From Lysinibacillus mangiferihumi (GTDB taxonomy: Bacteria > Bacillota > Bacilli > Bacillales_A > Planococcaceae), in the NCBI RefSeq assembly GCF_003049665.1, contig NZ_PYWM01000013.1, forward strand, positions 62,001 through 126,000: a DNA stretch of 64,000 nucleotides, given 5' to 3'. Shown piece after piece: positions 1 through 64,000 of the stretch. Made by a program: the position numbers and the translations under genes. A model generated the notes under the pieces. It saw only the letters and a list, made by a program, of their open reading frames with translations. It did not search any database and was not told the origin of the DNA. Each line of letters begins with the position of its first letter. The stretch's first letter is position 1.

Positions 1-1
1 T

Positions 2-145
2 ATGACAGGCATGGAAAATGCAACTGTACGCATTGATGATGCCGTACAAACGACTGTCTATATGGTCGATTTTGCTTTAACAACTACTGGTGAAGAAATG
101 AAAAATCATAAATGGGTGACTGATAGCGAGCTAGCTACAAAATAA
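2..145 (+). CDS. C-terminal end of a YdhK-like (DUF1541) protein, partial
   Basis: This is the last 47 codons of a gene that enters from the left edge and stops with TAA. The end reads TVYMVDF, then HKWVTDSELATK. This resembles the C-terminus of the DUF1541 repeat found in Bacillus YdhK-type secreted proteins (pattern A-T-I-D-x-A-x-x-T-T-V-Y then NHKWVTE). The function of that family is not established; members are often near metal or stress genes. The true start lies outside the window. The family call rests on a short stretch and is moderately sure. Confidence 0.6.
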   Translation: MTGMENATVRIDDAVQTTVYMVDFALTTTGEEMKNHKWVTDSELATK

Positions 146-151
146 TAACAA

Positions 152-185
152 AACAGCCTCTGTGGTTTTACCATCAGAGGCTGTT
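152..185. terminator. Bidirectional Rho-independent terminator
   Basis: An 11-bp perfect stem (AACAGCCTCTG / CAGAGGCTGTT) with a 12-nt loop is followed by a T run on the plus strand and preceded by A residues. It sits between two convergent genes: the YdhK-like gene ends at 145 and the response regulator on the other strand ends at 188. It can therefore serve both. Confidence 0.85.
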
Positions 186-187
186 TT

Positions 188-880
188 TCATTCTAAAACC
201 TTTTTGTCACCGCTTTTATGCCATTTATAGCCGATTCCCCACACTGTCTGTAAATAATCATCCACTGGAAAGCCACTTTTTCGAAGCTTATCCCGTAAAT
301 TGCGGACATGTGAATCAATCGTTCGGTCTTCAATTGCTACATTATATCCCCATACAGTGTTGATTAAATGCTCTCTTGAGAAAACTTTATTTTGATAATC
401 AAGAAATAATGCTAACATCGAAAATTCTTTTGGCGTTAAAGAAATCATCTTTTGGTGAAAAGATGACTCAAAGGATTCTTTATTTAAGCATAGCCCTTCG
501 AAATTAATAACGATTTCTTCAGCCTTTGTTCTTCTTAAAACAGCCTGTATACGCGCTAACAATTCTTCCTCATCGAAAGGCTTTAAAATATAGTCGTCAG
601 CTCCAAGATTTAACCCTTTTATAATATCAGCCTGTTCCCCTTTTGCCGTAAGCATAATAACCGGCACGTCCCAAAACTTCCTTATTTCCTGACATACTTG
701 CCAGCCATCCATATCAGGCATCATAATATCTAACAGCACTAAATCGATATGATGTTCTTCTAAATATTCTAAAGCATCTCTCACAGACGACCTAGCAATG
801 CAATGAAAAGAAGGTTCAAGATAAAGGGTTAGTAACTCTAACATCCTTGGTTCATCGTCAATTAATAATAATGTTTTCAT
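188..880 (-). CDS. OmpR/PhoB-family response regulator
   Basis: DNA-binding response regulator of 230 residues. The N-terminal receiver domain (about 1-115) shows the acidic pair DDE near residue 8, the phospho-acceptor Asp in LVLLDIMMPDMDGW near 51, the T in MLTAK and the K in LKPF near 100. The C-terminal winged helix (about 130-222) ends with the typical TVWGIGYKW strand. It follows its histidine kinase by only 6 nt, so the order is kinase then regulator, the reverse of the common arrangement. Its AAGGAG ribosome site lies just upstream of ATG. The regulated genes cannot be told from the sequence; candidates are the flanking YdhK-like gene or the mhq cluster. The family call is secure, the stimulus unknown. 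Confidence 0.93.
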   Translation of the reverse strand: MKTLLLIDDEPRMLELLTLYLEPSFHCIARSSVRDALEYLEEHHIDLVLLDIMMPDMDGWQVCQEIRKFWDVPVIMLTAKGEQADIIKGLNLGADDYILKPFDEEELLARIQAVLRRTKAEEIVINFEGLCLNKESFESSFHQKMISLTPKEFSMLALFLDYQNKVFSREHLINTVWGYNVAIEDRTIDSHVRNLRDKLRKSGFPVDDYLQTVWGIGYKWHKSGDKKVLE

Positions 881-886
881 TTGTTC

Positions 887-2251
887 CTACTCCTTAAACA
901 ATAATTTAAAAGTAGTCCCTTTGTTTTCCTCACTAACAACGGTAATTTCCCCTCCATGTGCATGAACGAGCTCCTTTACAATGGCAAGTCCTAATCCTAA
1001 ACCGCCATTGGCACGCGTACGAGATTTATCAACCCTATAAAAACGTTCAAAAATATAAGGTAAATCCTTCTGCGGAATTCCTTTTCCGGTATCTTTTATA
1101 ATAATTGATACGAAATGATTGTTTCTTTCCACTTGTAAGAAAGTCGAATCTCCTGAGGAACAATAAGTCAGCGCATTATTTAACAAATTCAAAATAATTT
1201 GCTCCAACCTTATTGTATCAGCCAATAAAGTTAGTCCCGCTTCACATTGCACAAAAAGGTCAATGTGTTTTTCATGAAAAGCAGGTCTTAACTTTGCCTC
1301 AATACTTGCCACAAAGTCATCCATATGAAGACATTCTTTGTTTATAACAAATGCGTTTTCATCCATTTTTGCTAAATCAAATAAGTCTTTTATTAACCGT
1401 GATAATCGATTCGTTTCATCAATAATAATACGTAAATACTTTTGACGATCTCGTTCCGATAAATCTCGTTTATAAAGAATATCTGTATAACCTTTTATAA
1501 ACGTAATCGGTGTTCGCAGCTCATGAGCAATACTCGATAAAAATTCCTTTCTTTCCTCTCGTAAATGATTTAAGTCATCAGATAATAGTTGAATAGCATT
1601 CGCAAGATCACTTAATTCATCTTGACCATTCGTTGAAAGGGCTACTGTAAAATCCCCTTTACTCATTTTTAATGTTGCTTCTTTCATTTCAATTAATGGA
1701 CGAGCAAGCTTTCTAGATAACACAATAATCACTACAATGGTCACCAATCCCGACACAAGCCCAACAATTAGGAAGTGTTTATTTAATCGCTCCATTAAGG
1801 CATGGATAGAATCTGTATTTTGGAACATAAAAACATAGCCAATGGTCTTTTGCTGTTTTTGAATTGGACTAACGGTCGCTATATACTTTTCATCTTGCCA
1901 ATTGTTCTCTAGCACCTGACCATCATAAGGTACACTTGCTCCAAGCCTCTGTAAATATGCTTTTATATCAAGGTGCGGCGAAGAAGTAGCTAAAATTTTG
2001 CCAGCACGATCTGCGATCACAACCTCTGTATTATCTCGGGATTCCATTAATAATATATGTGATAACGTTTCCTTTTCGAAATTTTGCTCCAATATCTTTC
2101 GATGCGAATTACCCGTTGTCTGCAAGTTTGTTAATTCTTCATCAACTCTCGAATTCGTCAAAGAAAGATGCAAAAATAACATCATAAACGTTTCTATGCA
2201 AAACAATGTGATAAAAAAGATAATGCCAAGCTTTAGTGAAAGTTTTTTCAT
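887..2251 (-). CDS. Membrane sensor histidine kinase (HAMP, HisKA, HATPase)
   Basis: Sensor kinase of 454 residues, partner of the response regulator downstream. A first transmembrane helix lies at about 7-27 and a second at about 160-182. Between them is an extracytoplasmic sensor region of about 130 residues. Then come a HAMP linker, the HisKA box with phospho-His in SIAHELRTPITF, and a HATPase_c domain with N box (NLLNNALTY), G1 (DTGKGIP), F box (YIFERFYRVDKSR) and G2 (GLGLGLAIV). All catalytic motifs are intact. GGTGG precedes the ATG start. The ligand is not evident, and resemblance to named systems (HssS, YkoH) is too weak to claim. Confidence 0.92.
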   Translation of the reverse strand: MKKLSLKLGIIFFITLFCIETFMMLFLHLSLTNSRVDEELTNLQTTGNSHRKILEQNFEKETLSHILLMESRDNTEVVIADRAGKILATSSPHLDIKAYLQRLGASVPYDGQVLENNWQDEKYIATVSPIQKQQKTIGYVFMFQNTDSIHALMERLNKHFLIVGLVSGLVTIVVIIVLSRKLARPLIEMKEATLKMSKGDFTVALSTNGQDELSDLANAIQLLSDDLNHLREERKEFLSSIAHELRTPITFIKGYTDILYKRDLSERDRQKYLRIIIDETNRLSRLIKDLFDLAKMDENAFVINKECLHMDDFVASIEAKLRPAFHEKHIDLFVQCEAGLTLLADTIRLEQIILNLLNNALTYCSSGDSTFLQVERNNHFVSIIIKDTGKGIPQKDLPYIFERFYRVDKSRTRANGGLGLGLAIVKELVHAHGGEITVVSEENKGTTFKLLFKE

Positions 2252-2490
2252 CCTGTAACCACCTATATTTCAAAATGATAACGTGTAAGTGTGAAGATTT
2301 TATGCAGAAGAAAGATACTTCTATTAAATAGTATAAAATAAAAATTACATGCTCATTGATTTTTCATCCTATGTAGTACCTAATGCAAATAAGAATAAAC
2401 CATATATTAGAAATGTATAGTAGGTACGTTTTGCTCGACTCCTGCTGGAAAAGCATGACACTTTAGAGCCCGTGCAATGCCAACAACCCT

Positions 2491-2826
2491 AAAAAAGAAT
2501 GAGGCTGGTACAAAAGAGAAAAAGTGTTAGATTGAACCCAATCAATCTAACACTTTTTTGGTATGCCGTTGTTGTCCGCTACAGCGGTGCTTTCCGCGGG
2601 CACACCGTAAGCCGCAACCCTCGCTAACGCGCGGTCTGTTGCGTCTAACATTGTGTGCTGTTCCCGCTGGAGTCACCGCCTTCGCTACCAACAACTAGTA
2701 AACATTTCTAATTTTTTAAATTGCAAAAGCAAGAATAGCTAAGGTCTCCATATAGCAAAAAAATTATGAACACCTTTCCTCTGTTCTTTAAATTTTTTTA
2801 GTTATGTTCCAGCCTCATTCTTTTTT
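2491..2826. repeat. Intergenic repeat element, copy A, with terminal inverted repeats
   Basis: The element is about 336 bp and is bounded by an 18-bp perfect inverted repeat (AAAAAAGAATGAGGCTGG at 2491 and its complement at 2809). Inside are a perfect 14-bp hairpin (GTGTTAGATTG arms, 2521-2557) and a GC-rich core at 2568-2695 that is itself a long imperfect palindrome containing GCTTTCCGCGGGCACACC. Copy B at 12067-12364 shares the same plan, and copy C at 54828-55004 shares core plus hairpin. It ends 1 nt from the stop of the FMN reductase and may act as its terminator. A second, degenerate repeat-like stretch (CGACTCCTGCTGGAAAAGCA) lies just to the left near 2440. Confidence 0.85.
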
Positions 2827-2827
2827 A

Positions 2828-3370
2828 TTAAATATAATTTTTAACCCAATCTAAGAAGTTTTCAATTACTGAATCAAGGAATTTGACAGTTCCTTCATCT
2901 GTTAAATTACCTTCTGCATCAAATTTTGTGTGGACAGCGCCAATATAAACATCATTACCACTTAGCAATGGTGAATTAATGCCAGGTGAGAATAAAATAT
3001 CACGTAAATGTAATTGCGCTTTAACCGTTCCTAAGTTCCCCATAGATGCTCCCATCATAAAGGATGGTTTACCAATCATTACTTTATCCACTCGTGATAG
3101 CCAATCTATCGCGTTTACCATCACCCCTGGCACCGTTCCGTTATATTCTGGTGTGATCCACAGTACCGCGTCTGCCGCTTTTACTTTGGCTTTGAAATCC
3201 AAGACCGTTTGTGGTGCTTCATTTTCAATATCTTGATCGTACATTGGTAAATCTCGTAAGCTTAATACCTCTAGTTCAAACTTTTCTGTATAACGTTTTT
3301 GTATAAACTTTGCTAATTGCATATTATAAGATTCTTTACGGATACTACCTACGATTGCTACTACTTTCAC
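2828..3370 (-). CDS. NAD(P)H-dependent FMN reductase (flavodoxin-like)
   Basis: The 180-residue protein has the NADPH-dependent FMN reductase fold. An N-terminal strand-loop (VVAIVGSIRKESYNMQLA) binds FMN phosphate. The PEYNGTVPGVMVNAIDW motif near residues 96-112 and GKPSFMMGASMGNLGTVKAQ near 120 are classic for ChrR/AzoR-like quinone or azo reductases. The start is GTG, supported by TTAGGAGG 7 nt upstream. It is last in the same-strand run mhqR-dioxygenase-nitroreductase-reductase. This suits two-electron reduction of quinones so that they do not redox-cycle. The substrate is inferred from context and not shown by the sequence. Confidence 0.88.
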   Translation of the reverse strand: MKVVAIVGSIRKESYNMQLAKFIQKRYTEKFELEVLSLRDLPMYDQDIENEAPQTVLDFKAKVKAADAVLWITPEYNGTVPGVMVNAIDWLSRVDKVMIGKPSFMMGASMGNLGTVKAQLHLRDILFSPGINSPLLSGNDVYIGAVHTKFDAEGNLTDEGTVKFLDSVIENFLDWVKNYI

Positions 3371-3433
3371 GATATTTCCTCCTAAATGATTACTATTTTT
3401 AATATTGGTTAAGCATTTATATTTTATACTGCA

Positions 3434-4051
3434 CTAATAATAAGTAGTAAACTCTTCAACAGGTTTACGATACCCTCTTAAACGCTGACTACTTTCCTTT
3501 TCCTTACCGATTGTCATCATTAGTACAATTTCATGTGTTGCTGGCACATTGAATAGTGCACGCATTTGTTGTTGATCAAAGCCAATCATCGGACATGTAT
3601 CCCAGCCGCGATTTTTAGCTGCTAACATAAAGAGCATAGCCGAAAGTGATGCATTACGAATTGCATCTTCCTTCATAAACGCTTCGCCACGTTCTTCGTA
3701 AAACTTTGTATTATCGTCTATAAGATTGTCAAGTTCACAGTTTGTAATAATACCCAAATCAACCATACCTTGACTAATATGAGCCGTTTGCTTGTAAGCT
3801 TCTTTATCTCCTAATACTAAAATAACACCGGATGCTGAATGTACTTTATATTGACCATATGCAGCCTCGCGTACTTTTTCTTTTAATTCTTGATTTAACA
3901 CAACAATATATTCCGCGTGTTGCAAGTTGAATGCTGAAGGTGCAAGCTTTACATCTTCTAAAATGGGACGGATATCCTCCTCCGTCATTGTAATTCCCTC
4001 TATAAAATTATTTGCCGATCGACGTTTATCAATTAACTTTGTAAACTCCAT
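3434..4051 (-). CDS. mhqN: Nitroreductase-family protein, MhqN-like
   Basis: FMN-dependent nitroreductase-fold protein of 205 residues. It opens with the family pattern of a paired Lys/Arg (LIDKRRSANNF) and carries LAPSAFNLQHAEYIVV near 36-52, where FMN and the nicotinamide are normally held. The C-terminal part reads NRGWDTCPMIGFD then LMMTIGKEKESSQRLRGYRKP, where the reductase family keeps phosphate-binding Lys and Arg. B. subtilis MhqN (YdfN) is the same family and lies in the MhqR regulon with MhqO, as here. GGAGG lies upstream of ATG. No MhqR-type operator is seen directly before it, so it is probably cotranscribed with the dioxygenase gene upstream. The symbol is given by context and family. 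Confidence 0.75.
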   Translation of the reverse strand: MEFTKLIDKRRSANNFIEGITMTEEDIRPILEDVKLAPSAFNLQHAEYIVVLNQELKEKVREAAYGQYKVHSASGVILVLGDKEAYKQTAHISQGMVDLGIITNCELDNLIDDNTKFYEERGEAFMKEDAIRNASLSAMLFMLAAKNRGWDTCPMIGFDQQQMRALFNVPATHEIVLMMTIGKEKESSQRLRGYRKPVEEFTTYY

Positions 4052-4160
4052 TCTGACGTCCTCCAGTCATTCATTTTGCTTCGGTAGTACTGTCTACATT
4101 CATAATCTAAGACCTAACTAGCATTTACTTTCCAATTGCTTATTGCACACGGGAAAGTTA

Positions 4161-5144
4161 TTATTCATATTCTTTCTCAAATGGTATCGTACTTCTAACA
4201 GTATTAATTGGTCGAACAAGTTCTTCTATTTGTGCGCGCTTAGGCTCTAGGAAAGGTGGTAATGATAATTTTTCTCCCAATGTTTCATAAGGTTCATCTC
4301 CCATAAAGCCAGGTCCATCTGTCGCCCATTCAAATAAAATTTGAGGTGCTACACGTGCATAGAGCGATTCAAAGAAGTGACGGTTAACGTAACCAGACGT
4401 ATTGAAGCCAAAGCCTTCTAAGCGTGCTGTCCATTCATCTAGAACAGCTCGATCTGCTACACGAAATGCTGCATGGTGCACTGTACCAAAACCTTGACGG
4501 GCTACAGGTAAGATTGTGTTATATTCTACAATGATTTGCGCACCGTTCCCTCCCTCTCCTACCTCAAATAAATGGAAGTCTCCTTCTGCTGCTATTTCTG
4601 TGAAAAGCATTACTTTTTCTAACATTTCTTTGAAATAAGTAAAATTCGCAACACGTACAAATATTGGCCCTAATCCTGTAATGGCATATTCAAGCGGGAT
4701 AGGACCATCTTGCCAAGGTGTACCTGCGGCAACGCCTTTGTTGTTTTCGTCAGATATCAGTTGATACTGTTGATCGTCAAAATCAACAAACGATACGGTT
4801 TGCTTACCAAACTGTTCTTTAATGCCTGTATGTTTGATATTTAAGCGATTAAAGCGCTTTACCCAATAAACTAATGCTGCATCCGTTGGTACTCGAAATG
4901 ATGTTTTGGAAATCTCATTTGTTCCATGTACACCTTTTGGTATGTTCGGGAAGTCAAAGAATGTCATATCTGTACCTGCACTACCCTTATCATCTGCAAA
5001 AAATAGGTGATATGTTTGTATATCGTCCTGATTGACTGTTTTTTTTACGAGACGCATCCCTAGTACATACGTGAAAAATTTATAATTTTCTTCAGCACTA
5101 CTTGTTATCGCTGTTACATGGTGAATCCCTTTTAAATGATTCAT
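4161..5144 (-). CDS. mhqO: Ring-cleaving dioxygenase / glyoxalase-fold protein, MhqO-like
   Basis: Protein of 327 residues with two vicinal-oxygen-chelate (glyoxalase/extradiol dioxygenase) modules. The first begins LKGIHHVTAITSSAEENYKF, with the first metal-ligand His in GIHHVT. The second starts near residue 150 and includes FGTVHHAAFRV with another HH pair. A late Glu in PQILFEWATDGPGF fits the third metal ligand. This pattern matches the MhqO/PcpA group that acts on hydroquinone-type substrates. It is preceded by AGGAGG and, immediately upstream, by a palindrome matching the known MhqR operator (5163-5180). It is therefore very likely repressed by the MarR gene next door and induced by quinones or other electrophiles. 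Confidence 0.85.
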   Translation of the reverse strand: MNHLKGIHHVTAITSSAEENYKFFTYVLGMRLVKKTVNQDDIQTYHLFFADDKGSAGTDMTFFDFPNIPKGVHGTNEISKTSFRVPTDAALVYWVKRFNRLNIKHTGIKEQFGKQTVSFVDFDDQQYQLISDENNKGVAAGTPWQDGPIPLEYAITGLGPIFVRVANFTYFKEMLEKVMLFTEIAAEGDFHLFEVGEGGNGAQIIVEYNTILPVARQGFGTVHHAAFRVADRAVLDEWTARLEGFGFNTSGYVNRHFFESLYARVAPQILFEWATDGPGFMGDEPYETLGEKLSLPPFLEPKRAQIEELVRPINTVRSTIPFEKEYE

Positions 5145-5162
5145 AATTAAAAGCCTCCTATT

Positions 5163-5180
5163 TATCTCGAAATCGAGATA
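5163..5180. promoter_or_regulatory. MhqR-type operator before the dioxygenase gene
   Basis: TATCTCGAAATCGAGATA has 8-bp perfect arms. It matches the published B. subtilis MhqR operator pattern tATCTcgAAtTCgAGATa. It lies between the end of the MarR-family gene and the ribosome site of the dioxygenase gene, where bound repressor would block transcription. Confidence 0.85.
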
Positions 5181-5195
5181 TATGTGTAAAATTTT

Positions 5196-5630
5196 TTATT
5201 TATTAATGGCATTAAGACCGACCTTTTTTAAAGCCATATTCATTATTTCCAACTCCTGCTGGTCCAATATTTGAAAAATTTCATTTATCTTCTGTTCATG
5301 GAGCGGGAAAATTCTATCCATTAAAACCTGTCCCTCATCTGTTAACACTGCATACGTAACACGTCGGTCATTAGCACAAGCACGTCGACAAACAAAATCT
5401 TTTTGCTCCAGCTTATCAATCACATACGTAATACTACTACTTGCAACTAAAATTTTCTTACCAATTACTTGAATGGGCTGTTCGCCATTATGATATAAAA
5501 AATCTAGTACCGCAAATTCCGTTTGGTTTAAATCATACTGAAGCAAATCTTTTTTGGTTGCATCCTGAACAGATTGATAAGCGCGGAACATAATCGTAAA
5601 AGCTTTTAAATAACGATTTTCTTCCTTCAT
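5196..5630 (-). CDS. mhqR: MarR-family repressor, MhqR-like
   Basis: Winged-helix regulator of 144 residues, from ATG at 5630 with AGGAG 10 nt upstream. A GTG three codons earlier sits too close to the ribosome site. The recognition-helix region (about 45-75) reads QTEFAVLDFLYHNGEQPIQV then VASSSITYVIDKLEQKDFV, followed by the wing with RRVTYAVLTDEGQ. Together with the adjacent dioxygenase and nitroreductase genes, and with two copies of the MhqR operator (before this gene and before the dioxygenase), this supports an autoregulated quinone-responsive MhqR orthologue. One Cys pair (VCRRACANDRR) is present in the wing region. Confidence 0.85.
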   Translation of the reverse strand: MKEENRYLKAFTIMFRAYQSVQDATKKDLLQYDLNQTEFAVLDFLYHNGEQPIQVIGKKILVASSSITYVIDKLEQKDFVCRRACANDRRVTYAVLTDEGQVLMDRIFPLHEQKINEIFQILDQQELEIMNMALKKVGLNAINK

Positions 5631-5663
5631 AAGATGCACGCTCCTATTTACCTCGAAATTAAT

Positions 5664-5681
5664 TATCTTTAATTCGAGATA
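5664..5681. promoter_or_regulatory. MhqR-type operator before mhqR (autoregulation)
   Basis: TATCTTTAATTCGAGATA matches the operator before the dioxygenase gene at 13 of 18 positions, with the right half TCGAGATA conserved. A further half site (CCTCGAAATTAA) lies immediately nearer the start codon at 5651-5662. The placement upstream of the repressor gene fits negative autoregulation. Confidence 0.7.
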
Positions 5682-5786
5682 ATAATATCATAAAAATATC
5701 CTGCTAGCAATCCTTTTGTCTTAAACCCTTCTGTGGCATTTAAAATGGACTCAGATTGATTTATAAAAAGGCGTTGCAAATCGTAG

Positions 5787-5817
5787 AAAAAGCCCTATAC
5801 ATATTACCGTATAAGGC
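5787..5817 (-). terminator. Terminator of the YusW-like gene
   Basis: On the minus strand, a 9-bp stem with one mismatch (GCCTTATAC / GTATAGGGC) is followed by TTTTT. It lies 8 nt past the stop codon. Confidence 0.7.
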
Positions 5818-5824
5818 ACAGCTA

Positions 5825-6292
5825 TTACTTCAATCGTTTAAACTCTTTTTCTGTTCCATCCGCAAATTCCACTTCTACCTCAATGGATTGGTAATCATCT
5901 TTAATATTAAATACTTTAATAACCTGCTCAATTACTTCATCATTCGGTGTTGTTGAATCAAACGTTAGTTGCTTCAATAATGGTTCGACCTTCGTATAAG
6001 CCTTATCACCTTGTATTCTTTCATTGTTGCGATCATCTTTTAATTTAACTTCTAAACCGTTCTTCTTATTTTCATATTCAATCTCATAAGATTCTGTTGG
6101 CGAATAATCGACATCCAATGCAAATTCCAAAAAGTTAAAAGGCACTTGGTCAGTGACATTTTCGCCAGCTTGTTGATTTGTATTTTGCTCAATTGGAGCA
6201 TTTGCAGGTACGTCTTTTACCTCATCTTTATTACAACCATAAAGTAAACCTGTCGCTAATGAGAATACTAATAAGTTTTTATAAATTCGCAT
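5825..6292 (-). CDS. YusW-like lipoprotein
   Basis: Small secreted lipoprotein, about 155 residues from ATG at 6292. AAGGAG lies 8 nt before this ATG; an in-frame GTG three codons earlier is too close to it. The signal peptide MRIYKNLLVFSLATGLLYGC ends in a lipobox (LLYG-C). The mature part begins with an Asn/Gln/Glu-rich linker. It is followed by a domain of about 95 residues (VPFNFLEFALDVDYSPTES to the end) resembling B. subtilis YusW: a beta-rich region, LLKQLTFDSTTPNDEVIEQV, and a closing IEVEVEFADGTEKEFKRLK strand. The function of YusW is unknown. The gene appears monocistronic, with its own terminator. Confidence 0.75.
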   Translation of the reverse strand: MRIYKNLLVFSLATGLLYGCNKDEVKDVPANAPIEQNTNQQAGENVTDQVPFNFLEFALDVDYSPTESYEIEYENKKNGLEVKLKDDRNNERIQGDKAYTKVEPLLKQLTFDSTTPNDEVIEQVIKVFNIKDDYQSIEVEVEFADGTEKEFKRLK

Positions 6293-6354
6293 TATTTCCA
6301 CTCCTTTTCTTGCATGTATTCTTCCCTAAAACCGCTCCAATTAAACGGCAAAAA

Positions 6355-6380
6355 GGTATCTCTTTAAGTCAAGAGATACC
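6355..6380. terminator. Terminator after the SLH protein gene
   Basis: A perfect 10-bp stem, GGTATCTCTT / AAGAGATACC, is flanked by A and T runs on both sides. It lies 45 nt past the stop of the SLH-domain gene on the minus strand. Confidence 0.85.
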
Positions 6381-6425
6381 CTTTTCCTCCATCCTAAACA
6401 GATGGAAGAATTCATTCAAATTGTC

Positions 6426-8654
6426 CTAGTAGAAATTACGACTAGCATTATTTTCATGAATAGCACGAGCTAAGCGAAGTGTTGACACAGCTAAATCAGC
6501 ATAACTTACTTCTGCAGTGGCATTAAAGTTATTTTGTTGTGCATCAATTAACCCCATCGCGCTTGCTAATGCAACATATCCTGTATACGCTGGATCGATA
6601 GTGCTGGCATCTGCGAAGTTTAATTTATAAATATCGCTATGCTTAGCAGCACTTTCTAAACGTAATACATGAATATACCATTCTGCAAGTTCCTGACGAG
6701 TCAATTTTGCATCAACAGCAAATTCATTTGCTGGTTGTAATACGCCCATTCTTACTGCTTGTTCAACCACTCCGTATAACGGATGTTTCGCATCAATATT
6801 ACTAAAGGATTGAGGGGCTTCTTCTTCATTTCCATATGTTCCAAAATGTCCATATGTCAATGATTTAAGCATAATTTTCAATGCCTCACCTTTTGTCACA
6901 GATGTATCAGCATTAAAGCTTGCTGGATCTTTTACTTCCAACACATTTTGAGCTAATAAGTAATTTAGTTCCTTTGCAGCAGTTGGGTGTGAAATTTGAG
7001 GTTTACTATTTGAATCATCAACGCTATTTACCCATTTGCCAGTTGTTGCATCAATTTGATTGAAAAGGCTACCTTCATAAGTCGGTGCATACACTAAATC
7101 ATAGTGGTTATTATCCTCTTTATCCTGCTTTGTATACTGCAGTTTTAGCTTTAATGCATTACTAAATGTTTCCTTCACCTTATCAGCTGATACAGCATTA
7201 CTTACAGCCGGCCAGTTATCAATTTTCTGTTGGTTAATTGTTAATGAGCGCAATGAACCATCTGATCCGATGCTTACATAAATTTCATCGCCAACAACAG
7301 CAATTCCATTGACTACGCGTGGGAAAGAGAAGCTATATTGCTTGCCATAACTATCATAAGCAAAATCATCTAAAGGTTTTGCATAGTTATGAATATAAGA
7401 CGGAGCCCACTCTTTTAAGTAGTCGATTGCTTTTGCCATCGCAGCATCTTTAGTAATTGTTTCTGCTTTTTTATCTGATACCATGAAGTCTCTACGTACA
7501 TCATAGAACTGAGTAATTTCACCAGTTGCCTTGTTAATTTCAAGTGACGCACCAGTGCCACCACTATCATAATTATACATATAGTTTACAGAGTAGAGTG
7601 TGTCACCGTTTTCATTTTCTCTTTCATCAATCATCTCAATTTGCAACTTCGCCTTTTCAGGGTCCACTTTTAAGAAGGACTTTGCAAATTCCTCCACTTC
7701 TTCAAGTGTCATGCCGCTTTTTCTCGGAGCAAGTTGTTCTGAAGAAAGCTTTTCAACACCCTTTGCTTTTGGTGCTTGCGATACGAAACCATTCGCTGTT
7801 TGCCATTGACCAGTTAATGCATTTACACCATAGAAGCTTGATGTTGGCACATACACTAGTTTGACATTGCGTTTTTCAGATTGGAAATTATAGTCTACAT
7901 AATAACGTAGCTCAACAGCAAAGTTCTCACGAATTTGTGCAAGAACATCTTCCTCACTCTTTTTCTTTTCTATACTATCGAACGTTGCTTTAGAAGATAC
8001 ATCTGAATTGCGATATACTTGTACAACTTCTCCATTAGCAAGCACGCCGATAGAAATGAAATGGTCACTAATTGCCACACCGTTTTGTGTTGGTGCATAC
8101 GTATAGGAATAAGTAATTGGTTCTGATAATGGACGAGTGAAATTATAACCGTAAAGATAATCATATTCATCTTCTTGCAACTTATAATTTGCTGTATTCG
8201 GGAATTTCTTTAAGAAATCCTGTGCAATTTTTTGTGCATCTTCTTTTGAATATTTTGCAGGATAGAGCGCATCTGCAACATTCGCTGGCTGGTAATAGAA
8301 GTTTTCTAGCTCTAAATTATCGCCCTTAAATGTGATGCTACCATAGATATCTTTTCCATTCACCGTTTTATGGAAGCTCAATTCATAACGAACCGTTTTA
8401 TCATCGTTATAATAATGGCCACTTCCAGTATGGAAATCATTATCTGTTAAAAAATTGAACTTTTCTGGGAAAAGCTCACGTAATTTTTTAATAAGTGTGC
8501 TTTTTGTTACTTTTGTTTCAGTAGAGGCTACTTGAATCTCAATTCTTTCTGGAGCATCCTTAACATTAGCAGAAGCTTGTGCCATTGGAGAAAGAACCCC
8601 GACAGAAAATGCAGTAGACGTTAAAATAATTCCTAACTTTTTAAATTTACCCAA
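6426..8654 (-). CDS. Secreted YcdB/YcdC-repeat protein with C-terminal SLH domains
   Basis: Exported surface protein of 742 residues. A Sec signal peptide (MGKFKKLGIILTSTAFSVGVLS..AQASA) is followed by repeated PepSY/YcdB-type units of about 120 residues. In these, a YDDKTVRYELSFHKTVNGKDIYGSITF-like sheet alternates with DAQKIAQDFLKKFPN-like helices; copies start near 35, 165, 330 and 440. From about 590 to the end come S-layer homology repeats (KGEALKIMLKSL, AVRMGVLQPANEF, LTRQELAEWYIHVLRL, GYVALASAMGLIDAQQ), which anchor proteins to pyruvylated cell-wall polymer. B. subtilis YcdB/YcdC have the repeat part but lack SLH domains. The role may be protease-inhibitor-like (PepSY), which is inference only. 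Confidence 0.85.
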   Translation of the reverse strand: MGKFKKLGIILTSTAFSVGVLSPMAQASANVKDAPERIEIQVASTETKVTKSTLIKKLRELFPEKFNFLTDNDFHTGSGHYYNDDKTVRYELSFHKTVNGKDIYGSITFKGDNLELENFYYQPANVADALYPAKYSKEDAQKIAQDFLKKFPNTANYKLQEDEYDYLYGYNFTRPLSEPITYSYTYAPTQNGVAISDHFISIGVLANGEVVQVYRNSDVSSKATFDSIEKKKSEEDVLAQIRENFAVELRYYVDYNFQSEKRNVKLVYVPTSSFYGVNALTGQWQTANGFVSQAPKAKGVEKLSSEQLAPRKSGMTLEEVEEFAKSFLKVDPEKAKLQIEMIDERENENGDTLYSVNYMYNYDSGGTGASLEINKATGEITQFYDVRRDFMVSDKKAETITKDAAMAKAIDYLKEWAPSYIHNYAKPLDDFAYDSYGKQYSFSFPRVVNGIAVVGDEIYVSIGSDGSLRSLTINQQKIDNWPAVSNAVSADKVKETFSNALKLKLQYTKQDKEDNNHYDLVYAPTYEGSLFNQIDATTGKWVNSVDDSNSKPQISHPTAAKELNYLLAQNVLEVKDPASFNADTSVTKGEALKIMLKSLTYGHFGTYGNEEEAPQSFSNIDAKHPLYGVVEQAVRMGVLQPANEFAVDAKLTRQELAEWYIHVLRLESAAKHSDIYKLNFADASTIDPAYTGYVALASAMGLIDAQQNNFNATAEVSYADLAVSTLRLARAIHENNASRNFY

Positions 8655-8779
8655 AATATCCCTCCTAAATTACAATTTACCATAATTATATATTATATTA
8701 CCAAATTAGGGAATAGTATTTACAGATTATTTCCAAATAGTTGAGAAATAGATTGGGTATACCATTATCCCTATCATTG

Positions 8780-10069
8780 TCATTTCTTCACCACATCAAA
8801 ATTTGAACCTATCAATAGCCAATTTTGCGGGAACGGTAGGCCTAGCTTCCAATAGCCTATACCTCTAAGCTTGTACTGCTTAATTAAATTGAATTTTGCT
8901 TGAATCGATCGCGCATCTTCAAACCAGACTACATGTGCTCTTCCTTGCTCGTCGTAATAGTCAAAGAAAGGTGCTTGTGCATTCCAATCATACTGAATCG
9001 CTGCATTATATTTTTTTGCAATGTCAATAGCCCTCTGCGGACTTACAGCCTCTGCATACGGACCACCTTGTACAAACGGCAATGTCCAATCGTAGCCATA
9101 TAGGTTTTGCCCAAGCAATATTTTACTTGCTGGCATTTCCGATACAGCATACTTCACAACAGCCTCCACTTCCCTAATAGGTGAAACAGCCATTGGGGGA
9201 CCCGCAGAATAGCCCCACTCATAGGTCATCAGCAATACAAAGTCCACAATCTCCCCATGCGCTTTGTAATCATGTGCCTCAATCCAAGGACCTCGCTGAT
9301 TAGCACTTGTTTTCGGTGCTAGCGCTGTCGACACCGTATATCCCTCGGCATGGAACCGCTTCACTGCTCGTCTTAAAAAACTGTTATACGCTTCTCGTTG
9401 ATCGGCTGGTAAGTTCTCAAAATCAAAATGAATATCTTTAATGCTTCCTACGCGCTTCGCTTCATTAAGAATGTTGTCAAAAAGTAAATCTTGCACAGCG
9501 ATACTTTGGAATATATCTCTTGCTAGTTCTCCGCTAAATTGGAAGTTCTCCAAGTTAGATACAACCATAGCAAGAGCTGCACCTGTATCATTTGCAATTT
9601 CAGTGACACCATTAATCGGTGGTTTCTTTAGTGTCCCATCCCTCTGCGCCTCATAGCTAAATAACGCAAGATACGTTAAATATGGCGATGCTTCTCTAGC
9701 TTGGCTTAATAGCGCCTCACTTACCGCTGTTCCTCTTGGCTCTAAATATGCCAATGTCTCTGCTTTTGTTTTCGGTGCTGGCGGAATATAAAGACGCAAA
9801 CCAATTGATAAAATCTGGTTTGGATGAATGCCATTGACCTGAGCAAGCGTTAAATAATTAATGCCGAAGCGTTGCCCTATTGACCATAAACTGTCCCCAG
9901 GCTGTACATAATAAAAGCTACCTACGATTGGAATGACGAGCGCTTGCCCAACAACTAATCGATTGGGATCAGGAATTTGGTTGGCATCTACTATACTTTG
10001 AACGGTTGTACCATACGCATGTGCAATGCCATATAAGGACTCCCCTGCCCGTACAACATGTATTTGAAT
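8780..10069 (-). CDS. Spore cortex-lytic type glycosidase, LysM-LysM-GH18 (YaaH/SleL-like)
   Basis: Peptidoglycan hydrolase of the YaaH/YdhD/SleL group. Two LysM modules lie at the N-terminus (IHVVRAGESLYGIAHAYG..VVGQALVIP and YYVQPGDSLWSIGQRFG..LYIPP). They are followed by a glycoside hydrolase 18 barrel with catalytic motif DIHFDFENLP (acid Glu present). Family members act as N-acetylglucosaminidases on spore cortex during germination. An in-frame ATG at 10102 has no ribosome site. AAAAAGGAGG is placed 8 nt before an ATT codon at 10069-10067, giving MIQIHVVRAGES, which is where relatives begin. I take ATT as the likely start; if it is not used, the ATG adds 11 residues. Confidence 0.85.
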   Translation of the reverse strand: MQIHVVRAGESLYGIAHAYGTTVQSIVDANQIPDPNRLVVGQALVIPIVGSFYYVQPGDSLWSIGQRFGINYLTLAQVNGIHPNQILSIGLRLYIPPAPKTKAETLAYLEPRGTAVSEALLSQAREASPYLTYLALFSYEAQRDGTLKKPPINGVTEIANDTGAALAMVVSNLENFQFSGELARDIFQSIAVQDLLFDNILNEAKRVGSIKDIHFDFENLPADQREAYNSFLRRAVKRFHAEGYTVSTALAPKTSANQRGPWIEAHDYKAHGEIVDFVLLMTYEWGYSAGPPMAVSPIREVEAVVKYAVSEMPASKILLGQNLYGYDWTLPFVQGGPYAEAVSPQRAIDIAKKYNAAIQYDWNAQAPFFDYYDEQGRAHVVWFEDARSIQAKFNLIKQYKLRGIGYWKLGLPFPQNWLLIGSNFDVVKK

Positions 10070-10148
10070 GCGATTTGCCTCCTTTTTACATAATAAAACC
10101 ATAGCTATAAAGCTTATGATATAAAATAAGAAAACATGTCACTTTCGA

Positions 10149-10368
10149 GTGTCAGGCACTCAAACAATTCTGAATTCTTCCGGCAAGCAATTAAGTAAAA
10201 ATCTACGAAGACTCCTGCGGGAACGCACGTAACGTAAGACGCAACAGGCGGCGCGACAGCGACGGTTGTGGCTTACGTCGTGCCCGCGGAAAGCGTAGTG
10301 AATTTTTACGATTTAGGAGCCGATATTATGCTAGGTATCTATGGTAAGTGCCAGGCACTCAAACAATT
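10149..10368. repeat. GC-rich palindromic intergenic repeat (copy D) flanked by direct repeats
   Basis: The core at 10195-10309 is a long imperfect palindrome (GTAAAAATCTACG.. to ..GAATTTTTAC) containing CTCCTGCGGGAAC and TGCCCGCGGAAAGC. It is flanked by 21-bp direct repeats differing at one base, at 10149-10169 and 10348-10368, each including AGGCACTCAAACAATT. The motif GTGCCAGGCAC in these repeats is nearly palindromic. Copy E at 44896-45004 is the same core in the opposite orientation and is also flanked by TTTTAGTACCTGGC-type repeats. Confidence 0.8.
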
Positions 10369-10370
10369 TA

Positions 10371-10925
10371 TTAAAATGATTGGACATTACTTTGTTGTTT
10401 GCTTTTAAAGTATTTACTACCTGAACGGCAATAAAAGACGAACAGTATAAAAGCTATAAGCTGTAGTAGAATACTTATAGTAAGCGCCACCTCTTGCAAA
10501 TTGGCATCTAAGTTAATAGCAAATGATTGTATAACAAAACCACATAGCATAAGCGTCATATATATTTGATATGTTCTAAATGTTTTCGCCTCGAAAGCTT
10601 TATTTTCATGAATATGCAATAACAGTTGAAATAGAAAATACATGAAAAGTATCAATAAAAATTGCAGCAACTGTACTCCGATTTGTCCTAACAGCAATGT
10701 CCCCGTCCATTGGTCCAGTTCCACAACAAAGGACAATACAGTTAAAACTATCGCAAAGTTCCTCGTCCAATACTTCAATTTACGAATTGACGGCAATAAA
10801 TGAATGCCATAAGCAAAAAACATATAACCAAAGAAATCAGGAAAAATGTCAGGTAGTCCAAAAAATTTTAAGTCTAAAAAAATAAAACATAACCCATTAT
10901 ATAAATTATTGTAAGGATCTTTCAT
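10371..10925 (-). CDS. Unknown membrane protein
   Basis: Hydrophobic protein of 184 residues. The start is taken at ATG 10925, where GGGAGGGG precedes it; a TTG lies one codon earlier. About five predicted helices can be seen: around 25-42, 53-70, 78-105 (LLLGQIGVQLLQFLLILFMY), 120-138 and 143-163. A charged tail (YCRSGSKYFKSKQQSNVQSF) closes the protein. No family is recognised. It lies upstream, on the same strand, of repeat copy D and downstream of the ECF sigma/anti-sigma pair. It could be a regulon member, but a 135-nt gap makes operon membership uncertain. Confidence 0.6.
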   Translation of the reverse strand: MKDPYNNLYNGLCFIFLDLKFFGLPDIFPDFFGYMFFAYGIHLLPSIRKLKYWTRNFAIVLTVLSFVVELDQWTGTLLLGQIGVQLLQFLLILFMYFLFQLLLHIHENKAFEAKTFRTYQIYMTLMLCGFVIQSFAINLDANLQEVALTISILLQLIAFILFVFYCRSGSKYFKSKQQSNVQSF

Positions 10926-11063
10926 CAACGTTCCCCTCCCGCAAAGTTCTATATCTCGAATGAAAAGTAGTAGTAATACTTCACTGTCTCTATCTAAAAA
11001 TCTACTAGCAGTGGATACAGCAGTATCACGTTGAGACGGTACTACAATCGGTTCAGCTACACG

Positions 11064-11468
11064 CTACCAATTAGCGTATACTAGGTTCCCCACCCATACA
11101 CACAATGACAAGGCAAATGTTATAAAGACCAGTTTCCCTTTTGTATAACCCTTGCTAAACACAAAAATAATAAATAACACTAGGGAGAGTAATACAAACA
11201 ACCCTCCAGTAAACACCATTGTTTTCTCTTGACTGATAATAGGTGATGCCGTACTTCTTATTTCTAACGTTTGACCTGTAGTAATCATCCATAAAAAAAC
11301 AAAAATAGCTATTGTCATAGGGATTGTGAGAAGTGGTGCAACAGTTACTTTTTTTGTTTTTAATTTTGGATTGTTTTCTAACTCTCGACGTAGGCTACTT
11401 GAAAATGCTTGCTCTGGCTCAATATCGGGACGATTTTTTAATGTATCAAATAACTCACGATCTTCCAT
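11064..11468 (-). CDS. Putative membrane anti-sigma factor
   Basis: Protein of 134 residues starting at ATG 11468. The ATG overlaps the TGA stop of the sigma gene as TGATG, with GGAGGAGA before it, so the two are translationally coupled. The N-terminal 40 residues are cytoplasmic and charged (MEDRELFDTLKNRPDIEPEQ..SLRRELENNPKL), a pattern seen in anti-sigma partners of Bacillus ECF factors. They are followed by three hydrophobic segments (about 43-64, 85-105 and 113-130). No zinc-binding HxxxCxxC motif is present. The role is inferred from the coupling and topology. Confidence 0.7.
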   Translation of the reverse strand: MEDRELFDTLKNRPDIEPEQAFSSSLRRELENNPKLKTKKVTVAPLLTIPMTIAIFVFLWMITTGQTLEIRSTASPIISQEKTMVFTGGLFVLLSLVLFIIFVFSKGYTKGKLVFITFALSLCVWVGNLVYANW

Positions 11469-11977
11469 CAATTTCTCCTCCCTACTTTTTTACGAAGTCT
11501 TGCCATTGCACGATGAAAGTCAACGCGTACCTTCACTTCTGAAATATCGAGAATAGCTGCTGTTTCTTGAATTGTGTAATCCTTTAACATACGACATATA
11601 ATGATTGTTCGATCATGTGACTTTAATGTCATTAATGCTTGCTGTACAATTTGCCATTGCTCGTTTTTTTCAACTATAGCAGGAGGTTCTATGCCTTCTG
11701 TTAAAATAGGCTGTTTAGTTAGTTTCTCTGTCAATAAACGCTTAATCTTTTGTTTTCTATGTATATCTACTGCTGTATTCCGTGCAATCGTTAAAATCCA
11801 CGTTTTTACCTTCTCTCCATCCTTTAAGTGATGTAATTGTTTAAGTACTTTTAAAAAAGTTTCTTGCGTGATATCTTCCGCTTCTTGTTTGCTATTTGTA
11901 TAATAAAGCGCAAAATGGTAGACATCACGATGATAGGCATCATACAGTTGCTCAATCTGTAATTGATTTTTATGCAA
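11468..11977 (-). CDS. ECF-family RNA polymerase sigma factor
   Basis: Sigma-70 family, extracytoplasmic-function type, 169 residues. Region 2 is at about 5-75 (LYDAYHRDVYHFALYYTNSKQEAEDITQETFLKVL, then WILTIARNTAVDIHRKQK) and region 4 at about 110-165 (LMTLKSHDRTIIICRMLKDYTIQETAAILDISEVKVRVDFHRAMARL). The start is TTG, with GGGGTG upstream and no ATG available. It is the first gene of a two-gene unit with the anti-sigma protein. The stimulus and target promoters are not visible. Confidence 0.9.
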   Translation of the reverse strand: MHKNQLQIEQLYDAYHRDVYHFALYYTNSKQEAEDITQETFLKVLKQLHHLKDGEKVKTWILTIARNTAVDIHRKQKIKRLLTEKLTKQPILTEGIEPPAIVEKNEQWQIVQQALMTLKSHDRTIIICRMLKDYTIQETAAILDISEVKVRVDFHRAMARLRKKVGRRN

Positions 11978-12066
11978 AACTTCACCCCGCTTTCTACATT
12001 CCTTAATAAGTCGTTAGTATCCAATATTTGTTACACATTTTATAAAAATTTTAGCTCATTGAAAGT

Positions 12067-12364
12067 GGGTGGGACAAAAGAGAAAAAGTGTTAGATTGAC
12101 TGCCATCAATCTAACACTTTTTCGCTACGCCGTTGTTGTCCGCTTCGGCGGTGCTTTCCGCTCAGCACAGTAAGCCGCAACCCTCGCTAACGCGCGGAAT
12201 GCCAGCGTCTAACATTATGTGCTGTTCCCGCTGGAGTCACCACCTCCGCTACCAACAACTAGTGAAACACTTCTATTTTTTTGCAAGTAGCCAAGTTCCC
12301 ATAATAGCAAAAATTTACGAACACCTTTCCTCTGTTCCTTAAATTTTTTAGTTTTGTCCCAGCC
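12067..12364. repeat. Intergenic repeat element, copy B
   Basis: It has the same architecture as copy A. Terminal inverted repeats are GGGTGGGACAAAA (12067) and TTTTGTCCCAGCC (12352). A perfect GTGTTAGATTG hairpin lies near the left end. The GC-rich palindromic core (CGGTGCTTTCCGC.. to ..GCTGGAGTCACC) and a conserved right part (GAACACCTTTCCTCTGTTC) follow. It ends 10 nt from the stop codon of the TOPRIM-like gene on the minus strand, the same position relative to its neighbour gene as copy A. Confidence 0.85.
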
Positions 12365-12374
12365 TTTTTGCCCA

Positions 12375-13109
12375 TTAGTCACCTACATTAGACGTAATCA
12401 TATCAAATAATAACGGCACATTTGTACCGCGTTGCAATGAGTTACAGCCCTTCGTTAAGTGCGCCCAGCTTTCTTTCATCTTTTCCCTATAAGTTAGTGT
12501 TCCATCAACGGGCAAAAAATCCGCAAGATATTCTTTAATAGAGCCCGATAAATTGTCCATAAATTCATCTACTTTCTGCACTTTTTCTGTTGCAACTTCA
12601 TTGCGCTCATTCCATAACACATGCTCTAAATTCGTAGCAAAATAAAAAAGTTGATACGGTACTTTTAAACGATTAATACTAAAATGGTCATTGGCAAGCA
12701 AAATCTTGACGTTATTCGCTTTCATTTCATTACGCTGTTCGATTTGCTCTTTACGCCTCTCTGTTTTTACTAAAATGGCATCCTCTGTGTAAAATAAATT
12801 TTGCTCCATATCTGATTTGATTTTGACAAACTCTGGGGCGATAAAACAACCATCTGCATCTGTAATATGAATGACCGCCGTTAAATCTTTTGCTAAAAAC
12901 TTATACTTTTCTAGATAGTTATGAATGACTCGGCTAACACTATTTTTAATATTGGGAATTCTCTTTTTTGCATCCCACTTTGTCAAAATATCCTCTCGCT
13001 GTACATCAAAGCGAATCGTCGAATCAGTAAAATGTTCATCCAAAAAATCTTCTAAAATAATTTGCTCTGTTTGACCTTCAACAATAACTAATAGTACTTT
13101 TTTAGTCAT
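12375..13109 (-). CDS. RloB/TOPRIM-like partner of the ATPase
   Basis: Protein of 244 residues from ATG 13109, which overlaps the end of the ATPase gene by 8 nt (ATGACTAA), so translation is coupled. An upstream in-frame start at 13136 exists but is less likely. It opens with a strand and Glu motif (VLLVIVEGQTEQIILEDFL) and has HITDADGCF near residue 85. This matches the E..DxD layout of TOPRIM-like nucleases of the RloB/DUF4435 type. Later parts have YFATNLEHVLW and a helical tail. In known bacterial systems such proteins pair with an ABC-type ATPase as toxic nuclease effectors (for example AriB of PARIS). The specific family is not certain. Confidence 0.6.
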   Translation of the reverse strand: MTKKVLLVIVEGQTEQIILEDFLDEHFTDSTIRFDVQREDILTKWDAKKRIPNIKNSVSRVIHNYLEKYKFLAKDLTAVIHITDADGCFIAPEFVKIKSDMEQNLFYTEDAILVKTERRKEQIEQRNEMKANNVKILLANDHFSINRLKVPYQLFYFATNLEHVLWNERNEVATEKVQKVDEFMDNLSGSIKEYLADFLPVDGTLTYREKMKESWAHLTKGCNSLQRGTNVPLLFDMITSNVGD

Positions 13110-14439
13110 GTTGCACACCAGCTTTTCTAAAAGCACGTTTTATTTTGAACGTTTTCGTTTCTTTATAAACTTCCTCATCCTGTCCGCCAAGCTGTATCGC
13201 ACGCAAATAGACATCTCGCGCATTATTGACCTCTTTAATGCCCTTTAGCTGCATATATCGATAATTCTCATTTGTTGTTGTAAACCATAAGTTTTTAATG
13301 GCAAGCACCTCTAACACACGTAAATTATGGGACGTAAAAATAAGCTGTCCTTTTCCGCCCTCATCAATCACTGTTAACAACTCACCTAACAAATATTCAA
13401 ATACACCCGAATCTAATTCATCGATTACGACACATGCAGTCGGATTATTATAAACAGCTATTAGTACGCTAAGCACAGCAATGATTTTCAAAATTCCTTC
13501 CGATTCAGTTCGTAACGGTAATTCCCGCTCACCGCGTTTCGATAAAAACTCAAAACGTATGCCTTTTTCACCGTTATCTAATAATTGCTCTGTAATAACG
13601 TAAATTTTAATCGTTAGCCCTGGGATAATGGTCGACAATACTTGGTTGCTTTGCTCAATGACTTCACATAATACATTGAAAGCATTCTCTGGCAATAATG
13701 CTGGTCCTTTCAAATCGTAAGGAATCGAGCCTCGCGTTTTTTCTAAATGAATACTAAAAGGCATAATACGCTCTTCAAATAAAGGTGCAATATTTTGGTT
13801 ATTAATAACATGTAAGTCCCGATTAAAGTCGACTGCTATATTACGAAGCAATTCCATTTCTAATTCTGATAGCTTTTCTTGTAGCAACGGCTTTAAATCT
13901 TTATGGAAGACAAAAGACATATATTGTTTTCGTGCTAATTGTTGAATAACAAGCGTCTTTATACGGATCTTTTCACTCATATCACGCAAAGAGCTTTTTC
14001 GAATTTGAACATCCTCATCTGCGACACTTACTAACACTTTTGAACGTTTTCCTTTTTCATCTTCCCTGTAAGTCAAGCGCTCTGCAATAATGAACAGTCG
14101 ATTTTCATCTTCTTGCAATGTTACGGAATAGTTGACAAAAAATGTCCCGAATTGGTTGTCCACTAGCAATTCAAAGTCCAAACTAGCGGTATTTTCCCCT
14201 GCCATAATTAAGCGTTTATCTTGTGATGGCAATTTCACTTCAGCAATCCACCCAGAAATAATTGTCTTCAACAGACTAAATGCATCGACAATGGTTGTTT
14301 TCCCTGAACCATTTTGTCCATACACACCTACAACATTCGCTGCCATAAGCGAAGCAAAATTCACTGCTAATGTGAGCTCACCATTGCGTACATTTCTTAA
14401 ATTTTGTATCTTTATTTTTTTCATTTTGATAATGGCCAT
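13102..14439 (-). CDS. AAA/ABC-type ATPase (AAA_15/AAA_21, OLD/AriA-like)
   Basis: ATPase of about 445 residues. The start is taken at ATG 14439 with AAAGG 9 nt upstream; another ATG at 14448 is in frame but overlaps that site. After an N-terminal IKIQNLRNVRNGEL strand comes Walker A GQNGSGKTTIVDAF (near 42-50). Long insertions follow, then a SEGILKIIAVLSVLI signature-like helix, Walker B ACVVIDELDSGVFEYLL (near 340) and the switch GQLIFTSHNLRVLEVL. This is the layout of SMC-like ATPases in OLD, RloA and AriA proteins, but without a fused TOPRIM domain; that domain is supplied by the next gene. A restriction-like or anti-phage function is inferred from architecture. Confidence 0.75.
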   Translation of the reverse strand: MAIIKMKKIKIQNLRNVRNGELTLAVNFASLMAANVVGVYGQNGSGKTTIVDAFSLLKTIISGWIAEVKLPSQDKRLIMAGENTASLDFELLVDNQFGTFFVNYSVTLQEDENRLFIIAERLTYREDEKGKRSKVLVSVADEDVQIRKSSLRDMSEKIRIKTLVIQQLARKQYMSFVFHKDLKPLLQEKLSELEMELLRNIAVDFNRDLHVINNQNIAPLFEERIMPFSIHLEKTRGSIPYDLKGPALLPENAFNVLCEVIEQSNQVLSTIIPGLTIKIYVITEQLLDNGEKGIRFEFLSKRGERELPLRTESEGILKIIAVLSVLIAVYNNPTACVVIDELDSGVFEYLLGELLTVIDEGGKGQLIFTSHNLRVLEVLAIKNLWFTTTNENYRYMQLKGIKEVNNARDVYLRAIQLGGQDEEVYKETKTFKIKRAFRKAGVQHD

Positions 14440-14609
14440 TTCAAACATCCTTTTCAGTCATTTCTTCCTATTATAATTAAAATCGATATATTTTATAACA
14501 AATAGCGCGATAATACCTATTCTTGCTTATTCATCCTATGCCATATGCCTATGACAAATAGAATATGGGACATATGTTAGAAAAGAAAAATGAAGAAAGG
14601 TGTGTTCTA

Positions 14610-15098
14610 TTGGTCTATCCAAGATTAGCCCCTGAAGATTTTAATCAGCAATTCCGACCTGGTATGAAAATATGGGTTACGCTCCCTACTGGTACTTATT
14701 CCGGTACATTAATTCGAACATTTGGAAAAGACGGAAGAACTGCTGAAATACAGCTAGATTCTGGACAAATTATTACAGTAGATGTGAATCAAATTGCCGC
14801 AGCAGGGACAGGTTTGCCTCCTGGCTCATATCCGCCACCATATCCACCTCCTTATCCACCTCCTTATCCACCTCCTTATCCATCCCCTTACCCGCCGCCA
14901 TATCCACCTCCTCGTCCACATCCGCCGCAACCGTATCCACCATATCCGCATCCGCCGCAACCATATCCACCACGTCCATATCCACCGCAGCCATTCCCAC
15001 CTCCTCCATTTCCAGGCGGGCAATTACCAGGATTCCCTCGTTTAACACCTCCAGGTATTTCTGATATTTTACCTGGCATATTTGGTAATCCAAGATAA
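14610..15098 (+). CDS. Small proline/tyrosine-rich protein of unknown function
   Basis: The first about 65 residues form a compact beta-like domain (FRPGMKIWVTLPTGTYSGTLIRTF then AEIQLDSGQIITVDVNQI), resembling a small SH3/LSM-type barrel. The rest is low-complexity PPYPPPYPPP repeats ending in GFPRLTPPGISDILPGIFG. The start is ambiguous. AAAGG at 14596 is well placed for TTG at 14610, while ATGs at 14565 and 14574 lack a ribosome site. Proline-rich tails of this type are common in spore coat and surface-associated Bacillus proteins, which is only a suggestion. It is monocistronic with its own terminator. The antisense frames are open because of the repeat. Confidence 0.65.
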   Translation: MVYPRLAPEDFNQQFRPGMKIWVTLPTGTYSGTLIRTFGKDGRTAEIQLDSGQIITVDVNQIAAAGTGLPPGSYPPPYPPPYPPPYPPPYPSPYPPPYPPPRPHPPQPYPPYPHPPQPYPPRPYPPQPFPPPPFPGGQLPGFPRLTPPGISDILPGIFGNPR

Positions 15099-15100
15099 AA

Positions 15101-15144
15101 AAAGGCTTTCCATCCGTTCAGTAATGAACAAATGGAAAGCCTTT
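15101..15144. terminator. Terminator after the proline-rich protein gene
   Basis: A 13-bp perfect stem (AAAGGCTTTCCAT / ATGGAAAGCCTTT) with an 18-nt loop is followed by TATTTTTTT. It begins a few nt past the stop codon. Confidence 0.88.
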
Positions 15145-15602
15145 ATTTTTTTACATAGCAATGACCAACAACAATTTTTCGCTTATGTTGGTTACAATAT
15201 TTGTTCAGAATAATAAACACTTTATTTTAACAGCTAGTCCCAGAAATAAAATATACTATTAATAGTGCATTTTCTATTAATTATGTGCATAGACACCAAT
15301 AAACATTGATATAAAAAAACTATATATTATTTCGCTCACCGAAATTTCACACTTTAAATAGGAGGATTTTTGGGTTGTGAATCGTATTTTTTGGCAGTAT
15401 AGTTGATTAATGTTAGGGGATGAATGGATTATTTTACAATCAAAGAAATAATGATAAAAAGTATAAGGTATTTCCATATATTCGAATATCATAACGGTCA
15501 ATTGTAACATTGTACTATTCCCATTACATTTGACTTTCGCATTATCGGCCGTCCCTTTTTCGCTTGAAATATGTCTTGTATACAATTTTAGGAGGAAGAG
15601 AT
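15145..15602. other. Intergenic region before the chemoreceptor gene, no gene seen
   Basis: About 460 nt, AT-rich. A 102-codon antisense frame here has no ribosome site and an unlikely composition, and I do not call it. I see the chemoreceptor ribosome site (TAGGAGG at 15590) but no convincing sigma-D or sigma-A promoter and no riboswitch fold. Confidence 0.4.
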
Positions 15603-17351
15603 ATGAAGAAAAATAAGAAACAGCAAATGTCGATTAGCAAGAAATTAACCGTCATCATGGTTAGTATTTTACTATTATTTGGGCTAGTTACTACGGGATT
15701 TGCCTATTATATAGTGAAAAACAGTAATTTAAAAGATATGGACCAATCGCTCTATGATAAAGGGATGATTTTGTCTAAGACAATAGACCAAAAGACATTA
15801 AAATCCGTACTAGAAAGCCCAAATGCTGACAATAATGATGTCCTACATTTAACGAAGGAAATGGATGCCATCAACGAGGAATCAGATATTATTACCAATC
15901 TCTTTCTTATTACAGTAGATGGTGAAAATATTAACGCACCGGTTCTTTCCACAAGCGTACTCGAAGTAGGTGCAGAATATAACCAAGATATGGTTGCCAT
16001 GGGACTTTCCCCAGATTTTCTTGCAAGAATAAAGGAAGTATTCGAAACAAAAGAGGCAACAGCTACAGCTATTTATAAAGATGAGTTTGGAAGCTATAAA
16101 ACAGGTCTTACGCCGATTTTAGATAAAGATGGTTCCGTTGTAGCTGCTTACGCCATCGATTATGATGTATCCATGGTAAATGCTAAAGCATTATCAGAAG
16201 CATTATGGATTCTGTTAATTACTGTACTATTCCTAATTGGTTCTTCTATCGTGGTTTATTCACTATTAAGAAAGAAGCTAACACCTATCCAACAGCTATC
16301 TTTACAATCTAAAAAAGTTGCGGAAGGTAACTTAGAGCTTGAAGCGTTACCTGTTCAATCAAATGATGAAATTGGCGTACTAACAAATAATTTCAATGTT
16401 ATGATTGACAGCTTAAAAACTGTTATTAAAAGTGCAACAAATGTTTCTTCACGTGTTTCAAACTCTGCACAAGTTTTATCAAGCAATATGCAAGAAGCAA
16501 CAGATTCATACAATAATGTAGCTTCGTCAATGCAAGAAATAGCTAGTGGTGCTGATTTACAAGTGCAAAAGGCTAAAGAAAGTTCCATTACAATTGAGGA
16601 AATGAGTATTGGTATTCAACGCATTGCGATGACATCCAATCAAATTTCCGAATCTTCTATTTTAGCATCAGAAGAAGCTGAAAAAGGTAATGATTCGACA
16701 AGCAAATCTGTAACGCAAATGAATGCTATTAGTAAGGCAGTGAATCATTCCGCATCGTCTGTAAAAATGCTCGGTGAACATTCTGGTAAAATCGAAGAAA
16801 TCGTCGGCATTATCACAGGGATTGCTTCCCAAACAAATCTGCTTGCATTAAATGCTGCAATTGAAGCTGCTCGCGCAGGCGAAGCAGGAAGTGGCTTTGC
16901 TGTTGTTGCTGATGAAGTGCGTAAGCTAGCCGAACAATCAGAAGCTTCGGCAAGGGAAATTTCTACGCTCATTACTCGTATTCAACATGATACAAATGAA
17001 TCAGTTAAGATCATGATACATGCTGTAGAAGAAGTGGATAATGGCTTAATTATGATTAATGATTCCGAAAAATCGTTTAGCCAAATTTTAACTTCAATTC
17101 ACCATGTTACAGGGCAAATTCAAGAATTATCAGCTACGATTGAAGAAATGGCAGCAGGTATGGAGGAAGTTACATCAGCTGTTCAAGATATGGAACACTT
17201 CTCAGTAAGTTCTCGAGACAACACAAGAGCAGTAGCCGAAACATCTGCTAGTCAGCTGAATACAGTGCAAAGAGTTTCAGAAGAAGCACAAGTACTATCA
17301 GATTTATCAAGTGAATTATTAACTGTCGTAAATACATTTATTGTAAAATAA
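15603..17351 (+). CDS. Methyl-accepting chemotaxis protein
   Basis: Transmembrane chemoreceptor of 582 residues. The start is ATG 15603 with AGGAGG 7 nt upstream. TM1 lies at about 15-38 and a periplasmic single-cache-like ligand domain follows (to about 200, including [27 protein letters not shown]). TM2 at about 203-225 and a HAMP domain come next. The long cytoplasmic coiled coil has the highly conserved hairpin tip [45 protein letters not shown]. Gln/Glu pairs suited to methylation and deamidation flank it. It would signal to CheA/CheW, whose genes are not in this window. The ligand is unknown. It is followed by its own terminator. Confidence 0.95.
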
Positions 17352-17402
17352 TGATGTACTAAATGCATGGCGAAAATAAACAAAGAGCAAGCAATCCTAC
17401 AA

Positions 17403-17430
17403 CCTTGTCGATGTAAAAACATCGGCAAGG
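17403..17430 (+). terminator. Terminator after the chemoreceptor gene
   Basis: Stem CCTTGTCGATGT / ACATCGGCAAGG (one G-T pair) with an AAAA loop, followed by CTGTTTGTT. Confidence 0.75.
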
Positions 17431-17539
17431 CTGTTTGTTAAGAAAAAGTAGCAATGTCTAATCCTATCAATAATAAAGTTACTTCTAATTGCACTAAACG
17501 GGAACAGTCCCCTACTTTCAAAAATAGGAGTTGTTATGA

Positions 17540-20500
17540 TTGAATTTAAAACGAGACCTTGATTTATTTACAGCAAATTATCAAACAAATACCCAAGAAC
17601 AACAGACGTTACCATCCAATTGTACACAACTGTTAACAGAAGAAGATAAAGTATTATATCAAGCTTTAAATCAAACAAAAGCCTTTTATGCGAAAGATCA
17701 AACAATCCCTAATGTATTTTATCAATCAGCGGAACAATTCGCTGAAAGAATTGCCCTGTCTTTTAATGGTGGTCGGATCACCTATCGTCAGCTCAATGAA
17801 CGCTCCAATCAAGTTGCCCATATGTTACTAGACAATGGTCTCCAAAAAGGAGACAAAGTAGCAATTGTTATGGAACGTAGTCAGGATACAGTTATCAGTT
17901 TACTTGGCGTTCTAAAAGCAGGAGGTATTTACGTTCCAATAGATCCGAGCTATCCACAAGAACGCTGTCAATACCTTTTAAATGATTCAGGGGCAACATT
18001 CATATTAATAAAAGAAGAACACGCAGCTTTACTTACCAATTTATTACATAACGATTTCCAATGTCGTACAGTGTTTACACTGAATCGCATGGAAATCACA
18101 TTTCCAAAAGACAATGTTTACATCGATCTCAGCCCTGCCGATTTAGCCTATATTATTTATACATCTGGCTCGACAGGCAAGCCAAAAGGCGTAATGCTAA
18201 AGCATGAATCTGTGATCAACTTAATTACGGATAATCAAAGAATCTACCAAGCAAGTAAATATGATGTCTTTTCGCAATTTATCTCCTATAGTTTTGATCC
18301 ATCCGTCACGGAAACATTTACTGCTTTCTTTTCAGGCGCTCGATTACATATGCTCACAAGTATTGAACGCATATCGATTGAAGCATTCGCTGAGATGATT
18401 GCAAGGGAAAAAGTGACAACAGCCACTATTCCAAATGCATTCTTTACGCAGCTTGCAACGCATCTCTCCAGCGATTACCAATATCAATTATCATCTCTTA
18501 AATATTTGTCTGTAGGTGGGGAAGCCCTTATGCCTGCGGTTATACAAAAGTGGCGTGAAAAATTCGGAACGACAACTGCAATTATTAATTTATATGGACC
18601 GACAGAATGTACAGTGCTGTCCTCGTATTACAAAGTGCCGGATACAATCATTGAGCACCATGCGAGTATTCCAATCGGCAAACCGATTGCCAATTACGAG
18701 ATGTATATTATTAATACCGACGGTCAGCTATGCCCTGCCAATGAAGCAGGTGAACTTTATATTGCTGGTGCAGGACTAGCTGCTGGCTATTTAAATCAGC
18801 CTGAAAAAACTGCTGAAGTGTTTGTCCCACATCTGTCCACTGAATGTGGGAAGTTGATGTATCGAACAGGTGATTTAGCCCGTTTATTGCCAAGTGGCGT
18901 AATTGAATTTGTAGGACGCAAAGATTCTCAAATTAAAGTGCGAGGGTTCCGCATTGAGCTTGGGGAAATTGAAACGGTGTTAAGTAATCACCCTAACATC
19001 CAAGAGGCTGTAATACTTGCCAAAAAAAAGGACGATGGCAATACTAGCTTGTTTGCCTATTACACGGTATTCGGTGGTATGAAGGTGGAACAAGAAGCAC
19101 TTCGACATTATTTAGCAGATCTTTTACCAGACTATATGGTGCCTGAACGTTTACTTGAAGTGCAGGAAATGCCATTATCTCCTACTGGCAAAATTGATCG
19201 AAAGCAATTAGCTGCCCTTGAGGTAACAACACCGCTACCAAGGCATTATGATGCGCCTGAAAATACAATACAGCAGCTACTAGCCAGTGCTTGGGAGCAG
19301 GTACTAGGTGTTGAACGTGTCGGCATCCACGATAACTTCTTTCATATCGGTGGACATTCTTTAAAAGTACTTGAGATTTTAGTACAAGTGAAAAAGCATA
19401 TTCCATTTTTAAAAATTCAAGACTTTTTCCAATACCATACGATTGCTGAATTAGATTATTATATTAGTACCTATCAACCTGAAACAAGTGAGGCCCAGCA
19501 AAAAACTGACTTTGTACGTAAAGATTTAATGGAGCCAAGCCGTCTTATCACTACTCATAATGTCACACCTTTAGCGATGAAAACGGTGCTGTTAACTGGG
19601 GCAACAGGTTATTTAGGTAGTCATGTTTTATATGAGCTTTTAATGAATACGAACGCACATGTTTATTGTTTAATTAGACAAAGTGCTCAGACAACGCCTG
19701 ATGATAAATTAAAAGATAGCATGTTATTTTATTTTGGACATGCTATTATCCCTATGCTGCAAAAACGAGTGACGGTCATCCAAGGCGATTTATGTAAGGC
19801 AAAACTTGATTTATCTGCTAAAGACCACGCGCTTCTTACTGAAAAAATCGACGCCATTATTCATTGCGGTGCAGATGTAAGACATTTCGGAGCAGCAAGT
19901 CATTTTAACGATGTCAATGTGCAAGGCACTAGATACTTGCTGGAGCTTGCTAAATGTAAAGTGGGTGTACATTTCCATTATGTTTCAACAATAGGTATCC
20001 CCGAGGAGCTTGCGGCAACGCAATGGGGAGACAAACAAGCACTTGGTGATTTCGATTACAATGTTGCACTTTCAAATGTCTATAACCAAAGTAAGTTAGA
20101 TGCTGAAAATCTCGTTAGAAATGCAGTGAATGATAATATTCCTGTCTCAATTTATCGTGTTGGCAATTTAACATGTCATTCACAGACAGGGAAATTCCAA
20201 CGCAATATAGATGATAATGCATTTTATCGTCTGGTAAAATCAATGCTTTATTTAGGAAAAACCCCGTCAGCTCATTGGCATGTCGATTTTACGCCAATTA
20301 ATTTTGCAAGCCAAGCACTTGTAGCGCTAGCCCGTCAGCCAAAATCAAACGGGCACATATTCCATCTATGTAACCCAGTACCGTTACTCTATCTCGATTT
20401 TGTTGAGGCTATCAAAGACATGGGCTATGCGTTAGAAATTGTTACGGCGAAAGAATACGAAGATTGGCTATTACATTCGGAGCATCCAGAAGAACTACAA

Positions 20501-20707
20501 GATTATTTATCATTAGCCATTGCACAGCTTGACGGTGATGGCCCAAGCGATTCACCATTTAGAATTAATAGTGATAAAACACAGGACTTTTTAAAGCATA
20601 CGGATATTACATGCGCAGAGCCTAATCCAGCCTTTATCCGTACAATGATTGCTTATGGCATTCAATTAGGTTATTTCCCTGAGCCAACGCCTGTTACAGT
20701 ACGATAA
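17540..20707 (+). CDS. Stand-alone NRPS-like adenylation-carrier-thioester reductase (A-T-R)
   Basis: Protein of 1055 residues with three modules. The adenylation domain (about 50-520) has core motifs YIIYTSGSTGKPKG, NLYGPTE, YRTGDLA, KVRGFRIELGEIE and PTGKID. A carrier domain (about 570-640) has DNFFHIGGHSLK, with Ser for phosphopantetheine. A C-terminal NAD(P)H reductase domain (about 680-1040) has LLTGATGYLGSHV, YVSTIG and YNQSK. There is no condensation or thioesterase domain. Such enzymes activate an acid, usually an amino acid, and release it as aldehyde or alcohol. By-eye alignment gives a pocket code of about D-P-T-T-S-G-L-V-L; the leading Asp suggests an alpha-amino acid. The start is TTG at 17540; a better-spaced ATG at 17536 is out of frame and closes after 8 codons. 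Confidence 0.9.
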   Translation: MNLKRDLDLFTANYQTNTQEQQTLPSNCTQLLTEEDKVLYQALNQTKAFYAKDQTIPNVFYQSAEQFAERIALSFNGGRITYRQLNERSNQVAHMLLDNGLQKGDKVAIVMERSQDTVISLLGVLKAGGIYVPIDPSYPQERCQYLLNDSGATFILIKEEHAALLTNLLHNDFQCRTVFTLNRMEITFPKDNVYIDLSPADLAYIIYTSGSTGKPKGVMLKHESVINLITDNQRIYQASKYDVFSQFISYSFDPSVTETFTAFFSGARLHMLTSIERISIEAFAEMIAREKVTTATIPNAFFTQLATHLSSDYQYQLSSLKYLSVGGEALMPAVIQKWREKFGTTTAIINLYGPTECTVLSSYYKVPDTIIEHHASIPIGKPIANYEMYIINTDGQLCPANEAGELYIAGAGLAAGYLNQPEKTAEVFVPHLSTECGKLMYRTGDLARLLPSGVIEFVGRKDSQIKVRGFRIELGEIETVLSNHPNIQEAVILAKKKDDGNTSLFAYYTVFGGMKVEQEALRHYLADLLPDYMVPERLLEVQEMPLSPTGKIDRKQLAALEVTTPLPRHYDAPENTIQQLLASAWEQVLGVERVGIHDNFFHIGGHSLKVLEILVQVKKHIPFLKIQDFFQYHTIAELDYYISTYQPETSEAQQKTDFVRKDLMEPSRLITTHNVTPLAMKTVLLTGATGYLGSHVLYELLMNTNAHVYCLIRQSAQTTPDDKLKDSMLFYFGHAIIPMLQKRVTVIQGDLCKAKLDLSAKDHALLTEKIDAIIHCGADVRHFGAASHFNDVNVQGTRYLLELAKCKVGVHFHYVSTIGIPEELAATQWGDKQALGDFDYNVALSNVYNQSKLDAENLVRNAVNDNIPVSIYRVGNLTCHSQTGKFQRNIDDNAFYRLVKSMLYLGKTPSAHWHVDFTPINFASQALVALARQPKSNGHIFHLCNPVPLLYLDFVEAIKDMGYALEIVTAKEYEDWLLHSEHPEELQDYLSLAIAQLDGDGPSDSPFRINSDKTQDFLKHTDITCAEPNPAFIRTMIAYGIQLGYFPEPTPVTVR

Positions 20708-20763
20708 TGTAGGAATTTAATAAAGAATCCGCTCCTATTCCTTTGCTGAAGCGTACGTCAAAA

Positions 20764-20791
20764 GGCATCAAGATGTAACTCTCTTGATGCC
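20764..20791 (+). terminator. Terminator after the A-T-R gene
   Basis: Perfect 10-bp stem GGCATCAAGA / TCTTGATGCC with an 8-nt loop, followed by CTTTGTCTTTTTT. Confidence 0.85.
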
Positions 20792-20948
20792 CTTTGTCTT
20801 TTTTAGGTGTCAGTTACTTATCGCTTGGAGCGAAGGTGTGCATCATTTAGATTTTCCTTGCTATCAAGTGCCATAGCATTCACACTAATAGCAACAAAGT
20901 TTCAATCGTTACCCATTTTCAAGTCATGCTATAATAAGGAGATTTACA

Positions 20949-21704
20949 ATGAACGATATTACTTTTGAGCATATAGAAAAAATTGGCCATATCATTTATG
21001 AAGACGAAATGTATCGGCATGTGCATTATCCAGAAATGCTGAGCCGTTATGATAGTAATTTTATTTTATTTAAAACCATGCCTGCATTAACGACATTTAA
21101 GAATTTGGAGCATTTACTACGCTCCTATCACCAACAACATAATCAGCAACATTTAAAATTTATTTTCCCGTCTAACGAAAAAATTCCGAGCGATATTCAC
21201 AGTTATTTAACGGATGAAAACTATGATATTGGATTTTTAGAGTTATATACAATTGAACCTAGCCATTTCCCTGCAAAGGTAAACGAGCATGTTGAAGTTC
21301 GACCTGTGACTGACGACAATTTAGAGGCATTTTTAACACTGCAGTACAAAGAAGATTTAAGATATGGTGAAACTTTTGCCACTGAAAAACAAGCTTTACT
21401 AAAACATCGTTTTCACGATTCAAAGAAACATCAACTCCTTGCTTACTATGAAGGCATCCCAGTTGGTTCTACAGAGCTAATTGAAGAAGATACGACAGTT
21501 GAAATTGATAATTTATTTGTACTAGAGGCTTATCAACGGAAAGGAATAGGTACTCAACTTCAGCAATATGTAATGCAAAATTTTCAGCAAAAAACCGTTA
21601 TTTTAGTAGCAGATGGTGAAGATACACCGAGAGACATGTATCAAAAACAACATTATATTTATCGGGGTTTCCAATATGAAGTTTTAAAGGTTGAAGATCA
21701 ATAA
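20949..21704 (+). CDS. GNAT-family N-acetyltransferase
   Basis: Acetyl-CoA-dependent acetyltransferase of 251 residues. AAGGAG precedes ATG by 7 nt. The N-terminal about 115 residues form an extra domain (IGHIIYEDEMYRHVHYPEML..) of the kind found in Bacillus two-part GNAT proteins. The C-terminal GNAT core (about 118-245) has HQLLAYYEGIPVGSTELI, the acetyl-CoA-binding turn EAYQRKGIGTQLQ (motif A) and a final YRGFQYEV strand. The acceptor substrate is unknown. The gene stands alone between two terminators, so a link to the upstream A-T-R enzyme is not supported beyond proximity. Confidence 0.88.
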   Translation: MNDITFEHIEKIGHIIYEDEMYRHVHYPEMLSRYDSNFILFKTMPALTTFKNLEHLLRSYHQQHNQQHLKFIFPSNEKIPSDIHSYLTDENYDIGFLELYTIEPSHFPAKVNEHVEVRPVTDDNLEAFLTLQYKEDLRYGETFATEKQALLKHRFHDSKKHQLLAYYEGIPVGSTELIEEDTTVEIDNLFVLEAYQRKGIGTQLQQYVMQNFQQKTVILVADGEDTPRDMYQKQHYIYRGFQYEVLKVEDQ

Positions 21705-21792
21705 CTAGCTGTCTTTAAACGATACTTCAGCATCACAACAAACTAGAAAAACGATTGCTAGATTACCGTTTTATCTTTAATTAGCGTAAATA

Positions 21793-21833
21793 AAAAGCTT
21801 CTCAAAAGTTGATGCAACTGATGAGAAGCTTTT
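21793..21833. terminator. Bidirectional terminator between GNAT and MFS genes
   Basis: Perfect 12-bp stem AAAAGCTTCTCA / TGAGAAGCTTTT between two convergent genes, with T runs on both strands. Confidence 0.87.
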
Positions 21834-21882
21834 ATTTTTTAACGTTTACTATAGTATTGGGCAGTATTCAACCGATACTACG

Positions 21883-23361
21883 CTATGATTTCGTTTCAGA
21901 GTGTGTTTCTACTATTTCTTTAGGCACCGCACGATAAACAGTAAATGCCAAAATAATCGCTACTATCGTGATAATAAAAGCAATGAGATAAACAAGTTCC
22001 ACACCAGCTACCATTGCTTGGCTAATTGTAGACGGATCACTCGGATTTGTTGCCTTTTGTAAAAAATGATTTTGTTTGGCATTCATAATACTAATAAAAA
22101 CAGCAACACCAATAGCGCCTACAACAGGCTGTAAAGTAGTCATCACTGCCGTTCCATGTGGATATAAAGATTTAGGCAGTTGGTTTAACCCATTTGTCTG
22201 TGCTGGCATCATAATAGCCGAGACACTTAGCATTAATAAAATATAGCATACTACAATTATCCAAATCGGCGTTTCAGCCGTTAACCTGCTCAAAGTAAAT
22301 ACGGTACCACTTAAAACAAGTGTTGCTGGAATCATCAATACACGTGGTCCAAATTTATCAAACATCTGCCCCATAATTGGAGACATGAGCCCATTGAGTA
22401 AACTCCCTGGTAGTAATACGAGTCCCGCTGCTGCAGCCGTCAAAGCTAATGGTCCCTGCATAAATATAGGTAATATAATTTCTGATGCAAACATCGCCAT
22501 AATAATAATCACAAACATAAATACAGCGTGTGTATACATTGGATATTTGAATACCCGTAAATCCATAACAGGCTCTTTCAGCTTAAATTGCCTTAATGAG
22601 AACAAGACAACACCTATGACTCCGATGATAATCGTCAGATAGACGCTAGAACTAAGGAAACCTTTATCACCAGCAGCACTAAACCCGTAAATAATTGCTC
22701 CAAACCCAATCGTTGAAAAAAGCAATGATAGAAAATCGATTTTAGGTTTTGTTACTTCCGAAACATTTGTTAAATACTTAAAGGCAAAAACAATTGAAAA
22801 TATGGCAAAAGGAATAACAATAATAAATAGATAGCGCCAACCTAAATATTCCACGATTACCCCAGATAAAGTTGGTCCAATTGCCGGTGCAAACGTAAAC
22901 GTTAAACCTACAATGCCCATAACTTTCCCGCGCTTTTCTGGTGGATATAATAAAAGGAACACATTAAATATAATGGGCATTAACAACCCTGTTCCAACCG
23001 CTTGTATTAAACGTCCTACCAATAAAAGCGGAAAACTAGGTGCAATTGCACAAATAATCGTACCAATTGTGAACGTGACCATCACACTAAGAAATAATTG
23101 CCTTGTTGTAAACCACTGCAACATCAATGCAGAGACTGGAATGACTATACCCATGACAAGCATAAACCCTGTTGCCATCCATTGAACGGTTGGCAAGGTA
23201 ATATGGAATTCATCCATTAATGTAGTTAAAGCAATGTTTAACAATGTTTCGTTTAAAACAGCAAAGAATGCACCGATAATTAACGACAGCATAATCGGTA
23301 ATGTTTTAACATTAGGGTCCTGTGATAGGAATTCATATTTCACCGTTTGATTTTGATTCAT
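21883..23361 (-). CDS. MFS drug:H+ exporter, DHA2 (EmrB/QacA) family
   Basis: Integral membrane transporter of 492 residues with about 14 hydrophobic segments, the number typical for DHA2 exporters. The region after helix 2 resembles motif A (FTTRQLFLSVMVTFT). Motif C-like GIVGLTFTFAPAIGPTLSGVIVEYLGWRYLF near helix 5 is the antiporter signature and identifies the export subfamily. It has a short hydrophilic N-terminus and an acidic C-terminus (KEIVETHSETKS). AAGGAG precedes ATG. No TetR or MarR gene adjoins it, so its regulation is unknown. Likely substrates are lipophilic drugs or cations, by family only. Confidence 0.9.
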   Translation of the reverse strand: MNQNQTVKYEFLSQDPNVKTLPIMLSLIIGAFFAVLNETLLNIALTTLMDEFHITLPTVQWMATGFMLVMGIVIPVSALMLQWFTTRQLFLSVMVTFTIGTIICAIAPSFPLLLVGRLIQAVGTGLLMPIIFNVFLLLYPPEKRGKVMGIVGLTFTFAPAIGPTLSGVIVEYLGWRYLFIIVIPFAIFSIVFAFKYLTNVSEVTKPKIDFLSLLFSTIGFGAIIYGFSAAGDKGFLSSSVYLTIIIGVIGVVLFSLRQFKLKEPVMDLRVFKYPMYTHAVFMFVIIIMAMFASEIILPIFMQGPLALTAAAAGLVLLPGSLLNGLMSPIMGQMFDKFGPRVLMIPATLVLSGTVFTLSRLTAETPIWIIVVCYILLMLSVSAIMMPAQTNGLNQLPKSLYPHGTAVMTTLQPVVGAIGVAVFISIMNAKQNHFLQKATNPSDPSTISQAMVAGVELVYLIAFIITIVAIILAFTVYRAVPKEIVETHSETKS

Positions 23362-24051
23362 TTATTTACTCCTTACGAATAGTCATATTAAAAAAATGCT
23401 TCATAGATTTCATTATGATAAGTAACCTATGCTTAATAATTTGTATATTCAAAACAAATCCTACCCAATCCTTCCTAGTTCATGTACCATTGGGGAATTC
23501 ACCACCTTGTATAGCGTCAGAGCATTTTATAATACCCGCTGTAGAAAACAAAAAGATCACAAACATCTGCCTGTGATCTCAAAAGTAAAGGGAAAAAATC
23601 GTCCTATTTTTATGAAGTTAGCCATAAGGCATAAAACACCTACTTTTGATACCATCAAAAAAGGTGTAATTAGACAAAAATAAAAGAAAGGTTGAACAAA
23701 GTCGCCTTTCTAACATTGCATATTTTTCCATCGGTTAAACAATCGTTCCTATATTTCGAAGTGTGATATATGGGAAAGATTCATAAACTTATGAAATTGT
23801 ATTTTCACAAATATGAAATGAGGTATATTAAAACAAGACAGACTAATTCCGTTTACTCTGCATACACAAACAGAGCCTTTGACCATATTCAATTATTGGT
23901 TCAAAGTTGGGAATCGTAGTGTCATATTTAATAGTCCTCCTTTACGCATTTTATAATACATGACAAATTATAACGAACTTATTAGCAGAAGTCAAAGATT
24001 TCAAGAACAAGAAAAAATTATTACAGTTGTTGTTGAAGAACAACTGCAAAA
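23362..24051. other. Gene-free stretch with several short hairpins
   Basis: About 690 nt between the MFS gene and the second kinase gene. It holds AGATCACA / TGTGATCT (about 23556-23582), ACACC..TTTTGA / TCAAAA..GGTGT (about 23636-23668) and CAGTTGTT / AACAACTG (24024-24046). Open frames on both strands are short, lack ribosome sites and match nothing I know. It may be the remains of decayed or mobile DNA, but no transposase motif is readable. Confidence 0.4.
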
Positions 24052-24080
24052 GAATAGGACACACTTTATGCATCCTATTC
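24052..24080 (-). terminator. Terminator after the VanS-like kinase gene
   Basis: Perfect 8-bp stem GAATAGGA / TCCTATTC; on the minus strand it is followed by TTTTGC. It lies 5 nt past the stop. Confidence 0.75.
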
Positions 24081-24085
24081 CTTCA

Positions 24086-26143
24086 CTATTTTAATTCATT
24101 TTGAAATTTCGGTAGGTAAATCATCGCCTTAAATAAATCGCCATCTACTTGAACGAAGAACTTTCCATCTTGGATTTGAATAAGGCTTTCAGCTATCGAT
24201 AACCCTAATCCGCTACCTTGACTCGATCTAGATTCATCCCCGCGTGTAAAACGTTCCATAAGCTCATCGACTGAAATATTTAATTCATACGCTGAAATAT
24301 TTTTAAATGTTACTAGTAGTTCATTACCTAAGTCTTCAACATCAATATATACTCTGGATGCAGGCAGTGCGTATTTAAAAATATTCGAAAATAAGTTTTC
24401 AATGGCGCGCCATAGAAGTTTACCATCAGCCTTCACATAGACTTTTTCTGTTGGGTGGGCTAACTTAAAATCTAAGGATGCTGCTTCGATTTTCTCATCC
24501 ATCTCTCCTATGCCTTGTTTTAGTAACGAAACGATATCAATTCGTTCTAATTGAACAGGCATACTGCCACTTGACGCTTTAGCCGCTTCAAACAAGTCGT
24601 CCGTTAAAAGCTTGAGCCTTTTCGATTTTTGATCTAATACATCAATATATTCAGCAATTAATTCCGGGTCTTTTTCGATTCTTAATAAATCGACATACGT
24701 AATAATAGACGTTAATGGCGTTCTGATATCGTGCGAAACATTCGTAATAAGCTCTGTTTTTAAACGCTCACTCTTGATTTCACTATCCACCGACTTTTTT
24801 AAACCATCGGTAATGCTATTAATATTCATGGCAAGTTGGCTAAACTCCCCTTTTCCATCTACTTCAATTCGATGATGAAGGTCACCATTTTTAATCTGCT
24901 CTACACCCTCTTTAATACGATTAAACGATTTCACCTTCTTCATTGCCAACCAGGCTGCTACGCCTAGTGTAATAGGAAACATAAAAAACGTAGCCACCAC
25001 TACTAAAGGATAGCCGATAACAAGTAACACAATTTTTACCGCTGTACTCCCATTATCAAATATGTTTTTCACCACAATAAAACATTTTTTAATAATTTGA
25101 TAGATAAGTGTATGCTGCAGTAATGTTCGATTTTTAATATGCTTTACGAGTGATAAGACCAGCAGCAAAGCAATTATAAAAATAGGCACCGTTAGAAGCA
25201 AGTACATATTACGTAACACTTCAATAATCATAGCCATCCACATAGAGATTAAACATACGACGATCACAATATTTAAATCATTATATAATTTGTCCATAAC
25301 ATGTAAATGCAGTTCTTTATCTTTGAATGACGTTCTGCCAATAACAATTATTAAATAAATAAAAGATACAATAAATCCTGCTAGATATAACATAAACTCA
25401 TTCAGTAAACGTTTGGCAATCGCTTTATCTTTTTGCCATTCCTGCATTTTTTGCTCTAAGAAAGATTCTTCAAACGCCACATAGATAACGTCTGTTTGTG
25501 GATTTAACTGTTCCACTTCTTGTGTAACATAATCTACGTACTTACTTTTTCCTACTTCTTTTGGATACAGCTTCTGTTGATAATCATCAAATAGCATATA
25601 TGCGCCAAATGATGTAAATTGTTCTTTTTTATTTAGTTCACTATTGGAGAAGATATGTTCACCGTCACTTGCATAATAGACGATTCCTTCCGATGCTTCT
25701 AAAGTGTTGAGTAAACGATAAAACACCCGTAGTTGTTGTCTCATGCTTTCTTCTTTTTTACTTTTGATGTCATCTGCATACTCTTTTTCATATATGCGTC
25801 TATTTTCCAACTCACTCATATTCCCATTGTATTTATATGAATATTGGAAATCATTATATAACTCTTCTTCAATTGCTCTTCTATCTTCTTTTGTAAGTGC
25901 CTTACCGCTTAAAATATATTCTTCACTTTTATATTGTCCGATTAATTGCGCTAAGGAACTGATAAGACTATAACTTTCATCAGCGAATACTTGACTTTCA
26001 AAGTAATTATTTTCATTGATATTACTAAGATAAACATCATTTAATTCCATGCCCATAATAGCCTTCGCTGTACCCGTTAAACAAGCGATAGCAATTAGAA
26101 ACACAATCACTTTCGTAATCAGTGCATGACTAATATTTCTCAA
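24086..26143 (-). CDS. Large membrane sensor histidine kinase (VanS/YvqE-like core)
   Basis: Sensor kinase of about 685 residues. An N-terminal TM (about 8-28) precedes an extracytoplasmic region of about 200 residues. Then come a cluster of four or five TM helices (about 245-390), a HAMP linker, HisKA with LITNVSHDIRTPLTSIITYVDLL, and HATPase_c with ENLFSNIFKYA and GSGLGLSIAESLI. The usual DxGxGI box is not obvious (DLGNELLVTFKNIS instead). This atypical, still active-looking ATPase domain is also seen in some Bacillus kinases. The start is chosen as TTG 26143, with GTGGGG 7 nt upstream; ATG 26167 is in frame but without a ribosome site. It overlaps the regulator gene by 14 nt. Confidence 0.87.
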   Translation of the reverse strand: MRNISHALITKVIVFLIAIACLTGTAKAIMGMELNDVYLSNINENNYFESQVFADESYSLISSLAQLIGQYKSEEYILSGKALTKEDRRAIEEELYNDFQYSYKYNGNMSELENRRIYEKEYADDIKSKKEESMRQQLRVFYRLLNTLEASEGIVYYASDGEHIFSNSELNKKEQFTSFGAYMLFDDYQQKLYPKEVGKSKYVDYVTQEVEQLNPQTDVIYVAFEESFLEQKMQEWQKDKAIAKRLLNEFMLYLAGFIVSFIYLIIVIGRTSFKDKELHLHVMDKLYNDLNIVIVVCLISMWMAMIIEVLRNMYLLLTVPIFIIALLLVLSLVKHIKNRTLLQHTLIYQIIKKCFIVVKNIFDNGSTAVKIVLLVIGYPLVVVATFFMFPITLGVAAWLAMKKVKSFNRIKEGVEQIKNGDLHHRIEVDGKGEFSQLAMNINSITDGLKKSVDSEIKSERLKTELITNVSHDIRTPLTSIITYVDLLRIEKDPELIAEYIDVLDQKSKRLKLLTDDLFEAAKASSGSMPVQLERIDIVSLLKQGIGEMDEKIEAASLDFKLAHPTEKVYVKADGKLLWRAIENLFSNIFKYALPASRVYIDVEDLGNELLVTFKNISAYELNISVDELMERFTRGDESRSSQGSGLGLSIAESLIQIQDGKFFVQVDGDLFKAMIYLPKFQNELK

Positions 26144-26816
26144 CTTTATACCCCACTCCCCATACAACTTTTAAATACTTCGGCTCTTTCGGATTAATTT
26201 CAATTTTCTCTCGAATTTTCCGAATATGGACTGCCACCGTATTTTCTGGGTTAACGGCGCTTTCATTCCACACCTTTTCATAAATCTCTTCAATCGTAAA
26301 TACTCTTCCAGTATTGGCTGTAAGTAGCTTTAAAATTTTATACTGTACTGGGGTCAAATGAACAGCTTGTTTATCAACCGTAATAACTTTCTTTTCATCA
26401 TCAATCATAAGACCACCCGTTTGGAAAATATGGCTACTTACTTCCAGACTGCCAAATGCCGTATACCTTCTTAACTGTGATTTCACTCGAGCGACAAGTT
26501 CTAATGGATTAAACGGCTTTGCCATATAATCATCTGCACCAATATTTAATCCGAGTATTTTATCATAATCCTCCGACTTAGCAGAAAGCATAATTAATGG
26601 AATCATATTATCTTGCCGAATCTTCATTGTCGCCGTAATGCCATCCATTTTTGGCATCATAATATCCATAATAATTAGGTGAATCACTTGCTCGTGAATA
26701 AGATCAATTGCCTCCACACCATTGTACGCTTTAAATACTTTATATCCCTCATTTTCTAAATAAACGCTTATTGCCCTTACAATTTCTTTATCATCATCAC
26801 AAACCAAAATGTTCAA
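26130..26816 (-). CDS. OmpR/VanR-like response regulator
   Basis: Response regulator of 228 residues, first gene of an operon with the overlapping kinase gene. Receiver domain: acidic pair in NILVCDDDKEI, phospho-Asp in LIIMDIMMPKMDG (near 51), T/S in IMLSAK and Lys in MAKPFNP (near 102). The winged helix from about 130 ends KVVWGVGYKVEKY. The receiver sequence is VanR-like. The overlap with the kinase gene implies coupled translation. The target is unknown; no transporter typical of bacitracin-sensing systems lies directly beside it. Confidence 0.92.
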   Translation of the reverse strand: MNILVCDDDKEIVRAISVYLENEGYKVFKAYNGVEAIDLIHEQVIHLIIMDIMMPKMDGITATMKIRQDNMIPLIMLSAKSEDYDKILGLNIGADDYMAKPFNPLELVARVKSQLRRYTAFGSLEVSSHIFQTGGLMIDDEKKVITVDKQAVHLTPVQYKILKLLTANTGRVFTIEEIYEKVWNESAVNPENTVAVHIRKIREKIEINPKEPKYLKVVWGVGYKVEKY

Positions 26817-26981
26817 CTACATTCAATCCTCCATCTCTTTAGGTTCCTATAATCACTCCTATTGGATTCGTATAAAAATATAATACTAACTAAATCTTAA
26901 CAAACTCATGCACCAATTCTTAAGATTTTCTTATTGTTTTCATGAGGACTCTGTTTTTTCCCCGTGTAGAGTAACAAAAGA

Positions 26982-27016
26982 ATAAGCGATGAACAATAGT
27001 TCTGTTCATTGCTTAT
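26982..27016 (-). terminator. Terminator after the phospholipase-like gene
   Basis: 14-bp stem ATAAGCGATGAACA / TGTTCATTGCTTAT with one G-T pair; on the minus strand it is followed by TCTTTTG. Confidence 0.75.
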
Positions 27017-27041
27017 CCTTTTAATCAATCCTCAAATTACT

Positions 27042-27794
27042 TTATTTACAACTAGAACACATAGCTGCTTGAACGATTGGTGTACTAAACTGCCATGGAA
27101 CTCGTTGAGAACAATCACAAAGATTTGAATCGCAAAGACAATTCTTATAACTTACTCCATAGGTATGGTAGCAACAGTCATGGGATTTACAGCAAAAGTC
27201 CAATGAGTTAACAGCACCGGCAGTAGATTTACATGCTGAAGAACCACCGCAGCCTTCACCACACCACATATATCCGCCTGGCATACAACCTGAATACCAA
27301 GCTGCAGTTTTTACTTCTTCATTTAATAGCATCCCTGGTACATAGTTTTCATCAATCGGGAATTGTTCTTCTTGAAGTTTATTCGACTCTATTGCTAAAG
27401 CAGCAACTTCATGTGTGTGTGAACTAATTAAAGATGACACATATTCATCGTGGTATGATCTAAAGTGAGTAACTTTAATTTCGTCTTCTTCAACTTTAAA
27501 GATTTCACCAATGAAAAAGTCATTTGTTGTACTCTCATCGCCATTTAAATGACGGATAGTATATCGGATTTTCACATTTTCATTGATTTTAAGATACACC
27601 ACCTTTGCAGAATAAACATCCTCACCTTTAAGGACATCGAACTTAATTGCTTGAATAACCTCTGAATTCTCATCAAACTCAAATTTTTCCGAATTATTCA
27701 TCTCTTGGATTAAATTACGGAATTTAGTTTTTTCAGAAAATGTACTAATTAACGTTTTTACTTCTTCGTTATTCAAATAGTTACCTACTAACAT
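27042..27794 (-). CDS. Phospholipase A2-like cysteine-rich protein with long leader
   Basis: Protein of 250 residues from ATG 27794, with GAGGGGG about 8 nt upstream. A longer frame to 27869 has no ribosome site. Residues 1-165 are acidic and Cys-free, with no Sec signal. The last 85 residues contain about 15 Cys and the secreted phospholipase A2 signature LDFCCKSHDCCY (His205-Asp206). The preceding loop YMWCGEGCGG is suited to calcium binding, and a CLCDSNLCDC segment follows. This fits an inactive precursor with a disulphide-rich PLA2 domain released by proteolysis near the ..TAAWYSGC junction. A halocin C8-like cysteine-rich bacteriocin precursor is an alternative plan. It is divergent from an ECF sigma operon. 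The fold assignment is good; function and export route are inferred. Confidence 0.75.
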   Translation of the reverse strand: MLVGNYLNNEEVKTLISTFSEKTKFRNLIQEMNNSEKFEFDENSEVIQAIKFDVLKGEDVYSAKVVYLKINENVKIRYTIRHLNGDESTTNDFFIGEIFKVEEDEIKVTHFRSYHDEYVSSLISSHTHEVAALAIESNKLQEEQFPIDENYVPGMLLNEEVKTAAWYSGCMPGGYMWCGEGCGGSSACKSTAGAVNSLDFCCKSHDCCYHTYGVSYKNCLCDSNLCDCSQRVPWQFSTPIVQAAMCSSCK

Positions 27795-27819
27795 TTTATT
27801 TTCCCCCTCAATTTGTATT

Positions 27820-27831
27820 TGGTGGCCACCA
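27820..27831. promoter_or_regulatory. Palindrome just upstream of the phospholipase-like gene
   Basis: TGGTGGCCACCA is a perfect 12-bp palindrome. Its arms extend imperfectly into TTGTAT / ATACAA with a two-base bulge. It lies about 12 nt upstream of the ribosome site and could be an operator or an RNA hairpin. Confidence 0.45.
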
Positions 27832-27989
27832 TACAATATATAAAGAATGATAGCGCTGATAAATAACAACCTTTAATACAGAAATAGAAAAGGTATATAA
27901 TGTAGACACAACGCAATTAGAAAAAAATGTATATTAATTAATTGTTTACCTTTTTTGGTTTCGTTCGTCTTATAGTTAGGAGGTTATTC

Positions 27990-28502
27990 ATGAATGAGTT
28001 CGATTTTGGGGAGCTGTTGTTCCAATCTTTAAATAAGAACAAAAAATACCTAATTAACATGGGAGCGAGTGTGGAGGACGCTGAAGATGTTATACAAGAT
28101 ACTGCCTATAAATTCCTAACCTATATTGATTCTGTGGACATTAGTAATATTGACGGTTGGCTTTTTCGTGTATCTGTTAATAGTTATTACGACTTATACC
28201 GTAAAAGAAAAAGACAAAGCAATATTTTGATGAAGTTTAATGTAAAAGAGTTATTCGAGGAGGTAACACCTGAAAAAGCTGCACTACAAATGGAATTAAA
28301 AAGAGATATTCACAAGATATTAGAAATAATAAAACCGAAACATGCGGAATTTTTAATTTTAAAGTACAGTACAGGGTTAAAAATTGAAGACATTGCACAC
28401 TTGTATGAGATGAAAGTCAATTCTGTAAAGACAATTCTTCATCGAGCAAGAAAACAATTTATTGAAGAATATGGGAGGATTCATAATGACAAAGGAGAAT
28501 AA
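27990..28502 (+). CDS. ECF-family sigma factor
   Basis: Sigma factor of 170 residues, ATG 27990 with TAGGAGG 7 nt upstream. Region 2 (about 10-70) is KNKKYLINMGASVEDAEDVIQDTAYKFL then GWLFRVSVNSYYDLYRKRKRQ. Region 4 (about 105-160) is IIKPKHAEFLILKYSTGLKIEDIAHLYEMKVNSVKTILHRARKQF. It overlaps the anti-sigma gene by 17 nt. A TATAAT at 27896 lies about 90 nt before the start. It is transcribed divergently from the phospholipase-like gene, an obvious candidate target. Confidence 0.9.
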   Translation: MNEFDFGELLFQSLNKNKKYLINMGASVEDAEDVIQDTAYKFLTYIDSVDISNIDGWLFRVSVNSYYDLYRKRKRQSNILMKFNVKELFEEVTPEKAALQMELKRDIHKILEIIKPKHAEFLILKYSTGLKIEDIAHLYEMKVNSVKTILHRARKQFIEEYGRIHNDKGE

Positions 28503-29445
28503 CACTTCGGGATTTCAAAATTTAGCAAAAAAAGCAAAAAGGAAATCTCAAATACGTATGGGCATCATTGCATTTATTGTTTGTATTTTAGTATTAAGTA
28601 CCTTTCAGTTTGTGGGTAATATAGTTATTTCAAAGACGATTAATAAAGAAAGCGCAGTTGATACTATGTGGAACAACATACATGGAGCCAATATTACACA
28701 ACAAGGAACAGTTACGAATTATACCCTTTTCTCTGCAACAACCAAAACTGAATTCAATAAAATAGTAGGAGATGTTGCTATACCCTGGGTTCCGATTGAA
28801 AAAAGATATTCATTGTTCGGTACTTCAAAAAGAATAACTACTAACGGTCCAGTCGGTAGTGGACATATTAATGATCAAAGAATACCAATGTATTTCAATG
28901 GAGAAAGGGTCATTGAATTTATACATCCAAAAGTAAATTTTAATGATATTGCGGATGATAAAGAAATTATTTCTGATATAAAAGACGATAAGGTAATAGA
29001 GGTAGCTTTATCTTTTGATAAGGCTTATTCATTACTAGAAACTCAGAATACTTTTGGTAAAAGCTTATCATGGTTTTGGGTGAACACTTATGAAGCAGCA
29101 GATATTAATGATTTTAACCAGCTAAACGTAGATACCGGAAAAAATGTAACAATCTCGGGTGATGACGTTATCGGTTTTTCCTCCAATAAAACTAATGATC
29201 TTGATAATGGATCAGCACTTTTTATAAGTAATATTAAACAACTCTCAAAAGAAGGCAGTTATAAAGAAATAGCTAATCGAATTGTCAGCAATATAACTGC
29301 TACTTCTAATGAAAAAGAACTGTCATCTGCTAATCTCGAAATTATTGGTGTAGTTGTAACAGGTTTTCCATCGGAAATTTTAGAATTAATTGAATCCCCT
29401 ATGGTAAGAGCTGTATTTTTAGGATCGACTGTTGATAAATATTAA
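28486..29445 (+). CDS. Anti-sigma factor with sigma-regulator N and C domains
   Basis: Single-pass membrane protein of 319 residues, ATG 28486 with GGGAGGA 7 nt upstream. A basic cytoplasmic N-terminus (NLAKKAKRKSQIRMG) leads into a TM helix at about 27-48 (IIAFIVCILVLSTFQFVGNIV). The large extracytoplasmic part follows (AVDTMWNNIHGANITQQGTVTNYTLFSATT.., then YSLLETQNTFGKSLSWFWVNTYEA and a late EIIGVVVTGFPSEIL). This is the YhdL-like plan of Bacillus anti-sigma-M type regulators (Sigma_reg_N / Sigma_reg_C). It overlaps the sigma gene, as expected for a sigma/anti-sigma pair. Confidence 0.85.
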   Translation: MTKENNTSGFQNLAKKAKRKSQIRMGIIAFIVCILVLSTFQFVGNIVISKTINKESAVDTMWNNIHGANITQQGTVTNYTLFSATTKTEFNKIVGDVAIPWVPIEKRYSLFGTSKRITTNGPVGSGHINDQRIPMYFNGERVIEFIHPKVNFNDIADDKEIISDIKDDKVIEVALSFDKAYSLLETQNTFGKSLSWFWVNTYEAADINDFNQLNVDTGKNVTISGDDVIGFSSNKTNDLDNGSALFISNIKQLSKEGSYKEIANRIVSNITATSNEKELSSANLEIIGVVVTGFPSEILELIESPMVRAVFLGSTVDKY

Positions 29446-29466
29446 TGTGGAAATGAGGTAATCTTA

Positions 29467-29742
29467 ATGGAATTCTTATTTTTATTCACAGCACTGTTAC
29501 TATTAAATTGTATTGTTATACAATTTTCGAGATATTCGTTCAATAAATGGCTTATATCAGCGGCTATCGTGATAATATGTTCCCCTGTAGTTGGTACTAT
29601 TGCGGGATCCATATTTGGTTATATAGAAAAAAGTGGTTTTGGTGCTGGATTTTTTGGATTTATTTCTGGTGGACTCTTTTTTTTAAATGGTGTAATTTTC
29701 ATTTTCATGGCGTTTTTATTTTCACGCAAAAAAAATGCGTAA
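29467..29742 (+). CDS. Small membrane protein, third gene of the sigma operon
   Basis: Protein of 91 residues with three hydrophobic helices (about 2-22, 27-50 and 55-85). The last is Gly/Phe-rich (SGFGAGFFGFISGGLFFLNG). GAGGT precedes ATG, and the gene starts 21 nt after the anti-sigma stop, so it is probably cotranscribed. No family is recognised. It could be an accessory regulator or an immunity-type protein for the neighbouring phospholipase-like toxin, which is speculation. Confidence 0.65.
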   Translation: MEFLFLFTALLLLNCIVIQFSRYSFNKWLISAAIVIICSPVVGTIAGSIFGYIEKSGFGAGFFGFISGGLFFLNGVIFIFMAFLFSRKKNA

Positions 29743-29930
29743 AATTCAAACTCTTTTGTGTTAGCTTTCTGGACCTTCCTACTCTGCAGGTGATTTCAGT
29801 AAGCTTTTAACTATGAACATAAAAACTCCAATCGTACAATAATTACAGGTCTGGTCACCCTATTTAGTACGAGAGGATCCTTCAAAAAGGGAAAATCAAA
29901 TATTAATAACCATGATTTTTAAAAAATAGC

Positions 29931-30035
29931 TTTGCACAAAAATACAGAAGATATGTCATTTATAATCAAATCAAGACTGATATAGGAAAAATTCTACATC
30001 AGTTATGTGAAAGAAAAGCAATGGAATTTATTTAA
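29931..30035 (+). pseudogene. Remnant of an IS200/IS605-family TnpA transposase
   Basis: Thirty-four codons read FAQKYRRYVIYNQIKTDIGK then ILHQLCERKAMEFI. This corresponds to the early part of IS200 TnpA (pattern VFAPKYRRxVIYGxI..DIGxILRxLCxxKxVEII). It is broken by a stop at 30033 and has no recognisable start or the downstream HDH and Tyr motifs. It lies in the gene-poor gap 29743-30202. Confidence 0.7.
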
Positions 30036-30076
30036 CCAACAGGATGGCTAGAATATAAGCTTTTATTGATGTGTAT

Positions 30077-30109
30077 GCCTATGAACTAAGTGTATATTAG
30101 TTCATAGGC
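30077..30109. repeat. Perfect 13-bp inverted repeat near the IS200 remnant
   Basis: GCCTATGAACTAA / TTAGTTCATAGGC with a 7-nt spacer and no T run on either side, so it is not a normal terminator. IS200-type elements end in subterminal hairpins, and the nearby TnpA fragment makes an IS end plausible. Confidence 0.5.
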
Positions 30110-30202
30110 TAATGGAAAGAGTAACTTAATGATTTTCGATCGACATATCGATTTAAAGTATCAAAAGGCGATTCGACAATCTTAGTGTGGTAGATATTTC
30201 TT

Positions 30203-30832
30203 TTATATTATTTTTCTTTCGATAGTACGAACATTAACATATGACAAATAGAGACTTACTGTTATAAGTAACATACTAGAAATTGCATAAAAAACTATTT
30301 CTCTAAAAGTGAAGTTAAAGTCAAAGAAAAACATATGCGGCCACAGAAACACGTCTCCTAAAGTTAGCAATTCTGTTGCGATATACAAAACAATTATCAT
30401 AAAAGGTGTTTCAATATTTTTAAAAAATATTGCTAGTAACAACCCTAATGAGGAAATTAATAAAGCTTGACTAATCAACAAGATCAGCAATTTAAATATA
30501 CTTACATCTGGGAGTATTACATAAAATGTGGCCACTATTAGGGCAAGCATTATTATGAAAATTGACTCAAATTTAATAAAATTCAGAATGAGATTGCGTG
30601 GATAACATAGTAATAAAATTTCTTCTGATTGATTTTGATATAACTCATATACTAGATAAATAGACCACCAAGCTGAAAATGGTACAAAAACAGTTTGAAG
30701 AAATATTAATAGTTGTAATTCATATTGTTCTGCTGGCAAAAAGAATAGAGAACAAAAAACAACTAAAAAAATAATAATAGGAATGTAGAAATTTAAACCC
30801 ATGTTTTTTACTTCAAATTTAAATTGGTCCAT
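30203..30832 (-). CDS. ABC-2 type transporter permease
   Basis: Membrane protein of 209 residues. The start is ATG 30832, with GGAGGT 7 nt upstream inside the end of the ATPase gene; the TTG five codons earlier is less likely. About six TM segments can be seen (around 17-35, 46-66, 88-106, 115-137, 143-160 and 180-202), as in ABC-2 membrane subunits. It follows the ATPase gene with a few-nt spacing and completes a transporter with it and with the 686-residue membrane protein. In this context it could provide export of, or self-protection from, the secreted peptide encoded upstream. The substrate is not shown. Confidence 0.75.
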   Translation of the reverse strand: MDQFKFEVKNMGLNFYIPIIIFLVVFCSLFFLPAEQYELQLLIFLQTVFVPFSAWWSIYLVYELYQNQSEEILLLCYPRNLILNFIKFESIFIIMLALIVATFYVILPDVSIFKLLILLISQALLISSLGLLLAIFFKNIETPFMIIVLYIATELLTLGDVFLWPHMFFFDFNFTFREIVFYAISSMLLITVSLYLSYVNVRTIERKII

Positions 30833-30837
30833 TTTTT

Positions 30838-31704
30838 CTACCTCCAACCATTAATGATTGATAAGTAACCATCAATAAGCGTAGCGTTTAAAGGAGTAGC
30901 ATTAGATGGTTTATTTTTAGACAATACCCTTACATCTAAAATGTTGAAACCGCGTTGCTGAATATCTATAACAGTATATAATTTGAATGTTTCTGACAAT
31001 TCGTTTTCGTGAATTTGAATGCTCCAAACAAAACCATCAGATGATTTAGCAATTTCTTCTGGAGTACCTTCAGCTAATACGCTACCTTCTTTGATAATAC
31101 CTAACTTTGTACATAAGAATTCAACATCTTCTACAATATGAGAGGATATTATAATGGTTTTGTCCTTTGACAATTCTCTTAATAGATTTCTAAATCTTAT
31201 GCGTTCAAGAATATCTAGACCGGAAGTAGGTTCGTCTATAATAAGAATACTAGGGTTCGTTAGAAAAACTTGTGCAATTCCTAAACGTTTTCTCATTCCG
31301 CCAGATAACTTTGATACTTTTTGTTTTTTAGCATCGACTAAATTAACTTGCTCCAACACCGTTGTAATTCTCTCTTTTCGTAATTGAGAATCAGCTATTC
31401 CCTTTAATAAAGCAATATGATTTAAACAATCATACACTGTAGCCTTTGGGTACAAATCAAAATCTTGAGGTAAATAACCAATTCCGTTACGAATTGTTTT
31501 TAAATCTGTAGAATGTAAATCATCGTTTTCAACTATAATTTTACCTTCATCAACAGAGATTAGCCCCGCCAGGACTCTCATCAATGTAGTTTTACCAGCT
31601 CCATTTGGTCCTAATAGTCCGTAAATACCTTCAATTTCTAGAGAAACTTTTTGTAATGTTTTTTTCCCTTTATATGTTTTTGTAATATTTTGAACATTTA
31701 TCAT
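30838..31704 (-). CDS. ABC transporter ATP-binding protein
   Basis: Nucleotide-binding subunit of 288 residues. Walker A is LLGPNGAGKTTLMRVL (near 33-40), Q-loop GYLPQDFDLYP, signature KLSGGMRKRLGIAQ (near 135), Walker B ILIIDEPTSGLD and switch His in TIIISSHIVEDVEFL. It belongs to the BcrA/CcmA-like group that pairs with ABC-2 permeases in antibiotic peptide export and immunity and in YtrB-type systems. The C-terminal about 70 residues are an unassigned accessory domain. It sits between the large membrane protein upstream (14-nt gap) and the small permease downstream in one operon. Confidence 0.92.
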   Translation of the reverse strand: MINVQNITKTYKGKKTLQKVSLEIEGIYGLLGPNGAGKTTLMRVLAGLISVDEGKIIVENDDLHSTDLKTIRNGIGYLPQDFDLYPKATVYDCLNHIALLKGIADSQLRKERITTVLEQVNLVDAKKQKVSKLSGGMRKRLGIAQVFLTNPSILIIDEPTSGLDILERIRFRNLLRELSKDKTIIISSHIVEDVEFLCTKLGIIKEGSVLAEGTPEEIAKSSDGFVWSIQIHENELSETFKLYTVIDIQQRGFNILDVRVLSKNKPSNATPLNATLIDGYLSIINGWR

Positions 31705-31718
31705 AGCTCTATTCCTCT

Positions 31719-33779
31719 CTATCTATATTTTTTCACCATTTCACTTACGTCGTTCCATGTGACTTTTTCTGATTGTAGAAGTTTACTCCAATCAAGCAAT
31801 ATTTTTTCTATAGTTGAATCAGATTTTGACGATAGCAAAGCAGAGATGTCCGAAATTATCTCTTTATCTTCATCTGAGGTATTAGCTAATACTTCTCCCA
31901 ACCAATAGTCTTTTTCTGAATACCGCTGTTCTTTTACACCTGTTTTCTCATTGAGATAATGTCCTGCTAAAGCAGAAAAGAGAATAGAAATATTATCATT
32001 TTGATAAATGACACCGTTATTTTTCCACAAAAGTGCTCCTAATATTTGATATGGAATTAAATGTTCAAGTCGTTTAAATATCGTTTCATCATGATGTTCA
32101 TAAGGATTAATAAGAATTGTTAGTTGTTCTTTTTCTTGATACCACATTAATTCAGAGGGTAATATATCATTTGCTCCTATAGCTGGTATTAGTAGTATTT
32201 TTTTCGGTAGTGATACCCCTTCTATCTTGAAGATTCTTTTAATTTGCTCAATGTTTTTTTCAAGTTGAATTAAATAAGAATCTATGAATTTTATACTATT
32301 TTCCCAAGTTATAGGGTAAAGTATTTTATAATTGTTTATTTGGTCATATTTCAACTCTCCATAAATTAAGTAAATACCATTTTTACTTTCACCTTTATAT
32401 TCACCTTCACGAACTTTTTCCAAGTTAGTAAATACTTCTTGATTCCCTTTGTAATTTAAAACATAATCAATATCTTGTTGTGGCTGAGTAGGTAATCTAT
32501 GATTTGAGTTATAAGTATCTTTCATCGAAGGATTATTATTTTTTAAAGGAATCCACGCAAAGTAAAATGGTAAATAGGCAAACTCATTATTTGCATCCAT
32601 ATAAGGTGAGGAAATACCACTGTATATGAATTTAAGTTTTTTTGTTTCTTCCTTTAAATTAACTTTTATAAAGTCTCCCTCTTGTTTAAAATCAATTGCA
32701 TTATTAAGTTCGTCCATAATCTTATTTACTTTAAACCCATGATACAAATTAAAATATTTAATTCCCTGTTCTTGTTGTTGAAAATACAACTCTACTGCAG
32801 CATCTAATTTTTTATTGATTGCTAAATAAATATCATATTTTTCAACATCGTAATCTAACCATATATTCATTGGATTATATCTATTTTCTGCATAATAATT
32901 TAGTTCATCAGCATTCCGTTGGTTGAATAGTGTTGGATTTATTTTAGATTCCATATATATATAATTCGTAGAAACAAATAGTATTAAGGCAACTAACAGT
33001 AAATTGATCAATATCTTTAATGACTTCTGAATATGACTTTTCAGTACAACAACGATTAAAATTATTGTGAGTAACAACACAATCCAACTTAATTTATTTA
33101 TCAAGTCTTCTTTCGTGAAAACAAATCCACTAAAAGCATGATAGGACATTATAGGGTTTGGGACTCCTAAATGAAAAAAACCAGGGACATAATCGAAACC
33201 TAGTAAACGAAATAAATTATCACTAAAATAAACATTCATAGGAGAAATAAGTAACCATATACCAAATAGGATGGAGATGCTTATTTTTTTTCTTGAAGTT
33301 AGGCCAACAAGTACACCTATTAATGAACTTATAACTGCAGGAACAAACCAATATATAAAAACAAAGAATATAGAATCTATATAAAAATCTGAAAAAACGT
33401 ATCCGGATAACACATAAACTAACATAAATAATATTATTGCAAAGATACAGAATACAATGTTTGATAAGAGTATAAATAAATAGTTGCTCGCAATTTTTAT
33501 ATAGCAACTTTTCGGTATCGTAAGGAATAACTCTTTTGCAACTTTTACACTCTCTACTTTAATGGAAAAGTATCCTAATATCATAAAAATAAGCATATAT
33601 CCTTGAATCAAATACGAAGATAACTGCAACATATTACCAGGATTAGTGATTTCAGAGGAGGAATAAGTATAAATTATGACTCCTAAATATAATAAAGCTA
33701 TTACGACAGATATAATGTATATTGGATTTCTAAAGTTTAACTTGCTGAAAAAACATACGGAATTTATTAACTTCTTCAA
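31719..33779 (-). CDS. Large ABC-type membrane protein with extracytoplasmic domain
   Basis: Protein of 686 residues, TTG start with GAGGAG 9 nt upstream. Six TM segments at about 17-265 resemble an ABC-2 permease. TM7 at about 262-280 is followed by about 400 hydrophilic residues predicted outside. That part has LVPAIGANDILPSELMWYQEKE- and LEHLIPYQILGALLW..LFSALAGHYLNEKTG-like stretches. These recall the order of metallopeptidase M1 helices but lack an HExxH motif. It is encoded directly after the secreted 130-residue protein and before the ABC ATPase. An export or immunity role, or a substrate-capture domain, is inferred; the family is not firmly recognised. Confidence 0.7.
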   Translation of the reverse strand: MKKLINSVCFFSKLNFRNPIYIISVVIALLYLGVIIYTYSSSEITNPGNMLQLSSYLIQGYMLIFMILGYFSIKVESVKVAKELFLTIPKSCYIKIASNYLFILLSNIVFCIFAIILFMLVYVLSGYVFSDFYIDSIFFVFIYWFVPAVISSLIGVLVGLTSRKKISISILFGIWLLISPMNVYFSDNLFRLLGFDYVPGFFHLGVPNPIMSYHAFSGFVFTKEDLINKLSWIVLLLTIILIVVVLKSHIQKSLKILINLLLVALILFVSTNYIYMESKINPTLFNQRNADELNYYAENRYNPMNIWLDYDVEKYDIYLAINKKLDAAVELYFQQQEQGIKYFNLYHGFKVNKIMDELNNAIDFKQEGDFIKVNLKEETKKLKFIYSGISSPYMDANNEFAYLPFYFAWIPLKNNNPSMKDTYNSNHRLPTQPQQDIDYVLNYKGNQEVFTNLEKVREGEYKGESKNGIYLIYGELKYDQINNYKILYPITWENSIKFIDSYLIQLEKNIEQIKRIFKIEGVSLPKKILLIPAIGANDILPSELMWYQEKEQLTILINPYEHHDETIFKRLEHLIPYQILGALLWKNNGVIYQNDNISILFSALAGHYLNEKTGVKEQRYSEKDYWLGEVLANTSDEDKEIISDISALLSSKSDSTIEKILLDWSKLLQSEKVTWNDVSEMVKKYR

Positions 33780-33842
33780 TATATCCAGCTCCTCACTATG
33801 TAATATACCCTCCCCTTAAAAAGGGGAAGGGAATATTTGTGA

Positions 33843-34235
33843 TTAATCGGTGATTCTTACTGCACCATAAAGAGCAGTAGTATTATATTCTGTATTAGCA
33901 ACAGCGTAATAAGTAGAGGGATCTGGATAAAAGTTTGTTTTCACTTCTTTTCCAGCTGCTGCATAGCTATTGTGAACGATTGAATCCGGAAGAACAGCAA
34001 CGTATTTTTTTGCATATCCAAAGATTCCGTAAGGACCGCCTCCAGCATTTGTAACTGTCATTTGAGAAGCACCATCGTGAATATTTACTTTGGCCCCTTC
34101 TGCACTTGACGTATAATTTATTAGAGCTGTAGACGATGCAGCAGAGGCGCTAGATGCTAAAGCTCCAAATGCTGCAATACCTAAGATAATTGATTTCATC
34201 TTATTATTTTTTTTTATATTCACAACATCAACCAT
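33843..34235 (-). CDS. Secreted small protein, candidate antimicrobial or signalling peptide
   Basis: Protein of 130 residues with AAGGAGG 6 nt before ATG. After a basic N-terminus comes a Sec signal peptide (MKSIILGIAAFGALASSASA), with cleavage expected around residue 32. The mature about 98 residues are neutral, Tyr/Ala/Thr/Gly-rich and Cys-free (TALINYTSSAEGAKVNI, GGGPYGIFGYAKKYVAVLP, FYPDPSTYYAVAN, closing ALYGAVRITD), which looks like a small beta-sheet protein. It is the first gene of an operon with a three-component ABC transporter and has two perfect palindromes upstream. The plan (Sec-secreted small protein plus ABC genes) is like lactococcin 972-type loci, but sequence similarity to that family is not evident. 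Confidence 0.7.
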   Translation of the reverse strand: MVDVVNIKKNNKMKSIILGIAAFGALASSASAASSTALINYTSSAEGAKVNIHDGASQMTVTNAGGGPYGIFGYAKKYVAVLPDSIVHNSYAAAGKEVKTNFYPDPSTYYAVANTEYNTTALYGAVRITD

Positions 34236-34265
34236 ATAAATCCTCCTTGTATAAAGTAGTATTCT

Positions 34266-34309
34266 TTCTATAGGCCTATAGAAGTTTTAGAAAGAGCTGC
34301 TCTTTCTAA
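34266..34309. promoter_or_regulatory. Two tandem perfect palindromes before the secreted-peptide gene
   Basis: At 34266-34283, TTCTATAGGCCTATAGAA is an 18-bp perfect palindrome. At 34287-34309 there are 11-bp perfect arms (TTAGAAAGAGC / GCTCTTTCTAA) with one central base. They are 3 bp apart and 31-74 nt upstream of the start codon. They could be operators or, in RNA, consecutive hairpins. Confidence 0.6.
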
Positions 34310-34751
34310 TATAGATAGAACTCCTAACTTAGATTTTCACAACCTTTAAGTATTTATAGTTCATGTTCCTTTGTTTACTTTTTTCGTTGAATATTGTTAC
34401 CTTAGGAATACCCGTATTCTCTATATGAATAATACTTTCTCTCCAGTCTTAATTATTTATTTAGTACTTGTTTCAAAAAAAAAGCAGAACAATTGAGTTA
34501 ACAATGTTCATGCTCTATATAAAATTATTGAATTGTTAGCTTGTTGAAATGTAAATTCATGTGAAGTTGAAACTTAAGGCTGCTTTTTCTAAAATAGCTG
34601 TAATAAATGAATAAGAAATTGATGTTTCAGGCTTTTAGTTAGTTTTTTAATTAAAATGTTTTCTAGTTTATCTTTATTAAATCCCATAACTTTAGAAATC
34701 ACATCGTGGGCTATGAAAATTAAATAAAATTTATTTTATAAAATACAACTA
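34310..34751. other. AT-rich leader region upstream of the secreted-peptide gene
   Basis: About 440 nt with no convincing gene. ATGTTCCTTTGTTTACTTTT at 34363-34382 resembles the units repeated before the sigO-like gene (35941-36025). The remainder shows no clear hairpin or family match to me. Confidence 0.4.
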
Positions 34752-34822
34752 AGGTGACACTCGGGATCGAACCGAGGATAAAGGTTTTGCAGACCTCTGC
34801 CTTACCCCTTGGCTATGCCACC
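34752..34822 (-). tRNA. tRNA-Cys (anticodon GCA)
   Basis: A complete cloverleaf on the minus strand: acceptor GGTGGCA / TGTCACC, D arm GCC..GGC, anticodon stem GAGGT / ACCTT around CTGCAAA (anticodon GCA) and T arm CTCGG TTCGATC CCGAG. Discriminator U73, typical of Cys tRNA, is present. CCA is not encoded. It is isolated between the secreted-peptide gene and the RsoA-like gene, inside the accessory block. Confidence 0.93.
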
Positions 34823-34892
34823 GTGATCAACAAATAAATTTCTTTAAAGGTTTTCAAGATTACCACTTAAAAAAATAAAATGATGTATTCTT

Positions 34893-35129
34893 TCATGGAT
34901 TGCTAAAGCGATTTTTCATTTCCCAGAATCCCGGTACAGAATGAACATCGTATTTCTTTATTGTTTTAATAAGTATAATGGTTAAATCCTGACGTAAGTC
35001 TTCTCTATAAATCGGATGTGTTTGATAAAGACAATTTTTTAATTTAGGTTCAAAAAACTGTATTACATCTAATAAAGCCGTATCATCATATTTTGATTTT
35101 TCTACTAAGGCAACCAATTCTTTAGACAT
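34893..35129 (-). CDS. RsoA-like co-sigma protein (sigma region 2-like)
   Basis: Protein of 78 residues, ATG 6 nt after the stop of the YvrJ-like gene. The sequence LVALVEKSKYDDTALLDVIQ then FEPKLKNCLYQTHPIYREDLRQDLTIILIKTIKKY has the pattern of a sigma region 2 / helix-turn-helix module (acidic REDLRQDL core-binding helix). The length matches B. subtilis RsoA (YvrHa, about 79 residues), which works with SigO, itself lacking region 2, as a split sigma factor. Third in an operon with the SigO-like and YvrJ-like genes, as in that system. Assignment is by architecture, length and context. Confidence 0.7.
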   Translation of the reverse strand: MSKELVALVEKSKYDDTALLDVIQFFEPKLKNCLYQTHPIYREDLRQDLTIILIKTIKKYDVHSVPGFWEMKNRFSNP

Positions 35130-35135
35130 TTATTT

Positions 35136-35300
35136 TCAATCCCTTCTTAAATCTTTTATAACTTCTGTCAAATGTTTAATACTTGTTTCAAGATTTTCTA
35201 TTTTCTTTTCGAATCTAATAAATAGATATATCGTTATTGAAATAGGAAATCCAAAATTGCCGATTATCGATATCCATTCTGGTGTTTCTGAGAACAGCAT
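35136..35300 (-). CDS. YvrJ-family small membrane protein
   Basis: A 54-residue protein. ATG at 35300 overlaps the TAA of the sigO-like gene (TAATG), with GGGGGG upstream. The sequence MLFSETPEWISIIGNFGFPI then SITIYLFIRFEKKIENLETS has one TM helix preceded by the GNFGFP motif and followed by a charged coiled tail. This is the pattern of the YvrJ family, whose B. subtilis member lies beside sigO-rsoA. Its function is unknown; phage-type relatives look holin-like. Translational coupling implies it is made together with the sigma factor. Confidence 0.78.
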   Translation of the reverse strand: MLFSETPEWISIIGNFGFPISITIYLFIRFEKKIENLETSIKHLTEVIKDLRRD

Positions 35301-35920
35301 TAAATTCCCCCCTTTTTATCCTTATGAGTTTCGATGTATTCACGTATATTTTTCAATGCTTTTTTATGAGTCTTTGATACCGCTTGTTGCGATATATTTA
35401 ATAGCTGTCCGATTTCTGTATCACTGAATCCTTTTATATAAACTAAATTAATAATTTGTTTTTGTTTTTCTGTTAATGAATATAAAGCATCATTCATTAA
35501 TGGACAGGTTACATGTTCATTAATTTCATCTTCTAAGACAATCTCATCAAGAATTAAATAACTTTCTTCAGCAGCTAATAAATCTAAAAATGTTTCCTCA
35601 CCTCCATCGGTATTAATTGGTGCGTTTAAAGTAGAAGTAAATCTTGACTGTATAACTTTTAATCGCTTGTCGTAATTTATTGAATTAAATTTAAGTGTTG
35701 TAGAAATATGAGAAATAAATCTGATTTTAAAATAAAAATGTTTAAATAATATATCTAATTCTTTCATATTCTCAGGAGTAGGATTTGAAATTGTTTTCAT
35801 GTACATTTCTTTATTAATTGGTATTCTGAGAAAAGAAATCACCAAATCATTATTTAATAACTCAGGATTTTCCATTTCAAATTTTTTGATTTCTTCTTCA
35901 TTCCATTCATTTTTCAGCAA
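35300..35920 (-). CDS. SigO-like sigma factor lacking region 2
   Basis: Protein of 206 residues, TTG start with AAAGGGGG about 8 nt upstream (an ATG 4 nt before the TTG is out of frame). The N-terminal about 70 residues are acidic and helical. The middle part (FKHFYFKIRFISHISTTLKF then NSINYDKR) resembles the sequence linking to region 3. The C-terminus is a clear sigma region 4: LYSLTEKQKQIINLVYIKGFSDTEIGQLLNISQQAVSKTHKKALKNIREYI. Region 2, needed for -10 melting, is absent and would be supplied by the RsoA-like protein two genes on. The plan equals B. subtilis SigO (YvrI). It is preceded by three tandem repeat units. Confidence 0.75.
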   Translation of the reverse strand: MLKNEWNEEEIKKFEMENPELLNNDLVISFLRIPINKEMYMKTISNPTPENMKELDILFKHFYFKIRFISHISTTLKFNSINYDKRLKVIQSRFTSTLNAPINTDGGEETFLDLLAAEESYLILDEIVLEDEINEHVTCPLMNDALYSLTEKQKQIINLVYIKGFSDTEIGQLLNISQQAVSKTHKKALKNIREYIETHKDKKGGI

Positions 35921-35940
35921 CCATAGAACCCCCTTTAAGG

Positions 35941-36025
35941 AAACATATGTTCTTATTTATTTAAAAAAAAGAGCATATGTTCTTGTTTATAGTTAAAAAA
36001 AAGAGCGTACATCCTTCTTTATAGA
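35941..36025. repeat. Three tandem about 30-bp units upstream of the sigO-like gene
   Basis: Units begin near 35943, 35973 and 36005 with the pattern (G/A)CATATGTTCTT(G/A)TTTA followed by runs of 8 A. The third is diverged (GCGTACATCCTTCTTTATAG). A related ATGTTC..TGTTTA site lies before the secreted-peptide gene at 34363. They lie 20-105 nt upstream of the sigma gene and could be regulator or promoter sites. Confidence 0.6.
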
Positions 36026-36083
36026 TTTTTTTGAAAATTAATCCATTTTTCCGTTCGTTATTTATTTTAACATTATATTTTTG

Positions 36084-37235
36084 TCATTTAAATGGTTGAC
36101 ATAAATTTTTAATATGCATAGCTGCAGAAGCGGATTCTTGAATTAATGATATTAAAAATTCCCGTTCATCTTCTGTCGAATTTTCTTTCAAGCATTGTGT
36201 AAAGAAGGCTTGCGACCTTCGAGCTTCACAGAAACACTTTAATAGCAATGATTGATCTAATGTGTTTTCAAATTGTTCACTAGAATCATCTTCTATACCA
36301 ACGTCAATAGATAGATTAAGAATTGAGATTGCTTCTTCGTAATCCCCAATTAGTACTCTAGTAGTGTGCTGCATTAAATACTTAAATAAGTCCGATTCTG
36401 TAGGCCTTGAGTTTGTTAAGTTTTCATACTTATTGATTAATAACGCTAAGGCACCTGTAACATGAGGTACGGCCATAGAAGTACCTGATAAATTTGTAAA
36501 ATCTCCATTTAAAAAAGTAGATTTAATAGAAACACCTGGAGCATAAATATCAACTTGTTTATTAGTATTAGAGAAATTTGCAACTCTGTTATTTTTATCT
36601 ACAGCACCCACTGCAATCACTTCCTCGTAACCAGCTGGATAAGAGTATTCAGCAGTAAAAAAATTGTCATCCCCTTCATTGCCAGATGCTACAACAACTG
36701 CTATATCACTTTTAATTGCTTGTTTTATGGCATTATGTAGACTGTCTTTAGATGTTCTTAATCCTAATGACATAGATATAATGTCTACACGTTCATTATT
36801 TAAACCTCTCCAATTAATAGCGTAATTAATTGCCTTTACCAATGAATCAACATTTCCCACCCCATTGCTTTCCAATACTTTTAAAACCAGTAAACTTACT
36901 TCGGGCGCTACCCCTACAATGCCTGTATCATTAAATGAAGCTCCTATTATTCCAGCTACATGTGTACCATGACCATCTAAATCATCAAAGATAGTAACAT
37001 CTCCATTAAATTCTTTTGTGAAATTATACCCACCAATAAGGCGATCCTTTAAGTCTATATGGTGGCTGTTACAACCCGTATCTAATATTGCAACAACTAC
37101 CCCCTTACCTTTATATCCTTGCACCCAAAAGTTTTTAGCGTTAATACTAGTGATATTATTAGTTATCTCATCATTCATCTGCTCTTCCTCTAAAAATCTA
37201 GGCACGGCTAATAATGTAATCTCATTATCCTTCAT
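36084..37235 (-). CDS. Subtilisin-like serine protease (S8), intracellular type
   Basis: Peptidase of 383 residues. The catalytic triad is intact: Asp in VVAILDTGCNSHH (near 52), His in DGHGTHVAGIIG (near 90) and Ser in NLSGTSMAVPHVTGALAL (near 255), with oxyanion Asn in VVVASGNEGD. No Sec signal or long propeptide is seen; it starts MKDNEITLLAVPRFLEEEQM, as intracellular subtilisins do (IspA-like short N-terminal extension). A C-terminal extension of about 90 acidic, helical residues with CFCEARRS and HIKNLC is unusual. It is first in the minus-strand block leading to the SigO-like operon. It could process a regulator or the phospholipase-like precursor, which is speculation. Confidence 0.88.
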   Translation of the reverse strand: MKDNEITLLAVPRFLEEEQMNDEITNNITSINAKNFWVQGYKGKGVVVAILDTGCNSHHIDLKDRLIGGYNFTKEFNGDVTIFDDLDGHGTHVAGIIGASFNDTGIVGVAPEVSLLVLKVLESNGVGNVDSLVKAINYAINWRGLNNERVDIISMSLGLRTSKDSLHNAIKQAIKSDIAVVVASGNEGDDNFFTAEYSYPAGYEEVIAVGAVDKNNRVANFSNTNKQVDIYAPGVSIKSTFLNGDFTNLSGTSMAVPHVTGALALLINKYENLTNSRPTESDLFKYLMQHTTRVLIGDYEEAISILNLSIDVGIEDDSSEQFENTLDQSLLLKCFCEARRSQAFFTQCLKENSTEDEREFLISLIQESASAAMHIKNLCQPFK

Positions 37236-37374
37236 TATCCAACACCTCCTGTTTACTTTGTAATATACATAGAATAAGGAATGTAAAATTTCACAACCTA
37301 GAAAAATTAAAATGTAAAATTAATTGTGGAAATCGTTAATTAACCTAGCATGTGAACTATAGTTTCTACATTTA

Positions 37375-37734
37375 GAAAACATAAAGAGGAACAAGGAAAA
37401 ACTCATTGAACGCTTTGGTAGCTCCTACTATGATGAAGGTTATGTATTCGGTAATTTCAAACGTCATCCTGGCTATGCTATTTTGATTAAATTAGCAGAG
37501 AGTAGAATGGCTAGATTATAAAAAAGTAAACTTAAATCTTGAAGTCACTCCCTATTCTCTTCGCAACACACATACATCTCTACTTGAAGAAGCTGGAGTA
37601 GGACTTGAAGAAATCATGGATTGCTTAGGTCACCAAGACGATGCAGTGACTAGAAGCGTGTACCTTCACGTAACCTCTGAAATGAAAAAAGAAGCCTCCC
37701 AAAAGTTCAGTGAACTTTTGAGAAGCCTCCGTTA
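37375..37734 (+). pseudogene. C-terminal remnant of a phage-type tyrosine integrase, frameshifted
   Basis: Two frames give integrase C-terminal sequence. The first runs from 37375 (KLIERFGSSYYDEGYVFGNF then GYAILIKLAESRMARL) to a stop. After a one-base shift near 37520 it continues KKVNLNLEVTPYSLRNTHTS, LGHQDDAVTRSVYLHVTSEM and KKEASQKFSELLRSLR, then stop. TPYSLRNTHTSLLEEAG and LGHQDD..VYLHVT carry the Arg-x-x-His, His and Tyr catalytic motifs. The N-terminal half is missing. It lies 80 nt from the groEL 3' end and marks an old integration. A CAAAAGTTCA palindrome inside its 3' end may serve as the groEL terminator. Confidence 0.85.
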
Positions 37735-37814
37735 AAATCCTTTTTGTTAGAAAAATGTAAGCATTTCACTTTCCTTATATTCAAACCCTTTTAAAGCAAG
37801 AGGTTGACGGCTTA

Positions 37815-39455
<1,641 letters not shown>

Positions 39456-39505
39456 TTACCCTCCTGAAATGGAATATTCGTTAAGCTTGATTCATATACT
39501 AATAA

Positions 39506-39790
39506 TTATCCAATAATTGCAAGAATATCGCTTTCGCGTAAGATTAAGTATTCATTGCCTTCATATTTAACTTCTGTACCTGCGTATTTAGAGAAAATAA
39601 TGTGGTCGTCAACTTTAACGTCAAGCTCTACACGTTGTCCGTTTTCTAAAACACGACCTGTCCCAACTGCTACTACTTTACCTTCTTGCGGTTTTTCTTT
39701 TGCAGAGTCTGGTAGTACAATCCCAAATGCAGATTTTTCTTCTACCTCGATTAGTTCGATGACAATACGATCTCCTAGTGGTCTTAACAA
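39506..39790 (-). CDS. groES: Co-chaperonin GroES
   Basis: Co-chaperonin of 94 residues starting at TTG 39790, with TAGGAGG 10 nt upstream. This gives [20 protein letters not shown], which aligns with other GroES proteins and matches the expected length; an earlier TTG overlaps the ribosome site. The mobile loop ([21 protein letters not shown]) and the conserved end ([20 protein letters not shown]) are intact. It caps GroEL rings. First gene of the groE operon, behind a sigma-A promoter and a CIRCE operator, so HrcA-regulated. Confidence 0.98.
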
Positions 39791-39833
39791 GTAAAACAAC
39801 CTCCTATTAATTTAAATATTAGTTGAAAGTTTA

Positions 39834-39860
39834 TTAGCACTCTATATCAACGAGTGCTAA
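39834..39860. promoter_or_regulatory. CIRCE operator (HrcA site) of groES-groEL
   Basis: TTAGCACTC, 9 nt, then GAGTGCTAA: an exact match to the CIRCE consensus. It lies between the promoter and the groES ribosome site. Confidence 0.98.
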
Positions 39861-39870
39861 TACATTTATT

Positions 39871-39899
39871 ATGATAATCAATCCATTCTTTTTTTGCAA
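39871..39899 (-). promoter_or_regulatory. Sigma-A promoter of groES-groEL
   Basis: On the minus strand, TTGCAA and TATCAT are separated by exactly 17 nt. They lie directly upstream of the CIRCE element, as in other Bacillus groE operons. Confidence 0.8.
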
Positions 39900-39963
39900 G
39901 CCAGAACTTCGAAAAATTTTGTTTTCTTTCCATATTCCTCTACAATAGAAAGGAAGCTTATGA

Positions 39964-40728
39964 ATGGAAAGGATTTTGACTGTGAATAATTCTCTAAAAG
40001 GCGTTCAGCATAAAAAAACTGCTCTTTACGTTTTAATCGTTTACATTATTATGCAAGTGTCAGGTAGATGGTTGCTTTTACCGTTCCATAAATTTGTGAT
40101 GAATACAACAGGCTTATCTCACGAACAAGCAGCTCCTATCACACAAGGCTGGTATATCGCACTCAGCTTTGCAATTGCATTGATTTTAAGTTTAATTTTA
40201 ACAACCCGCGATAAAACGTTTTGGGATGTCTATCAAGGTAAAAAAGAGTCTATCCCGCTTACAATTATGTGGGGCATTTTAGGTTTCTTCCTTGTATTCT
40301 TCGGTCAAATGATTGGAGCGGCTATTGAAATGGCTGTTTTTGGAATCGAAGGTGGCTCACAAAACACTGCTGATATCGTAGCGATAGCTAAAGGTGCACC
40401 CATTGCCATTTTAGCGATTGTTGTCTTTGGTCCCATTTTAGAGGAATTTGTCTTCCGTCGCGTTATTTTCGGCTCACTTGTTCAAACGACGAACTTTTGG
40501 GTGGCGGCCATTGTTAGTGCTATTTTCTTCGCACTGATTCATTTCGATTTTTCACACATCCTGTTGTATACCATTTGTGGTCTAATCTTTGCTTTCCTAT
40601 ACCACAAAACAAAACGGATATGGACATCAATTATTGCGCACATCATGCTAAATGGCTTTGTGACGCTTGTCCAATTAAACGCTGAACCGTTGCAAAAGTT
40701 TTTACAAGAACTGCAAAAAATGCAATAA
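39964..40728 (+). CDS. CPBP-family intramembrane protease, YdiL-like
   Basis: Polytopic membrane protein of 254 residues with about eight TM segments. It carries the CAAX-protease/Abi (CPBP) motifs: EEFVFRRVIFGSL (EExxxR, near 160), FFALIHF (FxxxH, near 193) and a late HIMLN. It is divergent from groES and adjacent to the tat genes, the position of ydiL in B. subtilis. Such proteins cleave prenylated or other membrane peptides, or act in bacteriocin self-immunity; the substrate here is unknown. GAAAGGA lies upstream. An out-of-frame ATG precedes the chosen one by 4 nt. Confidence 0.87.
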   Translation: MERILTVNNSLKGVQHKKTALYVLIVYIIMQVSGRWLLLPFHKFVMNTTGLSHEQAAPITQGWYIALSFAIALILSLILTTRDKTFWDVYQGKKESIPLTIMWGILGFFLVFFGQMIGAAIEMAVFGIEGGSQNTADIVAIAKGAPIAILAIVVFGPILEEFVFRRVIFGSLVQTTNFWVAAIVSAIFFALIHFDFSHILLYTICGLIFAFLYHKTKRIWTSIIAHIMLNGFVTLVQLNAEPLQKFLQELQKMQ

Positions 40729-40765
40729 AAAAAGCTGGATGTGGTCATCACATCCAGCTTTTTTT
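40727..40765. terminator. Bidirectional terminator between the CPBP gene and tatC
   Basis: A 17-bp perfect stem (AAAAAAAGCTGGATGTG / CACATCCAGCTTTTTTT) with a 5-nt loop between convergent genes. Confidence 0.93.
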
Positions 40766-40766
40766 A

Positions 40767-41588
40767 TTAGTCATTCAATTCTTCAATTTGACGTCTCTGT
40801 TCAGCTAACAGACGTTCAACTTGCTCACGTTCTGCTGCTATCCGTTCTTCCTCTAATAGCATCGCTTCAGCTTGTAAAAATTTACGATAGCCCCTGCGCG
40901 CTATAATAATACTAATCTCATAAATTACAAATAGCGGAATTGCTACAATAACGTTTGAAATAAAGTCGGGTGGTGCAAGGAATACCGCTATCACAACTAA
41001 CACGAAATATGCATATTTTCTGAACTTCACCATTAATTCAGGATTTAATATACCTAAACGTGCTAAAAATAACGTTACAACAGGTAACTGAAAAACGATT
41101 CCGAAAGGCATAACTAGGCGAAACAAAAATGAAAAATATGCGTTAATCCCTATTGTTTGTTTGATTTCTAAATCCGCAGATAAGCCCATCATAAAATGCA
41201 TGACATACGGGAACAACACAAAATAAGAAAATGAAGCACCTGCTATAAATAGAATAAACGAATAAGGAATATATTTTAAAGTAGCCTTACGTTCTGTCTC
41301 ATGTAAACCTGGTGTGATAAACAACCAAATTTGATGAAGAAGCAACGGTGAACTTAAAACGAACGCTACAAAAACCGTCACTTGTAGGTAAATGACAAGA
41401 GGATCGGTCACATTAAACGCATTCAAAGTTAGTTGCTCTGCTTCTTTACTATATTGAATATATTTAATAATTGGTTCGGCTAGATAAAAGCCCACAATAA
41501 GTGCAATAACAAAGAAAACAGCACAAATTAAGAGCCGTTTTCTAAGTTCTACTAAATGCTCTGTAACAGTTAATTCTCTTGGATTCAT
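40767..41588 (-). CDS. tatC: Twin-arginine translocase subunit TatC
   Basis: TatC of 273 residues with six TM helices, the signal-peptide receptor of the Tat pathway. The N-terminal signature LTVEHLVELRKRLL carries the conserved Glu. Further motifs are LHQIWLFITPGLHETERK and PFGIVFQLPVV. The C-terminal about 45 residues form a charged coiled coil (LLEEERIAAEREQVERLLAEQRRQIEELND), longer than in TatC of E. coli. It lies 21 nt downstream of tatA; the pair corresponds to TatAy-TatCy of B. subtilis at the same chromosomal location. Confidence 0.96.
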   Translation of the reverse strand: MNPRELTVTEHLVELRKRLLICAVFFVIALIVGFYLAEPIIKYIQYSKEAEQLTLNAFNVTDPLVIYLQVTVFVAFVLSSPLLLHQIWLFITPGLHETERKATLKYIPYSFILFIAGASFSYFVLFPYVMHFMMGLSADLEIKQTIGINAYFSFLFRLVMPFGIVFQLPVVTLFLARLGILNPELMVKFRKYAYFVLVVIAVFLAPPDFISNVIVAIPLFVIYEISIIIARRGYRKFLQAEAMLLEEERIAAEREQVERLLAEQRRQIEELND

Positions 41589-41608
41589 ATTAACTTGACA
41601 TCCTTAAC

Positions 41609-41824
41609 TTACTTAACGTTATCATTTTCTTTATGTTCAATTACTTTCTTTTTTGTATCATCATCGTCATCAGCTAGACCTTTTGTTGCATTTTTAAATT
41701 CGCGAAGTGTAGAACCCATAGCTTTACCTAGCTCTGGTAATTTCTTTGGTCCGAAAATTAAAATTGCAACCACACCGATAATAACTAGGCCAACTGGTGT
41801 AATAGCACTTAAGTGCACAACCAT
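41609..41824 (-). CDS. tatA: Twin-arginine translocase subunit TatA
   Basis: TatA of 71 residues, start ATG 41824 with GGAGGTGG about 7 nt upstream; a GTG three codons earlier overlaps the ribosome site. One N-terminal TM helix ([20 protein letters not shown]) is followed by the [14 protein letters not shown] hinge and amphipathic helix. A highly acidic and basic tail ([18 protein letters not shown]) closes the protein. It forms the oligomeric pore used by folded Tat substrates. First gene of the tatA-tatC unit, just after rex. Confidence 0.94.
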
Positions 41825-41940
41825 TACAGCCACCTCCTCTTATATATATATCATTTTAACTCAATTTTTTTCGTTTGGCGAATTTATTTAGATAGATTGA
41901 ACGCCATCAATTGTAACTGTTTACAAAATTGTGAATGCAA

Positions 41941-42576
41941 TTATTTATCGCTATTTCTTATTAAATAAATGAGCGCTTGCAATTCAACAGATAAATCTAT
42001 TGTTAATAATTTCATAGAATCGGGTACAGTAATTCGCTCTGGTGTAAAGTTTAAAATACCTTTTGCGTCCATTGCTGCTAAGCGATCTGCCATCTTCTGA
42101 GCAGAGCGTGAAGATACAGTTAAAATAGCAAGGTCTGCCCCGTATTCAGCATATTTTTCTTCTAGTAAATCGGGATGATACACAGGAATATTGCTAATCA
42201 TTTTCCCTTCCTTTGGTGCCTTCGAGTCAAATGCCACCACAATATGCGTATTATGATTTTTCTGGAAATTGTACTTTAAAAAGGCATTCCCTAAGTTCCC
42301 CACACCGATTAATGCTACTTTTGTTGTTTCATGCTGATCTAGTGTTTGACTAAAAAATGTCAATAGATGTTGTACATCGTAGCCATATCCTTTTTTCCCA
42401 AGCGCACCAAAATAAGAAAAGTCACGACGAATCGTTGCAGAGTCGATTTTCATCGCTTCGCTCAATTCCTTCGATGAAATACGTTCCATTCCTTCTTGTG
42501 CAAAGTTTTGGATAAATCGATAGTAAAGAGGAAGTCTTTTAGTTGTGGCTTGTGGAATTTTCACTTCTTGTTTCAA
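41941..42576 (-). CDS. rex: Redox-sensing repressor Rex
   Basis: Rex of 211 residues, TTG start with AAGGAGG 7 nt upstream. The N-terminal winged helix ([55 protein letters not shown]) is followed by an NADH-binding Rossmann domain ([19 protein letters not shown], then [11 protein letters not shown]). A C-terminal swapped helix closes the protein. It senses NADH/NAD+ and represses fermentation and anaerobic genes. Neighbouring tatA-tatC and ydiF match the B. subtilis order. A TTGTAA..TTACAA palindrome follows the gene at 41911 but does not fit Rex spacing. Confidence 0.97.
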
Positions 42577-42731
42577 ACTTTTTCCTCCTTATAAACACAT
42601 CAAATCCACCGAAGTGCATTTGAAAAATTCTTTTGAAACATGCTTATACAAATCAATTACACCGCAGTATAATTGCGCCCAGATTTTTTCCAGCTTAAGC
42701 GGTAATCTGTGACATCCACTGGTGGATTTCC

Positions 42732-42768
42732 CTTTAGTTAACGGCGTTTTTTACGCCACTAACTAAAG
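42732..42768. repeat. Strong hairpin between rex and the ABC-F gene, no T run
   Basis: Near-perfect 16-nt arms (CTTTAGTTAACGGCGT versus the complement of ACGCCACTAACTAAAG) with a short T-rich loop. Neither strand has a following U run, so it is not a typical terminator. It lies in the divergent promoter region. Confidence 0.5.
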
Positions 42769-42871
42769 AGAAATCGTTTCAATCTTACATGACAGCTTGG
42801 AATAAGTAAAGCACTGACATTGCAAGCAAATCCCTCATCATTTACACTAAGAATGAATTGAGGTGTCAAGA

Positions 42872-44815
42872 ATGATTGTATTACAAGTCAATCAACTATA
42901 TAAATCCTTTATTGCCGATGAAATTTTAAGTGGCGTAAAACTAGAAGTCCAACACCGTGACCGTGTCGCATTAGTAGGACGTAACGGTGCTGGTAAATCC
43001 ACTTTACTAAAAATCATTGCTGGTCAATTGTCATATGATGCTGGCGATATTATCATTCCAAAAGGTGTACAAGTCGGCTATTTGGAACAACATGCTGGTC
43101 TAGATTCTACGTTGTCAATTTGGGACGAAATGATGACAATTTTCGAACCGCTTCTTTCACAAGAAAAAGCATTACGTTCCCTTGAACAACAAATGGCTGA
43201 TCCGGCCGTTTACGATAACTCTGACATCTATACAAAGATAATGTCCGAATATGACCAATTACAACATGATTTTAAAGATGCAGGTGGTTATCAGTACGAG
43301 TCTGATACACGCTCCGTTCTTCATGGAATGCAATTTTACCCAGAGGATTATGAAAAACCAATTAGCTCCTTGTCAGGGGGCCAGCGAACTCGTCTAGCTC
43401 TTGCTAAGCTGCTACTAAGCAAGCCCGATTTATTAATTCTCGATGAGCCTACCAACCATTTAGATATCGAAACGCTATCTTGGTTAGAAAATTATTTAAA
43501 AGGCTATGAAGGCGCTATTTTAATTGTTTCCCATGACCGTTACTTCTTAGATCAAGTTGTTTCTATCGTCTATGAAGTATCTCGCCATCGCGTCACAAAA
43601 TATACTGGCAACTATAGTGCCTATTTAGATGAGAAAGCAAAAAACTATGAGCGCGATATGAAAATGTTTGAACGCCAGCAAGATGAGAAAGCCAAGCTTG
43701 AGGATTTTATTCAAAAAAATATTGCCCGTGCCTCAACAACCAAAATGGCACAAAGCCGACGCAAAATGCTTGAACGTACAGAATGGATGGACTCCCCTGA
43801 AGGAGATGAAAAGTCCGCTAGCTTCGGTTTTACAATTGAACGGCAAAGTGGAAATGATGTGCTTTCTATTGATGCCTTAGCTGTTGGCTACGGTGACAAG
43901 CAAATTTCTAGCGGCATAACACTACGCACTTTTCGTGAAGACCGCCTCGCATTAGTCGGACCAAACGGTGTGGGCAAATCCACATTATTAAAAACCATTG
44001 TAAAAGATTTGTCCCCACTTGCAGGGGAAATCCGCTATGGTACTAATGTGCAAATTGGCTATTACGATCAAGAACAGGCGAAACTATCTAGCAACAAGAG
44101 CGTTTTAAAGGAACTATGGGATGAATGGCCATTAATGAATGAAAAAGATATTCGCACTGTGCTTGGTCGCTTTTTATTCAGCGGCGAAGATGTCGATAAA
44201 ACGGTAAACTCTTTATCTGGTGGTGAGAAAGCTCGACTGGCATTGGCAAAGTTAATGATGCAAAAAGCGAATTTCTTAATTCTCGATGAGCCTACCAACC
44301 ATTTAGATTTGGATAGTAAAGAGGTGCTAGAAAATGCCCTGATTGATTATCCTGGAACACTCCTTTTCGTATCACATGACCGTTATTTCATTAACCGAAT
44401 TGCTACAAAAGTTGTTGAGCTATCTGGAGAAGGTTCTTTTGAGTATTTAGGTGATTATGATTATTATCTTGAGAAAAAACAGGAGCTTTACGAAATTGCT
44501 CAAATGAAAGCAGCTTCTCAGCCACAACTACAATCAACAGCATCTGAAAAGACCTCTACTTCAACAATTGATAAAGAGGCAAAAAAGCGTGAACGCCAAA
44601 TTAGAAGAACTATTGAAGAGCTAGAAGTCAACATGCAAAAGGCTACAGCAGAAATCGCTAATTTAGAAGAAGCGCTTTGTGATCCTGCCATTTTCACAGA
44701 TCATGAGAAAATTACACAACTACAAAATGAGTTAGCTTCTGTCAAAGAACAACATGAAGTCATTGAAATGGAATGGCTTGAGCTAAATGAAGAACTAGAA
44801 AATATTATTTTATAA
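42872..44815 (+). CDS. ydiF: ABC-F family ribosomal ATPase, YdiF-like
   Basis: Soluble ABC-F protein of 647 residues. The start is ATG 42872 with TTGAGG upstream; an in-frame GTG lies three codons before. Two NBDs: Walker A VGRNGAGKSTLLK and VGPNGVGKSTLLK, signatures SSLSGGQRTRLALA and NSLSGGEKARLALA, Walker B LLILDEPTNHLDIE and FLILDEPTNHLDLD. There are no TM segments. The inter-NBD linker is rich in charge, and the C-terminal about 100 residues form a coiled coil. ABC-F proteins bind the ribosomal E site to rescue stalled translation, and some give antibiotic resistance. The B. subtilis orthologue lies between the tsaD and rex genes, as here. Confidence 0.93.
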   Translation: MIVLQVNQLYKSFIADEILSGVKLEVQHRDRVALVGRNGAGKSTLLKIIAGQLSYDAGDIIIPKGVQVGYLEQHAGLDSTLSIWDEMMTIFEPLLSQEKALRSLEQQMADPAVYDNSDIYTKIMSEYDQLQHDFKDAGGYQYESDTRSVLHGMQFYPEDYEKPISSLSGGQRTRLALAKLLLSKPDLLILDEPTNHLDIETLSWLENYLKGYEGAILIVSHDRYFLDQVVSIVYEVSRHRVTKYTGNYSAYLDEKAKNYERDMKMFERQQDEKAKLEDFIQKNIARASTTKMAQSRRKMLERTEWMDSPEGDEKSASFGFTIERQSGNDVLSIDALAVGYGDKQISSGITLRTFREDRLALVGPNGVGKSTLLKTIVKDLSPLAGEIRYGTNVQIGYYDQEQAKLSSNKSVLKELWDEWPLMNEKDIRTVLGRFLFSGEDVDKTVNSLSGGEKARLALAKLMMQKANFLILDEPTNHLDLDSKEVLENALIDYPGTLLFVSHDRYFINRIATKVVELSGEGSFEYLGDYDYYLEKKQELYEIAQMKAASQPQLQSTASEKTSTSTIDKEAKKRERQIRRTIEELEVNMQKATAEIANLEEALCDPAIFTDHEKITQLQNELASVKEQHEVIEMEWLELNEELENIIL

Positions 44816-44838
44816 ATCGTAAAGTAACATTATTATTT

Positions 44839-45055
44839 TTTTAGTACTTGGCGCTAAAATAAATACCTTGCATAATATAAGCTCCTAAATCGTAAAAATC
44901 CACTTCGCTTTCCGCGGGCACACACGTAAGCCACAACCCTCGCTATCGCGCGGAATGCCTTCGTCTTACGTTCTGTGGGTTCCCGCAGGAGTCTTCGTGG
45001 ATTTCCCCTTATAATTTTCAGAATTATTTTAGTACCTGGCACCTTTAGCCATATG
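44839..45055. repeat. GC-rich palindromic intergenic repeat (copy E)
   Basis: The core at 44896-45004 has arms AAATCCAC / GTGGATTT and contains CGCTTTCCGCGGGCAC and GTTCCCGCAGGAGTC. It is the same element as copy D (10195-10309) in opposite orientation. It is flanked by similar direct repeats TTTTAGTACTTGGCGC (44840) and TTTTAGTACCTGGCACC (45037), the counterpart of the AGGCACT repeats around copy D. Confidence 0.8.
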
Positions 45056-45142
45056 CTTGTCATATGGCTTTTTTCTTTACTCGCCTTTATTTTTCATATA
45101 TATTGGTCAAGTGCTATTTTTCGACAAAAAATGCCCACAACT

Positions 45143-45354
45143 TTATACACACTATAAAACTAGTAATATCAACATATCAACAGACTTTTCCACACTGTCC
45201 ACAATTTCAAATTATTTAATCCACATAGTTTTGTGTAAAACACGCTACTATATATAGAATAATCACAACTTATGCACAAGTTATCCACATATTGTGCATA
45301 AGTACGAATGTTCGCAGTTTTTTCACATGTTTTTTTCACAGGTTCTGTGGATAA
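45143..45354. promoter_or_regulatory. Cluster of DnaA boxes between ydiF and tsaD
   Basis: Five exact TTATNCACA boxes occur: 45143-45151 (+), 45270-45278 (+), 45281-45289 (+), 45293-45301 (-) and 45346-45354 (-). One-mismatch boxes lie at 45186-45194 (+), 45217-45225 (+) and 45232-45240 (-). That is eight sites in 212 bp in a gene-free AT-rich stretch. No dnaA or dnaN gene is near, so this is not the usual oriC. I recall a DnaA-box cluster at the gcp(tsaD) locus of B. subtilis, the same position. Confidence 0.85.
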
Positions 45355-45434
45355 TTTTCTGAAAAATTCATCAATTACTCTTTCTCTATTATAAGTATAT
45401 ATTTTCTTACATTATTCGAGATTTTATACGTAAA

Positions 45435-45472
45435 AAAAGAGGATGCCCCGAATAACTTGAGCCTCCTCTTTT
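45435..45472 (-). terminator. Terminator of the tsaE-tsaB-rimI-tsaD operon
   Basis: AAAAGAGGA / TCCTCTTTT arms with a long loop; on the minus strand it ends in TTTTTTT. It starts 8 nt past the tsaD stop. Confidence 0.75.
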
Positions 45473-45479
45473 CAATCTC

Positions 45480-46499
45480 TTAGTCAACCCAAGATTTTAA
45501 TTCCATACCTGGGCGACCATTCATCATCATATTACCACGAATACCAGCTTCAAACATTGGTGTTGCGGCTGCTCCAATCATTGCTGCATTGTCTGTACAC
45601 AATTTCAATGGCGGTACGAAAAAGGGAATTCCCTCTTTTGCAAAAACCTTTTCAAGGGATGTGCGCAGCCCCTTATTGGCAGCTACTCCACCAGCAGCGA
45701 TGACTTGTTTAACATTATATTCCCGCGCTGCACGCAATGTTTTGGCTGTTAGAACTTCCACTACACTTTCCTGAAAGCCCTTTGCAACTGCAGTTGGAGA
45801 TATTTCTTCACTACGTTGATCCATATTGTGCTTATAGTTAATAACTGCCGATTTTAAACCACTAAAGCTAAAATCATAAGAGCCTTCTTCAAGCCATACA
45901 CGAGGAAAAGCAACGGCTTCTTGTCCTTCATGTGCTAACTGATCTATACGAGGTCCCCCAGGATATGGTAAGCCTAGCACGCGTGCAACTTTATCATATG
46001 CTTCACCTGCTGCATCATCTCGCGTTTCGCCAATCACTTCAAATGAACCATGTTCTTTCATATAAACAAGCTCTGTATGTCCCCCTGATACAACAAGGGC
46101 TAGAAGTGGAAATTCCATCGGTTGAACAAGTGCGTTAGCATAAATATGTCCAGCAATATGATGCACACCTAAAATTGGTATATTATTGGCAAAGGCAAAC
46201 GCCTTTGCAGCATTAATGCCAATTAAAAGTGCTCCTACAAGACCAGGTCCTTCTGTAACAGCTACTGCATCTAAGTCAGAGGGCTTCATATTTGCTTGTT
46301 TTAGCGCCTCTTCAATAACAATAGTAATTTGCTCGACATGATGGCGTGATGCAATTTCTGGTACAACACCACCAAATCGCTTATGGCTCTCAATTTGTGA
46401 AGCTACCACATTTGAAACAATTTCAGAACCATTACGAATAATCGCGGCTGCTGTTTCATCACAGCTCGATTCAATTGCTAATATAACTCGATTTTCCAT
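45480..46499 (-). CDS. tsaD: tRNA threonylcarbamoyladenosine transferase subunit TsaD
   Basis: TsaD (Gcp/Kae1) of 339 residues from ATG 46499, which overlaps the rimI stop as TAATG; a longer in-frame start at 46514 is less likely. It shows [26 protein letters not shown], the metal-binding [12 protein letters not shown] (HxxxH) and [14 protein letters not shown], and [12 protein letters not shown] near the end. It transfers the threonylcarbamoyl group to A37 of ANN-decoding tRNAs together with TsaB and TsaE, encoded in the same operon. An essential core gene. Confidence 0.98.
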
Positions 46500-46951
46500 T
46501 ATAAATTCACCCACATGACTAGGGCATCCTCCCCGTTATCTGTATAGTATCCTTTACGTATGCCACCATCTTGAAATGCAAGCTTGCGATAAAGGTTTTG
46601 TGCCACAGTATTGGTTTCACGTACCTCTAGGCTCATCACGTCCATTCCATGCTCACGTGCAATACGCATCGCTTCCCGCATTAAGCCTTCACCAATTCCT
46701 CGGCCGCGAGCTGACTCTACAACAGCGACATTTGTAATTTGCGCCGCATCTATGACCATCCACATGCCACAAAAACCAATTATAGTATTGTTTTCATCTA
46801 CTGCTAAAACATAGTGTGCATATTGATTTTCATGCATCTCATAGTAAAAAGAATCCAATGTCCATGGTGTAGGAAATGTAGCAAGCTCAATCGCATATAC
46901 CGCTGGAACATCCTCTGACACCATTTTACGATATACGATATTACTGCTCAT
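46499..46951 (-). CDS. rimI: Ribosomal-protein-alanine acetyltransferase RimI
   Basis: GNAT protein of 150 residues. It opens [20 protein letters not shown]. Motif A is [23 protein letters not shown] (acetyl-CoA pyrophosphate loop RGRGIG) and motif B is [18 protein letters not shown]. In E. coli RimI acetylates the N-terminal Ala of ribosomal protein S18. Its place between tsaB and tsaD, overlapping both, is the standard Firmicute order. Confidence 0.95.
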
Positions 46952-47651
46952 GCGTCTGCTCCTTTTGCTCCTTTAACCAATTCGCTTCAGCCTCAGCAAT
47001 ACGTTTATATTGCGGAGTAAAATGGTGAACTGCCTCGATACTCGGTAGCTCTTCTGCGCTCGCTAGAAGAATGGCTGCACTGGCTCGTGGCAAATCCTCA
47101 TGAAGAGCTGCACGATATGCGTTCTGCTCAAGCACTCCCACGATTTTATCCCAAAATACATCGACATCAGTTCCTACAAATAATATAGGTGCAGCTAATG
47201 CTTTCAAACGAGCTAACAGTCCATCGATATGATCATGATAATCTTCTATAACGACATCCAGCTCTGTCCCTTTATAAACAGCTGTATAGACATTGCCTCT
47301 GCGTGCATCAAAGATAGGACATATTAGCCCATCAAAAAGCGTTGCATTTGCGGCTAATACTTTTAAACTTGAAACACCAACTAATGGCTTTTGTAGCGTC
47401 CATGCTAATGTTTTAGCAAGCGTCACACCAATCCGTACTCCCGTGTAAGAACCAGGTCCTTCTGATACAGCAATTGCATCTAACTCATTTGGCTTTACAC
47501 CTACATTTGCTAGTATCGTTTCAATTGCTGGCATGGCTCCTGCAGAATGCGTTAATTTTATATTTTGTACAACCTCGGCCATCACTTTTCCGTCTTTTAC
47601 AACTGCAACAGAAAGTGGCGCATTCGCTGTTTCAATTCCCAACCAAATCAT
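46941..47651 (-). CDS. tsaB: tRNA threonylcarbamoyladenosine biosynthesis protein TsaB
   Basis: TsaB (YeaZ) of 236 residues, an ASKHA-fold paralogue of TsaD. It shows WLGIETANAPLSVAVV, the conserved SEGPGSYTGVRIGVTLAKTLAW (near 66-86) and CPIFDARRGNVYTAVY. It bridges TsaD and TsaE in the t6A complex. The start ATG overlaps the tsaE stop by 4 nt (ATGA), and its end overlaps the rimI start by 11 nt. Confidence 0.97.
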   Translation of the reverse strand: MIWLGIETANAPLSVAVVKDGKVMAEVVQNIKLTHSAGAMPAIETILANVGVKPNELDAIAVSEGPGSYTGVRIGVTLAKTLAWTLQKPLVGVSSLKVLAANATLFDGLICPIFDARRGNVYTAVYKGTELDVVIEDYHDHIDGLLARLKALAAPILFVGTDVDVFWDKIVGVLEQNAYRAALHEDLPRASAAILLASAEELPSIEAVHHFTPQYKRIAEAEANWLKEQKEQTHEQ

Positions 47652-48100
47652 CTCATTAGCTCCTCACATATTGCCTCAAATCGCTTGCCATAAGGCATTA
47701 ACACAAATCGTCGCTCATTTTCACCAATACGATAAATTTCAATTGCTAAACGCTCTTTAGGTAAATCTTGTTCTATTAAATGGGCCCACTCAACAACTGA
47801 TATCGCATCGCCATAAAATAGCTCGTCCCAACCAAGGTCCTCATCACTTTCTGCCAATCGATATACATCTAAATGATTAAAAGGCAAACGTCCTTCATAT
47901 TGTTTCACTATCGTAAATGTAGGGCTATTAACCGTTCTTGTTACACCTAGTCCTTTTGCTAAGGCTTTTGTAAATGTAGTCTTCCCGGCTCCTAAGTCGC
48001 CTTCTAACGTAATTGTATCTTGTGCCACCAGTAAATTTGCTAGCTTTATGGCAAAGTGCTCTGTATCTTCTAGTGAATTCATTATTTTTTCAAACTTCAT
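47648..48100 (-). CDS. tsaE: tRNA threonylcarbamoyladenosine biosynthesis ATPase TsaE
   Basis: TsaE (YjeE/YdiB) ATPase of 150 residues. Walker A is LEGDLGAGKTTFTKALAKGL (near 36-55), followed by VNSPTFTIVKQYEG, the family motif HLDVYRLAESDEDLGWDELF and VVEWAHLIEQDLP. It energises the TsaB-TsaD complex. First gene of the overlapping tsaE-tsaB-rimI-tsaD operon. Confidence 0.97.
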   Translation of the reverse strand: MKFEKIMNSLEDTEHFAIKLANLLVAQDTITLEGDLGAGKTTFTKALAKGLGVTRTVNSPTFTIVKQYEGRLPFNHLDVYRLAESDEDLGWDELFYGDAISVVEWAHLIEQDLPKERLAIEIYRIGENERRFVLMPYGKRFEAICEELMR

Positions 48101-48212
48101 CTTTATGTCCTCTCCTAGCTCATTACTTCTAGTTTACCGAAACATGCGCAAATGTTCAAAGCATCGTGTGATTTTCAAAAAAATAAACACGTCTCCCTGA
48201 TTGAAGACGTGC

Positions 48213-48542
48213 CTACTCTCTTGTTGAATATCCCTTTACAGCAATAACCTCTTTATTAACTAATTTATCATCTTTAAATTGAACTATGTAGGCTTGTGTC
48301 ATAAGGATTTCATCATTCCAACGATAATAATTATTTTCAATCATCTCACTAGCGTCCCCACCAGCAATTTTAACTACATCCATATAAGTCATACCTTGTT
48401 TCAGCTGCGCAAATTCATTTTCATTCATATTTTTTTGCCAATGATACGAATTCGATTCTTCTATATCAATAATTGGAACGCCACAAGCAACTTTAAGTAT
48501 AAAGATTAACCAATATATACAGAATCGAAATGCTATGGACAC
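48213..48542 (-). CDS. Small lipoprotein with SmpA/BLIP-like domain
   Basis: Protein of 109 residues, taken from GTG 48542 with AAGGA 7 nt upstream; an ATG nine codons earlier lacks a ribosome site. The signal segment MSIAFRFCIYWLIFILKVAC ends with a lipobox-like VAC. A domain of about 70 residues follows (ENEFAQLKQGMTYMDVVKIAGG, YYRWNDE, AYIVQFKDDKLVNKE). LKxGMxxxDVxxxxG is the signature of SmpA/OmlA and BLIP-like folds that bind partner proteins. The function in Bacillaceae is unknown. It is monocistronic, downstream of tRNA-Asp on the same strand. Confidence 0.65.
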   Translation of the reverse strand: MSIAFRFCIYWLIFILKVACGVPIIDIEESNSYHWQKNMNENEFAQLKQGMTYMDVVKIAGGDASEMIENNYYRWNDEILMTQAYIVQFKDDKLVNKEVIAVKGYSTRE

Positions 48543-48643
48543 CCCTCCGTCCTTCCTTGCAAAACCCATACTGTCTATACATATGCAATGGACAACGATT
48601 TAGTGAACATCTTTTAGTATTCACTATTTTTTATGGGGCTACT

Positions 48644-48777
48644 GGTGATTCCATTGGTTTTATTGGCGATTTCTCTCTGTTTTGTGGCGATTTTTCTCTG
48701 TTTGGTGGCGATTTTTCTCTGTTTGGTGGCGATTTCTCGACTTTTAGTGGCGATTCACAAACGTTTTGTGGCGATTT
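48644..48777. repeat. Tandem repeat of exact 21-bp period, seven units
   Basis: GGCGATT (GGTGATT in the first) recurs at 48644, 48665, 48686, 48707, 48728, 48749 and 48770, that is every 21 bp. The intervening sequence is TTCTCTGTTTGGT-like and most conserved in units 2 to 4. Because 21 is a multiple of three, a frame stays open and would read G-D-F-S-L-F-G repeats. That frame has no ribosome site, and I do not call it a gene. Confidence 0.85.
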
Positions 48778-48846
48778 CCTACGCACTCAAATAAAAAAGC
48801 CCTTACGATTAATAAAAATCATAAGAACTGTAGTTTCATATTAAAA

Positions 48847-48922
48847 TGGCGGTCCCGACCGGGATCGAACCGGCGATCTCCTGCGTGACAGGCAGGCATG
48901 TTAACCGCTACACCACGGGACC
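48847..48922 (-). tRNA. tRNA-Asp (anticodon GTC)
   Basis: Minus-strand cloverleaf: acceptor GGTCCCG / CGGGACC, anticodon stem-loop CCTGC CTGTCAC GCAGG (anticodon GTC) and T arm GCCGG TTCGATC CCGGT. Discriminator G73 and an encoded CCA are present. Confidence 0.96.
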
Positions 48923-49064
48923 TCTTTAAGACATTTACAAATATAACATATGAAAATCTACTATGCAATACTTTTTTTATAGAACTTTACCTATTCTACA
49001 ATAATATTTTCTTTTTACGTTTATATGCTATGATTACCTACAAAAATAGATGAGTAGGTAATAT

Positions 49065-50155
49065 ATGGATACTATTTATGGAACTCGTAAAGCGATTTTA
49101 AAATCAAAGCTTGAGGTGGATATTGCTTTTATCACATCGCCCTCCAATATTTTTTATTACACTGGGTTTTTATCGAATCCACACGAACGCTTTATGGCTC
49201 TTGTTTTCAATACGAAAACAAATAAAGAAATATTATATGTTCCAGCTTTAGATTTAGATGCTGCAGAACAGGTTGCTCATATTCAACACATCGTCCCAAT
49301 AACTGATGAGCAAATGCCATTTGAAGTTGTCAAAAATACAATCGGAAACCTTGGTTCGACTGCTGGTGTAGAAGCCAAGGCACTTACATTGTCACGCTAT
49401 TTAGAGCTAACAAATGCATTAAATGTCCAAGTGAAAGATATTTAACAACTAGTGAATAGACAACGCTTGCATAAAACACGCGATGAAATCAATCAGTTGA
49501 AAGTAGCCATTCATATTATTGAACAAGTTATGTCGGAGGGCATAAAAAAATTCATATTGGTATGACAGAATTAGAGCTTGTTGCTGAGTTAGAATATTTA
49601 ATGCGCAAATTTGGAGCAGATGGGCCGTCCTTCGCCTCGATTATTTTGTCTGGTGAAAATGCAGCCCTACCACACGGCCATCCTAGTATGCGAAAAATTG
49701 AGCATGGTGATTTTGTGTTAATTGACATGGGCGTTATAAAAGATGGCTATTGTTCTGACATTACAAGAACATTTATCGTGGGCGAAGCGACAGAAATACA
49801 ACGAGAAATATATGACACTGTTCTAGCCTCGACACTTGCTGGTATTAAAGCAGCAAAAGCAAACATTCCGTTAAAACAAGTAGATTTAACAGCAAGAGCC
49901 GTCATTGAAAACAAAGGCTATGGTGAATATTTTAACAACCGCATTGGTCATGGACTTGGTATTGAAGTCCATGAAGAACCTTCTGTCCATGCAGCAAACA
50001 ATAATTTAATAACAACAGGTATGGTTTTTACAATTGAACCTGGTATTTATATACCGAAATATGGTGGCGTTCGTATTGAGGACAATGTTTATATAAATGA
50101 ACTTGGTGAAGCTGAAGTACTTACTACCTTTCCACGTAAATTACAAATTTTATAA
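49065..50155 (+). pseudogene. Decayed M24 (Xaa-Pro) aminopeptidase gene
   Basis: The N-terminal creatinase-like domain (MDTIYGTRKAILKSKLEVDI..) runs to an in-frame TAA at 49443. Translation beyond it continues in homologous sequence (QLVNRQRLHKTRDEINQLKV..EGIKK). A one-base loss then occurs in an A7 tract at 49544-49550, after which the frame shifts and the catalytic M24 domain follows (IHIGMTELELVAELE.., VLIDMGVIKDGYCSDITRTF, GHGLGIEVHEEPS, MVFTIEPGIYIP). Metal ligands Asp, Asp, His, Glu, Glu are all still present. Two separate lesions argue for a real pseudogene. An intact paralogue lies at 56852-57916. Confidence 0.88.
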
Positions 50156-50206
50156 TAGGCTTAACCCTAATGGAGTAAATTCGATTTTTCGAGTTTGCTC
50201 CTTTTT

Positions 50207-50223
50207 TTGGCACTAATCTTGCA
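50207..50223 (+). promoter_or_regulatory. Sigma-54 (-24/-12) promoter of the peptide permease operon
   Basis: TTGGCAC, 5 nt, then TTGCA, with exactly 10 bp between the invariant GG and GC. This is an exact match to the sigma-54 consensus TGGCAC-N5-TTGC. It ends 47 nt before the permease ATG, with no gene in between. A sigL gene is encoded at 58168. Confidence 0.88.
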
Positions 50224-50270
50224 ATGATATTAATAGATTCAACACACTAAATTAGTAGGAGGTCCTTTCC

Positions 50271-51194
50271 ATGATTCGCTACATCTTCACCCGAATCGGT
50301 TATATGATGATCACGTTATTTATTATCATCTTGCTTTCGTTTTTACTGATGAAAGCTCTACCTGGTTCTCCATTCAACGATGAACGGTTACCTGAAACAC
50401 AGAAAGAATTACTGTACAAAAAATACGGTCTCGATAAACCAGTACCTGTACAGTTTGGTATTTACCTGTCGAATCTTGTTCAAGGGGATTTAGGTGTTTC
50501 TTTTGTTTTTGATAATCGCCCGGTTACGAAAATTATTCAAGAACGCATTGGCGCCTCGGCTATTCTCGGATTCCAAGCCGTTTTTGTCGGTACTATTATC
50601 GGCTTACTGTTAGGTATCGTAGCAGCATTAAAACATAACACCATTATTGATTACGGTGCAACCGTCTTAGCGGTACTCGGTATTTCTATTCCATCGTTTG
50701 TATTTGCAGGCTTTTTACAATATTGGGTTGGTGTTAAACTCGGCTGGCTTCCGATTGCCTTTTGGAATGGTTTTGAATACTCAATTTTACCAACAATCGC
50801 TTTAGCAGTTGGCGTTGTGGCAACCATTGCCCGCTTTACACGCATTGAAATGTTAGAGGTACTTAACCAAGAATATATTTTAACCGCTCAATCAAAAGGG
50901 TTATCGAATTCTTATATTATTACAAAGCATGGCATCCGCAATGCGCTCATTCCAATCATTACAATTATCGGGCCGTTAACTGTCAATACTATTACTGGTT
51001 CGCTTGTTATTGAGAAAATTTTTAGTATCCCTGGTTTAGGGGAGCAATTTGTTAATTCAATTATTACAAATGATTATCAACTGATTATGGGCACAACGAT
51101 TTTTTATGCGGTTTTATTTGTCAGTGTCATTTTAATTATTGATATTTTATACGGGTTCATCGATCCTCGTATTCGTGTAGCGGGAGGCGAATAA
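50271..51194 (+). CDS. oppB: Oligopeptide ABC transporter permease, OppB/DppB type
   Basis: Membrane subunit of 307 residues with six TM helices. N-terminal pattern MIRYIFTRIGYMMITLFIII and the MKALPGSPF motif are those of OppB-type permeases. The cytoplasmic EAA loop is near 205-225 (EYILTAQSKGLSNSYIITKHGIRNALIP). GGAGG precedes ATG. First gene of an oppB-oppC-oppDF-DUF3899 operon with 3-12 nt spacings or overlaps, preceded by a sigma-54 promoter. It imports di- or oligopeptides with the binding protein encoded at 55030. The exact peptide class is unknown. Confidence 0.93.
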   Translation: MIRYIFTRIGYMMITLFIIILLSFLLMKALPGSPFNDERLPETQKELLYKKYGLDKPVPVQFGIYLSNLVQGDLGVSFVFDNRPVTKIIQERIGASAILGFQAVFVGTIIGLLLGIVAALKHNTIIDYGATVLAVLGISIPSFVFAGFLQYWVGVKLGWLPIAFWNGFEYSILPTIALAVGVVATIARFTRIEMLEVLNQEYILTAQSKGLSNSYIITKHGIRNALIPIITIIGPLTVNTITGSLVIEKIFSIPGLGEQFVNSIITNDYQLIMGTTIFYAVLFVSVILIIDILYGFIDPRIRVAGGE

Positions 51195-51197
51195 TTT

Positions 51198-52226
51198 ATG
51201 ACAGCAAAAATCACTGAAGAAACAAAGCATTATCCAGCCGATTTGTTTGAACTTGCCTCTCAAGCAGATATCGTCTCTGATATTGTGCATCGACCTGAGC
51301 AATCATTTTGGCAAGATGCATGGCGAGGTTTACGTAAAAATAAAGCAGCTATTGTTGGCTTATGTATTATTATTTTCGTTATCTTATTAGCTGTTTTCGG
51401 TCCATTTATGAATAACCATGGCTACGACGAACAAAACATTACACGCACCAATTTACCGCCAAAAGTTCCCGTTCTAGAACATTTGCCTTTCTTAGGGTTG
51501 AACGGTGTCGATGGGCGTGGCGTGGACCAATACGAAAAAAAGGGTATAACTGAATATTTTTGGTTCGGTACAGATGAATTAGGACGGGATTTATGGACAC
51601 GTATTTGGCAAGGCACGCGTATTTCCCTTTATATTGCCTTTCTAGCAGCCACGATTGATTTAATAATCGGTGTTGCTTATGGTGCTATTTCAGCTTTCTA
51701 TGGGGGACGTACTGATAATGTAATGCAACGTGTTATTGAAGTATTAGTTGGTATTACAGGGTTAATTGTCAATATTCTTCTTATTCTGATTTTGAAGCCC
51801 GGCATCATTTCTATTACACTCGCAATGGTTATCGTTGGCTGGATTAGTATGGCCCGTATCGTTCGCGCACAAATATTAAAGCTTAAATCATATGAATATG
51901 TACTTGCCTCCCGAACACTCGGAGCGAGTAACCAACGATTAATTTGGAAGCATTTAATTCCTAATACACTTGGACCGATTATTGTCGCTACTACTTTTAC
52001 TATACCTGGCGCTATTTTCACAGAAGCCCTACTTAGTTTTATCGGATTAGGGCTACAACCACCGACCGCTTCCTTAGGAACAATTGTCAATGACTCATAT
52101 AAACTATTGCGCATTTACCCACATGGCATGATTGTTTCTTCTATTATTATTAGCTTAATTATGATTAGCTTCAATTTACTTGGAGATGGACTGCGCGATG
52201 CATTCGATCCAAAAGTACGTAAATAA
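51198..52226 (+). CDS. oppC: Oligopeptide ABC transporter permease, OppC/DppC type
   Basis: Second permease, 342 residues. A long cytoplasmic N-terminus with the OppC_N motif (SFWQDAWRGLRKNKAAIVGL) leads to TM1 (near 55-75). An extracytoplasmic loop with GTDELGRDLWTRIWQGTRISL, diagnostic for OppC, is followed by five further TM helices and the EAA loop (EYVLASRTLGASNQRLIWKHLIPN). The first TM loop is extended (about 60 residues with FLGLNGVDGRGVDQYEKKG). The start follows oppB by 3 nt. It forms the channel with OppB. Confidence 0.93.
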   Translation: MTAKITEETKHYPADLFELASQADIVSDIVHRPEQSFWQDAWRGLRKNKAAIVGLCIIIFVILLAVFGPFMNNHGYDEQNITRTNLPPKVPVLEHLPFLGLNGVDGRGVDQYEKKGITEYFWFGTDELGRDLWTRIWQGTRISLYIAFLAATIDLIIGVAYGAISAFYGGRTDNVMQRVIEVLVGITGLIVNILLILILKPGIISITLAMVIVGWISMARIVRAQILKLKSYEYVLASRTLGASNQRLIWKHLIPNTLGPIIVATTFTIPGAIFTEALLSFIGLGLQPPTASLGTIVNDSYKLLRIYPHGMIVSSIIISLIMISFNLLGDGLRDAFDPKVRK

Positions 52227-52238
52227 GGAGGTGTTCCG

Positions 52239-54227
52239 ATGAAAACAATTTTAGAAGTCAAAAATCTTAGCGTTTCCTTCAACACTTATAGTGGCGAAGT
52301 ACAGGCTGTACGCAATGTCTCGTTTGACTTATATGAAGGCGAAACATTAGCAATCGTTGGCGAATCAGGCTCAGGGAAATCCGTTACTTCGAAAAGCCTA
52401 TTACGCTTAAATCCTCGTGAAACAACAATGATTAAAAATGGCCAAATCTTTTATCATCATAAAAATATTTTAGATTACAGTGAACAGCAAATGCGTGGGC
52501 TGCGCGGGGCTGAAATCTCAATGATTTTCCAAGATCCTATGACAGCGTTAAACCCTACGATGACGATCGGCAGTCAAATTGCAGAAAGCATTAAAAAACA
52601 TACGTCTTTACGTGGCATGCAAATAATAGAGCGTGTCATTGAATTATTACAGCTCGTTGGCATTAAAGAAGCAGATAAACGCTATAAGCAATACCCACAT
52701 CAATTTTCAGGTGGCATGCGTCAACGAATTGTCATAGCAATGGCACTTGCTTGTGAGCCGCGCATTATTATTGCAGATGAACCGACTACAGCATTGGATG
52801 TTTCGATTCAAGCCCAAATATTAGAATTGCTTAAAAACATCCAAAAAAAGATGAATCTCTCGATAATATTTATTACCCATGATTTAGGGGTTGTCGCAAA
52901 AATGGCTGATCGTGTTGCCGTGATGTATGCAGGTAAAATTGTTGAAATTGGCTTAGTCGATGAAATTTTTTACCACTGTCAACATCCATATACACAGGGA
53001 CTACTCGCTGCGATGCCAAATCCAGATATAGATTCAGAATCCTTATATGCCATTCCAGGGACACCACCTAACCTATTGCAACCACCGGTGGGAGATGCCT
53101 TTGCAGCTCGCAATAAACAAGCACTCAAAATTGATTTTCTAGAGGAACCACCTATGTTTAAGATTAGCGATACGCATTATGCTGCAACTTGGCTATTGCA
53201 CAAGCAGGCACCTCCATTGCTACCGGTTCATCAACAGCTAGCGCAGGAAAAGCAAAAAGAACGTGAGGAGAAACCTCTATTTGATACAAACAATCCGTTT
53301 TTATCCTTAAAGGAAGTGAAGCAATATTTTAAATTAGGAAAAAATACGATTAACAAAGCGATAGATGGTATTACTTTTGATATTTATAAAGGGGAAATTT
53401 TCGGTTTAGTTGGCGAATCCGGCTGTGGCAAATCTACTACGGGTCGCTCTATTATAGGACTCAATACGATAACAGATGGCACCATCCAAATTGATGGACA
53501 ATCAATTTATGATGCACAGACAAAGCAAGAGAAGCTTGCCTTTCATCGCAAAGTCCAAATGATTTTCCAAGACCCCTATTCTTCACTGAATCCACGGATG
53601 AAAATAGCAGACATTATTGGGGAAGGTCTTGCAATTCATGGCGTACCGAAAAGTGAATGGAAAACAAACATTTATGAGCTTTTAGACATTGTAGGCTTAA
53701 CCAAGGAATATGCGAATCGTTATCCACATGAACTAAGTGGTGGACAACGTCAGCGCATTGGTATTGCACGTGCGCTTGCTGTAGAGCCGGAATTAATTAT
53801 TGCCGATGAACCAATTTCTGCATTGGACGTGTCGATTCAAGCGCAAATCGTTAATTTGCTAAAAAAGCTTCAGAAGGAGCGAGGATTAACGTATTTATTT
53901 ATTGCACATGATTTATCGATGGTAAAATATATAAGCAATCGTATCGGGGTCATGCATCGGGGTAAAATTGTTGAGTTAGCGGAAAGTCAGGAACTTTATG
54001 ATCACCCTATCCATCCTTATACAAAATCTTTGTTATCTGCTATTCCTCTGCCTGATCCTAAACTAGAGCGTGAACGACAAAGGATTATTTTTGATGAAGT
54101 GAAATACAATGCCAATGATCGAGCAAATGAAAAGTTTATAGAAGTCCGTCCAGGTCATTTTGTTATGCTTACGGAGGATGAACTAATGCAATATCACCAA
54201 ACAAGCGCTAAAGGCATTTTGCTATGA
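52239..54227 (+). CDS. Fused oligopeptide ABC transporter ATPase, OppD-OppF
   Basis: A single 662-residue protein carries both nucleotide-binding domains that are usually separate OppD and OppF. NBD1: Walker A VGESGSGKSVTSKSL (near 42), signature FSGGMRQRIVIA, Walker B IIIADEPTTALD. NBD2: Walker A VGESGCGKSTTGRSI (near 392), signature LSGGQRQRIGIARA, Walker B LIIADEPISALD. Each is followed by an oligo/dipeptide C-terminal segment (HPYTQGLLAAMPNPD and HPYTKSLLSAIPLPDP). AAGGAGGTG precedes ATG. The last codons overlap the next gene (ATGA). Confidence 0.93.
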   Translation: MKTILEVKNLSVSFNTYSGEVQAVRNVSFDLYEGETLAIVGESGSGKSVTSKSLLRLNPRETTMIKNGQIFYHHKNILDYSEQQMRGLRGAEISMIFQDPMTALNPTMTIGSQIAESIKKHTSLRGMQIIERVIELLQLVGIKEADKRYKQYPHQFSGGMRQRIVIAMALACEPRIIIADEPTTALDVSIQAQILELLKNIQKKMNLSIIFITHDLGVVAKMADRVAVMYAGKIVEIGLVDEIFYHCQHPYTQGLLAAMPNPDIDSESLYAIPGTPPNLLQPPVGDAFAARNKQALKIDFLEEPPMFKISDTHYAATWLLHKQAPPLLPVHQQLAQEKQKEREEKPLFDTNNPFLSLKEVKQYFKLGKNTINKAIDGITFDIYKGEIFGLVGESGCGKSTTGRSIIGLNTITDGTIQIDGQSIYDAQTKQEKLAFHRKVQMIFQDPYSSLNPRMKIADIIGEGLAIHGVPKSEWKTNIYELLDIVGLTKEYANRYPHELSGGQRQRIGIARALAVEPELIIADEPISALDVSIQAQIVNLLKKLQKERGLTYLFIAHDLSMVKYISNRIGVMHRGKIVELAESQELYDHPIHPYTKSLLSAIPLPDPKLERERQRIIFDEVKYNANDRANEKFIEVRPGHFVMLTEDELMQYHQTSAKGILL

Positions 54228-54586
54228 AGTTATTTAAAGTAATGATAGTAACAATTTGTATTTTGTTATGCTCCTTGATTTATCCATTATTATCAAAACA
54301 AGCTATCTCATTACTAACAATGATTAACTACACGTTCCTTCTTTCGCTTGCTTGTACAATCATTGGTGGCTTGTTATTTGTTGTACAAGGTGGGTTTTTC
54401 AATGGCATTGGTTATAGCTTTAAACGGTTTTTTGCTCGTGTTTCAAAAAATGGAGCGTACGCCTATGAATTAGATGGTAATCTGGAATTTATCCAAGCGC
54501 CTACATATTCCTTTACTTATCCTCTTCTAATAGCAGGAACGCTCGGTTGTCTTATCACAACGATTTTATCTGTTGTGTTGTATTGA
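54224..54586 (+). CDS. DUF3899-type small membrane protein
   Basis: Protein of 120 residues with three TM helices (about 5-25, 30-52 and 97-118). The middle, basic segment (FFNGIGYSFKRFFARVSKNGA) resembles the DUF3899 family often found at the end of peptide transporter operons in Bacilli. Its start overlaps the stop of the ATPase gene by 4 nt, so it is translationally coupled to the transporter. Function unknown, possibly assembly or regulation of the transporter. Confidence 0.7.
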   Translation: MKLFKVMIVTICILLCSLIYPLLSKQAISLLTMINYTFLLSLACTIIGGLLFVVQGGFFNGIGYSFKRFFARVSKNGAYAYELDGNLEFIQAPTYSFTYPLLIAGTLGCLITTILSVVLY

Positions 54587-54663
54587 CATCATCACTAACA
54601 TCAGTATGCCTTAACACTACCTTTTCAAAGTGGGGCAGGCCATGGCATATTTATTTCCGTTAC

Positions 54664-54728
54664 GGGTTGCTCGCTTTCCGCGTGCGGGGTCTTAAATCTC
54701 ACGCTTTCCCTTAGTAGTCGAGCAACCC
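54664..54728. repeat. Short GC-rich palindromic repeat (copy F)
   Basis: Arms GGGTTGCTCG / CGAGCAACCC enclose a 45-nt centre with GCTTTCCGCGTGCGGGG. It shares GCTTTCCGCG with copies A to E. CCGTAGCGAATATCAACGT just downstream (54749) recurs exactly at the end of copy C (54941). Confidence 0.65.
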
Positions 54729-54827
54729 TTCACTACAAGAATCTGCCGTAGCGAATATCAACGTCATAAATAAAGCTTGAGCTATTCTTTTCTTTTGCAG
54801 TAAATTAAAAAATAGAAGCAAACACTA

Positions 54828-55004
54828 GTTGATGGTAGCGGAGGCGGTGACTCCTGCTCAGAACAGCACACAATGTAAGACGCAACAAGCCCACGCGTTA
54901 GCGAGGGTTGCGGCTTACGGTGTGCCCGCGGAAAGCACCGCCGTAGCGAATATCAACGTGATAGAAAAAAGTGTTAGATTGACTTCGAATCAATCTAACA
55001 CTTT
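54828..55004. repeat. Intergenic repeat element, copy C (inverted)
   Basis: The palindromic core at 54828-54957 is the reverse complement of the copy A/B core (GTAGCGGAGGCGGTGACTCC.. to ..GTGTGCCCGCGGAAAGCACC). It is followed by the GTGTTAGATTG hairpin at 54968-55004. The outer terminal repeats seen in A and B are not evident. It lies at the 3' end of the oppA gene. Confidence 0.8.
54968..55004 (-). terminator. Hairpin of repeat copy C acting as oppA terminator
   Basis: Perfect 14-bp arms AAAGTGTTAGATTG / CAATCTAACACTTT with a 9-nt loop. On the minus strand the stem is followed by TTTTTT within 30-60 nt of the oppA stop. Confidence 0.75.
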
Positions 55005-55029
55005 CGCTTTTTCCTAATTCCATTTTTTA

Positions 55030-56712
55030 TTACTTATCGATTTCGACCCATTTATAGCTAATATCCGCTGAGAATGGGTGTTCATATAAATTTTTCACAT
55101 AGGGCTTCTTCAAACGACTTACACCTTTTTGGAATGTTGGAGCAAATGCCACATCTTCCATCATCAGCTTTTCAGCTTGTTGCATTAATTGCCAACGCTC
55201 CTTAATATTAGCAGTTGTTTTTGCTTGCTTAATTAACGCATCCACTTCTGCATTTTTATAATGCGATTGGTTATAGTAAGCAGTTGATTCAAATAAATCA
55301 ATATATGTCATCGGATCTTGATAGTCCGGACCCCAACCACCATAGTCTAAATCATAGTCAACTGCACCTTCTAATGCTAGTTTTTGTTTATTCGGCTGCA
55401 TATTAATCGTTAGCTCTAAGCCAGCAAGATTGGTTTCTAATTGATTTTTAATAAATTCAGCAGCTTTTTTTGATTCTGCTCGGTCATATGTTAAAAATTC
55501 TAGATTTACTTTATCAACTCTTAGTTCTTGTAAACCAGTAGCCCATGCTTTTTTGGCTGCTTCAATATCCGTTTTATTCATGTCACCATTCGCTTGGCGG
55601 AAATCAACGCCATTCTCATCCGTTGATAACCCTTGAGGAACTAAGTAGTAAGCGGGAATAGAACCGTCCTGTAAAATGACATCCGCAAATCCTTGTTTAT
55701 CCCAAGCCATATCAATCGCTTTACGAATGTTCTTATTCGCTAAAAACTTGTTTTCATGATTCATACGAATAAAATACGTATTTGGTTTTAAAAATGTTGA
55801 ATATTCTGGGCTATCTTTGTATTGTGCTACATACTCACTTGATAACTCAGTCGTATCAATTTCCCCGGCCTCATATAAGTTGACTGCTGTAGCAGTATCT
55901 TTTACAATTTTTTGCGTTATTTTCGTTAGCTTGACAGCGTCTTTGTCCCAATAGTTTTCATTTTTTACAAAAGTCCATCCTTGTCCATGTTGCCAAGACT
56001 CCATAATAAATGGACCATTATAAATCATATTCGCTGCTTCTAATGCGTATTGATCACCTTGGGCCTCTGTAAATTCTTCATTTAACGGGAAAAATGGCGC
56101 GTAAGTTGTTAAGCTTAAAAAATATGGAATTGGTGCATTTAGTTGCACTTCAAGCGTATAATCATTTAGCGCTTTTATACCGATTTCATCTACCTTGCCA
56201 AACAGTGGATCTCCTTCTGTTTGTACATTTGCGGCATTTTTAATATCGAGCATTAAATAAGAATAAATTGCTTGTGTTTCAGGATTAATCGCTCTTTTCC
56301 AAGCGTAGACAAAGTCATGTGCCGTAACCGGAGTGCCATTGCTCCACAGTGCGTCTTCACGTAACTTGAACGTATACACCGTACCATCTTCTGATACTTC
56401 ATATGACGCGGCCATACCTGGCACAGGCGTGTTCTCTGGTCCAATGCGATATAACCCCTCAAACACTGAATTCATCGCCGTTACAGCGAGTGCATCTACA
56501 CTTCCTAAAGAACTCATCGTTGTTAAATCTCCGCCTGCAACTAAATGAAGTTCTTGTATAACAGCCGATTCTCGCCCATCAGTAGCTTCTTTATCCGTGC
56601 TATTTCCCCCAGTTGAGCTACCGGCTGAATTGTCTTCTTTGCCATAACAGCCCACTAATACAACGAGCATAAGACCTAACAATACAACGAGCCATTTCGT
56701 CTTTTTAGCCAT
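55030..56712 (-). CDS. oppA: Oligopeptide-binding lipoprotein, OppA/DppE type
   Basis: Extracytoplasmic solute-binding protein, family 5, about 560 residues. The start is ATG 56712 with AAAGGGG 8 nt upstream. Signal peptide and lipobox: KWLVVLLGLMLVVLVGC. Characteristic segments: ALAVTAMNSVFEGLYRIGPE, the SBP_bac_5 signature YTFKLREDALWSNGTPVTAHDFVYAWKRAINPE and YGGWGPDYQDPMTYIDLF near the end. It delivers peptides to the OppB-C-DF transporter, whose operon converges on it from the left. It is divergent from the Xaa-Pro peptidase; a sigma-54-type promoter (56768-56785) precedes it. Confidence 0.93.
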   Translation of the reverse strand: MAKKTKWLVVLLGLMLVVLVGCYGKEDNSAGSSTGGNSTDKEATDGRESAVIQELHLVAGGDLTTMSSLGSVDALAVTAMNSVFEGLYRIGPENTPVPGMAASYEVSEDGTVYTFKLREDALWSNGTPVTAHDFVYAWKRAINPETQAIYSYLMLDIKNAANVQTEGDPLFGKVDEIGIKALNDYTLEVQLNAPIPYFLSLTTYAPFFPLNEEFTEAQGDQYALEAANMIYNGPFIMESWQHGQGWTFVKNENYWDKDAVKLTKITQKIVKDTATAVNLYEAGEIDTTELSSEYVAQYKDSPEYSTFLKPNTYFIRMNHENKFLANKNIRKAIDMAWDKQGFADVILQDGSIPAYYLVPQGLSTDENGVDFRQANGDMNKTDIEAAKKAWATGLQELRVDKVNLEFLTYDRAESKKAAEFIKNQLETNLAGLELTINMQPNKQKLALEGAVDYDLDYGGWGPDYQDPMTYIDLFESTAYYNQSHYKNAEVDALIKQAKTTANIKERWQLMQQAEKLMMEDVAFAPTFQKGVSRLKKPYVKNLYEHPFSADISYKWVEIDK

Positions 56713-56767
56713 ACTCAAAACCCCTTTGATTTTATTGCACGATAGAAATCGTACTGATTAACTAATA

Positions 56768-56785
56768 TGCAATAATCATGCCGAT
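56768..56785 (-). promoter_or_regulatory. Sigma-54-type promoter of oppA
   Basis: On the minus strand ATCGGCAT, 5 nt, TTGCA, with exactly 10 bp between GG and GC. The match is less perfect than the other two (C for T before GG, T for the last C of GGCAC). It lies 56 nt upstream of the oppA start. Confidence 0.65.
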
Positions 56786-56806
56786 ACTTTTCTAGATTTA
56801 TAAAAC

Positions 56807-56823
56807 CTGGCATAGAATTTGCA
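56807..56823 (+). promoter_or_regulatory. Sigma-54-type promoter of the Xaa-Pro peptidase gene
   Basis: CTGGCAT, 5 nt, TTGCA, with exactly 10 bp between GG and GC. It lies 29 nt upstream of the ATG at 56852, back to back with the oppA promoter. Confidence 0.8.
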
Positions 56824-56851
56824 ATATATTCTAGAAAGGGGGAATTACAAC

Positions 56852-57916
56852 ATGTCACAACTACAAAAAGTACGAGTAGCATTACAAAAACAACAAGCAG
56901 AGGCGCTTATCATCACAAACGATCAAAACCGTCGTTATTTAACTGGATTTACGGGGAGTGCTGGTACAGTAGTGATTACACAAACACAGGCAATGTTACT
57001 TGTGGATTTTCGTTATATCGAACAGGCAATGAAACAAAGCCGTGCTTTTGAGGTACGTCAAATAGATCGCGCACATTTATATGATACAATTCAAGAGATT
57101 TTAGATACAGAATCTATTCAAACAGTTGGATTTGAACAACAGCATGTGAGTTACTATACATATCAATTAATAGCTAGTAAACTTACAGCTACATTAAAAC
57201 CGCTATCTAATATTGTTGAAGATTTGCGAATGATTAAAACACCTAAGGAAATTGAGCTTATAAAAAAAGCAGCGTGGATTTCAGACGAAGCGTTCCAACA
57301 TATTTTAACATTTATTGAACCTGGTGTTTCAGAGATTGCCATTGCCAATGAATTAGAAGCGCATATGCGTAAAAATGGTGCTACTGGGGCTGCATTCGAT
57401 ATGATTATCGCTTCTGGTAAGCGTTCCGCCCTACCACATGGTGTTGCAACTGACAAAATTGTAGAACAAGGCGATATGCTAACGCTCGACTTTGGTGCTT
57501 ATTATCAAGGTTATCGTTCAGATATGACGCGAACGATCGCTGTAGGTGAGCCACCAGAAAAATTAAAAGAAATCTATCAAATCGTATACGACTCATTGCA
57601 ACATGCACTCATGCATATGGCAGCTGGGATAACTGGGAAAGAAGCAGATAGCTATAGCCGCGACTATATTACAAGCAAAGGTTATGGGGAACATTATGGA
57701 CACGGTTCTGGGCATGGTATCGGCTTAGATATTCATGAAAATATTTTTATGTCTACTGTTTGCGAAGATCTGCTAGAAGAGAATATGGTACTTACAGTGG
57801 AACCTGGTATTTATATAGCCGATTTAGGTGGTGTCCGAATAGAAGATGATGTCGTTATCACAAAAGATGGCATTGAAATCATTACGCACTCACCAAAGGA
57901 GCTTATTATTTTATAA
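56852..57916 (+). CDS. Xaa-Pro dipeptidase/aminopeptidase (M24B), YkvY/YqhT-like
   Basis: Intact metallopeptidase of 354 residues, ATG 56852 with AAAGGGGG 8 nt upstream; a longer frame to 56819 lacks a ribosome site. The N-terminal creatinase-type domain is at about 1-120 (NDQNRRYLTGFTGSAGTVV). The catalytic pita-bread domain has dinuclear metal ligands Asp (LTLDFGAYYQGYRSDMTRT), His (GHGSGHGIGLDIHE), Glu (LTVEPGIYIADLGG) and Glu (GVRIEDDVVI). It releases residues before proline or hydrolyses Xaa-Pro dipeptides. It is transcribed from a sigma-54-type promoter divergent from oppA, so import and cleavage of proline peptides appear co-regulated. Confidence 0.92.
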   Translation: MSQLQKVRVALQKQQAEALIITNDQNRRYLTGFTGSAGTVVITQTQAMLLVDFRYIEQAMKQSRAFEVRQIDRAHLYDTIQEILDTESIQTVGFEQQHVSYYTYQLIASKLTATLKPLSNIVEDLRMIKTPKEIELIKKAAWISDEAFQHILTFIEPGVSEIAIANELEAHMRKNGATGAAFDMIIASGKRSALPHGVATDKIVEQGDMLTLDFGAYYQGYRSDMTRTIAVGEPPEKLKEIYQIVYDSLQHALMHMAAGITGKEADSYSRDYITSKGYGEHYGHGSGHGIGLDIHENIFMSTVCEDLLEENMVLTVEPGIYIADLGGVRIEDDVVITKDGIEIITHSPKELIIL

Positions 57917-58167
57917 GCGCTTCATACTGTGAGAAGAATAGAATATTTCTATATTTTATACACTTAGTGTCGGCATGTTTAGTTTTTAGACACATTAGTC
58001 GCATCTTTTGCTAACAGCAATTTTCAAGAAATTACTTGCACATTACATTAAATATGTCAAAGTTTCTAGTCACCGGCTGATAAGAAAAACTACCAACACG
58101 CTATTTTAATTATGAACATCATTTTCTATCGTTTTCTGGCAATTAAATAGAGAATCGAGGTTTTATT

Positions 58168-59454
58168 ATGCATCTATCAATGAAACAAACACAAGATTTG
58201 AATTTAGTGATGACCGTGCAACTTCGCCAAGCCATTGAATTGCTACAGTATTCTACTCAAGAACTAGAGCAGTTTATCCGTGAACAAGAATTGATGAATC
58301 CATTAATAGCATTGATTGAGCCAACAGTCCCAGAACGGATTCCTACTTCAAAAGCTATAACTCGTCAAACGAACATGGTAGATACTTTATCTACATATGA
58401 ACAAAATATTCGCGATGATTTATTTGAACAAGTGAAGTTAACATTCTCTAAAGACACAGATATAAAATTACTTAAACATATTATTTATCATTTAGATGAC
58501 AACGGTTACTATGAACCGCCTTTTGTGCCTATTTATAAGGAGCATGAAATTCATAAAGGTATTCACTTATTACAAACAATTGGACCTCTTGGTGTTGGGG
58601 CACGCAGTTTACAAGAATGTTTACTGTTACAAACAATTTATCGTCATGATAGTCCAAAACATACTGATGAAGTGATTGCCAATCATTTAGAAGCATTTGC
58701 AAATAAAAAATGGCAACAAATCGCTAATGAGTTACATATCTCGCTTTGCGATATGCAAGCCATTTATCAATTTATTCTAACTTTACAGCCAAAACTAAGT
58801 TCACTGTTCCATCAAGAAGCCATTTTACACAATACGCCGGACATTATTGTACAAGTTAAGGATGATGTTATTACGTTTTCTTTAAATGACTTTTATTTGC
58901 CTAAACTCAAACTTCACCCTGACTATGTTCCATATATTACGAGCAATTCTTCTGACAAGGGTTATTTTAAAAAGCATTTATCAGATTATCAATGGCTCGT
59001 TAATAGTATTGAACAACGGCGCCTTAACATTATCAAAATTATGACGGCTCTTATTGACAAGCAAAAAGGCTTTTTTACACATGGCTTTGCTGCAATACAC
59101 CCCCTCACATTGCGTGAAGTTGCTGAGCAAATTGGTGTACATGAATCAACAGTTAGTCGTGTTACAACAAATAAATATGTTCAAACACCGTATGGCACGT
59201 ATGAGCTTCGGGATTTATTTACTTCTAAATTACAAACAACTACAGGAGATAGCGTGTCACAAGTAAAGGTGAAATCACTGCTGACTGACTATATTAAGAA
59301 CGAAAATAAAAATAAACCGTTGTCTGATCAAAAAATCGCTAACTATTTTAAAACGAGTCATGGTATCGAAATTTCGCGTCGTACGATTACAAAATATCGT
59401 GAAGAGATGAATATCCCTTCTTCTTCACGACGCAAGGAAATTCAATTTAGTTAA
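58168..59454 (+). CDS. sigL: RNA polymerase sigma-54 factor (SigL/RpoN)
   Basis: Sigma-54 of 428 residues, the usual length for Bacillus SigL. Region I is the Gln/Leu-rich activator-responsive segment (MKQTQDLNLVMTVQLRQAIELLQYSTQELEQFI). A core-binding domain spans about 70-240. The helix-turn-helix HPLTLREVAEQIGVHESTVSRVTTNKYVQTPYG follows, and the RpoN box ISRRTITKYREEMNIPSSSRRK lies close to the C-terminus. It recognises -24/-12 promoters and needs an enhancer-binding ATPase, which is not encoded in this window. The adjacent peptide genes carry such promoters. The ribosome site (CGAGG) is modest. A strong terminator follows. Confidence 0.97.
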   Translation: MHLSMKQTQDLNLVMTVQLRQAIELLQYSTQELEQFIREQELMNPLIALIEPTVPERIPTSKAITRQTNMVDTLSTYEQNIRDDLFEQVKLTFSKDTDIKLLKHIIYHLDDNGYYEPPFVPIYKEHEIHKGIHLLQTIGPLGVGARSLQECLLLQTIYRHDSPKHTDEVIANHLEAFANKKWQQIANELHISLCDMQAIYQFILTLQPKLSSLFHQEAILHNTPDIIVQVKDDVITFSLNDFYLPKLKLHPDYVPYITSNSSDKGYFKKHLSDYQWLVNSIEQRRLNIIKIMTALIDKQKGFFTHGFAAIHPLTLREVAEQIGVHESTVSRVTTNKYVQTPYGTYELRDLFTSKLQTTTGDSVSQVKVKSLLTDYIKNENKNKPLSDQKIANYFKTSHGIEISRRTITKYREEMNIPSSSRRKEIQFS

Positions 59455-59464
59455 GCATTTGAAA

Positions 59465-59500
59465 GGAAAGGAGCTATCGCATTGACGATAGCTCCTTTCC
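59465..59500. terminator. Terminator after sigL
   Basis: Perfect 15-bp stem GGAAAGGAGCTATCG / CGATAGCTCCTTTCC with a 6-nt loop, followed by TGTCTATTTT. It also closes the convergent hydroxyproline operon. Confidence 0.9.
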
Positions 59501-59527
59501 TGTCTATTTTATAGGGGGGTTACTCAA

Positions 59528-61012
59528 TCAATTTTGCTTCATATTAACAAAGACGCTTTTTATTTCTGTATAGTTGGACAGGCCGTATTCGCCACCCATT
59601 TCGCGACCTATACCTGATTGCTTATAGCCACCAAATGGCATTGTTTCCCATTCCAAACCGAAATCATTGATCCATACAGTTCCTGCTTGTAGTTTACTAG
59701 AGATATAGTGAGCTTTTTTCACATTTTCCGTCCAGATACTTGCAGCTAGTCCATACTTACTATCATTTGCACGTGCAATGACCTCTTCTATTGTTTCAAA
59801 CGAAAAGATGGACATGACTGGCCCAAAAATTTCTTCTCGGGCAATTGTCATATTATCTTGTACATCTGCAAATACAGTAGGTTGCACAAAGTAACCATTG
59901 CTAAATGCACGCCCACCGCCCGCTACAAGTCGTGCTCCTTCAGCTTTTCCTTTTTCGATAAAACCAAGTACTGTATTCAATTGTTTTTGCGACACGAGTG
60001 GACCCATTTCTGTCTGTGGATCTAATCCAGGTCCTAGTTTTACTTCTTGTGCTCTCTCAGCAAGCTTTTCCACGAATTGATTGTACAAACTACTGTGCAC
60101 AAATACACGAGTACAAGCACTACAGTTTTGACCATGATTATACATTGTCCCTGCAAATGTACCTTCGATTGCAGTTTCAATATCTGCATCTGCCAACACA
60201 ATTGCTGGCGATTTACCACCGAGTTCTAACGTAACACTTTTCACATCATCTGCTGCTTTTTTCATAACATGAATACCCGTTTTTGTTGAGCCAGTAAATG
60301 CAACCTTTGCGACACCTTTATGTGTGACAATGGCCTCTCCTGCCTCTCCTGTACCAGGAACAATGTTAACAACACCATCCGGCAAACCGGCTTGTTTCAT
60401 TAATTTCCCTACATATAATAATGACAACGGTGTTTCCGCTGCTGGTTTAATCACAACGGTACAACCGACTGCTAATGCAGCGCCTAATTTCCATGCAGCC
60501 ATGGCAAGCGGGAAATTCCACGGAATAATTTGTCCAACAACACCTACTGGCTCATGAACCGTATAGTTTAAATAATTTTTAGATACTTGTACTGTTTGCC
60601 CTGTTATTTTTGTTGCCCAACCTGCATAATAACGGAAATGTTGCACAGTACCATCTACATCATCAGCTAATGCTGTTTCGTAAGGTTTCCCATTATCTAA
60701 TGATTCCAACTGTGCTAATTCCTCACGGTGTTCCTCTAATAAATCCGCAAATTTATAAATAATACGTGAACGTTCAGCTGCCTCCATGAATGACCACTCA
60801 CTGTCAAATGCTTGTTGTGCTGCTAACACTGCGACGTTGATATCTTCAGCTTGTGCCTCACTTACGGTTGCAATGACTTCTTCATTCGCTGGATTTAAAA
60901 CATCAAAGCTTTTACCCGATTGAGATGCCACGTATTCACCGTTAATGTATAACCCAATCGGTGTTTGTAAAAATTCTAGTACTTTTGGTTTCAGCGTTAA
61001 TAAAGCCTCCAT
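59528..61012 (-). CDS. Aldehyde dehydrogenase, likely 2-oxoglutarate semialdehyde dehydrogenase
   Basis: NAD(P)-dependent ALDH superfamily, about 494 residues from ATG 61012 with AAAGGGGTG upstream; a GTG three codons earlier is in frame. Motifs: GQIIPWNFPLAMAAWKLGAAL (near 160), KVAFTGSTKTG, catalytic Glu in VTLELGGKSP, catalytic Cys in GQNCSACTRVFV, EIFGPVMSIF and PFGGYKQSGIGRE. As the last gene of a hydroxyproline operon it most likely oxidises 2-oxoglutarate semialdehyde to 2-oxoglutarate, the final pathway step. The substrate is inferred from neighbours; by sequence alone it could act on other aldehydes. Confidence 0.85.
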   Translation of the reverse strand: MEALLTLKPKVLEFLQTPIGLYINGEYVASQSGKSFDVLNPANEEVIATVSEAQAEDINVAVLAAQQAFDSEWSFMEAAERSRIIYKFADLLEEHREELAQLESLDNGKPYETALADDVDGTVQHFRYYAGWATKITGQTVQVSKNYLNYTVHEPVGVVGQIIPWNFPLAMAAWKLGAALAVGCTVVIKPAAETPLSLLYVGKLMKQAGLPDGVVNIVPGTGEAGEAIVTHKGVAKVAFTGSTKTGIHVMKKAADDVKSVTLELGGKSPAIVLADADIETAIEGTFAGTMYNHGQNCSACTRVFVHSSLYNQFVEKLAERAQEVKLGPGLDPQTEMGPLVSQKQLNTVLGFIEKGKAEGARLVAGGGRAFSNGYFVQPTVFADVQDNMTIAREEIFGPVMSIFSFETIEEVIARANDSKYGLAASIWTENVKKAHYISSKLQAGTVWINDFGLEWETMPFGGYKQSGIGREMGGEYGLSNYTEIKSVFVNMKQN

Positions 61013-61029
61013 ATTCGACACCCCTTTTG

Positions 61030-61932
61030 TTAATGAAGTTCAGTAATCAACACATCTAAGTCAGCCAAAATAGCTTTTAATTGCGCATCTTCTTCTGCCG
61101 TAAGTGGCAAGCGTGGTAAACGACATGGTCCACCTGCCCAACCTTTTAATTCCATTGCGCGTTTCGTAATTTGTACATATTTTCCTGAGCCTTCTAAAAA
61201 CGCACATAATGGTAAAATTCGATCGTAAATAGACCACGCCTTTTCTAGATTACCCTCTTGTACATTGTTGTATAGTTCAGTTACAAGTTCAGGCACGATG
61301 TTCCCAGATACAGAAATCCAACCTACAGCACCAACAAGGAATGATTCAATTGCTAAATCTTCTGATCCACAAAATACTTTAATATCGTCTTGTCCTTGGC
61401 GTACAATATCACGTGCCTTGCCGATACTACCACTCGATTCTTTTATATGTGTGATGTTTGGTACTTCTCTGCCTACTTTTAATATCGTGTCCAAACTAAT
61501 ATCCACACCTGATGTGAACGGATTGTTATAAATCATAATTGGAAAGCTAACCGATTCCGCTACTGTTTTAAAGTGTAAATATATTTCCTCGTCTTTTGGA
61601 TGTGCATAATAGGAGTTAATGAGTAAAGCAGCGTCTGCTCCAGCCTGTTCAGCTTGTTGTGTATAGGCAACAGCATCCTCTGTAGTCTCTGCTGCAGTTC
61701 CTACGATTAACGTAATACGACCTTTAATTTGATGTACTGCTACTTCTACCGCTTTCATACGTTCTTCTTTTGACAAACTTACAAATTCCCCAGTACTACC
61801 ATTAATTGCAATGCCTGTTACACCTGCTTCAATAAAATGTTCAATATTTTGACGGAAACCATCCCAATCAATATCTGTTTGATTTAACATCGGCGTTACT
61901 AATACTGGGTATACACCTTCTAATTTTTTCAT
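61030..61932 (-). CDS. DapA-superfamily lyase, likely pyrroline-4-hydroxy-2-carboxylate deaminase
   Basis: TIM-barrel aldolase/lyase of 300 residues in the DHDPS/NAL family. It has the GITGIAINGSTGEF..LSKEER motif (substrate carboxylate loop), the catalytic Tyr in PIMIYNNPFTSGVD and the Schiff-base Lys in ITHIKESSGSIGK (near 163). GGAGGAGG precedes ATG. Between a hydroxyproline epimerase and a semialdehyde dehydrogenase, the fitting reaction is deamination and dehydration of 1-pyrroline-4-hydroxy-2-carboxylate to 2-oxoglutarate semialdehyde. True DHDPS would lie with lysine genes, which are absent here. The gap to the ALDH gene is small, so they are one operon. Confidence 0.85.
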   Translation of the reverse strand: MKKLEGVYPVLVTPMLNQTDIDWDGFRQNIEHFIEAGVTGIAINGSTGEFVSLSKEERMKAVEVAVHQIKGRITLIVGTAAETTEDAVAYTQQAEQAGADAALLINSYYAHPKDEEIYLHFKTVAESVSFPIMIYNNPFTSGVDISLDTILKVGREVPNITHIKESSGSIGKARDIVRQGQDDIKVFCGSEDLAIESFLVGAVGWISVSGNIVPELVTELYNNVQEGNLEKAWSIYDRILPLCAFLEGSGKYVQITKRAMELKGWAGGPCRLPRLPLTAEEDAQLKAILADLDVLITELH

Positions 61933-61958
61933 CGTTTTTTCCTCCTCCGTTTTAGTTA

Positions 61959-62831
61959 TTACACAATGATGAATCCTTGTTGTAATGGATCTTCACTATC
62001 TACTACAAATTGATGGATTCCTGTGATATATCCTTTTAATGCAATTTCGTAGCCAACTTCATGTTTTCGTGTCAACTCGATTTTGCTGCCAAAAATACTA
62101 TTATTTATTTGAACTGCTTGATCGTCTAATATTGCAGTTAATGCTAATGTACTATCGACACTTGGCGAACGTAAAATATAGCCATCTCGTTCAAATGTTA
62201 CTGAACGTACCATACTGTCTAATTTTTCATACACAATCACACCATCTGCATCATGGTATTTGGCACTTTCAGTTAATCCCCAAGAGCTAATATAAGCTAA
62301 TTCATCTAGTACGAGTGCTTTTATATGGTGTGGTTTTTCCATCACAATATAGCGTCGTTCATCGTCCACTACAACTCGCTCACCGGCTATCCTTGCTGGC
62401 TTCACTGTCAAATGAACTGACAGTACTTCGTCTTTTGTATCCGAAAGTTTTACATATACTTGGTGGATGCCTTTTACCGTTTCAATCGAATAGATGTTGT
62501 TGTCTGATAATTCAATTGTGCCACATTCTAGTAATGCCGTTGTCGTTGCTACAAGTGCCTCATACTTAAAATCTGTTGATGCAGCATGTTGGAAAAATAA
62601 TAACCGAAATGAAGCAACAGCTGATGGCAATATTACGCAGCCATGCATACCACGATGTCCTCGTGGCTCATTTAGTAAAAGGTTTTTCGTATTTTCAAAT
62701 TGTGTATTTAATGCAGTAGCCGCTTCTGCTATTTGTTCTTGATAAATGGCAATAGGTGATTGCACCACTATTCGAAAAGCTTCCCCCACTACTTGTGTAT
62801 CAATTGTTTGAAAAGATTTGTTATAGTTCAT
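61959..62831 (-). CDS. Proline racemase-family protein lacking both catalytic cysteines
   Basis: Protein of 290 residues aligning along its length with the epimerase encoded just upstream: start FQTIDTQVVGEAFRIVVQSP, LLNEPRGHRGMHGCVILPSA, end GYITGIHQFVVDSEDPLQQGFII. The two active-site Cys motifs are altered. MCGHDTIG is replaced by FKYEALVATTTALLECG, and SPCGTGTSA by SPSVDSTLA. It is shorter than the usual about 335. GGAGG precedes ATG and the gene is intact, so it is maintained. It may be a non-catalytic subunit or have a changed activity such as a dehydratase; neither is shown. Confidence 0.8.
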   Translation of the reverse strand: MNYNKSFQTIDTQVVGEAFRIVVQSPIAIYQEQIAEAATALNTQFENTKNLLLNEPRGHRGMHGCVILPSAVASFRLLFFQHAASTDFKYEALVATTTALLECGTIELSDNNIYSIETVKGIHQVYVKLSDTKDEVLSVHLTVKPARIAGERVVVDDERRYIVMEKPHHIKALVLDELAYISSWGLTESAKYHDADGVIVYEKLDSMVRSVTFERDGYILRSPSVDSTLALTAILDDQAVQINNSIFGSKIELTRKHEVGYEIALKGYITGIHQFVVDSEDPLQQGFIIV

Positions 62832-62843
62832 CTATATCCTCCT

Positions 62844-63863
62844 TTAGTGATCCATCGGTGGAATCATCAAATAGCCTTCTTTTAATGGATCTTGCTCATT
62901 GTAAAAGAATTTATGCATGCCCATTACCCATGCAGATCCTGTTACTTCAGGGATAACAGCCACCCCATCACCTACTGTTACTTCCTCTAGTACACGTGCT
63001 GTAAATAACGTTCCTACGATACTTTCATAAACAAATGGCTCATTGACTGCCAGCTCATTTTTCGTATAAAGCGTAGCAATTTTAGCTGACGTTCCTGTAC
63101 CACATGGTGAACGGTCTATCCCACCTGGTGGTACAACGACTGTATTTTTTAAATGTGCTAATTCATTGGTAGCATCCGTATAAAACTCCATATGTGTTAG
63201 TCCCTCAATAAATGAAAACTCAGGATGCACAATCTTTTCTTTGGCATTGACAGCATTTCGGAGACGAATACCTGTATTAATGATTGCTGTCGCATTTTCT
63301 ACTGATAAATCAAGTCCTATTTTGCGAGCATCGACAATACCATAAAAATTGCCCCCATAGGCTATTTCACATTCAACTGTCCCTAGCTCTGGATCCTCAA
63401 TATCCACTTTCTTTAATAGAAATGAAGGTACATTTTTAAATGTCACTTCTTTCGCAATTCCTTCTTCTACTTTAATTTGTACATCGATTAAACCTGCTGG
63501 CGTGTCTAATGTAATATTTGTATACGGTGTTTGAATGTCAATTAATCTTGCTTCGACAAGTGCTGTACATACACCAATCGTATCGTGGCCACACATTGGT
63601 AAGTAGCCACCCGTTTCGATATAAATAACGCCAAGATCGGCATCTGGATGGCAAGGGTCTGTAATAATAGCGCCTGACATAACACTATGGCCGCGGGGTT
63701 CGTTCATCAAAAACTTGCGTATCCAGTCATAATGTTTTTGCATGTATAACATTTTGTCTGACATCGTTTCCCCTTTTAGTTTCGGCATACCACTAATAAG
63801 TGACCTTGTTGGATTGCCCCCTGTATGGGTATCAATTGTGGTAAATAGTTTTTGGAATTTCAT
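62844..63863 (-). CDS. Hydroxyproline 2-epimerase (proline racemase family)
   Basis: Cofactor-independent racemase/epimerase of 339 residues. Both catalytic cysteines are present, in GYLPMCGHDTIGVCTALV (near 92) and GGIDRSPCGTGTSAKIATL (near 256). It opens KLFTTIDTHTGGNPTRSLIS and has MNEPRGHSVMSGAIITDP. In operons with a DAO-type oxidase, a DapA-like deaminase and an ALDH, the family member is a trans-4-hydroxy-L-proline / cis-4-hydroxy-D-proline 2-epimerase; 3-hydroxyproline dehydratase is a less likely alternative since the Cys pair is intact. AAGGGAG precedes ATG, which overlaps the stop of the oxidase gene (ATGA). Confidence 0.88.
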   Translation of the reverse strand: MKFQKLFTTIDTHTGGNPTRSLISGMPKLKGETMSDKMLYMQKHYDWIRKFLMNEPRGHSVMSGAIITDPCHPDADLGVIYIETGGYLPMCGHDTIGVCTALVEARLIDIQTPYTNITLDTPAGLIDVQIKVEEGIAKEVTFKNVPSFLLKKVDIEDPELGTVECEIAYGGNFYGIVDARKIGLDLSVENATAIINTGIRLRNAVNAKEKIVHPEFSFIEGLTHMEFYTDATNELAHLKNTVVVPPGGIDRSPCGTGTSAKIATLYTKNELAVNEPFVYESIVGTLFTARVLEEVTVGDGVAVIPEVTGSAWVMGMHKFFYNEQDPLKEGYLMIPPMDH

Positions 63864-64000
63864 GTGTGAAGTACTCCCTTCTGAAATCGATTCATATTAA
63901 CTGGCTCCGTAGGAATACACGTATTTTTATGTTGCAGCAATTCTTGCACGAGTTTTCCTGTAACGGCAGCTAAGCTTATACCGTCCCCTTCATGACCTGC
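63860..64000 (-). CDS. C-terminal end of a DAO-family FAD oxidoreductase, partial
   Basis: The last 46 codons of a gene that continues beyond the right edge. The sequence GHEGDGISLAAVTGKLVQEL is the conserved FAD-binding C-terminal motif of D-amino-acid/glycine oxidase-type enzymes. With the downstream epimerase, to which it is coupled by a 4-nt overlap, the expected role is oxidation of cis-4-hydroxy-D-proline to 1-pyrroline-4-hydroxy-2-carboxylate. The catalytic part is outside the window. Confidence 0.8.
   Translation of the reverse strand, partial: AGHEGDGISLAAVTGKLVQELLQHKNTCIPTEPVNMNRFQKGVLHT

Follow-up and report, generated by a model that had tools for sequence, protein, structure and literature searches.

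A SigO-RsoA-like split sigma factor of Lysinibacillus mangiferihumi in a candidate SOS-controlled module with a tRNA-Cys and a cysteine-rich phospholipase A2-like gene

Introduction

In Bacillus subtilis, sigma regions 4 and 2 reside on separate proteins, SigO and RsoA (YvrI-YvrHa), and YvrJ and the sigma factor itself are among the targets, according to the cited portion of PMC8103513. The literature that we found on two-subunit sigma factors contained only one with a studied regulon. In the UviA-UviB/BCN5 system of Clostridium perfringens plasmids, a bacteriocin under SOS induction is accompanied by a putative sigma factor and a plasmid LexA-binding site; UviA differs in being a single sigma protein with regions 2.4 and 4.2 and in serving another cargo, and the description of the system in the cited portion mentions neither a tRNA-Cys nor a glutaredoxin (PMC4459074). 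A search for literature on YvrJ together with LexA returned nothing. By analogy, the logic nearest to that proposed here would be that of UviA-UviB and that of megacin A-216. The latter is reportedly a plasmid-borne, UV-inducible bacteriocin of Bacillus megaterium with similarity to phospholipase A2, and it is likened to the present module by this description, not by sequence. Our search for literature on megacin together with phospholipase A2 found none; if the published megacin A-216 region has a split sigma factor or a tRNA-Cys, the novelty of the present findings falls. Megacins are described as large bacteriocins with enzymatic activity (PMC6510442, cited in part).

The window analyzed here is a stretch of 64,000 nucleotides from the draft genome of Lysinibacillus mangiferihumi. 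Compared with SigO-RsoA of B. subtilis, taken by description and not by sequence, its split-sigma locus differs in gene order and has LexA-type boxes. Its neighbors are a protease gene, a peptide/ABC operon, a cysteine-rich phospholipase A2 (PLA2)-like gene and a tRNA-Cys, and the oxdC-type loci L133 and L134 yielded no copy of its GGTTGT-type motif.

Results

The split sigma factor

Three open reading frames had been claimed by a first-pass annotation at 34893-35920, and all three were present at these coordinates, on the minus strand. The 206-residue SigO-like protein (35300..35920, minus strand, TTG start) matched Pfam Sigma70_r4 with 1.3e-11, and region 2 was not found by Pfam, in agreement with the claim of a sigma protein possessing region 4 without region 2. 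The assignment of the 54-residue membrane peptide (35136..35300, minus strand) to the YvrJ family was borne out by Pfam PF12841 (2e-17, over cut-off); the peptide also matched PHROG 4898, holin, with 6.5e-5. As for the 78-residue protein (34893..35129, minus strand), which had been called region 2-like, the claim held in part: the protein is related to RsoA in sequence but lies far below the RsoA equivalog cut-off. In NCBIfam it reached 45 bits with PRK14082 (7.1e-12, cut-off 86) and 30.3 bits with RsoA NF041489 (3.2e-7, cut-off 100); thus, it is RsoA-related and not an equivalog. In Pfam, HTH_16 exceeded its cut-off (7.7e-6), and Sigma70_r2 matched weakly (0.23). The AlphaFold model of the protein consists of four helices (mean pLDDT 82.8). 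Alignment with a region 2 profile of four ECF sigma factors placed it correctly with a weak match (p 0.058), and a sequence search among solved structures yielded no relative. The RsoA-type match is more than chance, because the profile (13 rows) recurs in 65 of the 398 genomes sampled from the class and in 36 of 145 genera. Taken together, the sequence comparisons support the view that the window encodes a SigO-RsoA-like split sigma factor. The resemblance to the B. subtilis plan that had been pointed out thus stood for the division into two proteins but not for the order of the genes.

Protease and peptide/ABC genes

A neighborhood different from that of B. subtilis had also been noted. The protease and the secreted-peptide/ABC genes are indeed present, but they are not incidental, since the module is recurrent. 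The 383-residue S8 protease (36084..37235, minus strand; PF00082, 7.5e-60) resembles intracellular subtilisins, which were its best solved relatives (6e-81, solved chains only). Its last 68 residues form a C-terminal cysteine domain, CT (36087..36290, minus strand), which matched standalone open reading frames of 56-65 residues with E values from 3e-10 to 1e-8. In relatives, these standalone genes are located after YvrJ and before S8; on a Priestia plasmid, CT is a separate gene after S8; and in the window, in L131 and in plasmid pGeo12b it is fused to S8. As CT is fused in some loci and standalone in others, it probably works together with the protease. UGA read-through by the extra tRNA-Cys, joining S8 to CT, was considered and set aside because TAA TAA stands between the two genes in L127.

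The peptide operon, also on the minus strand, comprises genes for a 130-residue peptide with a signal-like N terminus as judged by eye (33843..34235), which matched no Pfam family at E 1, a 686-residue membrane-like protein (31719..33779), an ABC transporter ATPase (30838..31704; PF00005, 3.9e-34) and a membrane-like protein that is likely a permease (30203..30847). Homologs of the 130-residue peptide, the 686-residue protein and the likely permease occur in L261 and L262.

A promoter-like motif

The sequence GGTTGT-N18-nYCTWTnTA was spotted by eye in upstream regions and then written as a pattern. Perfect copies in the 5.3-Mb host genome numbered five, all at split-sigma loci: three in the window on the minus strand, one at C57 sigO and one at C87. 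Because three of the five had served to write the pattern, only the copy at 27839 and that of C57 sigO were new. Within the window, the copies before the S8 gene (37266..37298; 24.1 bits in the matrix described below) and before the secreted peptide operon (34312..34344; 24.3 bits) had helped to define both pattern and matrix, while the copy at 27839..27871 (27.5 bits) emerged from the pattern scan, later became a matrix training site and pointed to the cysteine-rich gene at 27042-27794. When up to one mismatch was allowed, 27 and 30 matches were counted on the two strands compared with 23 and 35 when the pattern was reversed, a control that refers to this mismatch level and not to perfect matches alone. 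As the counts were like those of the control, only the five perfect matches were used.

A matrix from nine sites of the host genome was applied to 72 loci of other genomes. It found 58 sites of at least 16 bits versus 0 in the reversed-sequence control, distributed over ten GTDB families. Lower cut-offs gave 69 versus 5 (15 bits), 81 versus 10 (14 bits) and 229 versus 128 (9 bits), and matches below 16 bits were not used. Among the genes downstream of matrix sites were sigO itself, yvrJ, S8, a CT gene and genes encoding glutaredoxins, proteins rich in cysteine and proteins whose start, IDPGHGG, was recognized by eye as amidase-like; two 16-bit matches, in L079 and L223, had no assigned downstream reading frame. 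No site was detected at 11.5 bits or above in L021, L133, L134, L148 and L215, at 12 bits or above in plasmid locus L268, or at 16 bits or above in plasmid loci L266 and L267. It may be that some branches rely on a different -35 sequence.

The cysteine-rich PLA2-like protein

The gene to which the new motif copy pointed (27042..27794, minus strand) encodes a protein of 250 residues with 14 cysteines and a phospholipase A2-like C-terminal domain. A calcium loop and CC..HD.C make up the catalytic signature of secreted phospholipase A2. This signature is present in the aligned window protein, and CG..C and D.CC..HD.C are common to all seven aligned cargo proteins (window plus six others). The window protein did not pass a PLA2 profile (Pfam Phospholip_A2_4, E 0.055), and among four relatives scanned against Pfam only that of L206 passed the PLA2 cut-off (PF00068). 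It is the residue pattern, not the Pfam score, by which we assign the window protein as PLA2-like. Beside the gene, at 27942-29445 on the plus strand, lie genes for an ECF sigma factor and an anti-sigma factor, and Anoxybacillus homologs are likewise placed.

A profile search of genome contigs with three cargo proteins retrieved only Anoxybacillus calidus and Exiguobacterium indicum (G391 and G294); as their proteins were already in the query alignment, the scan added no independent case. With the window protein as the sole query, three plasmid records were matched, and all three carry SigO, RsoA, YvrJ, S8 and glutaredoxin genes; in the window itself, no glutaredoxin gene was found within 5 kb. 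Matches to the shorter L206 protein came from 31 plasmid records, among them Enterococcus (8) and Staphylococcus (5). Both genera are outside the SigO listing, so that the occurrence of PLA2-like genes on plasmids extends beyond the module. For the counts given below, the proteins of L020, L021, L068 and L070, in which the PLA2 pattern is absent, were added to the cysteine-rich cargo by eye. Left out by eye were reading frames of 111-112 residues in L067, L071, L072, L074 and L075 and the matches in L018, L086, L142, L146 and L215; the excluded frames looked zinc-finger-like or unlikely to be genes. The L070-type protein found no match in the plasmid search. Proteins of three loci with tRNA-Cys (L068 7627-8307, L070 7813-8493 and L020 5405-6130) have a hydrophobic cysteine-rich C terminus. 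Presumably, these C termini resemble halocin C8.

LexA-like boxes upstream of sigO

Two LexA-like boxes, each with one mismatch to GAACNNNNGTTC and neither perfect, precede sigO of the window on the minus strand: GAACATATGTTT (35941..35952), about 30 nt upstream, and GAACATATGCTC (35971..35982), about 60 nt upstream. In Firmicutes, the LexA core is GAACn4GTTC, and the form TACGAACATATGTTCGTA has also been reported (PMC2248561, cited in part). Four one-mismatch boxes lie upstream of the host lexA gene. A scan for GAACNNNNGTTC covered the 330 nt preceding each of 67 SigO-family genes from 77 loci; SigO matches beginning after profile position 25 had been excluded. A perfect box was present before 37 of the 67 genes as against 12 of 896 other genes of the same loci (Fisher 7e-38), and with up to one mismatch the numbers were 49 of 67 and 92 of 896 (Fisher 5e-30); these p-values are too small, because many of the loci are related by descent. 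A perfect box occurs in all six plasmid loci and lies less than 100 nt before sigO in five. On pGeo12b, where an IS21 element interrupts sigO, the perfect box precedes the reading frame that holds the initial part of this gene. The scans found neither boxes nor promoter-like motif sites in the oxdC-neighbor loci L133 and L134, and no boxes within 330 nt upstream in the f11 loci with S8 (L148, L216 and L220). As judged by its sequence, sigO of the window carries a candidate LexA box at its promoter and would belong to the SOS regulon.

The accessory tRNA-Cys

A solitary tRNA-Cys gene (GCA anticodon, no encoded CCA; 34752..34822, minus strand) follows the RsoA gene at a distance of 70 nt. Of 75 loci, 10, belonging to four GTDB families (f1, f3, f11 and f42), have an intact tRNA-Cys no more than 5 kb from SigO/RsoA. 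Cysteine-rich cargo was present in seven of these 10 loci and in four of the 65 without the tRNA (cargo and tRNA 7, cargo only 4, tRNA only 3, neither 61; Fisher 1.7e-5), a p-value that depends on partly by-eye choices of cargo and on loci that are not independent. Among the six plasmid loci, four have a tRNA-Cys, and all four contain a PLA2-like gene, which on pGeo12b begins 79 nt after the tRNA. The tRNA-Cys also lies just upstream of a cysteine-rich gene in L153 (twice), in L206 and on a B. subtilis plasmid. In Anoxybacillus, it is found about 10 kb from the RsoA gene, beyond the toxin and ABC genes. No tRNA-Cys was found in 20.7 kb of Exiguobacterium, where the cluster is present, or in 12.6 kb of the Priestia region. 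In L206, a CT-like reading frame shares about 20 nt (2642-2662) with the tRNA-Cys. Pattern and BLAST searches of the host draft genome detected no tRNA-Cys inside a tRNA cluster, possibly owing to an assembly gap.

Discussion

On balance, we favor the interpretation that a two-subunit sigma factor, induced by SOS, controls a megacin-like toxin module which is rich in cysteine and includes a tRNA-Cys of its own. What the sequences show directly are the genes, the motif, the boxes and their repeated co-occurrence; the binding of LexA, the pairing of the sigma factor with the motif and the roles of the proteins and the tRNA are inferred from them. Upon DNA damage, LexA would be released from the sigO promoter. 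SigO, providing region 4, and RsoA, providing the region 2-like part, would join core RNA polymerase in a two-subunit sigma holoenzyme, which is predicted to recognize GGTTGT-N18-nYCTWTnTA promoters and so to switch on three units of the window. The first is the S8 gene, from which transcription may continue into sigO-yvrJ-rsoA-tRNA-Cys and reinforce the switch; the second is the secreted peptide/ABC operon; and the third encodes the cysteine-rich PLA2-like protein. The product would most likely be a toxin of the megacin type that acts on bacteria and is set free under stress. The S8 protease may cut off an N-terminal part of the toxin, YvrJ may help its release, and the accessory tRNA-Cys would aid translation of a protein with 14 cysteines in 250 residues. 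If so, the tRNA gene would be a built-in part of the toxin regulon, and by reserving a tRNA for a single toxin, a mobile module would ensure its own translation in an unusual way.

Alternatively, the tRNA-Cys could be a mere passenger, either an integration target or a decaying extra copy, without a role in the module. Shortened or decayed copies do exist in L069, L073, L079 and, more weakly, L021, with a related copy called tRNA-Tyr in L080; an intact tRNA-Cys is missing from the 5-kb surroundings in 65 of the 75 loci, three tRNA loci have no recognized cysteine-rich cargo, and a solitary tRNA-Cys without SigO or RsoA in the stretch examined occurs in L209-L212. We nevertheless regard the passenger explanation as rather unlikely. 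The gene resides inside the module at varying positions, often on the strand of the cargo and at most some 200 nt ahead of it (L153 twice, L206, L265 and L268), whereas five other inspected tRNA-Cys loci from four genomes sit in tRNA clusters. Moreover, the link with cysteine-rich cargo extends over the four families, further along the Anoxybacillus cluster and over all four tRNA-bearing plasmid loci.

Two other interpretations concern the signal. The locus might, like the SigO regulon of B. subtilis, respond to acid or envelope stress, the cysteine-rich protein then being a secreted enzyme and not an antibacterial toxin. SigO-RsoA of B. subtilis transcribes oxdC-yvrL besides yvrJ and its own gene (PMC8103513), and acid stress and cell-wall antibiotics are tabulated as SigO inducers (PMC10141391; both sources cited in part). 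The LexA-type boxes, the plasmid location and the peptide/ABC operon, however, resemble bacteriocin plasmids such as that with the SOS-induced uviA-uviB-bcn (PMC4459074, cited in part), and we consider a stress regulon of this type unlikely. Still less probable, in our estimation, is that the split sigma factor works as proposed while the GAACNNNNGTTC palindrome serves another regulator or belongs to the sigma factor's own promoter. This idea draws on the fact that the box was identified by its core match alone, as a predicted site, and that many copies are flanked as in TAAGAACATTTGTTCTTA. It is at odds with the agreement of the core and of the form TACGAACATATGTTCGTA with the reported Firmicutes LexA motif (cited portion of PMC2248561), with the similar boxes upstream of the host lexA gene, and with the position of the window boxes, which do not overlap any GGTTGT motif.

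Beyond the window, the favored SOS-controlled scheme leads to a broader proposal, which we advance tentatively and with somewhat less than even confidence. SigO-RsoA-type split sigma factors would be widespread, often SOS-coupled toxin regulators on chromosomes and plasmids of Bacilli, one branch of which uses its own tRNA-Cys for a cysteine-rich phospholipase-like toxin under damage. For the wider split-sigma family, SOS emerges as a possible input, along with a candidate promoter sequence and a cargo, and many small unannotated genes are marked as likely toxin or release genes.

Further split-sigma loci

In the host draft genome (138 contigs, 5.3 Mb), near full-length matches identify five SigO-like genes, and the RsoA profile matches seven times, more often than in any other of the 65 positive genomes of the class. 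Its other loci vary in layout: a SigO/RsoA pair at an apparent prophage end (L018), the order SigO-YvrJ-RsoA (L020), SigO-RsoA with an S8-YvrJ pair opposite (L021), and a SigO/RsoA pair separated by other genes (L022). Placement of YvrJ between SigO and RsoA was found in several other lineages, too. The parts of the module, i.e. the protease, the secreted-peptide/ABC genes, the tRNA-Cys and the cysteine-rich gene 7 kb away, recur wholly or partly in other families and on plasmids. Homologous clusters are present in Anoxybacillus, Exiguobacterium and one Priestia plasmid; A. calidus and E. indicum both have homologs of the S8, SigO, YvrJ, RsoA, 130-residue peptide, 686-residue protein, ABC and permease genes. 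Among the 75 loci, S8 (16 of 75), an intact tRNA-Cys (10 of 75) and the PLA2 motif (7 of 75) are minority traits.

Further features were observed at individual loci. In L120, a second, divergent S8 gene (7434-8351) adjoins SigO-RsoA. The split-sigma loci L143, L149, L221 and L225 encode proteins of about 130-150 residues with a hydrophobic Gly-rich stretch, some of them downstream of the promoter-like motif, which are possible bacteriocins. In L117, L123 and L132, loci with common neighbors, a tRNA-Ser (CGA) lies about 3-4 kb from SigO-RsoA.
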